Source: SAR202 cluster bacterium
Lineage (GTDB): Bacteria; Chloroflexota; Dehalococcoidia; Lucifugimonadales; VXLM01
Assembly: GCA_022448725.1 (NCBI GenBank)
Contig: JAKUTR010000020.1
Location: 1 to 40,372, forward strand
Direction of reading: 5' to 3'
Length of the DNA stretch: 40,372 bases
The position numbers and the translations under genes are program-made. Shown here piece after piece: positions 1 through 40,372 of the stretch. Each line of letters begins with the position of its first letter. The stretch's first letter is position 1. The notes under the pieces are model-generated. The model ran no database searches. It saw only the letters and a list, made by a program, of their open reading frames with translations, and was not told the DNA's origin.

Positions 1-252
1 TATCGAGGTGTCGGGGGTGAGTACTGCGGTATCTTTTTTCTGGGCAACAAAGCTGATCGAAGAGTCGACTTGCCTAAAGGTTTCTTTTGCTGTGTCTATT
101 CCTGCCAGTACACCATGGGCCTTAGAAATGATGACGGCGCGCCCTACGAGTTCAGACCTGACGAGTGCCTCGGTAGTCACGTCATCCCGAGCGCGGTCTT
201 CAGTGAGGGCCTTCGTAACTGCCTCTTGAATGTTCGAGTGGAGAAAGTGCAT
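1..252 (-). CDS. nadC: Nicotinate-nucleotide pyrophosphorylase (quinolinate phosphoribosyltransferase), 5' part only
   Basis: Reading the minus strand from an ATG at 252 to the window edge gives 84 codons without a stop. The product begins MHFLHSNIQEAVTKALTED and continues with DVTTEAL, a run ending AVIISKAHGVLAGI, and then ETF. This is the usual N-terminal domain of NadC (ALxED..DVTT..A...A.I.AK..GVLAG). The enzyme joins quinolinate to phosphoribosyl pyrophosphate, releasing CO2, to give nicotinate mononucleotide in cytoplasmic NAD synthesis. The catalytic barrel lies outside the window. nadA ends 64 bases upstream, so the two genes for consecutive steps are probably in one operon. The spacing to a ribosome binding site is poor: a GGAG lies about 16 bases before the ATG, in the loop of a small hairpin at 262-279. 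The identity rests on N-terminal motifs plus the nadA neighbour. Confidence 0.88.
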   Translation of the reverse strand, partial: MHFLHSNIQEAVTKALTEDRARDDVTTEALVRSELVGRAVIISKAHGVLAGIDTAKETFRQVDSSISFVAQKKDTAVLTPDTSI

Positions 253-316
253 ATCAAATAGTAGGTTATCTCCAACCTATTGGACGATCTTCCTCTCGCC
301 ATTAACTTTCAATGTT

Positions 317-1543
317 CTAGACGAGAGCAAGCATCCGATCAAGAGCTAATCTTGCTTCATTTTTCGTCTCGTTGTCCACTTGAATTTGGTTTACTACGAC
401 ACCTTCGTTCAACCCATCCAAGACCCATGAGAGGTACGCGGGATGTATGCGATACATGGTTGAGCAAGGGCAAACAACGGAGTCAAGACAAAATACCGTC
501 TTGTCAGGGTTCTCTTGTGCTATCCGATTTACCAGGCTGATTTCTGTGCCAATTGCCCAGGTGGTGCCAGCGGGGGCTTCAGAGACAGTTTTTATTATGA
601 ATTCTGTCGACCCATTGAAGTCGGCGGCTTTCACAACCTCCATAGTGCATTCAGGGTGCACGATTACGCTCACTTTAGGGTGGTCGGTCCGGGCTTTCTC
701 AATTTGTGAAACGTTGAAACGCGTGTGGACAGAGCAATGGCCTTGCCATAGGATTACCTTGGCGTTGCTTAGAGCTTCCCGGGAATGCCCCCCCATTGGC
801 TTGAAAGGGTTCCATACCAGCGTTTCTTCTAATCCAATCCCCAGTTTATGCGCCGTGTTTCGTCCCAAGTGCTGGTCTGGAAGGAAAAGAATTTTTTGTC
901 CCTGTCCGAGGGCCCATTCAAAGGCGGCAGTTGCATTTGACGAAGTGCAAACGATACCACCTCCGCGACCGCATAATGCCTTAATCGCTGCAGTGGAATT
1001 CATGTAGGTTATCGGGATGATCCCACCTTGACCTAAAACGTCAGTTAGGTCGTCCCAACAGTCCATGACGTCATCTATCTGTGCCATATCTGCCATCGAA
1101 CATCCGGCTGTTAGATTGGGTAAGATAACACTCTGATGGTCACCGCTAAGGATATCTGCGGTTTCGGCCATAAAGTGGACGCCGCAGAATATGATGAAAT
1201 CAGATTTGGGCTGAGAGGCAGCATACTGCGACAGTTTAAAAGAGTCCCCACGGTAGTCCGCATATCGAATAATCTCATTTCGCTGGTAGTGGTGACCGAG
1301 AACAACTAAGCGGTTTCCGAGTTTGTTTTTTGCTTGATGGATACGGGAGTCTAGCTCCTCCGGAGTTGCTCTTAGATATGAGATCGGAATTTTCTGCCAG
1401 TTGACGCCTATCTCGAACTCTTTCTCCAGAGTCTTAGTTTCAAGGTCATCTTCTGTACTGCAAAAAGCGGATTGCTCAATCTCAGTGATCGGGATCACCG
1501 GCATTTTGTTAGGTGTTGTCTTTGCACTCTCAGCTGTGACCAT
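317..1543 (-). CDS. nadA: Quinolinate synthase NadA
   Basis: This is the [4Fe-4S] enzyme that condenses iminoaspartate with dihydroxyacetone phosphate to quinolinate, the step before NadC. With the start at 1543 it has 408 residues. Family motifs appear in order: GHHYQRNE (about 83-90), FCGVHFMAETADIL (about 119-132), LTAGCSMADM (C148), a TYMNSTAA segment, WQGHCSVH (C270), HPECTMEVV, GTEISLVNRI and VCPCSTMYRIHP (C358/C360). C148, C270 and C358 or C360 are the likely cluster ligands. The length is that of the long NadA form rather than the ~300-residue archaeal or Thermotoga form. An ATG at 1555 is also possible, but GGAGG lies five bases before 1543. The start overlaps the end of miaB, so translation is probably coupled. 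Confidence 0.95.
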   Translation of the reverse strand: MVTAESAKTTPNKMPVIPITEIEQSAFCSTEDDLETKTLEKEFEIGVNWQKIPISYLRATPEELDSRIHQAKNKLGNRLVVLGHHYQRNEIIRYADYRGDSFKLSQYAASQPKSDFIIFCGVHFMAETADILSGDHQSVILPNLTAGCSMADMAQIDDVMDCWDDLTDVLGQGGIIPITYMNSTAAIKALCGRGGGIVCTSSNATAAFEWALGQGQKILFLPDQHLGRNTAHKLGIGLEETLVWNPFKPMGGHSREALSNAKVILWQGHCSVHTRFNVSQIEKARTDHPKVSVIVHPECTMEVVKAADFNGSTEFIIKTVSEAPAGTTWAIGTEISLVNRIAQENPDKTVFCLDSVVCPCSTMYRIHPAYLSWVLDGLNEGVVVNQIQVDNETKNEARLALDRMLALV

Positions 1544-2915
1544 TACTGCCTCCATCTTCTCCTGTAAACGGTTTTAATACCCCTCCTAGAGACCAGGGGC
1601 CTGTCCGATGAATCGTCACGTTAACGCTTTGCCCGATGGAATGAGTTGCATCGTCTACATAGACTAGCTTGTCGTTTCGGTTTCTACCGTACGCTGTGCC
1701 TCGTTTTATGTCCTCGATAAGAACTTCAACTGTCTCATCGTGATATCGCTTATTGATTTCGCCTTGGATATCGGTTTGTAAGTCGTCGATTGCATGGAGT
1801 CGTTCACGCTTTGTTTCTGCAGGGACGTCGTCTTCCATCTTCTTCGATGCGATTGTACCGGGACGTGTGGAATACATGGCAGAATGGACTTTATCGAAAC
1901 GGATATCTTTTACGAGATTGTAGGTTTGCTCGAACTGTTTGTCGGTCTCGCCACAGAAACCAACAATTAAGTCAGTTGTAACAGAGACTCCTGGGATTTT
2001 CTCACGTATTTTCTCGATCTTGTCACGGTACTCTCGGTTGGTGTAACCACGCCGCATGCGTGTAAGAACATCATTGTCGCCAGCCTGGAAAGGGAGGTTT
2101 ATGTTTTCACAGACTTTTGGTAGCTCTGCCACCGTTTCGATGATGTGATCGCTCATGTCATTTGGATGGGAAGTTAGGAATCGGATACGTTCGATTGAAT
2201 CGATTTCATGTACAGCTTCAAGCAAATCACCTAAGTCGACATCTGCTGTGAGGTCTTGGCCATACGAGTCGACATTCTGCCCTAGTAGAGTAATTTCTTT
2301 CACGCCTCTATCGGCTAGAAGTTCTGTCTCACGTGCTATATCCGTTATAGAACGAGACACTTCCCGCCCTCTGCGGTATGGGATGATACAGAAGCTGCAC
2401 ATCTTGTTACAGCCGTGGATAATCGGGATGTATGCGGTGATTGCGGGTGTCGCAGTTAGCGGGCCAACGCAGCCACTTGGGTCTATATCTAGACGGTCGC
2501 CAACAATATCGAGCAGTGGCTGGTACTGCTGCGGCCGCATGAATACATCAACTTGCGGGAATTGTTGCTTGAGATTTTTTGTGTTTGGACCCACAAGGCA
2601 TCCCATTAGGGCAACAATTTTGTTTTTGTTCTCATGTTTGAGGGGTTTCATGTGCCCAAGCATGCTGGTGACCTTGTCCTCTGCGCTCTGTCTCACAACA
2701 CAAGAGTTCAGGACGACCACGTCTGCATCTGCTAGGTCTGTAGTTTTAGACAATCCCATCTGATCGAGGGCACTCTCTAGCCGCTCGGAGTCAGCTACGT
2801 TCATTTGGCAACCGATAGTCCACACATGGTAACTGGCTGTGGATCCACGAATTTGGTCCAAAGAATTCTGCGAGACTGAATTCACTTCGCTTAAGGGTAT
2901 TGTTAGGGTAGACAT
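1530..2915 (-). CDS. miaB: tRNA-2-methylthio-N6-isopentenyladenosine37 methylthiotransferase MiaB
   Basis: This radical-SAM enzyme adds a methylthio group to i6A37 in tRNAs that read UNN codons. With the start at 2915 it is 461 residues long. The N-terminal UPF0004 domain has the three cluster cysteines (TIGCQMN, C36; NSCVVR, C72; MGCLVG, C106). The radical-SAM motif HGCNKMCSFC supplies C169, C173 and C176. The last ~70 residues fit a TRAM RNA-binding domain. The reading frame stays open up to 2996, but those extra 27 codons are the 3' half of the tRNA-Ser gene read in frame, so the ATG at 2915 is the real start. The gene lies 10 bases downstream of the tRNA and overlaps nadA at its 3' end. 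MiaB is preferred over RimO or MtaB because of the GCQMN context and length. Confidence 0.93.
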   Translation of the reverse strand: MSTLTIPLSEVNSVSQNSLDQIRGSTASYHVWTIGCQMNVADSERLESALDQMGLSKTTDLADADVVVLNSCVVRQSAEDKVTSMLGHMKPLKHENKNKIVALMGCLVGPNTKNLKQQFPQVDVFMRPQQYQPLLDIVGDRLDIDPSGCVGPLTATPAITAYIPIIHGCNKMCSFCIIPYRRGREVSRSITDIARETELLADRGVKEITLLGQNVDSYGQDLTADVDLGDLLEAVHEIDSIERIRFLTSHPNDMSDHIIETVAELPKVCENINLPFQAGDNDVLTRMRRGYTNREYRDKIEKIREKIPGVSVTTDLIVGFCGETDKQFEQTYNLVKDIRFDKVHSAMYSTRPGTIASKKMEDDVPAETKRERLHAIDDLQTDIQGEINKRYHDETVEVLIEDIKRGTAYGRNRNDKLVYVDDATHSIGQSVNVTIHRTGPWSLGGVLKPFTGEDGGSNGHS

Positions 2916-2925
2916 TTGATTATCG

Positions 2926-3018
2926 TGGCGGAGGGAGTGGGATTCGAACCCACGAGAGGGATTAACTCCCCCTAAGCGCTTAGCAGGCGCCCGCACTAGG
3001 CCACTATGCGATCCCTCC
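2926..3018 (-). tRNA. tRNA-Ser, anticodon GCU
   Basis: The minus strand folds into a class II tRNA. The acceptor stem GGAGGGA (3012-3018) pairs with TCCCTCC (2930-2936). A T-loop GGGTTCGAATCCC is present, there is a long variable arm, and the anticodon loop CTGCTAA has GCT at 2982-2984. The discriminator base is G (2929), as expected for serine, and the CCA end is encoded at 2926-2928. The long variable arm and GCU anticodon together assign it to serine AGC/AGU codons. It precedes miaB on the same strand and has its own promoter just upstream. Confidence 0.96.
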
Positions 3019-3033
3019 GTAGTTAGTCCCCAA

Positions 3034-3063
3034 ACTATATCAGGCGTTCAGCTTGTTGATCAA
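3034..3063 (-). promoter_or_regulatory. Sigma70-type promoter for tRNA-Ser and miaB-nadA-nadC
   Basis: On the minus strand, TTGATC (3058-3063) and TATAGT (3034-3039) are separated by 18 bases. Transcription would start about 10 bases before the mature tRNA 5' end. No other promoter-like pair was seen between the tRNA and nadC, so the tRNA and the three genes may form one transcription unit. Confidence 0.6.
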
Positions 3064-3254
3064 GAAGATGTTTGTGAAATCCGACACTATCCACTATGTA
3101 CGCGTCGTGTATCGTAATATAATAGATTATATAGATCGATATTCGTTACAACCGGATTGGCTTGAGTGCGATGCCAACACACTTTGATAAGATTTTCACA
3201 ATATACGTAATTAGCTCGCACATCTAAGCTTCGCAAAGGGCGGAAGGGCCTACT

Positions 3255-3695
3255 TCAAGCATTAAATGTACTACTTGTATGTTGATCCTCTGGGCTTTCG
3301 ACCCAGACGGCCCCACCTTCGAAGTACTCTTTTTTCCATATGGGAACGGTCTGTTTGATCCGATCAATACTGTACTCGCAAGCAGCGAACGCATCCGGTC
3401 GGTGCTGTGAGGAAACGGCTACCACAAGACTGATCTCTCCGATCTCGAGCCTGCCCAAGCGATGAGATATTGCCACTCCATGAAGAGGCCACCGTTCGTG
3501 CATTTCATCCGCAACCGCTGCTAACTCCTTACGAGCCATCGGTTCGTAAGCCTCATACTCCAAATACAGAACCTTCCTGTCGGAAGTCACATTACGGGTA
3601 GATCCAAGGAAAGAGATTATCGCTCCAGCGGATGGGTTACGAACCTTATCCGTAATCTCATCAGGATCTAGTATATCTTTTGTGATATGGATCAA
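3255..3695 (-). CDS. moaE: Molybdopterin synthase catalytic subunit MoaE
   Basis: MoaE transfers sulfur from the MoaD C-terminal thiocarboxylate to precursor Z (cPMP) to make molybdopterin. The 146-residue product has the normal length and landmarks: GAIISFLGSTRN near residue 28, YLEYEAYEPMA, HRLGRLEIGE, VAVSSQHRPDAF, and the catalytic-lysine region IKQTVPIWKKE, followed by a Trp-Val-Glu near the end. It starts with TTG at 3695, which overlaps the moaD stop as TTGA, so the two subunits are probably translated in a coupled way. No other molybdenum cofactor genes (moaA, moaC, moeB) are in the window, so the sulfur-activating partner must be elsewhere. Confidence 0.95.
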   Translation of the reverse strand: MIHITKDILDPDEITDKVRNPSAGAIISFLGSTRNVTSDRKVLYLEYEAYEPMARKELAAVADEMHERWPLHGVAISHRLGRLEIGEISLVVAVSSQHRPDAFAACEYSIDRIKQTVPIWKKEYFEGGAVWVESPEDQHTSSTFNA

Positions 3696-3979
3696 TTTAG
3701 TCCACCACTAACTGGGGGTATTAACGCAACCTCATCTTCGTCTGTGAGGACAAATTCATGGTCTTGGTATTCCTCGTTGACTGCAACCACGAGTTTGTTT
3801 GGGTCGGCAATAATATCTGGGTACTGGGCGACAGTTTTCCTAGCTATATCTCCCACCGTTGACCCCAAGGCAATATTGAATTCCAGTACTGACACACCTA
3901 CGTGTTCGCGGTAACTGGCAAACAACCGTAGTGTGATTTTAATAGTTTGGGCGATATATGTGGGGTCCACCGTGGTCAT
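3692..3979 (-). CDS. moaD: MoaD/ThiS-family sulfur carrier, molybdopterin synthase small subunit
   Basis: This 95-residue ubiquitin-like protein ends in DEDEVALIPPVSGGLN. The DEVALIPPVSGG portion is the typical MoaD C-terminus, where the last glycine is adenylated and converted to a thiocarboxylate. Here two residues, Leu-Asn, follow the Gly-Gly before the TGA, so the diglycine is not terminal. Either the tail is removed by a protease, as in some JAMM-protease-processed carriers, or the reading frame or sequence needs checking. It overlaps moaE (TTGA). No Shine-Dalgarno precedes the ATG. Instead a TGC-extended -10 element ends six bases upstream, which suggests a leaderless mRNA. The family assignment is firm; the activity of the C-terminus is open. 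Confidence 0.9.
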   Translation of the reverse strand: MTTVDPTYIAQTIKITLRLFASYREHVGVSVLEFNIALGSTVGDIARKTVAQYPDIIADPNKLVVAVNEEYQDHEFVLTDEDEVALIPPVSGGLN

Positions 3980-3985
3980 AACTAA

Positions 3986-3994
3986 ATCATAGCA
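3986..3994 (-). promoter_or_regulatory. Extended -10 promoter for leaderless moaD-moaE
   Basis: The minus strand reads TGC-TATGAT, then TTAGTT, then the moaD ATG. A start site seven bases after the -10 would be the A of the ATG. I see no good -35 element, as is common for extended -10 promoters. Confidence 0.5.
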
Positions 3995-4038
3995 AACGAT
4001 CCTTACAATGTGGCGCGATGCACTGTTAAAGGGTGGTG

Positions 4039-4047
4039 TGCTAGACT
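4039..4047 (+). promoter_or_regulatory. Extended -10 promoter candidate upstream of the TIM-barrel gene and groL
   Basis: TGC-TAGACT lies 50 bases before the TTG start at 4097. The identical nine bases occur in the promoter of the sulfite reductase gene (13810-13818). No clear -35 hexamer is visible. The call is supported mainly by that recurrence. Confidence 0.4.
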
Positions 4048-4096
4048 TCGATTCGCTTCAAACCTGCCTGTGAGCAGCAACGAAAAGGAGGATATC

Positions 4097-4924
4097 TTGA
4101 TAAAGTTGAGCTGGATGGCCCGCGCTACAGACGAAGAGGGATTAGCTGAGCAAGTCAAATATGCCCAGGATCTAAATCTTGACGCGATTGATATCCATTT
4201 GGCAGGGATTCCTCGAGAACCAGAGTTCCTAATGCGTATCAAGATGATGTGCGCGCGGGCTGGTCTGCCGATTGGCTATACCGGAGGCGGAAGTCAGGTG
4301 GGCCCGCTTGAACAGAGGGAGGACCGACTGGCCCAAGGGCGTGCTGATATAGACCTGACATCGTTCCTGGGTGCCCAAATGATACGTGTTTTCGCCCGTC
4401 ATAAATGGCCTGAATCCAAAGAGGAGCAAGAGTTCTTTTGGGGACCTATGGTCGAGGACTTTCAAACTCTCTGCGACTATGCACTCGAGAAGGGAGTCAT
4501 TCTAGGGCTCCAAAACCACGATAATGGTAGCTTCTGCATGACTGCGGACCAGGCTCTGCGCATTATCAAGGATGTGAATCGTTCTAATTTTACTTACTTG
4601 CTTGATACGGGCCAGTGGCTAGGTTCCATTGGGTCTCATCCCCGAGGGGAGTTTGACCCGGCCGTTGATATTTATGAAGACTACATCAAACCAACGATGC
4701 CTCACGCAAGTCTCGTCCGAGCCAAAATTTACCAAATCGACACCGGTGTAGAGACGTATCTTGATTACCCAAGGATCTTAGGGATTCTTAAAGAGTTCAA
4801 TTTCAATGGCAACTTGTCGATCGTTTACGAAGGCTCTGAGGGACGCAACAGTTGTAGCCCTGAAGAAGGAATTGCTTTAGGCGTGAAATACCTTCGCAAG
4901 GTTATTAAAGAGACCTATAATTAA
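4097..4924 (+). CDS. Sugar phosphate isomerase/epimerase-like TIM-barrel protein
   Basis: The 275-residue product looks like an AP-endonuclease-2-type (xylose-isomerase-like) TIM barrel. Metal-ligand-type segments are DAIDIHLAG near the N-terminus, GLQNHDNG in the middle, TYLLDTGQWLG, HASLVRAKI and IVYEGSEG near the C-terminus. Members isomerise or epimerise sugars or cyclitols in the cytoplasm; the substrate here cannot be told. The reading frame is open from 4010, but the strong AAGGAGG at 4085-4091 (approximately) is followed five bases later by TTG at 4097, and that start gives the normal barrel N-terminus KLSWMAR. groL begins 42 bases downstream on the same strand, so they may share a transcript. 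This neighbour does not indicate the substrate. Confidence 0.75.
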   Translation: MIKLSWMARATDEEGLAEQVKYAQDLNLDAIDIHLAGIPREPEFLMRIKMMCARAGLPIGYTGGGSQVGPLEQREDRLAQGRADIDLTSFLGAQMIRVFARHKWPESKEEQEFFWGPMVEDFQTLCDYALEKGVILGLQNHDNGSFCMTADQALRIIKDVNRSNFTYLLDTGQWLGSIGSHPRGEFDPAVDIYEDYIKPTMPHASLVRAKIYQIDTGVETYLDYPRILGILKEFNFNGNLSIVYEGSEGRNSCSPEEGIALGVKYLRKVIKETYN

Positions 4925-4966
4925 AAACATGAACTGACCCTTTAGACCTGTTTTGAGGAGTAGAGA

Positions 4967-6577
4967 ATGCCTAAGAAATTAGAGTTTAGTGAGGATGCTC
5001 GAGCCGCCCTCAAAAGAGGGATCGATATCATGGCTGACACGGTGGGTGTTACTTTGGGCCCTCGTGGGAGGAACGTGGTTATCGACGATGATTTTGCTGG
5101 GCCAAAAGTCTCTAGCGATGGTGTCACGATTGCAAAAGAGATTGTTTTAGAGGACCCGTATGAAAATATGGGTGCACAACTTCTGAAAGAGGCAGCCAGT
5201 CAAACTAACGATGCCGCTGGTGATGGGACAACTACTTCTACCGTCCTTGCCCAGGCCATCATCCATGAGGGATTTCGTAACATTGCTGCTGGAGCCGACC
5301 CTATGGCACTAAAGCGCGGTATTGAAAATGGTGTGGGAGTTGTTAGCGCAGCTCTAGATGAGATGGCGGTACCGGTTGCGGGTCTTGAGAAGATGAGTCA
5401 AGTAGCAGCTCTGGCAGCACACGATGATGAAATGGGGCAAGTTATTTCCGAAATAGTGGATAAGGCAGGCAATGACGGGGTGATTACTGTAGAGGAATCA
5501 AAGGGACTTTTGTATGAGCAGGAATTTGTTGAAGGGATGCAATTCGACAAGGGGTATATCTCTCCTTACTTCGTAACTAACCGTGAACGTATGATCGCAG
5601 AGATTGATGACCCCTATATCCTGCTGACGGACAAGAAAATCTCATCTGTATCTGACATTGTCCCTGTACTCGAGAAGATCGTGAAGGTTAGTAAGGATAT
5701 CGTAGTAATTGCGGATGATATCGAGGGCCAGGCTCTAGCTACAACGGTGGTCAATAAACTTCGAGGAGCATTCAATCTCTTAGCCGTTAAAGCACCTGCC
5801 TTTGGAGATCGCAGAAAAGAGATGCTTGAAGACATTGCTATTCTGACGGGTGCGACGGTTATTAGCGAAGATGTGGGACGTACGCTTGACTCTGTAGGAA
5901 TCGATGACTTGGGTCGGGCGCGCAGAGTAGTTTCCAATAAAGATGAGACAACGATCATCGACGGCCATGGAGCCCAGGAGGCGATTGCGGGACGCATGAG
6001 TCAGTTGCGTGCTCAGGCAGATGCGACTGATTCTGACTATGACCGCGAGAAGCTTGGGGAACGGGTTGCGAAGCTTTCTGGTGGTGTAGCCATCTTGAAA
6101 GTGGGGGCTGCTACTGAGGTTGAGATGAAAGAAAAAAAACAGAGGATTGAGGATGCGCTTTCAGCTACGCGCGCTGCTACTGAGTCAGGGATTGTACCTG
6201 GGGGAGGAATCGCTCTTGTTCGGGCCCGTCAGGCACTCGATTCTGTTGATGCAACTGGCGATATTGGGACTGGTCTTGCGATCCTATATCGTTCTCTTGA
6301 GCGTCCGTTAAAGTTGATTTGTGAAAACACAGGGGTATCGGGGGAGGTAGTTCTTTCAGAGATCCTGAAGGGCGAAGATGACTGGGGGTATGATGCTGAA
6401 ACAGGTGAATATGGCAACCTGCTCCAAAAAGGCATCATCGATCCATCGAAAGTAACTAGGGCGGCAGTTGAGAACGCAGCCAGTATCGCAGCAATGGTAA
6501 TCACCACAGAGTCTTTAGTAACTGACATTATCGAGACGGGGCCCGGAGCCCCACCGATGCCCGATTATTATGGGTAG
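4967..6577 (+). CDS. groL: Chaperonin GroEL (Hsp60)
   Basis: This is the 536-residue subunit of the double-ring ATP-dependent folding chaperonin. Visible motifs include [10 protein letters not shown] (the usual TLGPKGRNVV), DGVTIAKEI, the ATP-binding [16 protein letters not shown] region (D86), and VEEGIVPGGG-like [14 protein letters not shown] near residue 400. It starts at an ATG after GAGGAG. The C-terminus is PMPDYYG and lacks the Gly-Gly-Met repeat tail common in GroEL. No groES lies next to it and no CIRCE repeat was seen upstream, unlike the usual groES-groEL operon, so this could be a second copy or a separated gene. It is probably cotranscribed with the TIM-barrel gene and converges on ligA. 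Confidence 0.97.
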
Positions 6578-6586
6578 TGCCCGGTA

Positions 6587-6616
6587 AATCTTGTCGATTC
6601 AACAGTCGGCAGGATT
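6587..6616. terminator. Hairpin between convergent groL and ligA
   Basis: AATCTTGTCGA (6587-6597) pairs over 11 positions, with two G-U pairs, with TCGGCAGGATT (6606-6616) around an eight-base loop. The T-runs on both sides are short. It sits exactly between two converging genes, which fits a bidirectional terminator of modest strength. Confidence 0.5.
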
Positions 6617-8752
<2,136 letters not shown>

Positions 8753-8777
8753 CTACCAAGTCCCACGGAGCGCCATC

Positions 8778-9707
8778 TTGCCCGCGTCCAGAGATCTGAA
8801 TGAGTTCATCGCGAAGCACCCATCTCTTCTTGCGATTGGGAACACGCCATTGATTGAGTTGGCAACCCCACCTGAAGTGAGGGATGTCAAAATCTCAGCG
8901 AAATGCGAGCACCTTAATCCGGGAGGGTCGATCAAGGACCGACCCGTTTTAAGGATGCTATCCGAGGCTGTTTTGTCGGGAGATCTGATTCCAGGCAAGA
9001 CTATTCTGGATGCTACTTCAGGCAATGCAGGCATAGCGTATGCAATGATCGGAGCTGCCCTAGGCTACAAAGTCGAACTAGTAATGCCAGAGAATGCTAG
9101 TGAGGAACGTAAAAAACGGATAAAGGCTCACGGTGCAAGCATTGTTTTCACAGATCCAATGCTTGGTTACGATGAGACGCTACACGAAGTGAAGCGTCGA
9201 TATGAAGCGGATCCACAGAAATATTATTGGTGTAATCAATATTTTAACCAGAACAACCCGCAGGCTCATTTCGAGACGACGGGTGAAGAAATTGTCAGAC
9301 AAGCGCCGGATGTAACTCATTTTGTTGCCGGGATTGGTACAGGGGGATCTATTACCGGCATTGGGCGCCGTCTTAAAAAGCATAACCCCAACATACAAAT
9401 CATTGGATTGAACCCACCTGAATGGCCCGGAGTGGAGGGACTTAAACATCTAGGTGATGGACACATCAGCCCTGACACTTTTGATGGTTCAGTAGTTGAT
9501 CAGATGATAGATATCGATGTAGATGCTTCATACGAGATGTCACGTAGTCTATCTGCCACGGGAATGTTCGCTGGTCAGTCGTCTGGGGCTTATGTGTGGG
9601 CTGCTGTGGAAATTGCAGATGCAATTGGTAAAGGTCATATCGTAACGATAATTAATGACATAGGAGAGCGATATTTCTCCACGGGTATGTGGGATAAGGC
9701 TGATTAG
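8778..9707 (+). CDS. Cysteine synthase-family PLP enzyme (CysK/CysM-like)
   Basis: This 309-residue fold type II PLP enzyme resembles O-acetylserine sulfhydrylase, which replaces the acetyl (or phosphoryl or sulfo) group of an activated serine with sulfide in the cytoplasm. The PLP lysine is K53 in NPGGSIKDR. The substrate loop is TSGNAG (80-85) and the phosphate-binding loop is GTGGSITG (about 190). The near C-terminal SSGAYVWAA also fits. It starts with TTG at 8778 after an ACGGAG. The next gene begins two bases after its stop, so the two are translated together. CysK, CysM or a cystathionine beta-synthase-like role cannot be separated by eye. The siroheme reductase at 13896 could supply sulfide, but this is an inference. 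Confidence 0.88.
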   Translation: MPASRDLNEFIAKHPSLLAIGNTPLIELATPPEVRDVKISAKCEHLNPGGSIKDRPVLRMLSEAVLSGDLIPGKTILDATSGNAGIAYAMIGAALGYKVELVMPENASEERKKRIKAHGASIVFTDPMLGYDETLHEVKRRYEADPQKYYWCNQYFNQNNPQAHFETTGEEIVRQAPDVTHFVAGIGTGGSITGIGRRLKKHNPNIQIIGLNPPEWPGVEGLKHLGDGHISPDTFDGSVVDQMIDIDVDASYEMSRSLSATGMFAGQSSGAYVWAAVEIADAIGKGHIVTIINDIGERYFSTGMWDKAD

Positions 9708-9709
9708 AG

Positions 9710-10474
9710 ATGTCAGGTGGCCTAAGTGCTCATGACACATACGATGAGGCAATCACAATCTTGTTTAAAGGAGGCCGGTTGCCCACTTGGCAACGCCTCT
9801 CACAGGAGCAGCAAATCGATTACAGCGGACAGCACGTAGAACTAATGCTGTCTGTGGCTGCTGAGCATGGGCTTAGAAAATTAGAGGGATTCAAACTGAT
9901 TGCAGCTAAGGAACCTTGGCAGCGGTTCTGGGTAATTGAGTTTCCGACTTTAGCAGGTGCAGAAGAGTGGATAAAAGCGGAGATGGCCCCGCCGTACGGG
10001 ACCTACGGTTATTATGAGTATCATCTGTCCCGCCGCTTTGCTCGTAGCTACTTTGATCCGTGGGTTAAGGAACCACAGTCTCCGTCAACACCCTTAGCTA
10101 CTCCAGACCCATGGGATATCCCGGACCTTGATGTTTCGCACGATAGTTATGTAGTACTTGAGTTTGCGAGAATGTTGCCGGAAGCGCACGAATTCAGTGA
10201 TCAAGAACGAGGAAGTAGCGAACATGTTCAACTTATGAATGAGGTTGCTGTAGAGCATCGTCTCATGAGACTTGAGTCATATCACTTAATCACGCCTCAG
10301 CCCGAATGGCATCGTGCCTACATAATCGAATTGCCGACAATGGAGGGAGCAGAGGCTTGGATCAATGCAGAACTTGTTCCTCCTCAGGCGGCGTACTCCA
10401 CAAAGAAGATGTATTTGTCACGTAAGTGGGCACCGGAGTTCTTTGCGGGGTGGGTTGAGACGGAAGATGCTTAA
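9710..10474 (+). CDS. Unrecognised protein made of two tandem copies of a ~110-residue domain
   Basis: I do not recognise this 254-residue protein. It is clearly an internal duplication. Residues 8-119 and 144-249 align, with HDTY/HDSY, HVELMLSVAAEH/HVQLMNEVAVEH, RKLEGFKLI/MRLESYHLI, FPTLAGAEEWIKAEM/LPTMEGAEAWINAEL, and YHLSRRFARSYF/MYLSRKWAPEFF in the same order. A Pro-rich linker (about 120-143) joins the copies. The copies resemble small dimeric alpha/beta (ferredoxin-like) barrel proteins, where two domains would make an intramolecular dimer; this is inference. There is no signal peptide or membrane segment. It starts two bases after the cysteine-synthase-like gene, so it probably works with that enzyme. 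Confidence 0.75.
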   Translation: MSGGLSAHDTYDEAITILFKGGRLPTWQRLSQEQQIDYSGQHVELMLSVAAEHGLRKLEGFKLIAAKEPWQRFWVIEFPTLAGAEEWIKAEMAPPYGTYGYYEYHLSRRFARSYFDPWVKEPQSPSTPLATPDPWDIPDLDVSHDSYVVLEFARMLPEAHEFSDQERGSSEHVQLMNEVAVEHRLMRLESYHLITPQPEWHRAYIIELPTMEGAEAWINAELVPPQAAYSTKKMYLSRKWAPEFFAGWVETEDA

Positions 10475-10505
10475 ACGCGCATAGATTGTTCGTGTCGGGG
10501 CTCTT

Positions 10506-11249
10506 CTAGAAATCTTCCTCAACAGAGGTTTGGCTAATACCAGGCACCCATGCCGTATCAGTTTGAGGTCGGACGCGAGACCTTGGTAAGCCGGTCAACT
10601 GTGCTTTCAATTTAGTAGTTTCTTTAGCGTGCGCGGTATCTATTACTATGGCGTCAATCTGGGCGGTGCGCAGAGCGTGAGCATCTTCAATTTCAAGTAG
10701 GCCAGGCTCAGATATTAAAGTTGGTTTACCAAAACCATTGGATATGCTCAAAATTCTGCCTAGCGAGGCAGCTGTCATGGTTTGCATGTGGGTGTCGAGG
10801 CACACTGATATTGCATCGACCGGCAAGTAGCGCATTGACCTAATGTCATCGTCGCTGACAGTCAGGGGAACTGTCAGTATTAAGCCTAGGTCTGGGACAT
10901 CGAAGATACCAGATGAAGTTTTCATTGGGTCAAAGATAATGAAATCTGCTCCACTCTCATGAGCTAGGACAGCATTTTCTTTGGTGATCTTACCGGTTGC
11001 CCATACGCCCCAAAGGTGGTTTTGGAAGTTATTACCGCACTGTGCGATCGATTTACGGGCGAATCTTTCTGTTTCAATAATCAGTGCATCGAAAGGGACC
11101 AGGTTTTGTTCGATACTAGTGTCCTTGATAGATAATTTACCTAGGAAGAGAATGCCTGCGTTTTCTGATGAAGTACTTAGTGCACCAAAACCAACGGCAC
11201 TGGTGGGATTTTCCCCGACCTTTGAAAGCTTGGATATGAATCGGCTCAT
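10506..11249 (-). CDS. Hypothetical protein, possibly alpha/beta barrel
   Basis: I do not recognise this 247-residue protein. Its sequence alternates short hydrophobic strands and helices (FDALIIE, LWGVWATG, ADFIIFDP, LGLILTVPL, DAISVCLDT, PTLISEPG, IDAIVID), a pattern typical of a TIM barrel. There are no clear catalytic motifs, signal peptide or membrane spans. The ATG at 11249 follows a GAGG, supporting the start. The C-terminal ~35 residues look extended and unstructured. It is divergent from the hydrolase at 11339 and convergent with the duplicated-domain gene, so it is probably a single-gene unit. Confidence 0.65.
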   Translation of the reverse strand: MSRFISKLSKVGENPTSAVGFGALSTSSENAGILFLGKLSIKDTSIEQNLVPFDALIIETERFARKSIAQCGNNFQNHLWGVWATGKITKENAVLAHESGADFIIFDPMKTSSGIFDVPDLGLILTVPLTVSDDDIRSMRYLPVDAISVCLDTHMQTMTAASLGRILSISNGFGKPTLISEPGLLEIEDAHALRTAQIDAIVIDTAHAKETTKLKAQLTGLPRSRVRPQTDTAWVPGISQTSVEEDF

Positions 11250-11338
11250 TAGGACCTCAGTGAAGGAGCTTAGCTGTCAGTTACAATAGATCGGATTTTA
11301 TTCTAGAGCTATCAGACGCACAAGGTTTCGGAGGTAGG

Positions 11339-12019
11339 ATGGAGTTAAAGCAGTATGTGGGGGCGGCGCTTAAGTACATAGTTGTTGAGCCAGATGACTA
11401 TGATCCCAACCGTGAATACCCACTGATTGTTCTCCTACATGGTTTCGGATCTCATATGGGAGACTTGGCTAGTCTAGCTTCTAATATCGATCGGCACCAC
11501 TATCTCTATGTATGTCCGAACGCTCCAATAAGTATAGATATTGGCTTAGGGCAAGTAGGATACGCTTGGGCTGACTTGATAGGTGGCACCAAAGAAGAAC
11601 GAAATATCCAGACTAGTGAAGCTGAGACATCTCTGGTAACTGTTCTGGAAGAAGTCCGTGCGGATTACCGAGTTTCATCTGTACTGGTTGGAGGCTTTTC
11701 GCAAGGAGGAATGGTAACGTTTGACTTTGTACTACCCAGGGCGAATGAGTTCATTGGTGCCTTTGCTTTGAGTTCTCGGCTTGAATGGCCAGATTCGTTA
11801 GTTCAAAGATTATCCGATAGCCGTGAGTTGCCAATCTTTATGTCTCACGGGACTGCTGACACAGTTATTCCAGTAATTGAAGCCAGGACTAGTTGCCAAG
11901 TATTAGAAAGTTGGGGTTACACACCAGTATACAAAGAATATTCAATGGGCCATGAGATAAACGTTGATTTAATCGAGGATCTCCGGCTTTGGATTAGCGA
12001 TCAACTAACAAGTATGTAA
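11339..12019 (+). CDS. Alpha/beta hydrolase, carboxylesterase/phospholipase type
   Basis: This 226-residue protein has the small carboxylesterase (YpfH/Est) layout. An oxyanion segment LLHGFGSH occurs at 32-39 and the nucleophile elbow GFSQGG gives S121. The acid is D174 in SHGTADTVIP and the base is H205 in SMGHEI. It lacks a signal peptide and should act in the cytoplasm on short esters or lysophospholipids; the true substrate is unknown. A GGAGG four bases before the ATG supports the start. It is followed by a 226-base gap with no visible gene before the amidase, so it is probably monocistronic. Confidence 0.87.
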   Translation: MELKQYVGAALKYIVVEPDDYDPNREYPLIVLLHGFGSHMGDLASLASNIDRHHYLYVCPNAPISIDIGLGQVGYAWADLIGGTKEERNIQTSEAETSLVTVLEEVRADYRVSSVLVGGFSQGGMVTFDFVLPRANEFIGAFALSSRLEWPDSLVQRLSDSRELPIFMSHGTADTVIPVIEARTSCQVLESWGYTPVYKEYSMGHEINVDLIEDLRLWISDQLTSM

Positions 12020-12245
12020 ATGGCCGCATCTCTCCCTAAATTGTTGGTTGCTTATTGGGGACTACTCCTAAGAGGGGCGGCAGTTTACAATTATTGAACG
12101 TGATACAGAGTCTTTAGGCTCTATAGTGATTGTGATAGCCAACCTTTTCGTACCAGTTTATGTATGCTATACCGCACCGAGACTCGTTCCTAGCTGTGAG
12201 TATTCTTCTCTCTTATAAATAACTTTACAACCGTTTGGAGTCACC

Positions 12246-13595
12246 ATGACAGAGCCCTATGAGCTAACGCTTTCGGAGACGGCTAAATTGATCCATGATC
12301 GAGAATTGTCGCCGGTGGAGCTTATGGAATCCCTACTGGCACGCAATAGTGCGCTCAACCACCAACTCAATGTGTGGGTGACCCTAGACGAACAGGCAAT
12401 GATCACCTCTGCTCAGGAAAGTGCTGAAGCTTTGGTAACAGAGGGACCTAAAGGCCTTTTACACGGTATTCCCTTTGGGGTCAAAGATATTTTTTACACA
12501 GAGGGTGTAAAGACGACAGCTTGCTCTAAGATACTGGCGGATTTTGTGCCGGATCATGATGCTACGGCCGTGGCTTTGTTGAAGGAAGCCGGTGGTATTA
12601 TGATGGGGAAAACAGTAACCACTGAATTCGCGATGTTTGATCCTCCGGCTACGAAAAATCCCTGGAATCATACACGTACTCCCGGAGGCTCTAGCAGTGG
12701 CTCGGCGGCTGGCACAGCTGCTCAAATGTTCCCCACGGCTCTTGGTTCACAAACAGCGGGTTCTGTACTCCGTCCCGCCTCATACGTAGGAGTATGTGGT
12801 ATGAAACCTACCTTAGGCTTAATTAGTCGGTATGGAGTTGTCCCTGTATCCCGTTCTCTCGACACGATGGGATTTTTTACGCGCACCGTTGAGGATGCTG
12901 CGTTGATACTGTCGCTGCTTTGCAAGAACGATCCCCAAGACGAGATCTCCATACAGAGTGAGCCAATCCAATACCCAGAGGTCTTGAAAGCACCCATTAA
13001 AGCCCCCCGAGTTGCAGTGATGAAGCAGTACTTCTTCAATGAATCGACGGATGAAATTAGAACTCATACTGATGCCGTGATAACCAAACTAGCAGATGCT
13101 GGAGCAGTTGTTCAGGAAGTGAACATACCAAGTGATATGAGCGCTGTAGGGGATGCACATGTACTTGTTCAAGGAACTGAGGCATCCGCTGTGCATCAAG
13201 ATAACTACAAACTTCGGCCGGATGATTTTGCTCCAGGAGTGCGTGGTGTCATTGAAACAGGCCTCGCAGTTTCGGCCACAGAGTATGTGAAGGCACAAGA
13301 ACTCCGTCGAATATTTACACAAGAGATAACCGCCGCGATCAAGCCGTTTGATGTGATTCTAACCCCCTCGACCCCTGCTCCTGCCCCGGATACTGCGACC
13401 ACAGGTCCACCTACCTGTCAATGGCCCTGGACGACTTGTGGGTTTCCAGCAATAACAGTGCCGTCCGGTCTAAGCCAGGATGGTATGCCATTGGGTATCC
13501 AGCTCGCGGCAACGTCTTTGAATGAGAAGAAGCTATTAGTTGTTGCTAAGTGGTGTGAGGACGTTCTTGGGGTTCGACTAGCTTCGCCAGTATAA
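12246..13595 (+). CDS. Amidase-signature family hydrolase
   Basis: The 449-residue product is an amidase-signature enzyme with a Ser-cisSer-Lys triad: K80 in GIPFGVKD, the serine-rich loop TPGGSSSGSAAG (about S151) and the nucleophile S173 in QTAGSVLRPAS. These enzymes hydrolyse amides in the cytoplasm, and GatA belongs to the same family. GatA is less likely here because the sequence is shorter, has changes around the GatA-specific regions and no gatB or gatC is nearby. The start ATG at 12246 follows a weak TTGGAG. No partner gene is evident. The substrate cannot be inferred. Confidence 0.85.
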   Translation: MTEPYELTLSETAKLIHDRELSPVELMESLLARNSALNHQLNVWVTLDEQAMITSAQESAEALVTEGPKGLLHGIPFGVKDIFYTEGVKTTACSKILADFVPDHDATAVALLKEAGGIMMGKTVTTEFAMFDPPATKNPWNHTRTPGGSSSGSAAGTAAQMFPTALGSQTAGSVLRPASYVGVCGMKPTLGLISRYGVVPVSRSLDTMGFFTRTVEDAALILSLLCKNDPQDEISIQSEPIQYPEVLKAPIKAPRVAVMKQYFFNESTDEIRTHTDAVITKLADAGAVVQEVNIPSDMSAVGDAHVLVQGTEASAVHQDNYKLRPDDFAPGVRGVIETGLAVSATEYVKAQELRRIFTQEITAAIKPFDVILTPSTPAPAPDTATTGPPTCQWPWTTCGFPAITVPSGLSQDGMPLGIQLAATSLNEKKLLVVAKWCEDVLGVRLASPV

Positions 13596-13789
13596 ACATA
13601 TTGAGCGAGTATATTTTCGGAAGCTGAGTTTGTTTTTTCTTGGATAAGTTGTGGAGTTAATCATCTGTAGGAAATAGTAACTTGGATATCTCGAACGGAC
13701 ACTAGAGGTATTTCACTGAGTAGATACCACGAAAGATGAGGCATTATACAAGTGTCTGTAAACTAAGAAACTCAATGTCCGTAGCATCG

Positions 13790-13818
13790 TTGACACCTAT
13801 ATGGCCTGTTGCTAGACT
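13790..13818 (+). promoter_or_regulatory. Promoter for the siroheme reductase gene
   Basis: TTGACA (13790-13795), 17 bases, then TAGACT (13813-13818) with TGC in front of it (extended -10). The -35 is consensus. The predicted start near 13825 leaves a ~70-base leader. The rest of the 300-base gap from 13596 shows no gene that I can support. Confidence 0.7.
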
Positions 13819-13835
13819 TGACCAATAATTGAATC

Positions 13836-13895
13836 AAAGGCTCGGACCAACGCCCCGCAAGAGGATCAGAGGGGCCTTTCTACAAGCGAGGGGAA
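13836..13895 (+). promoter_or_regulatory. Structured 5' leader of the siroheme reductase mRNA
   Basis: AAAGGC (13836-13841) can pair with GCCTTT (13874-13879), enclosing CCC (13853-13856) that can pair with GGG (13871-13874). The same CCCC could instead pair with the GGGG at 13890-13893, which is part of the ribosome binding site next to the ATG at 13896. This would allow an open and a closed form. I do not recognise a named riboswitch. The pairing is seen; the regulatory role is inference. Confidence 0.4.
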
Positions 13896-15653
13896 ATGGC
13901 TGCTCAACTACAGCAAAAGTCCACCGGAGTTATCGATATCATCCCTGAGGAGATCGATGATTTCGAAATGCAGGTGCAGAGATTCAGGTCTGGGGATTTT
14001 GATGAGACTGAATTCTTAGCATTCCGGTTGAAGCAGGGCGTATATGGACAGCGTCAGCCGGATGCCCAGATGATGAGAATCAAGGTGCCTTTTGGAGGTT
14101 TGACCGCTGACCAAATGGATGCCCTTGGACGTGTCGCTTCTGAATATGCCCCGCTTGATAAGGGGCACGTTACAACTAGGGAGAATTTCCAGTTTCATCA
14201 TATCAAACTGCCGGATACTCCGGCAGTAATGAGAATCCTTGGCGAGGTTGGGCTGTCAACGCGAGAAGCGTGTGGGAACACTGTACGGAACGTCACAGGG
14301 TGTGCACTAGCGGGCGTTTGCTCAGATGAGGTATTCGATGTGACTCCTTATGCGGCCGCCTACGCACGGTACTTTGTTAGGCACCCGTACACACAAGCAC
14401 TACCGAGAAAGATAAAAACTGCGTTTTCTGGCTGCGAGCAAGACTGTGCGATTACAGCGATCCACGACATGGGTTTTATTCCAAAAGTGGAGAACGGCAA
14501 GCGAGGTTTTGTCGTAAAAACTGGTGGCGGCACCTCAATTATGCCAAAGATCGCGCCGACCCTATTTGATTTCGTTCCAGTCGAGGAGTATCTGAAGGTT
14601 ACCGAGGCTGTCCTACGGATCTTCCACCGCACCGATGAGCTACGTAAGAACAAGATGAAAGCTAGGATCAAGTTTTACATAGCGAGGATTGGTATAGATG
14701 AATTCCGTAAACAGGTTGATGAGGAACTCAAGCAGGAATGGGCACAAAAATCTTTCGATCCGGCCCCCCTGTTGTTCATAGAGGATGAGTCTCTTAGTGC
14801 ACCATCCCTGGGTGGAGATTGGCAGGGAAGCGCATCTTCTGATGATTTCCGGCAATGGGCATCTTCGAACGTGGTAGATCAGAAGCAAACAGGCTATAAA
14901 GTTGCACACGTCAAGATTCCTCAGGGAGATGTTAGTTCAGAGCAATTCCATCAGCTTGCAAGTTTCAGTCGCAAATACGCGGGTGGTAGAGCACGTATTA
15001 CTCACCAACAAAACTTGGCGTTCCGTTGGGTGCCAGAGGCAGCCTTATACTCTCTGTGGCAAGACCTTCAACGTGCAGGATTTGGTGACGCCGGTGTGCA
15101 TGAGATTACAGATGTGGTCTCATGTCCTGGTACCGATAGTTGCAAGCTCGGTATCACCTCGTCAATGGGATTAGGACGTGCCCTTATAGACAAGATAGAA
15201 TCTATGAACGTTACTGACCCCTTGACCAAGCAGATGCATGTCAAGATGAGTGGTTGTCCGAATGGTTGTGGCCAGCACCACATTGCCGACATTGGTTTCC
15301 ATGGCGCTGCTGCTAAGGCTCCTGGAGGACAAGTTCCTGCTTACGAACTGTTCCTAGGAGGGAGTTATGACGAAGCAGATGCTCGTATCGGCCTGCGTGT
15401 TAAAACGAAGGTGCCGGCTAAGCGAGTCCCTCAAGCTCTAGAGAAAGTCGTTGATTTCTACGAAGGTCACAGAAACGAGGGTGAGCTGTTTAAAGATTTT
15501 GCAGCCCGCCTAGGCCCTGGCGAATTTGAACCACTGCTACAGGAATTTAAAGAAGTCGGTGAACTGAATCGGGACACGATTCAGGAATACATCGATTGGG
15601 ATAAAACGGTGAAGTACAAGCTTGAGCGTGGCGAGGGAGAGTGCGCTGTATAG
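13896..15653 (+). CDS. Ferredoxin-type sulfite/nitrite reductase (siroheme, [4Fe-4S])
   Basis: The 585-residue protein has the two-fold repeated siroheme reductase fold. The cluster ligands are C410 and C416 in CPGTDSCKLG, and C454 and C458 in SGCPNGCGQHH, the standard CX5C...CX3C pattern. The N-terminal half has TTRENFQFHH (siroheme face) and a degenerate SGCEQDC motif. It reduces sulfite to sulfide or nitrite to ammonium by six electrons in the cytoplasm. Which substrate is used cannot be decided by eye; a role in sulfur assimilation is plausible given the cysteine-synthase-like gene 5 kb away. A GAGGGG precedes the ATG. The gene appears to be transcribed alone from the promoter at 13790. 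Confidence 0.93.
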   Translation: MAAQLQQKSTGVIDIIPEEIDDFEMQVQRFRSGDFDETEFLAFRLKQGVYGQRQPDAQMMRIKVPFGGLTADQMDALGRVASEYAPLDKGHVTTRENFQFHHIKLPDTPAVMRILGEVGLSTREACGNTVRNVTGCALAGVCSDEVFDVTPYAAAYARYFVRHPYTQALPRKIKTAFSGCEQDCAITAIHDMGFIPKVENGKRGFVVKTGGGTSIMPKIAPTLFDFVPVEEYLKVTEAVLRIFHRTDELRKNKMKARIKFYIARIGIDEFRKQVDEELKQEWAQKSFDPAPLLFIEDESLSAPSLGGDWQGSASSDDFRQWASSNVVDQKQTGYKVAHVKIPQGDVSSEQFHQLASFSRKYAGGRARITHQQNLAFRWVPEAALYSLWQDLQRAGFGDAGVHEITDVVSCPGTDSCKLGITSSMGLGRALIDKIESMNVTDPLTKQMHVKMSGCPNGCGQHHIADIGFHGAAAKAPGGQVPAYELFLGGSYDEADARIGLRVKTKVPAKRVPQALEKVVDFYEGHRNEGELFKDFAARLGPGEFEPLLQEFKEVGELNRDTIQEYIDWDKTVKYKLERGEGECAV

Positions 15654-15698
15654 GTGTCGTCTACGGTCCTAGTTAGGCTGACCCCTTTAGAGACTTAG

Positions 15699-16094
15699 CT
15701 ACTTGAACCTGCGGCTTATCTTGTTTATCCAAGACTCTCCTCGGATTTCAATTACCTCGCCCCGCCATCGCTTCTCAACTGATTTTGGCCGGATGAAAAA
15801 CATTGCGTATCCTGTTATGAACAGGACGAAACCACCCCACCCGAGTATCCCAATTAGTCCCAATCCGGGAGTTGTTAGATTCAGGACAAATGAGGCGAGC
15901 AAGAAAGAAAGTCCAATTAACAATACTCGTCCGGGGTTTAGAGATAGAAGGCTTCCGCTGAGCGACCACCGGATCATGTGCCAACCTCGGACAGCTAACG
16001 CTCTTTGCCGTTGACTATTAGCGTTAGGGCTGGATCGTAGATCGCCAGCCTGTTCGAGGATCTCTTCAATCTCTTCACGGTACTTTTGGCCCAT
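15699..16094 (-). CDS. Small two-helix membrane protein of unknown function
   Basis: The product is 131 residues from the ATG at 16094. It begins MGQKYREEIEEILEQAG, a charged amphipathic helix, and has hydrophobic segments at about 56-72 and 78-101. After these follows a basic tail with KRWRGEVIEIRG. The frame is open to 16181, but a good promoter (16125-16154) lies inside that extension, so the shorter start is preferred. The topology suggests an inner-membrane protein with both ends in the cytoplasm. I do not recognise a function. It is divergent from the TPP enzyme and convergent with the siroheme reductase. Confidence 0.7.
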   Translation of the reverse strand: MGQKYREEIEEILEQAGDLRSSPNANSQRQRALAVRGWHMIRWSLSGSLLSLNPGRVLLIGLSFLLASFVLNLTTPGLGLIGILGWGGFVLFITGYAMFFIRPKSVEKRWRGEVIEIRGESWINKISRRFK

Positions 16095-16124
16095 CTTGCT
16101 CTCACATGCTAACTTGGTGCAAAA

Positions 16125-16154
16125 ATCGTACTTACCGTCTAGGCTGTGTGTCAA
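16125..16154 (-). promoter_or_regulatory. Promoter for the two-helix membrane protein gene
   Basis: On the minus strand, consensus TTGACA (16149-16154) and TACGAT (16125-16130) are 18 bases apart. The start site would be near 16118, upstream of the chosen ATG at 16094 and downstream of the alternative start at 16181. Confidence 0.65.
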
Positions 16155-16317
16155 GAAGCGAGTTAAACAACTATGGACCAAATTCTGGCTTTGATGAGAG
16201 GTCTAATCTTGACCGAACAAGGGGTCTAACGTAGTATTGGCGCGGCATTGACGTGGATACGTCCCCGCTCCGGGGATAATCGTTGATCCAAACCTTATAA
16301 CTTGCAAGGAGACGATG

Positions 16318-17967
16318 ATGGATGGTGATCGCGCGATAGCAAAGATACTAAAAGCTGAGGGTGTTGAATGGATGGCTGCGTTCCCTGCGCAAACACTGAT
16401 TGATGCTGTTGCACAGGAAGGTATTCGGCCAATTATCTGCCGGCAAGAACGCACCGGCGTCAACATGGCTGATGGTTATAGCCGCGTGATGAATGGCAAG
16501 AGCATTGGTGTATTTAGTATGCAGCGTGGCCCAGGAGCAGAGAATGCATTTGGAGGTGTTGCACAAGCTTATGCAGACAACGTTCCGATCCTCGTACTTC
16601 CAGGCGGTCACGATCGTGACAAGTATGATTCCCACCCAGGATTCGATTCTGTGGATCATTACGGAGGCATAACCAAGTGGGCGGGATATATCACAAATCC
16701 AGAGCGGATTCCTGCTTTGATGGGACGAGCCTTCAGTCTTCTGAAGCATGGTCGGCCTGCACCCGTTTTGATCGAGATCCCCACTGATGTGGCAGTTGGA
16801 GATTATCCGGGGCAAAATGTTGAGTACATACCTGTTAAAGTTCAAAAATCCTCTGCTAATCCTGATGACGTTCGCGATCTAGTGGCTGATCTATTGAAAG
16901 CTAAGGCTCCAGTGATCAATGCTGGACAGGGGGTGATGTATGCTGAGGCTACCGATGATTTGATTGAGTTTGCTGAACTGATTAACGTGCCTGTAATGAC
17001 GACACTTGCTGGTAAGAGTGCGTTTCCTGAAAATCATCCACTGGCTCTAGGGACTGGCGGACATTCCACAACATTGATGGTGGCAAGATTCCTCGAAGCT
17101 ACAGATTTTTTCCTGGCTGTTGGAGCTGGGCTCTCGGACACCCATTTCAACTCACCTACTCCTCAGGGGGTCCCTATTGGACAGGTTACTAATGCGGTTG
17201 ATGACCTGAACAAGAATGTTCGGTTGACACACGGTGCTGTAGGCGATGCAAAATTAGTACTACGGCAGATGATTGAAGAAGCGAAACGTCAATTGGGCGC
17301 TAGTGGCCGAGGAGATGTGAACGGGGTAGTTGAAGAAGTAGCTAGTATCAAGGCTGAATTCATGACGGAATGGGGGCCACATCTCAATTCTGATGAAGTA
17401 CCTATTAGCCCGTATAGGGTTCTGACTGAATTAGCAAAAGCTGTTGATGTGGAGAAGGCGATCGTTACACATGACTCAGGGTACCCGAGGGAACAGTTTG
17501 TGCCGTTCTGGCCGGTGCTCAAGCCGCATAACTATATAGGTTGGGGTAAATCAACCCAGCTGGGTTACGGTCTCGGACTTGCAATTGGTGCGAAACTTGC
17601 TAAGCCGGACCATCACTCGATCAATGTAATGGGGGATGCCGCATTTGGTATGTCTGGTCTTGATATTGAAACGGCGGCTCGATGCAATATAGGTATTCTT
17701 ACTATCGTCCTGAATAACGGAGTAATGACTCACTACGATAAGCACATGCCGTTTAGTAGCAAAAGCCATAGGACAAACGTTTTTGGAGGGGATTACGCGA
17801 AGGTTGCAGAGGGCTTGGGTGCATACTCGGAACAGGTTGAGACACCAGACGCATTAGCGGGTGCATTCAAGAGGGCCATTGATGCTAATACTGCTGGGCA
17901 GCCTGCGCTAATCGAGGTGATGACCAAAGCAGAGGAGAATGTGCCGAACTACCTGGACGAGGGGTAG
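16318..17967 (+). CDS. Thiamine-diphosphate-dependent enzyme (acetolactate synthase-like)
   Basis: The 549-residue protein has the pyrimidine-domain, central-domain, TPP-domain order of the acetolactate synthase/benzoylformate decarboxylase superfamily. The catalytic glutamate is E44 in CRQERTGVNMADGYSR. The flavoenzyme-like stretch MQRGPGAENAFGGVAQA follows, and the TPP/Mg motif is GDAAFGM...LNN near residue 441. The usual GDG is GDA here. It lacks the features that mark anabolic IlvB, and no ilvN or ilvC is nearby, so it is more likely a 2-oxoacid decarboxylase or lyase of unknown substrate. AAGGAG six bases before 16318 supports the second of two adjacent ATGs. It converges on the potassium transporter. 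Confidence 0.85.
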   Translation: MDGDRAIAKILKAEGVEWMAAFPAQTLIDAVAQEGIRPIICRQERTGVNMADGYSRVMNGKSIGVFSMQRGPGAENAFGGVAQAYADNVPILVLPGGHDRDKYDSHPGFDSVDHYGGITKWAGYITNPERIPALMGRAFSLLKHGRPAPVLIEIPTDVAVGDYPGQNVEYIPVKVQKSSANPDDVRDLVADLLKAKAPVINAGQGVMYAEATDDLIEFAELINVPVMTTLAGKSAFPENHPLALGTGGHSTTLMVARFLEATDFFLAVGAGLSDTHFNSPTPQGVPIGQVTNAVDDLNKNVRLTHGAVGDAKLVLRQMIEEAKRQLGASGRGDVNGVVEEVASIKAEFMTEWGPHLNSDEVPISPYRVLTELAKAVDVEKAIVTHDSGYPREQFVPFWPVLKPHNYIGWGKSTQLGYGLGLAIGAKLAKPDHHSINVMGDAAFGMSGLDIETAARCNIGILTIVLNNGVMTHYDKHMPFSSKSHRTNVFGGDYAKVAEGLGAYSEQVETPDALAGAFKRAIDANTAGQPALIEVMTKAEENVPNYLDEG

Positions 17968-17982
17968 GTGCAATCTTCATTA

Positions 17983-19413
17983 TTAGCCGATTACGATGTC
18001 TTCTTTCGCATAATGGTGTGTAGCGATTTGGGTCGGTGAAGCGAGTGCTAAAAGGATCATCATCGGGGGCACGACTCGGCCAATGAACATTGAGGCTGAT
18101 AGTGCAAATAAACTGATATCTGATAAATTGCTCGTGATACCAGTGCTGAATCCCACCGTGCCAAAAGCGGAGACACTTTCAAATAAGATATCGAGTAATT
18201 CGATGTCTGGTTCAGCAAGTGAGACGACAACGGCAGTAGTTCCTACGCCGAAGAAAGCTATACCTAAGATTACTAGTGCCCACTGCACTTGCAGATGAGG
18301 GATAGTTTTTCCGAACATCACTGTGCGGTCGCGGCCTCGTAATGATGCTACTAGGAAACCAGCTAGAATTGCAGCGGTTGTGACTTTTATCCCCCCGGCG
18401 ACGGAAGCGGATGCTCCTCCGATGAACATAAGCAGGGTGTAAAAGACCTGTACGACTGATGTAGTTTCACCAATCTCAATGGTTGAGAAACCTGCAGTCC
18501 GGTTTATTGACTGAAAAAGTGCTGTGAAAAGCTTGTCGAGTAAGGGTAGGGGGCCGAGTGTTCTTGGGTTAGTATACTCGGCTAGGAGAAGTACTAACGC
18601 TCCAACGGTGATTAGCCCCAAAGTAGTGGCTAGAACTATCTTGGTGTTGAGAGTAAGTCGAGCCCACTGCCGATGGTGAACGCTGTCAATAATTACCCAA
18701 TAACTGAGGCTCCCGAGGACTATTAGAAGGCCAATTACTGGGATGAGGAACTTGTTACTTTGAAAGCCGATAAGGCTCTCACTTTCCAGAAGAGAGGTGA
18801 AGCCCGCGTTGTTAAAAGCTGATACTGTCTGAAACGCTGCCTGCCAAATAGCTTCGGATGGGGGGTAGATAGTGATCAACCCTGCAAGTAAGACTACAAA
18901 CCCTGCCGCCTGTATGCCGATAGCCCAAAAGACCACCTGGATAGTTACTCTGGTGATATCACCAAAGTTCGAAGTTCCAATAGCTTCTCGCATCAAAAGA
19001 CGTTGTGATAAAGATATACGTTGGCCAGCAAGGATCAGTAACGAAGTTGCGATGGTTATGATCCCGAGCCCACCTGCGAAGATGAGGACAAGGATTATTA
19101 TCTGCCCTGAACGAGTCCAGAATTCGGGTGTCGATTGGGTGACCAAACCCGTTACGGTAGCAGCAGAAGTAGCTGTGAATAGTGCATCTGCGAAGGGTAC
19201 GAAGCCCTCTCCATGGTGTGTGAAGGGTAGCATAAGCAACCCTGTACCAACCGCGATAATAATGATAAAGGAATAAGCTAGTATCATCGTGGGTTCGAAG
19301 ACCCGCGAATGACCACGCACTGCCCCAAGCTCAATGTGAACCGGCTCAAGTTCCTGTTGTCTGCGACGTCGGATGACGACGTCAGATGGTTTAGGATGCC
19401 ATGTGGTACTCAT
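17983..19413 (-). CDS. TrkH/KtrB-family potassium uptake channel subunit
   Basis: The 476-residue membrane protein has about eight or more transmembrane helices arranged as four M1-P-M2 units. Selectivity-filter-like loops are SAATVTGLVT, AFNNAGFTSL, NRTAGFSTIE and AFGTVGFSTG, the four repeats of the Trk/Ktr/HKT family. A basic, soluble N-terminus of ~40 residues precedes the first helix. It should import K+ (with H+ or Na+) across the inner membrane. The cytoplasmic NAD-binding partner (TrkA/KtrA) is not in the window. It begins five bases after the stop of the epimerase gene and probably shares its transcript. The length favours KtrB/TrkH; the exact member is unsure. Confidence 0.92.
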   Translation of the reverse strand: MSTTWHPKPSDVVIRRRRQQELEPVHIELGAVRGHSRVFEPTMILAYSFIIIIAVGTGLLMLPFTHHGEGFVPFADALFTATSAATVTGLVTQSTPEFWTRSGQIIILVLIFAGGLGIITIATSLLILAGQRISLSQRLLMREAIGTSNFGDITRVTIQVVFWAIGIQAAGFVVLLAGLITIYPPSEAIWQAAFQTVSAFNNAGFTSLLESESLIGFQSNKFLIPVIGLLIVLGSLSYWVIIDSVHHRQWARLTLNTKIVLATTLGLITVGALVLLLAEYTNPRTLGPLPLLDKLFTALFQSINRTAGFSTIEIGETTSVVQVFYTLLMFIGGASASVAGGIKVTTAAILAGFLVASLRGRDRTVMFGKTIPHLQVQWALVILGIAFFGVGTTAVVVSLAEPDIELLDILFESVSAFGTVGFSTGITSNLSDISLFALSASMFIGRVVPPMMILLALASPTQIATHHYAKEDIVIG

Positions 19414-19418
19414 GTGTA

Positions 19419-20336
19419 TTACTCGAGACCGACTCGGCCTATACCACCCGGTGAATTTTCTCCCACGATGAACCCGTTGATGATATCTGCGAACCTGACC
19501 TCCGAGTCATCCTGGGGTTGATATTTGAGCACCCGTCGGGCGTTGGTTATCGACCAAAACCCTCGTGTGTTGTTGCTGATTCCATAGACGATATGGAAGG
19601 GTATTCCATACTCGTTGTTGATATCTGGAGTTTCAATCGATTTAAGAAAGAGTTGTGTTTGGTCCCGTGCACTCAAGTAACATCCCAATACCCGCTTGAA
19701 TGTAGCGGGGTCATTCCCATATCTAGACGGTTCTAACTCTCGAGGATGACCGATTCTGACCATAATAACTTCAAGTTTACGGCCAGTTTCTAAACCTTCT
19801 ACCAAGATCTCTCTTCCAGATGGGTGCTCAAAACTCGGAAATCCGCATGCAAACACGAACCCCATATTCTCGTAAGCTGCCTTGGACCATCCGTAGAAAT
19901 TGTCTGAGAGCGGATACTCGTATGGACTTATGATGTCTTTGAAACGTTTATGCACAAGTGCGTGTTCGTACCAGTCCGCTGCGTGATTCGAGCTAGCGGC
20001 TACGACACGTCTTACGCCGGCATCGTACGACGCACGGAACACGTTGTATGCCATCTCGACGTTTTGCTTTTCCTCATAGTAGTGGTCAACGGGAGATCCA
20101 GTGTGTGGTTTGTGCCCAAGATGTATAACCGTATCGACACCTGTAAAGTGATGACTGTACGTTGATAGGTCAGGGTCGATCAGGTCAACCGTTTCCACGC
20201 CCTCGATAGAATCTCCGTCCCGGTTTTGTGAGGTGACGTCTAGCAACTTCAAATCGTATTGTTGGCGAAGGGTACTGAGCATCCGCCCTGCGACGTAGCC
20301 AGCGGCTCCAGTTATTAGTACTCGTTGTTTTGGCAT
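19419..20336 (-). CDS. NAD-dependent epimerase/dehydratase (extended SDR)
   Basis: The 305-residue protein has the extended short-chain dehydrogenase layout: a Rossmann motif GAAGYVAGR (10-18), an aspartate strand end LKLLDV, an active-site Ser in VVAASSNHAADW, and the catalytic YGWSK (Tyr and Lys). The similarity to uronate-dehydrogenase-like SDRs (SSNHA motif) suggests oxidation or epimerisation of a sugar acid or nucleotide sugar, which is uncertain. No Shine-Dalgarno is visible before the ATG. It is followed almost without gap by the potassium transporter. The region upstream (20337-20745) is a ~400-base intergenic gap. Confidence 0.85.
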   Translation of the reverse strand: MPKQRVLITGAAGYVAGRMLSTLRQQYDLKLLDVTSQNRDGDSIEGVETVDLIDPDLSTYSHHFTGVDTVIHLGHKPHTGSPVDHYYEEKQNVEMAYNVFRASYDAGVRRVVAASSNHAADWYEHALVHKRFKDIISPYEYPLSDNFYGWSKAAYENMGFVFACGFPSFEHPSGREILVEGLETGRKLEVIMVRIGHPRELEPSRYGNDPATFKRVLGCYLSARDQTQLFLKSIETPDINNEYGIPFHIVYGISNNTRGFWSITNARRVLKYQPQDDSEVRFADIINGFIVGENSPGGIGRVGLE

Positions 20337-20745
20337 AATTGTAATCTGTCCAGAGTCTCTAGTATTGATAACCTATCACTAAGTCTTTTACGCGTCGAAT
20401 ACCACAAAAGTTAAGTTAAGAAGGTTGCCAGCCAACCAGGGGATCACTGCATCATTCATTGAGTTGCCTATCCTTCCATAGTACGCTCATTAACGTTGCG
20501 ACCTTGCTGGTATCTGGCTGTAGGATATAGCTGGTGCAACCTTCATTCAACGCTTTATATTGGCTCAAGACCGATAAAACATACAAGGGATCAGAAGTGG
20601 GGCCGAGCAAAGTATGGAGTATCCATCGGGAAACCCAAACTTCCGTTATTATTTGTTGCCTCTAATAGGAGGTTGGTTGGAGACCAGAATTGTTAGGAAT
20701 AAAGGTAAAGTAGTGGCGATAGATTAGGTAATAACGGAGGAACTA
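20337..20745. other. Intergenic region between divergent epimerase and CcdA-like genes
   Basis: A ~400-base stretch with no convincing gene. An open frame at 20496-20696 has no ribosome binding site and biased, arginine-rich composition, so I do not call it. A small hairpin GGTTG-CCAGC-CAACC lies at 20423-20437. No tRNA or recognised RNA was seen. It must contain the divergent promoters, but I could not assign them. Confidence 0.5.
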
Positions 20746-21618
20746 ATCAGAAGGTTTAAGGGCTTTATTGTTTCTTTGGTATTAGCAGCAATTGCTTTAA
20801 TCTTAGCTGTGGTGGGCGCACTGGCGGTAGGTGAAAATACCCCGCCTGTGGTGGCTGGGATCCTTAGTATTTCAAGCCGTTCGAGCGGCATCCTGACAAA
20901 TATTAGTGACTTTCTTCCTGGTGGTTTTGCCTTCAGTGCAGGATTGGTATCCAGTGTGAACCCGTGTGGTTTTGCACTGTTGCCGGCGTACTTGGCTCTT
21001 TATATGACGTCTAGCTCTCGCCCTAGTGAGAGTCGTATGCTAAACCGTCTTGGAAGAGCCTTGTTGGTAAGTGCAATTCTCACACTAGGGTTCGTTGTAC
21101 TTTTTGGTATCGTAGGTTTGTTGATCACGGCAGGTGCACGGCAAATTATCACTTTAATGCCATGGAGTGGGCTCGTTGTCGGCGCTGCTTTGACCGTTGT
21201 CGGCGCATGGATACTTAGTGGAGGCACTATATACACACCTATAGCTCAACGGATTGCCAGGAACCTAGGCGATCCTACAACAATCAACGCTAAAGGCTTT
21301 TTCCTCTTTGGCATAAGCTATGGGGTCGCATCTTTAAGTTGCACACTTCCGATCTTTCTTGCGGTATTAGGTATCGGGGTTTCCACCAACTCGATTTTCG
21401 ATTCAATCGGATCTTTCGTTGTGTATGCTCTAGGAATGGGGAGCCTTATTTGGATTCTAACTACGGCGATTGCATTGTTTGAGGAGACTGGTTCAAGGCT
21501 ATTTCGGCAGGTACTTCCGTATACCCAGTTTTTAAGTGCAGGTTTGATAATTATCGCTGGATCTTATGTAGTATTTTATTGGCTTACGGAAGGTGAACTC
21601 CTAAGTAATTTCGTTTGA
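20746..21618 (+). CDS. CcdA/DsbD-type thiol-disulfide membrane protein
   Basis: This membrane protein (about 280-290 residues) carries electrons across the inner membrane for cytochrome c maturation or periplasmic disulfide reduction. Two conserved cysteines sit in SSVNPCGFALLPAYLALYM and YGVASLSCTLPIFL, matching the CcdA and DsbD-beta pair. About six or seven membrane helices are evident. A perfect GGAGG (20736-20740) is five bases before ATC at 20746, which would give Ile/Met-Arg-Arg-Phe-Lys, a positively charged start to the first helix. The only conventional in-frame start is TTG at 20776, which has no ribosome binding site and would delete those residues. No thioredoxin-like partner is next to it. 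It converges on lgt. Confidence 0.85.
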   Translation: MRRFKGFIVSLVLAAIALILAVVGALAVGENTPPVVAGILSISSRSSGILTNISDFLPGGFAFSAGLVSSVNPCGFALLPAYLALYMTSSSRPSESRMLNRLGRALLVSAILTLGFVVLFGIVGLLITAGARQIITLMPWSGLVVGAALTVVGAWILSGGTIYTPIAQRIARNLGDPTTINAKGFFLFGISYGVASLSCTLPIFLAVLGIGVSTNSIFDSIGSFVVYALGMGSLIWILTTAIALFEETGSRLFRQVLPYTQFLSAGLIIIAGSYVVFYWLTEGELLSNFV

Positions 21619-21620
21619 GC

Positions 21621-21646
21621 CTGAGATTTTGACTTGTCAATCTCAG
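21621..21646. terminator. Hairpin between convergent CcdA-like gene and lgt
   Basis: CTGAGATT (21621-21628) pairs with AATCTCAG (21639-21646), with additional GAC/GTC pairing inside. There is no strong T-run, so it is at best a weak or bidirectional terminator. Position between converging genes supports it. Confidence 0.4.
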
Positions 21647-21702
21647 CCATTGGTTGTGATTGGTCATGGACGGGTATAGTCCAAGTATTCGTCACGTAGT
21701 TA

Positions 21703-22563
21703 CTAGGGCCGCCTCCTACGTTCTGCTCGTGTTCCCGGTGGTAGCGTACCAGTATCAGGCGCTGGATCTGTGAACCGAGCACGGACAACTAATAGAGGTA
21801 TGGTTATCACGAGGACGATAATGGCGATGTAGTGAGCCTCCTGCATACCAAACGTCCAAATTTTGTCCTCCCGAAAAAATGTGATCGTAAATCTGCCCAA
21901 TGCATATAGTGCAAGGTAGGTGGCAAACAACATACCGTCAGGGCGCAAGCGTCCTCGTAACTTCCATAGAATAAATACGCACAGGACATTCCAAGCGATC
22001 TCATAGAGGATGACTGGGTGCACTGAATTCAGAGAGCCTGCGCCCCCATTGGCGCATAAAACCGCGGGGCTCTCGTCATTAGTCCAGCGCATCGAAAAGA
22101 ATAGATCTAGTGGTTTGGCGCAGTGTTCACCATTGATTATGTCCCCAATGCGTCCAATCGCTTGGCCGAAAGGCATTATCGGGGCCACCATATCGGCTGT
22201 TGAGCCGATGGGATGCTTCGTAAAGAATGCATATACTGTTCCACCGATAAACCCTCCGAGGAGAGCACCCCATAGTCCAATCCCGCCGCTCCAGATGGCC
22301 AAAATTCTAGCGGGATCGTTTTGATAAATGTCCCAATGATCTATGACATGAACCAAACGTGCTCCGATTACGCCTCCTAAGATGGCCCATATTGCTATGG
22401 AATAAATCGCGTCTGGGTCCAAGCCTTTGATTGGTGCCCATCGGCCGGCGAGTACTACTGCTGCTGCAACGGCGACGAAGCTGTAAAAGCCGTGCCAACT
22501 GATTACAACGGCGCTTAAAAAATCCCCACTGAATACATTGGGGTGAATATCGATCTCAATCAT
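21703..22563 (-). CDS. lgt: Prolipoprotein diacylglyceryl transferase Lgt
   Basis: Lgt moves a diacylglyceryl group from phosphatidylglycerol to the lipobox cysteine of prolipoproteins in the inner membrane. The 286-residue protein has about seven hydrophobic helices, the HGFYSF segment near 24, the ILGGVIGARLVHVI region, a GGIGLWGALLGG segment and the signature GRIGDIINGEHC (137-148; usual form GRxGNFINGE). A C-terminal basic tail (RAERRRRP) is present. AAGAGG lies nine bases before the ATG. It converges on the CcdA-like gene and is divergent from the Xer gene, with its own promoter. Confidence 0.95.
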   Translation of the reverse strand: MIEIDIHPNVFSGDFLSAVVISWHGFYSFVAVAAAVVLAGRWAPIKGLDPDAIYSIAIWAILGGVIGARLVHVIDHWDIYQNDPARILAIWSGGIGLWGALLGGFIGGTVYAFFTKHPIGSTADMVAPIMPFGQAIGRIGDIINGEHCAKPLDLFFSMRWTNDESPAVLCANGGAGSLNSVHPVILYEIAWNVLCVFILWKLRGRLRPDGMLFATYLALYALGRFTITFFREDKIWTFGMQEAHYIAIIVLVITIPLLVVRARFTDPAPDTGTLPPGTRAERRRRP

Positions 22564-22590
22564 ATACAGTACCTCTTGGAATCATTGTCT

Positions 22591-22620
22591 ACTCTACGAA
22601 GCTTTCTAATTAAGTGTCAA
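22591..22620 (-). promoter_or_regulatory. Promoter for lgt
   Basis: On the minus strand, TTGACA (22615-22620) and TAGAGT (22591-22596) are 18 bases apart, with the lgt ATG about 28 bases downstream of the -10. Confidence 0.6.
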
Positions 22621-22696
22621 GACTGGCCTGTTCGCTCCTTTAGCACCTATTAGTACAATGATAAAATCAAGTCGCTGTGAAGGATAACCACTAACT

Positions 22697-23602
22697 ATGA
22701 TAGGACCTGTCGAAAGGTTCTTTAACTACATGACAGTTGAGCGCGGGTTTTCATCAAACACACTCGCCGCTTACCGTAGCGACCTAGACCAATTGGTTAG
22801 CTTTCTTAACGAACTCAACGTTCAAGTGGGCGGAGTAGACGCTCACTGGAAGGATGTAGATCTAAAGCTCATTTCCTCATATGTGCGTTACCTACAGGAA
22901 CGTCAATATTCAGCAGCGACTCTTGCACGCAAGATTGCGTCCACTAAATCTCTCTTTAGTTTCCTCCTAGACGATGGTGTAGTAGATCTTGATCCTACGA
23001 AAGAAATCTCGGTTCCAAGGATTGGACGCTCATTACCGGATACCTTAACGTTAGATGAAGTGGACCGATTACTTGCATCCCCGAATCCTAATACTGACGA
23101 AGGTTGTCGTGATAGTGCAATGTTCGAACTTTTGTACGCTAGCGGGATACGAGTTACCGAGTTGGTTACCCTTAATATTCACGATGTTGATCTGGAACAG
23201 GCATTTATTCGCTGTCTTGGGAAAGGCGGGAAGGAACGCTTAGTACCGATTCATGACAAAGCCGTCGAAGGTATTGCTACATACCTTAAGGTTGCTCGCC
23301 TAAGATTTGCTAAAAGACACACAGAGTCAGCTTTGTTTTTGAATCAGCGAGGTAATGGTCTGACGAGACAAGGTTTTTGGCTGATCCTAAAGAGGCATGT
23401 CGCTAAAGTAGGAATTGATAAACGTATAACACCTCACACCCTGCGGCACAGTTTTGCGACGCACCTACTACAGGGAGGGGCTTCTATCCGGCACGTTCAG
23501 GAATTACTCGGGCACGCGAGTATTACTACAACTCAGATCTATACTCATCTTACGAGTGAACATGTCCGAATGGAGTATGACAGTTCTCACCCTAGGGCAT
23601 GA
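22697..23602 (+). CDS. xerD: Tyrosine recombinase XerC/XerD-like
   Basis: The 301-residue protein has the XerCD length and both domains. The N-terminal SAM-like DNA-binding domain spans about 1-95. The catalytic residues are all present: R152 in ASGIRVTEL, K176 in GKGGKE, H247 and R250 in HTLRHSF, H273 in LGHASI, and the nucleophile Y282 in TQIYTHL. It resolves chromosome dimers at dif by strand exchange in the cytoplasm. XerD versus XerC cannot be settled by eye. I found no flanking attachment sites or phage genes, so it looks like the housekeeping recombinase rather than an integrase. The next small gene is 63 bases downstream on the same strand. Confidence 0.88.
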   Translation: MIGPVERFFNYMTVERGFSSNTLAAYRSDLDQLVSFLNELNVQVGGVDAHWKDVDLKLISSYVRYLQERQYSAATLARKIASTKSLFSFLLDDGVVDLDPTKEISVPRIGRSLPDTLTLDEVDRLLASPNPNTDEGCRDSAMFELLYASGIRVTELVTLNIHDVDLEQAFIRCLGKGGKERLVPIHDKAVEGIATYLKVARLRFAKRHTESALFLNQRGNGLTRQGFWLILKRHVAKVGIDKRITPHTLRHSFATHLLQGGASIRHVQELLGHASITTTQIYTHLTSEHVRMEYDSSHPRA

Positions 23603-23665
23603 AGATGTTGCATTATCTGCGGTCACCCCGGACAATGAACTCAGCAAATTTTTCGGAGGACGAGA

Positions 23666-24004
23666 ATGCCTAGCAAAGGCCAACGAGTAGCCAAGCGGCA
23701 AAGTCAACTCCGCAGACGGCGGAAGCGCGATGCACAGCAGGAGTACGATTTCGATGTTGGGCCGGAGGTTTCGCAAACCCCAGATGATGTTGATGAAGAC
23801 CAAGAGGCCTCCCCAACGAGTCCATCTATTGCTTCATCTACGACCTCTTCTGGATCAAATCGCCGGCGTCATCGGAAAGAGCAAGAAGATGCGGTTGTTA
23901 TATCATCTCCCTTTCTAGGCGGCGAACTTCGTCACATTGGTATTATGAGCTTTGTGGTGTTATGCCTACTCGCTGCTGCGGCATTCGCCCTTAACGCTTA
24001 CTAG
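23666..24004 (+). CDS. Small tail-anchored membrane protein of unknown function
   Basis: I do not recognise this 112-residue protein. It has a very basic N-terminus (RQSQLRRRRKRD), an acidic, serine/threonine-rich middle (about 28-64) and another basic patch NRRRHRKEQE (65-74). Near its end is a single hydrophobic helix, about residues 92-110, so it is probably anchored by its C-terminus with the charged part in the cytoplasm. GGAGG upstream of the ATG supports the start. It follows the Xer gene and ends 12 bases before the converging VCBS-repeat gene. Confidence 0.7.
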   Translation: MPSKGQRVAKRQSQLRRRRKRDAQQEYDFDVGPEVSQTPDDVDEDQEASPTSPSIASSTTSSGSNRRRHRKEQEDAVVISSPFLGGELRHIGIMSFVVLCLLAAAAFALNAY

Positions 24005-24016
24005 GAGGGGCCCCTT

Positions 24017-26104
24017 TCAGGTAGTCTTTCCCAGCCCCGGGTCGTCTGTAGGCCGATATGGGGCAGTGAGGTTTCCATCAACAGGTGTGCCGAAGTTGCT
24101 CGGCTTCCAATACCAAATCCGGCCTTGATCAGCTCCGGCAAGGAGCTCATACTCACCATCTCCATCAAAATCCACAGCATCTGGATGTACTCCGTGTCTC
24201 CAAAACTCTAAAGGTTCTCCGGCGCTATCCCAAAGCACAACATCTGGGCGTTTAAATACAGGGGAGGTGTTCGTGCCCACATTTTTCAGAAATAACACGT
24301 AACTACTAAATGGACTGCCGTGTTGTGGTCCCACGCCGATCAACAGATCGAGTAGCCCATCTTTATCCCAATCGACCACGTTGATCTTTGTTCTGCCCCT
24401 ACCGTCGCCTCCGCCTGGAGTGTAAACGCCGTGGGTCTTAATTACCTCGCCGTCGTCGAACCGCAATTTTTCCCCCGGCTTAACGATGGAAGGATGCTCT
24501 CGCCCTAGCCTTCGAAAGATTGCAAGATCAAGGTCATTATCCTGTATGACTATATCGGGTACTCCAGAATTGGAGAAGTGTCCAATGCCTGGTTTCTGAC
24601 GCCATGGTCCGCGGAGCGCTTCCCCGTCCTGGATATGAACTCGTTGAGGTGGTCCGAGTTCCGGTTCTTTCTTAGTTCCCCAATTGGGGTACCACTCAAA
24701 AAGCCCGATCATATCGCTGACCATGAGATCAAGTAGGCCGTTGTTATTCCAGTCAACAAGGACGGGATTACTGTAACCTCCGATGTCACCATCGTAGGGG
24801 CTCTGTGAGCCTCCCCAGTCGTGACCAGCCGCGGGGTTAGGTCGTGCTAGCCTACGGATCTCAGTTGTGCCATTGCGGACGCGTTCGGGTAGTGAGAATC
24901 GCAGTGGTTCTGTAGAGAGGGTTTTATACCAATAGATGTGGCCTTCAACACCGCCGACTAGTAGATCAGGAACACCTGTGTCACGCCAGTCCCCAGTTGT
25001 TGGGACACTGAAAAAACTGTTGGCGACATGTGGATTCCTTTGCTTGATTTTCTTTGGTGTGTCGTAGATTGGACGGTTATTTTCATCCTGCCCGTAATAT
25101 TTGGACCACCCAATGGCCTGTGAGTGATCCCCTGCAAAAATGTCGAATCTACCGTTTTCTAGGGGGTCAGCTACGGTGATGCTCATATTCAATGTGGTAT
25201 TTCTGTTGAAAGGTTCACCATGTAGTGTCAGTAACTCCGTTGGATCCCCGAATGTTGGGACACGGCCAGTTTCAAGAATCGGGAGATGTAGAAGTCGACC
25301 GTAATACGTTAGAAGCAGTAGACCGGCGGAGGGATCGTTCGGATTTACTAATGTTGCCCACTTGGTATGCATGGGGAGTTCTACATCTGCACTACCAATA
25401 TTAGAGAAATGGATGTTTGAGCCTTCTGTCACGTTCTGATATAGATGCAGGAAGGACTTTGGTAGCCGGCTGAGCCAACTTCCATCCCTTGCGTACCTAT
25501 AGCGCTGGTCTTCAGCGGCTACTCCTGTAGCGGGGTCCACACTAAAATCGGAGGTGTTGTGTGTGTCGACTGTGATGAGATCAAGACGGCCGTCATTGTC
25601 CCAGTCGATTGGCACGGCTGTCCCTCTCGTGATCGTATGCCTTTGATCTTCTGTGCCATCGACAGATACATGTAGCGCCCCTTCCTTGGTAGGCCTGAGG
25701 CCACCGACCTCTGAAATAGCAACCGTAGTTTCTTGGGAGTAGTACCGAGGGCTCACGATGATCTGGGGCCCGTCACCAGAAAAATCGCCGATCGCGGCGA
25801 TGTAGCCCGTGAGCCCTTCGTTACAACTGTTTCTGTGAGCGGCACGTGACATCGTGCCCCAGCGGAGGCCCCGGTCAACAATGGGAGAGCCATCAGGTAA
25901 GGTATCAATGAATTTGTACGAAAAAATCTCATTACCTGAGCAGACGAGTTCTAATTTGTTGTCACCGTCGCAGTCGAAGACATGGACTACGTTTGTTGGG
26001 TCACAAGGTGAGTGCAGATCACCGATTAACTGCTCGTCCCCCAGCACGAGTGGTGAACCATCGCCATCGTTTCCTGCCTCTATGGGACGTGGGTAGTTGC
26101 TCAT
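24017..26104 (-). CDS. VCBS/FG-GAP repeat protein without a signal peptide
   Basis: The 695-residue protein contains about nine copies of a calcium-loop repeat of the form D-x-D/N-x-D/N-G-x-x-D-L, e.g. DCDGDNKLEL, DFSGDGPQI, DWDNDGRLDL, DWRDTGVPDL, DWNNNGLLDL, FSNSGVPDI, DWDKDGLLDL and DFDGDGEYEL. They are spread along the length, as in FG-GAP/VCBS beta-propellers that bind Ca2+. Such proteins are usually secreted or surface-bound, but this one starts MSNYPRPIEAGNDGDG with no signal peptide, and GGGAG before the ATG supports this start. Possibly it is cytoplasmic or exported by another route. The role is unknown. It is flanked by the tail-anchored protein gene (convergent) and uvrC (divergent). 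Confidence 0.85.
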   Translation of the reverse strand: MSNYPRPIEAGNDGDGSPLVLGDEQLIGDLHSPCDPTNVVHVFDCDGDNKLELVCSGNEIFSYKFIDTLPDGSPIVDRGLRWGTMSRAAHRNSCNEGLTGYIAAIGDFSGDGPQIIVSPRYYSQETTVAISEVGGLRPTKEGALHVSVDGTEDQRHTITRGTAVPIDWDNDGRLDLITVDTHNTSDFSVDPATGVAAEDQRYRYARDGSWLSRLPKSFLHLYQNVTEGSNIHFSNIGSADVELPMHTKWATLVNPNDPSAGLLLLTYYGRLLHLPILETGRVPTFGDPTELLTLHGEPFNRNTTLNMSITVADPLENGRFDIFAGDHSQAIGWSKYYGQDENNRPIYDTPKKIKQRNPHVANSFFSVPTTGDWRDTGVPDLLVGGVEGHIYWYKTLSTEPLRFSLPERVRNGTTEIRRLARPNPAAGHDWGGSQSPYDGDIGGYSNPVLVDWNNNGLLDLMVSDMIGLFEWYPNWGTKKEPELGPPQRVHIQDGEALRGPWRQKPGIGHFSNSGVPDIVIQDNDLDLAIFRRLGREHPSIVKPGEKLRFDDGEVIKTHGVYTPGGGDGRGRTKINVVDWDKDGLLDLLIGVGPQHGSPFSSYVLFLKNVGTNTSPVFKRPDVVLWDSAGEPLEFWRHGVHPDAVDFDGDGEYELLAGADQGRIWYWKPSNFGTPVDGNLTAPYRPTDDPGLGKTT

Positions 26105-26324
26105 AATACTCTCCCAGTGAGTGATCTTAGGCTCGGTACTTTACCAGAACGTTTACGAGTGAATAAGGTCCGAAGTACAGGCGTTGGGTTGATGGTTACG
26201 AAAAAGAATTCAAGACACTAACTACACGGATGGCTTGAGTAACTCATCGATTAGAAGGCAATAGCACTGTAGGTTTTTCAATATCAGCCCAGAGTGGTTT
26301 GTTGAAGAGTGGTGTGACAGCGGT

Positions 26325-26333
26325 TGATATGAT
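26325..26333 (+). promoter_or_regulatory. Extended -10 promoter candidate for uvrC
   Basis: TGA-TATGAT (26325-26333) would start transcription near 26340, ten bases before the ATG at 26350. No Shine-Dalgarno precedes that ATG, so this could be a very short leader. No convincing -35 was seen. Confidence 0.35.
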
Positions 26334-26349
26334 TGGCTACACTTGCTGG

Positions 26350-28248
26350 ATGACTTCTTCACAGGTAGCCCACTCGTCTGAATTTAGGGAGAGGCTAAAG
26401 GCGATACCAACAAGACCGGGTGTCTACATTATGCGCGACTCCCTAGGAGACGTTCTGTACGTTGGTAAGGCAGCGAAACTACGTCATCGCTTACGTTCAT
26501 ATTTCCAAAAACAGGCAAACCTAACAGAAAAAATGCAGGTCATGATGGGTGAGATCTCTGATTTCGAATATATCGTAGTCGAGTCAGAGCAGGAAGCTTT
26601 GCTTCTTGAGTGTACCCTTATAAAGCGTTACAAGCCTCCGTTTAATGCTCGTCTTAAAGATGATAAGAGCTATCCATATATAAAAGTTGACCTAAACGAA
26701 GATTTCCCTCAGGTATACATTACGCGAAGAGTTCGTAGGGACGGAGCGCGATACTTTGGCCCCTTCGCTAGTGCTACTAGTGTAAGACGAACCCTATCGC
26801 TCTTGAAAAAGCTTTTTCCTTACAGATCGTGTACTAAGACCATTACCGGTATGGACACTCGTCCTTGCCTTGATTTTCACATCAACAGGTGTGTTGGGCC
26901 GTGTATTGGAGCAGTCACGAAGCAGGAGTACAGTGAGGTGATAGATCAGGTATTTCTCTTCCTGGAAGGGAAGACGGACAGTATAGTGAAGTCCCTTAAA
27001 AGCCGTATGGCGTCTGCATCGGATTCATTGGAGTTTGAAACTGCTGCGGTCCTACGAGACCAAATGGAAGCGATTGAAAAAGTTAATGAAGGCCAGAAAG
27101 TATTGCGGCTCAGCTTTGAGAACCTTGACCTCATTGGTCTAGCGAGTGCTCAGGGTGAGGCGTGGGTGGAAGTTTTCTTCGTACGACAAGGTAGGTTAAT
27201 TGGCCGTGATCATTTCCTGATGACTCGTGGAAAGGGGGACGATGATGCGCAAGTACTGACGGCTTTCGTTAAACAGTTTTACGAAGTGAACCCTTACATC
27301 CCTCGGCGGATACTAGTTCAACACCCTCTAGACGATGAGCAAGCTATCATTTCGTGGCTAACTGAGAAGCGAAGAGGTAGTGTCACTACCTACGTACCCC
27401 AGAGAGGTGAAAAACGCCGTCTGATGCAGATGGTTACAGAGAATGCCTTCGAAGGTCTGGAACAACGACGTGTTAAAACTGAAATAGAGCGAGGTACGCT
27501 GGATGGGGCGATGGAAGAACTTCAGGAGGCTCTCAACCTCCCTGAGTTACCCCGACGAATGGAGTGTTATGACATCTCGAATATCCAAGGAACTAATTCA
27601 GTAGGAAGTATGGTTGTATTTCAGGATGGGTCGCCTAAGACTGCTGATTACCGGCGCTTCAAGATAAACAGTGTGGATGGCATCGACGATTACTCGATGA
27701 TGCGAGAGGTGTTGACTCGGCGATTTAGACGAATGGCAGATCCCAAATCCATGATTAGTAGAGATGTAACCGATCTTGATAACGACTTAAAATCGAGTGA
27801 TTCAGAAAGGAATGACTGGTCGGTAGTTCCTAATTTGGTTCTTATTGATGGCGGCAAAGGGCACCTTGGAGCAGCATTGCAGGTGTTTCTTGAGCTTGGC
27901 ATCACTTCAGTTCCTATTGCAAGTTTGGCCAAAGAGAATGAGGAACTGTTCGTTCCAGATATTCCTGAACCGATAACCCTGCCCCGTAATTCCCAGGCCC
28001 TTTTCATGGTGCAACGACTCCGTGATGAGGCGCATCGGTTTGCTATCACTTTTCACCGTCAACGTAGGTCTAAGGGTAGTACCTCCTCTGCGCTAGATAT
28101 AGTCCCTGGCATTGGGCCTAAGAGGCGAAGGATGCTGATTCACCACTTCGGATCAGTCGAAGGTGTACGTGAGGCCAGTCTTGAGGAGATTGCAGCTGTT
28201 CCGGGTATGACAATGACGCTTGCAGATAAGATTAAGGAGTGGCTCTAG
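26350..28248 (+). CDS. uvrC: Excinuclease ABC subunit UvrC
   Basis: UvrC makes both incisions around bulky lesions after UvrAB loading in nucleotide excision repair. The 632-residue product has the GIY-YIG domain (PGVYIMRD..LYVGKAAKL, residues 23-44), a UVR domain near 205-240, the RNase H-like UvrC domain (CYDISNIQGTNSVGSMVVF) and C-terminal helix-hairpin-helix motifs (IVPGIGPKRRRMLI, IAAVPGMT). The frame is open to TTG 26299 with ATG at 26329. I prefer ATG 26350 because the promoter-like -10 at 26328-26333 lies inside the longer forms. The start is uncertain; the identity is firm. Confidence 0.95.
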   Translation: MTSSQVAHSSEFRERLKAIPTRPGVYIMRDSLGDVLYVGKAAKLRHRLRSYFQKQANLTEKMQVMMGEISDFEYIVVESEQEALLLECTLIKRYKPPFNARLKDDKSYPYIKVDLNEDFPQVYITRRVRRDGARYFGPFASATSVRRTLSLLKKLFPYRSCTKTITGMDTRPCLDFHINRCVGPCIGAVTKQEYSEVIDQVFLFLEGKTDSIVKSLKSRMASASDSLEFETAAVLRDQMEAIEKVNEGQKVLRLSFENLDLIGLASAQGEAWVEVFFVRQGRLIGRDHFLMTRGKGDDDAQVLTAFVKQFYEVNPYIPRRILVQHPLDDEQAIISWLTEKRRGSVTTYVPQRGEKRRLMQMVTENAFEGLEQRRVKTEIERGTLDGAMEELQEALNLPELPRRMECYDISNIQGTNSVGSMVVFQDGSPKTADYRRFKINSVDGIDDYSMMREVLTRRFRRMADPKSMISRDVTDLDNDLKSSDSERNDWSVVPNLVLIDGGKGHLGAALQVFLELGITSVPIASLAKENEELFVPDIPEPITLPRNSQALFMVQRLRDEAHRFAITFHRQRRSKGSTSSALDIVPGIGPKRRRMLIHHFGSVEGVREASLEEIAAVPGMTMTLADKIKEWL

Positions 28249-28436
28249 ATAGCTATCCGTGAAAGAGCCTGAAGCATTTGTCAGTGTTTTATACAAAGGC
28301 TAGTCATATTGCTAACCAAAACACAAAAAATGTACGCATAGTAGTGAATCTGCTCCTGAAACTCATAGGGTGAGTAGAGATGTAGACTGCTGTACAGTTG
28401 TGGGATTGAAGTCATTTGGTGAGGAGCCAATTATAA

Positions 28437-29519
28437 ATGCGAATAGTTGATTTGCGGAGTGATACCAAGACAATGCCCAGCGCCCAAATGCGCATGGCAA
28501 TTGCAGAAGCTGAACTTGGTGATGCTGACGAAGGAGAAGATCCTACAGTAAACAAACTAGAGGCGATGGCTGCGCAACGGCTTGGGAAGGAAGCGGCTAT
28601 CTTAGTTTCAAGTGGAACGCAAGGTAATATGACTGCAGTTCTATCTCAGTGCGCTCGCGGTAAATCAGTAATCGTTGGGAAGAATACACACATAAATCTG
28701 GGAGAGGCAGGAGGACTTGCTTCCATTGCTGGTGTCTCCCTCCATGCCCTGCAAAACACCTCCAGTGGTTCATTAGATGCTGACGAAGTTACGTCTTCGA
28801 TTAATCTTACCAGTAAGGATTGGCCGGAAACGGGCATGATTAGTCTTGAAAACACCCAGAATCTAGAGGGAGGCTTGGCACTTAACCAGGGCCAACTTAA
28901 GATCATTGCTGATATTGCCCATGATCACGACCTACCTTTTCATATTGATGGTGCAAGGCTCTTCAATGCAGCAGTGCACCTTGGCGTTTCTGCCGACGAA
29001 CTAGTCCTTGATGCCGATACGGTCACTTTCTGTCTTTCTAAAGGGCTTGCTGCTCCTGTCGGTTCGGTGTTATGCGGGACGGAAGAGACAATCGCCGAGG
29101 CTAGGCGGTGGGTTAAGTATCTCGGCGGTAGTATGCGACAGGCTGGGATAATCGCGGCAGCTGGCATAGTTGCTTTGGAGTCGATGGTTGAGCGTCTGGC
29201 AGATGACCATGAGAACGCTCAACGACTAGCTACAGGTCTCCAGTCAATAATAGGCTTTAAGGTTGATCCGGAGAACGTACAAACCAATATTCTTTTCGCA
29301 CATCTCGAAGGAAATGACGGATCGCAACTGGCGGCTGCCATCAATGAACGAGGAATAAGGTTTTATGATCTTGGGGAGCTTGGCTGGCGATTTGTAACGG
29401 GCTACGGGATCACCTCTGACGACATCGATCACGCCCTTGACGTCGTAGAGACGACTGTACGTGAGTTCCGAGAGGGCCGGATCACTGTGTCGGTATCAAA
29501 CGCACCCAGTAGACTTTAG
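28437..29519 (+). CDS. Low-specificity threonine aldolase-family PLP enzyme
   Basis: The 360-residue fold type I PLP enzyme has the threonine aldolase pattern. It starts DLRSDTKTMP, and has GEDPTVNKLE, SSGTQGNM, SLENTQNLEGG and the aspartate in HIDGARLFNA. The PLP lysine is K202 in FCLSKGLAAP. These enzymes split L-threonine or L-allo-threonine to glycine and acetaldehyde in the cytoplasm; some family members act on other beta-hydroxy amino acids. The start ATG follows GAGGAG. It converges on the LDH2-family dehydrogenase with seven bases between stops. No operon partner is evident. Confidence 0.9.
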   Translation: MRIVDLRSDTKTMPSAQMRMAIAEAELGDADEGEDPTVNKLEAMAAQRLGKEAAILVSSGTQGNMTAVLSQCARGKSVIVGKNTHINLGEAGGLASIAGVSLHALQNTSSGSLDADEVTSSINLTSKDWPETGMISLENTQNLEGGLALNQGQLKIIADIAHDHDLPFHIDGARLFNAAVHLGVSADELVLDADTVTFCLSKGLAAPVGSVLCGTEETIAEARRWVKYLGGSMRQAGIIAAAGIVALESMVERLADDHENAQRLATGLQSIIGFKVDPENVQTNILFAHLEGNDGSQLAAAINERGIRFYDLGELGWRFVTGYGITSDDIDHALDVVETTVREFREGRITVSVSNAPSRL

Positions 29520-29526
29520 CGAGAAC

Positions 29527-30576
29527 TTATAGTCCCAGATCACTGTCAATAGAGTAAGAAATCGCTAGATCTCTGAGGCTACTCCATGTCTCCTCCTCGA
29601 CGTCAATGCCTTCTACAATGGAGCGCTGAGTGCTCAGGTGCTCCAACTCCCCTGGGTAGTAGACTCGTTCGAAGCCAGTAGCAGGTGGCGTACTGGTCAA
29701 GTACTCAGCGAATTCTGCCACCTCGTGTTTAAATTCATCGAGTGGACGGAATGCCTCCACGTTAAACGCAACCATGAAGCATCCGTCGTTGTGGCGTCCC
29801 GAAGGTTCAATCCCAAAACCTAAGCCAGTCAGGATGCCCGAGAACACCTCGATTGTTGCAGAGAGTCCGTACCCTTTGTATCCCTCAGGCCCACCCAGAG
29901 GGAGAAGTGTTCCGCCAGCAGGGTAGTCCCTAGGGTCAGTAGAAGGGTGGCCATCCTTATCTATGATCCACCCAGGAGGAATCTCAGAGCCGCGTGCGAT
30001 GGCAAGATTGATCTTCCCTGCTGCCACAGCACTTGAGGCCATATCAATAAAGAAAGGCCCTTCCAGATTACTGGGAATTGCAAAACAAATCGGGTTTGTG
30101 CCCAATCTCGGCTCTCGGCCACCAAAAGGAGCCACGTGCTTTGGTGAGCGGCCAGAGTCTGCTGTCATCATTCCGATCATTCCCGCATCAGCTGCCATAA
30201 CGGGATAGTTAGCGACTCGGCCAACATGGCTCTGACGGAACACTGTAGCGGCAGCAACGTTGGCGGTCCGGGCCTTCTCAATGGTCATATCCATCACTCG
30301 CTTGGAGACCATGTATCCGAAGCCCCAGTGGCCGTCCACAACAGTCGTTGTCGATGTGTCCTTCAAGATTTCAAAAGGTGCGCCTGGTACGATGTGGTTA
30401 GCGTTTATTCGGTCGATATAGGTGGGAATTTGAATTACACCATGCGAATCATGCCCAGCCAGGTTGGCTCCAACAGTATGTTCTGCGACAGTAGAGGCTT
30501 CATCTTCTGATGCGCCGGCTGCTACAAGTAAATTAGATACGATATACTTTAACTCGGTGTGGCCGATGTTTGGCAC
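29527..30576 (-). CDS. LDH2/MDH-family NAD(P)-dependent 2-hydroxyacid dehydrogenase
   Basis: The 349-residue product belongs to the malate/L-lactate dehydrogenase type 2 family, which oxidises 2-hydroxyacids (malate, sulfolactate, ureidoglycolate and others) with NAD(P)+. Landmarks are GHDSHGVIQIP, GHWGFGYMVSKR, VFRQSHVGRVANY, APFGGREPRLGTNPICFAIP, DMASSAVAAGKI and GYKGYGLS. The start is GTG at 30576, six bases after CGAGGAG. The upstream open frame to TTG 30630 lacks a ribosome binding site and covers the promoter region. The substrate cannot be predicted. It is divergent from the cyclophilin-like gene. Confidence 0.87.
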   Translation of the reverse strand: MPNIGHTELKYIVSNLLVAAGASEDEASTVAEHTVGANLAGHDSHGVIQIPTYIDRINANHIVPGAPFEILKDTSTTTVVDGHWGFGYMVSKRVMDMTIEKARTANVAAATVFRQSHVGRVANYPVMAADAGMIGMMTADSGRSPKHVAPFGGREPRLGTNPICFAIPSNLEGPFFIDMASSAVAAGKINLAIARGSEIPPGWIIDKDGHPSTDPRDYPAGGTLLPLGGPEGYKGYGLSATIEVFSGILTGLGFGIEPSGRHNDGCFMVAFNVEAFRPLDEFKHEVAEFAEYLTSTPPATGFERVYYPGELEHLSTQRSIVEGIDVEEETWSSLRDLAISYSIDSDLGL

Positions 30577-30659
30577 GGTTTGCTCCTCGGGGTTATTGTG
30601 CGCGGCCTTATTTTCGCAATAATTAGTCAACTGTCAAACCCCGGAGCCTTGAGAGCCTA

Positions 30660-31037
30660 ATGACTGAACGAACCATTATCATCAGCGCAGGAAGCGTCGA
30701 GGTAACGGCATCTTTGGACGAAAGTCCCACCGGCTCAGCTATTTGGCATGCTTTACCGATTGAGGAATCAGCTAACACATGGGGAGATGAGATATATTTT
30801 GGTATCCCAATCGAAGTAGATATAGACGAGAGTGCTCGAGAGGTTGTGGAATTGGGAGATATTGGATACTGGCCACCTGGTAATGCGCTGTGCCTATTCT
30901 TTGGGCCAACTCCCTTAAGCGTGAGTGGCGAGATTCGTCCTGCCAGTGCAGTTAACGTTGTCGGTGTTATTCATGATGATCCTACGGTATTGAAGCAAGT
31001 CCCACCTGGCGAATTGGTTATCATCACACGCGCGTGA
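30660..31037 (+). CDS. Cyclophilin-like fold protein (TM1367-type)
   Basis: The 125-residue protein has the compact beta-barrel composition of the small bacterial cyclophilin-like family (TM1367-type). The landmarks are ALPIEESANTWGDEIYFGIP and DIGYWPPGNALCLFFGPTP, which match the hallmark A-x-W-G-D-E-I-Y-F and GxIGYWPPG stretches. Residues needed for prolyl isomerase activity are not obvious, so enzymatic function is doubtful. There is no signal peptide. It is divergent from the LDH2 gene and lies 43 bases before the TenA-like gene on the same strand, with a fair chance of cotranscription. Confidence 0.75.
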   Translation: MTERTIIISAGSVEVTASLDESPTGSAIWHALPIEESANTWGDEIYFGIPIEVDIDESAREVVELGDIGYWPPGNALCLFFGPTPLSVSGEIRPASAVNVVGVIHDDPTVLKQVPPGELVIITRA

Positions 31038-31080
31038 GTATTTCCAGAGATTAACTATCGCCTAGAGGAGGCATTACTGG

Positions 31081-31752
31081 ATGGCGAGATTTACAGAGCT
31101 AATGCGTGACCAAGTTTCCGAAATATGGGAACTAGAGCATAGGCACCCCTTTGTAGTGGAACTTGGAGCAGGGGATCTACCGTTAGAGAAGTTTCAGTGG
31201 TATATGAAACAGGACTATATTTTCCTGATTGATTTCTCGCGTGTGATAGCGCTCACGGTGGCTAAAGCAGACAGCCTTGAGGACATGAGTTGGTTTTCTA
31301 GGCTTCTGCACGAAACGCTAAACACAGAGATGGCACTACATGTTGGTTTTTGCAAGGACTTTGGGATTACCGAGGCTGAATTGCTTGCTACGAAACCCGC
31401 ACCAACGACCGTTGCGTACTCCAACCATATGCTTAAGTGTGCATACATGGGCGGAGTAGTGGAAGCGGTAGCCACACTACTGCCATGCTCGTGGGGATAC
31501 GCCGAAATTGGTCAAGCCCTAGCGGCACAAGGCAAACCAGAACACCAACCACTTTACTGTCGGTGGATCGAAATGTATAGCTCACCAGAGTTTGGCGAAC
31601 TCGCTGAGTGGCTTCGATCGTTCATGGACCGTACAGTAAAAGGATTGGACGAAGATCATCTATCAAACGTGCAAGATATATTTTTAGATAGTAGCCGTTA
31701 CGAGTACCTTTTTTGGGATGCCGCTTACCGTATGGAAGCCTGGTCTATCTAG
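31081..31752 (+). CDS. tenA: TenA/thiaminase II-family protein
   Basis: The 223-residue all-helical product matches TenA: FVVELGAGDLP, FQWYMKQDYIFLIDF (D45) and the catalytic cysteine C136 in LLPCSWGYAEIG, as in B. subtilis TenA C135. A C-terminal YRMEAWSI is also typical (Phe/Tyr-Tyr-Glu-x-x-F/W-W). TenA hydrolyses thiamin degradation products such as aminopyrimidines to salvage the HMP moiety, in the cytoplasm. A GAGGAGG-like site precedes the ATG. No other thiamin genes are adjacent, although the window contains a TPP enzyme at 16318. Confidence 0.88.
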   Translation: MARFTELMRDQVSEIWELEHRHPFVVELGAGDLPLEKFQWYMKQDYIFLIDFSRVIALTVAKADSLEDMSWFSRLLHETLNTEMALHVGFCKDFGITEAELLATKPAPTTVAYSNHMLKCAYMGGVVEAVATLLPCSWGYAEIGQALAAQGKPEHQPLYCRWIEMYSSPEFGELAEWLRSFMDRTVKGLDEDHLSNVQDIFLDSSRYEYLFWDAAYRMEAWSI

Positions 31753-31933
31753 GAGACCTTTTGAGTCGGCGAGTAATTGATTTACCTGGTCTTTCATACT
31801 CCGTATCACCGAATCCGGTTATCAATCGGTAAAATTTGGCTGGGCGTACATGATCTGGTGACGGAATCGGTTATTAGTCTCACGCGCTTAACTTTGCCAT
31901 TAATAGAGTCTTATCAGAATGATGCAAATACCC

Positions 31934-31962
31934 TTGACAACGAAATTCGTCAGACGTATAGT
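31934..31962 (+). promoter_or_regulatory. Near-consensus promoter of the first zinc-ribbon gene
   Basis: TTGACA (31934-31939), 17 bases, TATAGT (31957-31962). This is the best sigma70-type match in the window. The start site would be near 31969, giving a ~55-base leader. The rest of 31753-31933 shows no gene I can support. Confidence 0.8.
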
Positions 31963-31976
31963 TGTCTGGTTTGAAA

Positions 31977-32020
31977 GAATGACGATAAGCGTCATTTAAA
32001 GTAGCAAAGGAGAAATGACG
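31977..32020 (+). promoter_or_regulatory. Two mutually exclusive hairpins around the zinc-ribbon ribosome binding site
   Basis: Three segments are seen. AATGACG (31978-31984) pairs perfectly with CGTCATT (31990-31996) around ATAAG. The same CGTCATTT (31990-31997) also pairs perfectly over eight bases with AAATGACG (32013-32020). The second hairpin holds the AAAGGAG ribosome binding site (32006-32012) in its loop, three bases before the ATG. Only one hairpin can form at a time. At the DNA level, the first pair is also a 7-5-7 dyad just past the start site, so an operator for a repressor is an alternative. Confidence 0.6.
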
Positions 32021-32022
32021 AA

Positions 32023-32229
32023 ATGGTTACGGCTGTTGGTTTCAAGGCGTGTCCCAGGTGTGGAGGTGATGTCCACACGAAGGCTGATATGTACGGTTCT
32101 TACCGCGAGTGCTTGCACTGTGGTCATGTATCGGATATTCCGACTCCTCGCGCAAAGTTCGCTTGGACGAAGGGTCGACTTAAACCAGGTAGGCCTCGAA
32201 AGAGTGCGACCAAGAGGGACGCTGCTTAG
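32023..32229 (+). CDS. Small zinc-ribbon protein
   Basis: The 68-residue protein has two Cys-x2-Cys knuckles, CPRCGG (about 10-15) and CLHCGH (about 30-35), 16 residues apart, the layout of a zinc ribbon. The C-terminus is basic (RLKPGRPRKSATKRDA, a GRP-R AT-hook-like patch), so nucleic acid binding is plausible. AAAGGAG lies ten bases before the ATG. A second ATG eight bases earlier, in another frame, starts an overlapping frame that runs into the terminator, which I do not call. The gene has a private promoter, leader and terminator, so it is a monocistronic, probably highly expressed unit. Function unknown. Confidence 0.75.
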   Translation: MVTAVGFKACPRCGGDVHTKADMYGSYRECLHCGHVSDIPTPRAKFAWTKGRLKPGRPRKSATKRDAA

Positions 32230-32256
32230 ACGTAAGACATACGTTAATAGCGAAGT

Positions 32257-32293
32257 AAAAACAGCACCCCCGACCATCGGGGGTGCTGTTTTT
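32257..32293 (+). terminator. Strong intrinsic terminator after the zinc-ribbon gene
   Basis: AAAAACAGCACCCCCGA (32257-32273) pairs perfectly over 17 bases with TCGGGGGTGCTGTTTTT (32277-32293) around a three-base loop, followed by TTTTTT further on. This is the strongest terminator in the window. Confidence 0.92.
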
Positions 32294-32367
32294 GTTTTTT
32301 GATAGGTTGTAGAGACAAAATGTTGAAAAACTAGATACATAAGAACTTTATGAAAGGAGATCATTCT

Positions 32368-32619
32368 ATGGCTGTAACTCTAATAGATGAGGAGCAAAGC
32401 TTAATTGGTCCAACGTGCAAGCATCAGTGGATGATTGCTCCTCCTAACGGACCTACCAGTTCTGGTAGTTGCCGCCTCTGCGGAGACAAACGCGATTTTG
32501 TTAACTACACAGAGAAGACTACGTGGGGATACAAGGTATCTTTAGAGGATCTTCGTCGTAAGGAGCGAATTGGAACTTCCACGGATCAGGTTCGAAAAGA
32601 TGCCTTGACGGTAAATTAA
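32368..32619 (+). CDS. Small Cys-rich protein, likely metal binding
   Basis: The 83-residue product starts MAVTLIDEEQ after AAAGGAG eight bases upstream; an earlier ATG at 32350 lacks such a site. The possible metal ligands are C-x-H in PTCKHQW (about 17-19) and C-x2-C in SCRLCGD (about 35-38), a half zinc ribbon with a His. The C-terminal half has a basic, helix-prone stretch (LEDLRRKERIG). I do not recognise the family. It lies just after the zinc-ribbon gene but behind its terminator, so it needs its own promoter, which I could not identify. It converges on cofE. Confidence 0.65.
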   Translation: MAVTLIDEEQSLIGPTCKHQWMIAPPNGPTSSGSCRLCGDKRDFVNYTEKTTWGYKVSLEDLRRKERIGTSTDQVRKDALTVN

Positions 32620-32625
32620 TAGACC

Positions 32626-33393
32626 TTATCTGAAGAGATCCTCTGTTTTGTCTCGTAACAGAGGCGATACTCCGGCTCCAGTAGCTTTGAACGGGTATCC
32701 TCGTACAATAGCTGCTGGGACGGCATCGGTTTTCCCCATGACTAACTCGCTGACAGCTGCGATTTCGTCCGCCACTGCAATAACAGTTGCAGATAACTTT
32801 TCGTCTGTAGTGTCCAACTGGCCTCGGTAGTCGACCAAAGGGTCTATTCCACCCACGCCTATCGCAAAATTCACTTGACCTTTTCTCCAGGCACGACCGA
32901 AAGTGTCCGTGATTATCACTCCTATTTGATCAAATCCGGCTTCCCGCTGGATGTTCGCAAGTATCGTGTTAGCCGACGCGTCTGGGTCAAGGGGGAGCAG
33001 GCTCACGGTATCGATACCAGGCACGTTGGAACTATCAATGCCGGCGTTTGCGCATATAAAGCCGTGGCGTGTCTCCGTGATGATTATTCCACGAGAATCG
33101 TCACGACGTATGATTTCTCGACTCTCGCTTAGTATTAGCTCTATAAGTCTGGAGTCCTTGCCAGAGGCTATAGAGATCTCCTTGGCTTTTGGAGAAGGTT
33201 CTATGGTAGAAAGCGAAACGGTACGTCCCTCACCTTTTGATACCACCTTTTGGGTGACTACGATTATGTCACCGGGCTTGATTGGATATCCCTGATGCGC
33301 TGCTGCTTGGAAGATCATTATGCCAAGTGGGTCTCCCTCATCGATTTCAGGAATCCCAACAATGCCCGTAATCTCCAGTTTAGGAGGATACAT
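32626..33393 (-). CDS. cofE: Coenzyme F420-0:L-glutamate ligase CofE
   Basis: CofE adds L-glutamates to F420-0 with GTP, making the tail of coenzyme F420. The 255-residue product has the family motifs: GDIIVVTQKVVSKGEGR near 42, ESREIIRRD, ETRHGFICANAGID, an aspartate cluster DTFGRAWRKGQVNFAIG, and GKTDAVPAAIVRG near the end. It indicates F420-dependent redox chemistry in this organism. No other F420 genes are in the window. The ATG lacks a Shine-Dalgarno; the promoter ends six bases upstream, suggesting leaderless translation. Confidence 0.93.
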   Translation of the reverse strand: MYPPKLEITGIVGIPEIDEGDPLGIMIFQAAAHQGYPIKPGDIIVVTQKVVSKGEGRTVSLSTIEPSPKAKEISIASGKDSRLIELILSESREIIRRDDSRGIIITETRHGFICANAGIDSSNVPGIDTVSLLPLDPDASANTILANIQREAGFDQIGVIITDTFGRAWRKGQVNFAIGVGGIDPLVDYRGQLDTTDEKLSATVIAVADEIAAVSELVMGKTDAVPAAIVRGYPFKATGAGVSPLLRDKTEDLFR

Positions 33394-33399
33394 AGCGGG

Positions 33400-33428
33400 G
33401 TTATACCATCAGGATACTGACGGGTCAA
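33400..33428 (-). promoter_or_regulatory. Promoter of leaderless cofE
   Basis: On the minus strand, TTGACC (33423-33428), 17 bases, TATAAC (33400-33405), then CCCGCT and the cofE ATG. The start site seven bases after the -10 is the A of the ATG. Confidence 0.65.
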
Positions 33429-33452
33429 TAAACTCTCATATAACTTCCTACG

Positions 33453-33461
33453 TGGTATACT
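33453..33461 (+). promoter_or_regulatory. Extended -10 promoter candidate for the CoA-ester lyase gene
   Basis: TGG-TATACT (33453-33461) puts the start near 33468, four bases before the ATG at 33472, which has no Shine-Dalgarno. No good -35 was seen. It overlaps the cofE promoter region on the other strand. Confidence 0.4.
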
Positions 33462-33471
33462 CACTGCCGCG

Positions 33472-34365
33472 ATGAGCCTCTCTCCCCAGATGTCCCTGCA
33501 TAGCCTGCTCTTTATTCCCGGTAACCAGCCCCGGAAGCTTGACAAGGCATTTGACTTGCAGCCTGATGCGTTCGTGCTTGACTTGGAAGATTCAGTGCCA
33601 ATGGACGAGAAGGAGGTCGCACGTAGGACCGTAGCTGAATACATCGACAAGTTGACTGACACCGGTATCAAATTATTCCCAAGAGTGAATTCACTAGCTA
33701 CTGGTTTTATGTATGACGATCTGAAGGCTGTGGTTAAGCCGGGTATTAGTGGAGTATCCGTCGGTAAAATCACAGATGGCAATTCAGTGAAAGATATCGC
33801 TAAGGTTCTGAGTGGCTTGGAAAAAGATGCTCAACTTGAGGTTGGACATACCAAACTGATTCTTTGGATTGAGACGGCAAGAGCCGTAATCAATGCTTAC
33901 GAAATCGCCTCGGCTTCCCCAAGAGTTATCGGAGTGGCGTTCGGAGCTGAAGATTTCACTAACGATATGAGTATAGAACGCACGTCTGAAGGCAAAGAGG
34001 TTGCTTATGCTAGATCAGCGACTGTTGTTGCAGCCCACGCCGCTGGGGTCACGGCGCTTGAAACGCCGTTTTTTTCTTTTAAGGATCTTGAAGGTCTACG
34101 CGAAGATTGCAGAGCCTCTGCGGGCTTAGGTTTTCAGGGTAGGTTTGCGATCCACCCATCCCAGATTGATGTGATCAAAGCAGCTTATGCACCATCTCAG
34201 GAACAGATCGATCAAGCACAGCGAGTCGTAAAGGTTTTTGAAGAAGCAGTTCGCAACGGTAAAGCAGCCACATCCCTAGACGGGCTTGTAATAGATGTAC
34301 CTGTAGTCGAGCGGGCGCGCAAGATACTTCAGCTAGCTGAAATAGCAAAGCTAGAGGGTAAATGA
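33472..34365 (+). CDS. HpcH/HpaI-CitE-family CoA-ester lyase
   Basis: The 297-residue TIM barrel looks like citrate lyase beta/malyl-CoA lyase proteins, which split (or condense) hydroxyacyl-CoA esters with Mg2+. Motifs are SLLFIPGNQPRKLDKA near 10, DAFVLDLEDSVP (metal/CoA site), LFPRVNS, ILWIETARAV, GVAFGAEDFTND (metal-binding Glu/Asp) and AIHPSQID. Stand-alone members include malyl-CoA and citramalyl-CoA lyases, so the substrate is unknown. Its stop overlaps the folB start as ATGA, which suggests coupled translation with folate synthesis, an unexpected combination. No citrate lyase alpha or gamma genes are present. Confidence 0.87.
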   Translation: MSLSPQMSLHSLLFIPGNQPRKLDKAFDLQPDAFVLDLEDSVPMDEKEVARRTVAEYIDKLTDTGIKLFPRVNSLATGFMYDDLKAVVKPGISGVSVGKITDGNSVKDIAKVLSGLEKDAQLEVGHTKLILWIETARAVINAYEIASASPRVIGVAFGAEDFTNDMSIERTSEGKEVAYARSATVVAAHAAGVTALETPFFSFKDLEGLREDCRASAGLGFQGRFAIHPSQIDVIKAAYAPSQEQIDQAQRVVKVFEEAVRNGKAATSLDGLVIDVPVVERARKILQLAEIAKLEGK

Positions 34366-34742
34366 GTATAAGTGGGGACAAAATCCAACTTGTCGGGATG
34401 CTGTTCTATGGCTACCACGGTGCAAGCCCTGCAGAGCAAGAGCTTGGTCAGCGTTTCGTAATAGACCTTGACGTTCACATGGATTTAAGTAGTCCAGGTG
34501 CCTCGGATCGATTGGAGGATACCCTTAGCTATACTCGTATTTACAAGACCGTGAAGCAAGTTATTGAAGGTCCCAGTCGGCGGCTGCTAGAAAACGTTGC
34601 ACAAGCTATCGCTGATCAGATTTTGACAGAATTCGAAGTTGATGCTGTAAGAGTTTCGTTAAAGAAACCGGAAGTACCTATAAAAGGTAGTTTCTTAAAA
34701 CACGCGGGAGTAGAGATTTTTCGTGCTCAGTCAGGGAACTAG
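34362..34742 (+). CDS. folB: Dihydroneopterin aldolase FolB
   Basis: FolB converts 7,8-dihydroneopterin to 6-hydroxymethyl-dihydropterin plus glycolaldehyde in folate synthesis. The 126-residue product has MLFYGYHGASPAEQELGQRF (active Tyr/Glu region), DTLSYTRIYK, LLENVAQAIA and SLKKPEVPIKG, all hallmarks of FolB. It overlaps the CoA-ester lyase gene by four bases (ATGA). folP and folK are not in the window. A perfect 14-bp palindrome follows at 34748-34761. Confidence 0.93.
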   Translation: MSISGDKIQLVGMLFYGYHGASPAEQELGQRFVIDLDVHMDLSSPGASDRLEDTLSYTRIYKTVKQVIEGPSRRLLENVAQAIADQILTEFEVDAVRVSLKKPEVPIKGSFLKHAGVEIFRAQSGN

Positions 34743-34870
34743 TTGTTCAGATAATTATCTGTGTGTCCTCGAAATCTAGCTGAGTATCTGAATTTAAGTA
34801 TCAAATGGAGTCCTGCGGTTGTAATTGTTATGGGTATTTCCCATTCGGATTGTAACTGCTCGCAGCAGAA

Positions 34871-34899
34871 TTGAACCTCATAAGACCCGCTGCTACAAT
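34871..34899 (+). promoter_or_regulatory. Promoter for the tautomerase gene
   Basis: TTGAAC (34871-34876), 17 bases, TACAAT (34894-34899) with TGC in front (extended -10). The start near 34906 leaves a ~30-base leader. Confidence 0.65.
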
Positions 34900-34937
34900 T
34901 GCGCCAGTCTCACCAATATTAGGTTAAGGGAGGTCAC

Positions 34938-35123
34938 ATGCCGGTCGTTAACGTTCAGTTGCTATCGGGTCGTAGCAAGGATCAAAAGACCCGGATCGCT
35001 CAAGCGATCACTGATGCGCTTGTTGATATTGGAGGAGCTAAACCCGAAGGAGTGACGGTGATCTTCTCTGATACAGAGAAAGATGATTGGGCAAGTGCGG
35101 GGGTTCTGTTGTCGGATAAGTAA
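34938..35123 (+). CDS. 4-oxalocrotonate tautomerase-family protein
   Basis: The 61-residue protein starts Met-Pro-Val-Val-Asn-Val, so Pro2 becomes the N-terminal catalytic base after Met removal, as in 4-oxalocrotonate tautomerase (mature Pro1). The middle LLSGRSKDQKTRIAQAITDAL matches the family's helix with its conserved Arg, and VTVIFSDTEKDDWA fits the second strand. Such small enzymes form hexamers and tautomerise 2-hydroxymuconate or act on related enols. A GGGAGG site precedes the ATG. It has its own promoter and lies before the trpS leader. The physiological substrate is unclear. Confidence 0.85.
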   Translation: MPVVNVQLLSGRSKDQKTRIAQAITDALVDIGGAKPEGVTVIFSDTEKDDWASAGVLLSDK

Positions 35124-35138
35124 CAGCGCCTCGATTTC

Positions 35139-35168
35139 TTGACCTGATGCTGAGATAATTCATAGACT
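35139..35168 (+). promoter_or_regulatory. Promoter of the trpS-trp operon
   Basis: TTGACC (35139-35144), 18 bases, TAGACT (35163-35168), placing the start near 35175, directly before the T-box leader. Confidence 0.55.
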
Positions 35169-35174
35169 GGAAGA

Positions 35175-35465
35175 ACAACATAGTATTCAAAGGCTGTGAA
35201 CAGGACTAGTAATCCGCTAACGTAGAACCTGAGAGAGCCGGGTTAGGTGTGAGCCGGTGTTCACGTTGAGGATGAATGGACCTGGGAGCCTCCGACTGAA
35301 AATCCATGCGGAAGCGTGATGACTAGGATCGGACGGAAAGGGCACCGTTAACTTAGCCCAGGGCACACGATGTAGCGAATGTGCCTTGAAGAGGCTGCCT
35401 CAGGGTGGCGAATTAGGGTGGTACCACGGAAAAGACCCGTCCCTACCTAGGGACGGGTCTTTTTG
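35175..35465 (+). ncRNA. T-box leader (tRNA-Trp sensing) upstream of trpS
   Basis: The leader contains GAGAGAG (35231-35237) of stem I and a GAA-TGG-A block with the specifier codon TGG at 35277-35279. The T-box AGGGTGGTACCACGG lies at 35415-35429. Its AGGG and ACGG can pair with CCGT-CCCT (35437-35444) to form the antiterminator, and the same CCGTCCCT can pair with AGGGACGG to form the terminator. The exposed TGGT pairs with the tRNA NCCA end (G-U with the usual G discriminator of tRNA-Trp). Uncharged tRNA-Trp would allow read-through. The family rules are established; the start coordinate is approximate. Confidence 0.93.
35433..35465 (+). terminator. T-box-controlled intrinsic terminator
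   Basis: AGACCCGTCCCTA and TAGGGACGGGTCT form a hairpin of up to 13 bp with a tiny loop, followed by TTTTTGTTT. It is mutually exclusive with the T-box antiterminator. About 150 bases of untranslated sequence follow before trpS, with nothing else recognised in it. Confidence 0.92.
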
Positions 35466-35614
35466 TTTGATACTCTGGGGCATATAGGCAAAATACCGTC
35501 TACAAAGGCTTAAGTTCAGTAAACCGTTAATCTCACAATAGGCAGCAATAAAACCAAGCCCGAATGGAGTGGTGAATAACTTTGAATCAATCTGTAGCTC
35601 ACGAAGCGAACCCG

Positions 35615-36634
35615 ATGCCAAGAAAGCGAGTACTCAGTGGTATACAGCCATCGGGCGATGTCCAGTTAGGCAATTACCTTGGCGCGATCAAGGGGTGGGT
35701 CGACCGACAGGATGAGAAAGACAACTTTTTTTGTATTGTTGACCTTCATGCCATCACGGTACCTCAAGATCCAAATGAACTACGTCATCAAACACGGTCA
35801 TTAGCGGCAATCCTATTCGCGGCCGGCCTTGATCCTTCCAAGAGTAATGTGTTCATACAAAGCCATGTCCCGCCACATGCAGAGGCGTGTTGGCTTTTGA
35901 ACTGTGTAACACCCATTGGTTGGCTTGAGCGAATGACTCAGTTTAAGGATAAGGCCCGAAACGAAAACAGGGAGCGAATGAGCACAGGACTACTAGATTA
36001 CCCAGTGCTCATGGCAGGGGATATTCTGCTGTATAGCGCGGACGAAGTGCCTGTGGGAGAGGATCAAAAGCAACATGTAGAGCTTGCTCGCGATATTGCA
36101 GAGAGATTCAACAGACTATTTGGTGATACCTTCGTAGTACCTGAACCAATAATCCCTGAAGCAGGTGCTCGAGTGATGGGTTTGGATGATCCTTCTCGAA
36201 AGATGTCCAAAAGTTTTGCAGATATACGTGGCCACGCGGTTCGCCTTATTGATGAGCCTAAGGAAATTGAGCGAACCATAAATCGAGCAGTGACTGACTC
36301 TTACAACGAGATCAGATTCTCAGATGATCCCGAAAGAAGCGGAGTAAACAATCTGCTGGGTATTTACAAAGTCATTACAGGAAAGACAACAGAAGAAGTT
36401 GAAAATGATTTCGCAAGCGCCCGTGGCTATGGCGATTTGAAGAGATCAGTTGGAGAGGTAATTATATCTGAGCTTGCCCCAATCCGGGCCCGTTACGTTC
36501 AACTGATGGATGATATCGCAGAATTGGATCGACTGTTGTCATTGGGCGCGGCTCAGGCTATAGCGGTTAGCGGACCCAAGGTTGATGAGATGAAGGAGCG
36601 TATAGGACTTGTGTTACAGGGTGGTGAGTTATGA
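35615..36634 (+). CDS. trpS: Tryptophanyl-tRNA synthetase TrpS
   Basis: TrpS charges tRNA-Trp with tryptophan and ATP. The 339-residue class Ic synthetase has the HIGH-equivalent region SGIQPSGDVQLGNYLGA, the middle TPIGWLERMTQFKDK and MAGDILLYSADEVPVGEDQKQH, and the KMSKS loop DPSRKMSKSF. The frame extends to TTG 35582, but the ATG at 35615 gives the typical short N-terminus. Neither has a strong ribosome binding site. It is led by a Trp T-box and overlaps trpE by four bases (ATGA), so synthetase and biosynthesis genes are probably cotranscribed. Confidence 0.96.
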   Translation: MPRKRVLSGIQPSGDVQLGNYLGAIKGWVDRQDEKDNFFCIVDLHAITVPQDPNELRHQTRSLAAILFAAGLDPSKSNVFIQSHVPPHAEACWLLNCVTPIGWLERMTQFKDKARNENRERMSTGLLDYPVLMAGDILLYSADEVPVGEDQKQHVELARDIAERFNRLFGDTFVVPEPIIPEAGARVMGLDDPSRKMSKSFADIRGHAVRLIDEPKEIERTINRAVTDSYNEIRFSDDPERSGVNNLLGIYKVITGKTTEEVENDFASARGYGDLKRSVGEVIISELAPIRARYVQLMDDIAELDRLLSLGAAQAIAVSGPKVDEMKERIGLVLQGGEL

Positions 36635-38079
36635 CCAACTACTACCCCAGTATCGATACAGTGAAACGGTTGTCTAGCCAAGGTAACCTTGTTCCTATCT
36701 ACACCGAAATAAACGTTGACCTCGAAACTCCGGTATCAGCGTACCTAAAGGTTGCCCGACCACCGTATTCTTTTCTACTTGAGAGTGTCGAGGGTGGAGA
36801 GCAAGTTGCTCGGTATAGTTTCATTGGTACTGAGCCTGTGGAAGTCACTAGAACAGGCCCTGGCCAGCGAGATGGTGAAGTTGATCCTCTGATACTTGTC
36901 CAAAAATTGATCGATTCCTACAACCTTGTACCCCTTCCTGAACTAGAGCGCTTCAGTTGTGGAATGGTCGGCTATATAGCCTACGATGCTGTTAAATATT
37001 TCGAAAAGCTCCCGACGCCAGAAACAGATACTTTGGGGGTACCAGAGTCTGTTTTTATGATGACTACTACCATGCTTGTGTTTGATCACGTTAAGCACCA
37101 GATCCGTGTCATCAGTCACGTGGACCTTGAGCAGGGAAATGTAGAAGAGGCGTATGAAGAAGCAACAGGTAGGATAGATGAAATCATAAACCGTCTGAAT
37201 AGCACGCTGGCCCCGTTACCACCCCATCCACAGCCATCGGATAGTATTAATGTTACATCGAATATTAAACGTGCTGATTATTACAAAATCGTTGAGAGAT
37301 GTAAGGAATATGTTTACGCAGGCGATATAATTCAGACGGTGCCGTCACAGAGATTCTCGCGTGAGACGTCCGCCCAGCCTATAGATATATACCGGGCGCT
37401 TCGCACTATAAACCCGTCCCCGTACATGTATTTCCTCCACTTAGACGATTTTCATATCGTAGGCGCTTCGCCTGAGTTGTTAGTGAGGGTGGAAGATGGC
37501 CAAGTCTCGACCCGCCCTATAGCAGGGACACGTCCGCGTGGAAAAACAGTAGAGCAAGATGATGATCTAGAGAAAGAATTGCTCGCGGACGAAAAAGAAC
37601 GAGCTGAGCATATAATGCTAGTAGACCTTGGGAGAAATGACGTTGGCCGTGTCAGCACACCAGGTACCGTTGAAGTTACAGACTTGATGAATGTTGAACG
37701 GTACTCTCATGTCATGCACATCGTTTCTCATGTGGTTGGTGAGTTACGGGAAGGGTACACCGCTTACGATGCGCTCCGTGCGTGTTTCCCAGCAGGGACA
37801 CTATCTGGTGCTCCGAAGATCCGTGCGATGGAGATCATAGCTGAGATGGAACCAGACAGACGAGGTCCATATGGGGGAGCAGTGGGGTACTTTGATCTCA
37901 AAGGCAACATGGATACGGCGATTACGATACGTACTCTGGTGATTAAGGATGGACGTGCTCACGCGCAGGCGGGTGGAGGTATTGTTGCAGATAGCGTGGC
38001 TGTCACTGAGTACGATGAGACTGTCCACAAAGCATCTGCTGTTCTCAATGCAATTGAGGTAGCAGAAGGAACATCGTAG
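36631..38079 (+). CDS. trpE: Anthranilate synthase component I TrpE
   Basis: TrpE, with glutamine from TrpG, turns chorismate into anthranilate. The 482-residue product has the Trp feedback motif LLES (49-52), and a chorismate-binding domain with SPELLVRVEDGQVSTRPIAGTRPRG, GRNDVGRVSTPGTVEV and AGTLSGAPKIRAMEII. The LLES suggests allosteric inhibition by tryptophan in addition to T-box control; that is inference from the family. It overlaps trpS (ATGA) and is directly followed by trpG with no gap. Confidence 0.95.
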   Translation: MTNYYPSIDTVKRLSSQGNLVPIYTEINVDLETPVSAYLKVARPPYSFLLESVEGGEQVARYSFIGTEPVEVTRTGPGQRDGEVDPLILVQKLIDSYNLVPLPELERFSCGMVGYIAYDAVKYFEKLPTPETDTLGVPESVFMMTTTMLVFDHVKHQIRVISHVDLEQGNVEEAYEEATGRIDEIINRLNSTLAPLPPHPQPSDSINVTSNIKRADYYKIVERCKEYVYAGDIIQTVPSQRFSRETSAQPIDIYRALRTINPSPYMYFLHLDDFHIVGASPELLVRVEDGQVSTRPIAGTRPRGKTVEQDDDLEKELLADEKERAEHIMLVDLGRNDVGRVSTPGTVEVTDLMNVERYSHVMHIVSHVVGELREGYTAYDALRACFPAGTLSGAPKIRAMEIIAEMEPDRRGPYGGAVGYFDLKGNMDTAITIRTLVIKDGRAHAQAGGGIVADSVAVTEYDETVHKASAVLNAIEVAEGTS

Positions 38080-38643
38080 ATGATTCTTCTAATAGACAAC
38101 TACGATAGCTTTACCTACAACCTATACCAATACATGCTCGAACTTGGAGCGGATGTCTTGGTTGTAAGAAATGATGAGGTGACGATTGATGAAATCGTCG
38201 ATCTGTCGCCGGAGAAAATCGTTGTATCACCAGGACCATGTACTCCAGATCAAGCTGGTATCTCTAACGACATCATCCGATATTTTGGTGAGAAACTACC
38301 TGTACTTGGTGTTTGTCTCGGGCATCAGTGTATCGGTCAAACATATGGTGGAGTAGTTGAGTCAGCAGGGGAGATCATGCACGGTAAAACCTCCATGGTG
38401 CATCATGATGGGAAGGGAGTTTTCAAAGGGCTTCCAAACCCGTTCGAAGCTATTCGATATCACTCACTGGCTGTTAATCGCGATAACCTTCCTTCTGTTC
38501 TTGAAGTGACTGCCTGGACGGACAAAGGTATCATCATGGGACTTCGACACAAGACACTGCCGGTTGAAGGGATACAGTTCCATCCGGAGTCCATCATGAC
38601 CGAGATAGGACACGACCTTCTACGTAATTTCTTAGAAATCTAG
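38080..38643 (+). CDS. trpG: Anthranilate synthase component II (glutamine amidotransferase) TrpG
   Basis: The class I glutamine amidotransferase supplies ammonia to TrpE. The 187-residue product starts LLIDNYDSFTYNLYQY. It has SPGPCTPDQAG, the catalytic cysteine in GVCLGHQCIG and the His-Glu pair in IQFHPESIMTE. Its ATG follows the trpE stop directly. Such subunits may also serve p-aminobenzoate synthesis, and no pabB is in the window. A ~100-base gap follows before trpD. Confidence 0.95.
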   Translation: MILLIDNYDSFTYNLYQYMLELGADVLVVRNDEVTIDEIVDLSPEKIVVSPGPCTPDQAGISNDIIRYFGEKLPVLGVCLGHQCIGQTYGGVVESAGEIMHGKTSMVHHDGKGVFKGLPNPFEAIRYHSLAVNRDNLPSVLEVTAWTDKGIIMGLRHKTLPVEGIQFHPESIMTEIGHDLLRNFLEI

Positions 38644-38758
38644 AGTAATTGAGGCTTATCACGTCCAATTTGCTTAAGGAGGTTATAAAGTCCAAGGTGG
38701 TAGCAGAGAAAAGTGACTTTCTGACACTTCTCAATCTAACCATATGTGGGCACTAACT
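38644..38758 (+). other. Gap with an orphan ribosome binding site between trpG and trpD
   Basis: A perfect AAGGAGG at 38676-38682 has no ATG, GTG or TTG at a normal distance. A GTG at 38697 starts a 19-codon frame ending just before trpD, but the spacing of 14 bases is long. A remnant, an unusual leader peptide or a chance match are all possible. Confidence 0.3.
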
Positions 38759-39772
38759 ATGATTCAGCAAGCGATCGAAAAGATGGTTAACAGGCAGCCG
38801 CTAACCTTTGGCGAAGCTTCAGACTCAATGACGGAGATCATGAACGGTCAAGCGACAGCGGCACAGTTTGGCGCTTTTGTTACTGCTCTGAGGCTTAAGG
38901 GAGAAACTGTTGACGAAGTCGCTGGTATGGCCCAGGTAATGCGTGAAAAATCCTTACATGTGCAGGTATCTGGTCCCGTTGTCGATACGTGTGGCACTGG
39001 GGGTGATGCATCTGGCACTTTCAACATATCGACTGCATCAGCGTTAGTCGTTGCGGGAACTGACCAAAAGGTAGCCAAGCACGGTAATCGAGCCATGTCC
39101 GGCTCCAGTGGTAGTGCAGACGTGCTTGAGGCGCTCAACGTAAAAATTACTCTCAGCCCGGAAGGAGTAGAGCGTTGTTTGGATGAAGTGGGGATCGGAT
39201 TCATGTTTGCTCAAACATTCCACCCATCTATGAAGTTTGCCGCTGGTCCCCGACGGGAGATAGGCATCCGCACGGTTTTTAACATACTTGGTCCTCTGAC
39301 AAACCCTGCTGGAGCGACTTCTCAAGTAATAGGGGTTGCGAACAGAGATGTCGGGGAACTTATGGCACGTGTTCTAGGTATACTCGGGACCAAACATGCC
39401 CTCATTGTGCACGGTGAAGGCGCCGTTGATGAAATTAGTCTCTCCGGACCCACCGAAGTGTGGGAGTTAAAGGGTGGTGAGGTGCAAGCCTTCGAAGTGA
39501 GTCCGAAGAGTTTCGGCCTTGAAGTTATGAGTGGAGCTGGCATCACTGTGGACAGTGTAGAGCAGAGTGCTAAAACGATTCTCAACGTATTAGATGGTGA
39601 GGACGGTCCAGCTCGTAATGTTGTTCTTGCCAATGCAGCAGCAGCTTTACTTGTAGCAGGTAAAGCTGACTCCTTAAAAGAAGGGGTAGAGCGCGCGGCA
39701 AGGTCGATCGATAGTGGTGCTGCAAAGGCAAAGCTTGATGCGTTCGCGCAATTGAGCCAAAAACTTGAGTGA
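38759..39772 (+). CDS. trpD: Anthranilate phosphoribosyltransferase TrpD
   Basis: TrpD joins anthranilate and PRPP to phosphoribosylanthranilate. The product (337 residues from 38759) has the family motifs VDTCGTGGDASGTFNISTASA (PRPP site), KHGNRAMSGSSGSADVLEALN and NILGPLTNPA, in the right order. The frame also has ATG 38744, giving five more residues. Neither start has a clear ribosome binding site; the shorter form matches the usual MIQ/MIK-x-A-I-x-K start. The stop overlaps the trpC start by one base (TGATG). Confidence 0.95.
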   Translation: MIQQAIEKMVNRQPLTFGEASDSMTEIMNGQATAAQFGAFVTALRLKGETVDEVAGMAQVMREKSLHVQVSGPVVDTCGTGGDASGTFNISTASALVVAGTDQKVAKHGNRAMSGSSGSADVLEALNVKITLSPEGVERCLDEVGIGFMFAQTFHPSMKFAAGPRREIGIRTVFNILGPLTNPAGATSQVIGVANRDVGELMARVLGILGTKHALIVHGEGAVDEISLSGPTEVWELKGGEVQAFEVSPKSFGLEVMSGAGITVDSVEQSAKTILNVLDGEDGPARNVVLANAAAALLVAGKADSLKEGVERAARSIDSGAAKAKLDAFAQLSQKLE

Positions 39773-40372
39773 TGAAAAACCCTCTAATTAAGGAAGACGC
39801 GCCGGACATCTTGAGTAAGATTGTCCAACTGAAACGACAAGAGGTCGAGAGACTAAAATTTGAACAGCCGCTTGGCGGTGTCAGGCAACGTATGGAATCT
39901 CAACACCCCCCCCTTAACGTGGCTGCCACTCTTCGTGAAGGCCCGATCGCTGTAATAGCTGAAGTTAAGAAAGCTTCTCCAACAAAGGGTCTCCTTGCAG
40001 CTGATTTTGATCCCTGTGAGCTCGCGATCAACTATGTTGAGTGTGGAGCATCCGCAATCTCGGTGTTGACAGAGGCTGATCACTTCCTTGGTAGTATCGA
40101 GCACCTTGAAACCGTCAGAACAATTGGGTACTCACGGGGGGTTCCTGTTCTCCGTAAGGACTTTATATTTGATGATTACCAAGTGTACGAATCCCGAGCT
40201 TATGGCGCAGATTTCATTTTATTGATAGTCGCGCTATTGGAAACTGACCATCTTAAACAGTTGCAAAGGCTCGCGAACAGTTTAGGACTTCAATGTCTCG
40301 TTGAGGTTCACGACGAGCAAGAGCTTGACATAGCACTTGAAGCGGGAGCCTCTTTGGTTGGGATTAACAATA
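39772..40372 (+). CDS. trpC: Indole-3-glycerol phosphate synthase TrpC, 5' part only
   Basis: From ATG 39772 the frame is open for 200 codons to the window edge. It reads ILSKIVQLKRQEVERLK, then AVIAEVKKASPTKGLL, SVLTEADHFLGS, VLRKDFI, YESRAYGADFILLI and CLVEVHDEQELD, the standard barrel motifs of indole-3-glycerol phosphate synthase, ending at GINN just before the usual NRDL. It closes the ring of CdRP to indole-3-glycerol phosphate. It overlaps trpD by one base, so the operon runs on past the window; trpF, trpB and trpA probably follow. Confidence 0.95.
   Translation, partial: MKNPLIKEDAPDILSKIVQLKRQEVERLKFEQPLGGVRQRMESQHPPLNVAATLREGPIAVIAEVKKASPTKGLLAADFDPCELAINYVECGASAISVLTEADHFLGSIEHLETVRTIGYSRGVPVLRKDFIFDDYQVYESRAYGADFILLIVALLETDHLKQLQRLANSLGLQCLVEVHDEQELDIALEAGASLVGINN

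Follow-up and report, generated by a model that had tools for sequence, protein, structure and literature searches.

What is the inverted repeat in the leader of a tiny zinc-ribbon gene of a SAR202 cluster bacterium for, and does it act in the RNA or in the DNA? Within the window, by which we mean the whole stretch of 40,372 nucleotides that was analysed, three short segments upstream of this gene can form two mutually exclusive hairpins. Segment 1 (AATGACG, 31978-31984) pairs with segment 2 (CGTCATT(T), 31990-31997) as hairpin 1, or segment 2 pairs with segment 3 (AAATGACG, 32013-32020, forward strand) as hairpin 2, with the Shine-Dalgarno-like AAAGGAG (32006-32012, forward strand) between its arms. 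The sequence-only reading had taken this arrangement for an expression switch, and the three segments, the AAAGGAG and the ATG start codon at 32023 are all where it had placed them; the gap between hairpin 2 and the ATG, however, is two bases and not three.

The gene itself (32023-32229, forward strand) encodes a protein of 68 residues with the motif CPRC...CLHCG, the basic tail KPGRPRK and the C-terminal sequence DAA. It is preceded by a near-consensus sigma-70-type promoter, TTGACA-N17-TATAGT (31934-31962, forward strand, 11 of 12 matches to consensus), and followed by a strong intrinsic terminator (32254-32296, forward strand) with a 20-pair stem, a loop of 3 and a T-rich tail, both as described earlier; the sequence is consistent with the picture of a self-contained and putatively well-expressed zinc-ribbon gene with a basic tail. 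A comparable GC-rich hairpin could be read directly from the sequence 3' of the zinc-ribbon gene in L002 and L004. At 32350-32619 the window also encodes an 89-residue cysteine-containing protein (CKHQW...CRLCG) without a Pfam match, and in L005 and L014 a protein resembling it lies between the zinc-ribbon gene and the next minus-strand gene.

The best reading of the leader, in our judgement, is that it carries one of two operators of a single dimeric DNA-binding regulator and not an RNA switch, a preference which comparison among relatives suggests and which we hold with about as much confidence as doubt. An operator dyad with a third half-site had been offered earlier as a fallback, and it is the better fit, with a conserved pair of half-sites 42 bp apart. 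Putative operator 1 (CAACG-AAATT-CGTCA, 31938-31952, with the core palindrome ACGAA-A-TTCGT) lies in the promoter spacer and is conserved in the three sister species G001-G003, which together with the window species make up the four genus members of our leader alignment. Putative operator 2 (AATGACG-ATAAG-CGTCATT, 31978-31996) consists of segments 1 and 2 and falls about 10-28 bases into the inferred transcript. Segment 3 may be an extra half-site or otherwise a coincidence; relatives have GTGACTCA at its position, and only TGAC is conserved.

One argument for paired operators comes from the half-sites. In the window the right halves of the two operators, both CGTCA, stand at 31948 and 31990, that is, 42 bp apart; in the sisters the right half-sites of both operators are TTCGTAAC, again 42 bp apart, although the alignment keeps this distance only with two one-base gaps that offset each other, one in the promoter part and one in the leader. 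The pairs are thus CGTCA/CGTCA in the window and TTTCGTAAC/TTTCGTAAC in the sisters (TTCGTAAC in G001): half-sites differ between the lineages and match within each, and the half-site sequence has therefore changed at both places together. A five-base match at the 42-bp offset occurs in 0.7% of shuffled leaders. Further support comes from the promoter motif TTGACAACGAA[A/T]TTCGT. All four genus members share it exactly, whereas the leader has largely diverged, and a scan of 250 genomes of the order found no further copy free of mismatches, its exact form being confined there to this gene. Related dyads between the -35 and -10 boxes are present in two members from other families, L013 (TTACTGATTTCGTAA) and L015 (TGACGAAATTCGTAG). 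A pattern of this kind is the trace to be expected of one DNA-binding protein shared among these genes. With a score of at least 9 of 10, the dyad T[G/T]ACG-N5-CGT[C/A]A precedes 3 of the 15 members with the same kind of tail (the window gene, L013 and L015) and none of the 94 others, and none of 500 shuffle sets reached three, an enrichment that is partly circular because the window had served to define the motif. Finally, hairpin 1 is not kept as an RNA structure, which also argues for a role of the repeat in the DNA.

How could such a pair of sites work? We hypothesize that the leader inverted repeat acts at the level of DNA, as the second of a pair of operators separated by about four helical turns, and that one dimeric DNA-binding protein, most simply a repressor, would occupy both; binding, repression and dimeric state are all inferred. 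Operator 1 would fill the spacer between -35 and -10, so that a protein bound to it would stand in the way of RNA polymerase, and operator 2, just past the inferred start site, would either block elongation or permit cooperative or looped binding. The RNA hairpin would then be a by-product of the DNA dyad. Two phased inverted repeats, the first between the -35 and -10 boxes and the second just past the start, are likewise the arrangement of dimeric repressors acting on tandem operators; unlike such systems, the window's genome has no regulon copies. The two similar, helically phased and conserved repeats that tandem operators call for are present, but the 42-bp argument extends over only two independent lineages, the window species and the G001-G003 cluster, and in the sisters the leader site has a degenerate left half (ATACT).

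The nature of the supposed regulator was approached from several sides. Beside the zinc-ribbon gene no regulator candidate was found. In the 2.09-Mb genome of the window TGACG-N5-CGTCA occurs once, in the window leader, so that a regulon of this motif was rejected; each sister genome has 12-15 copies. Other copies of T[G/T]ACGAA-N-TTCGT[C/A]A were followed as a possible route to the regulator and set aside, low-mismatch matches in the four genus genomes being mostly in coding sequence. When the idealised palindrome was sought across the order, the exact matches clustered in family f29, with unrelated neighbours that named no transcription factor. Two genera of this family, g74 and g71, have as many as three copies of the exact palindrome TTACGAAATTCGTAA in a genome (L213-L222), mostly outside long open reading frames and with differing neighbouring genes. 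A Zur-type box, in which we take the half-sites to stand in the opposite order, was considered for the dyad and rejected.

Alternatively, hairpin 1 might be an ordinary 5' leader stem-loop, protecting the mRNA or keeping the ribosome site open without any switching. We regard this as unlikely. It agrees with the predicted dominance of hairpin 1, which takes up about 97% of the full-leader ensemble at 37 C, and 19 of 82 family leaders have some perfect hairpin, 6 bp or longer, immediately ahead of the ribosome site, against 5.4 in shuffles. Comparable hairpins are, however, carried by 3 of 16 control leaders, that is, 19% of this small set against 23% of family members, so that the hairpin is not special to the family and a family-wide conserved leader hairpin was rejected. 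Moreover, hairpin 1 is missing from all three sister species, where four of its seven pairs are broken and none has changed on both sides, and a plain stem-loop would leave the operator pattern unexplained. Six distant members (L014, L089, L091, L093, L121 and L133) have strong perfect hairpins before the ribosome site, of unrelated sequence.

Could the 7-bp dyad and the repeated 8-mer be a functionless coincidence? The window contains 34 perfect 7-bp hairpins with loops of 3-10, against 21 expected, so that they are common and hairpin 1 alone is unremarkable; the exact dyad is missing in the sister species, and compared with its shuffles the whole leader is only slightly more stable (z = -1.38, with 17 of 200 shuffles equally stable), which is not unusual. 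The triple arrangement, counted as a dyad followed by a third copy within 30 bases, is a different matter: it occurs twice in 40 kb, whereas 0.07 would be expected from Markov sequences, in which it is some 30 times rarer, and a repeat-plus-dyad of the leader's kind is unlikely to arise by chance. The matching of half-sites at 42 bp in both lineages also speaks against coincidence, and on balance we find a functionless origin doubtful.

The expression switch survives least well, and we consider it highly improbable. In this reading hairpin 2 would mask the ribosome site, and a signal from a metal, a protein or the temperature would tip the balance towards hairpin 1, much as leader switches that sequester the Shine-Dalgarno sequence, such as riboswitches and RNA thermometers, use two exclusive hairpins of which one can enclose the ribosome site. 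Unlike in those systems, the hairpins of the window are not conserved, hairpin 2 is predicted to be a minor form, and Rfam has no family above its gathering score anywhere in the leader. Taken separately, the two hairpins are indeed equal in computed energy, at -6.9 kcal/mol each. In the full leader at 37 C, however, hairpin 2 is left with about 2-3%, and with some coding sequence included its predicted share is 2% in the window, 2-3% in G001 and 5-9% in G003. Hairpin 1 would presumably also form first in transcription. In silico, warming to 60 C brings hairpin 2 up to 31%, contrary to simple heat-induced opening. The AAAGGAG has a predicted mean unpaired probability of 0.65 against 0.71 in shuffled leaders, values that are alike and make it no less accessible; in G003 it is predicted to be strongly paired, with a partner differing from that of hairpin 2.

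The best evidence for the switch is that hairpin 2 keeps six of its eight pairs in the sisters, two of them through changes on both sides, with two pairs broken. Four of the six kept pairs are invariant, however, and of the four variable pairs two still hold, which is about the rate at which random letters would pair. Hairpin 1, the alternative state, shows no double changes at all in these four sequences. With effectively only two lineages, the covariation neither proves nor firmly excludes hairpin 2.

The zinc-ribbon gene is one of a large family, widespread in the order. Relatives of the 68-residue protein are present in 151 of 197 genomes of the order, with 1-6 copies each, and scattered ones occur in the rest of the phylum (32 of 251 genomes); a named relative belongs to Dehalococcoidia bacterium UBA2160. 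A search of genome and viral contig collections for closer relatives gave one distant match, and none in the viral contigs. At curated cut-offs the protein is claimed neither by Pfam (best match YhfH, 18.2 bits against 27) nor by NCBIfam (best match 21.6 against 32), and Lar, YhfH, LysW and other named zinc-ribbon families were rejected on these sub-threshold scores. A profile search of the PDB with the protein gave nothing useful, and a single-sequence AlphaFold model with a pLDDT of 64 supports only a small beta hairpin. The invariant residues of the family are C10, C13, G15, D16, D22, G25, C30, C33 and G34.

A link to heat shock emerges from the promoters of other family members. A perfect HspR-type site, TTGAYA-N7-TRTCAA, is found in 34 of 82 non-redundant upstream regions, for the most part with an hspR gene adjacent, and practically never in shuffles, usually with TATAAT 17 bases further on, and the site occurs together with an HspR-like open reading frame in 41 of 110 fetched stretches. 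Tiny zinc ribbons often stand beside a gene for an HspR-like repressor, with a perfect HAIR-type operator that encloses the -35 box (for example L147, L146 and L020-L029). The published HspR operator HAIR is CTTGAGT-N7-ACTCAAG (PMC7464140); the CTTGACA-N7-TGTCAAG of the paralogues shares its 21-bp layout, with the -35 box inside and hspR adjacent. With both a HAIR-type repeat and hspR nearby, these other paralogues are, by their sequence, candidate members of an HspR/HAIR regulon. The identity of HspR rests on the NCBIfam model NF047375, which the protein of L154 matches with 105.0 bits at a cut-off of 105; that of L020 scores 98.6, just below. The window's own genome has an HspR-type site before hspR-grpE-dnaK (L154, G000:C14:4540), with no zinc-ribbon gene seen beside it; the sister genomes have such a gene at the equivalent site.

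The window gene itself differs from these paralogues in having no HAIR site and in not adjoining hspR. The best match to TTGAYA-N7-TRTCAA upstream of it has 4 mismatches, and HspR control of this gene was rejected for want of a HAIR-type site at its promoter. Nor does an HspR-type site precede any of the 13 non-redundant members of its paralogue group, a group defined by the tail motif PGRPRK or similar and not by a tree.

The C-termini of the family provide a second hint. Of 106 distinct family proteins 96 end in alanine, 73 of them in AA and 18 in VA, while the tails are otherwise divergent and alanine makes up 14% of the preceding 12 residues; the DAA of the window protein lies at 32218-32226. 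An Ala-Ala carboxy terminus serves as a signal for ClpXP in both the ssrA tag and sigma-AntA (PMC7142297), and the Ala-Ala end common in the family is shared with these degrons, as it is with the genome's own tmRNA tag (DKEQLALAA, ending LALAA). ClpX is present in the genome of the window. In ending in Ala-Ala or similar, the family C-termini may be described as resembling a ClpXP degron. It is tempting to suppose that the zinc-ribbon protein, with its AT-hook-like tail KPGRPRK and Ala-Ala degron, itself binds both operators and represses its own gene, which would make it a short-lived autoregulated zinc-ribbon regulator with sister copies under heat-shock (HspR) control, but we give this very little credence.

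The leader would be an ordinary case of promoter and operator; of wider interest is the family to which the gene belongs. A tiny zinc ribbon without a name occurs in roughly three quarters of the genomes sampled from an order of Dehalococcoidia, and its frequent HspR neighbour and HAIR-type operator, with ends that nearly always resemble a protease tag, point to a role in heat shock or protein quality. Judged from these sequence features, the family would be an unrecognised and probably short-lived part of the way in which these mostly uncultured bacteria respond to heat shock or maintain protein quality.
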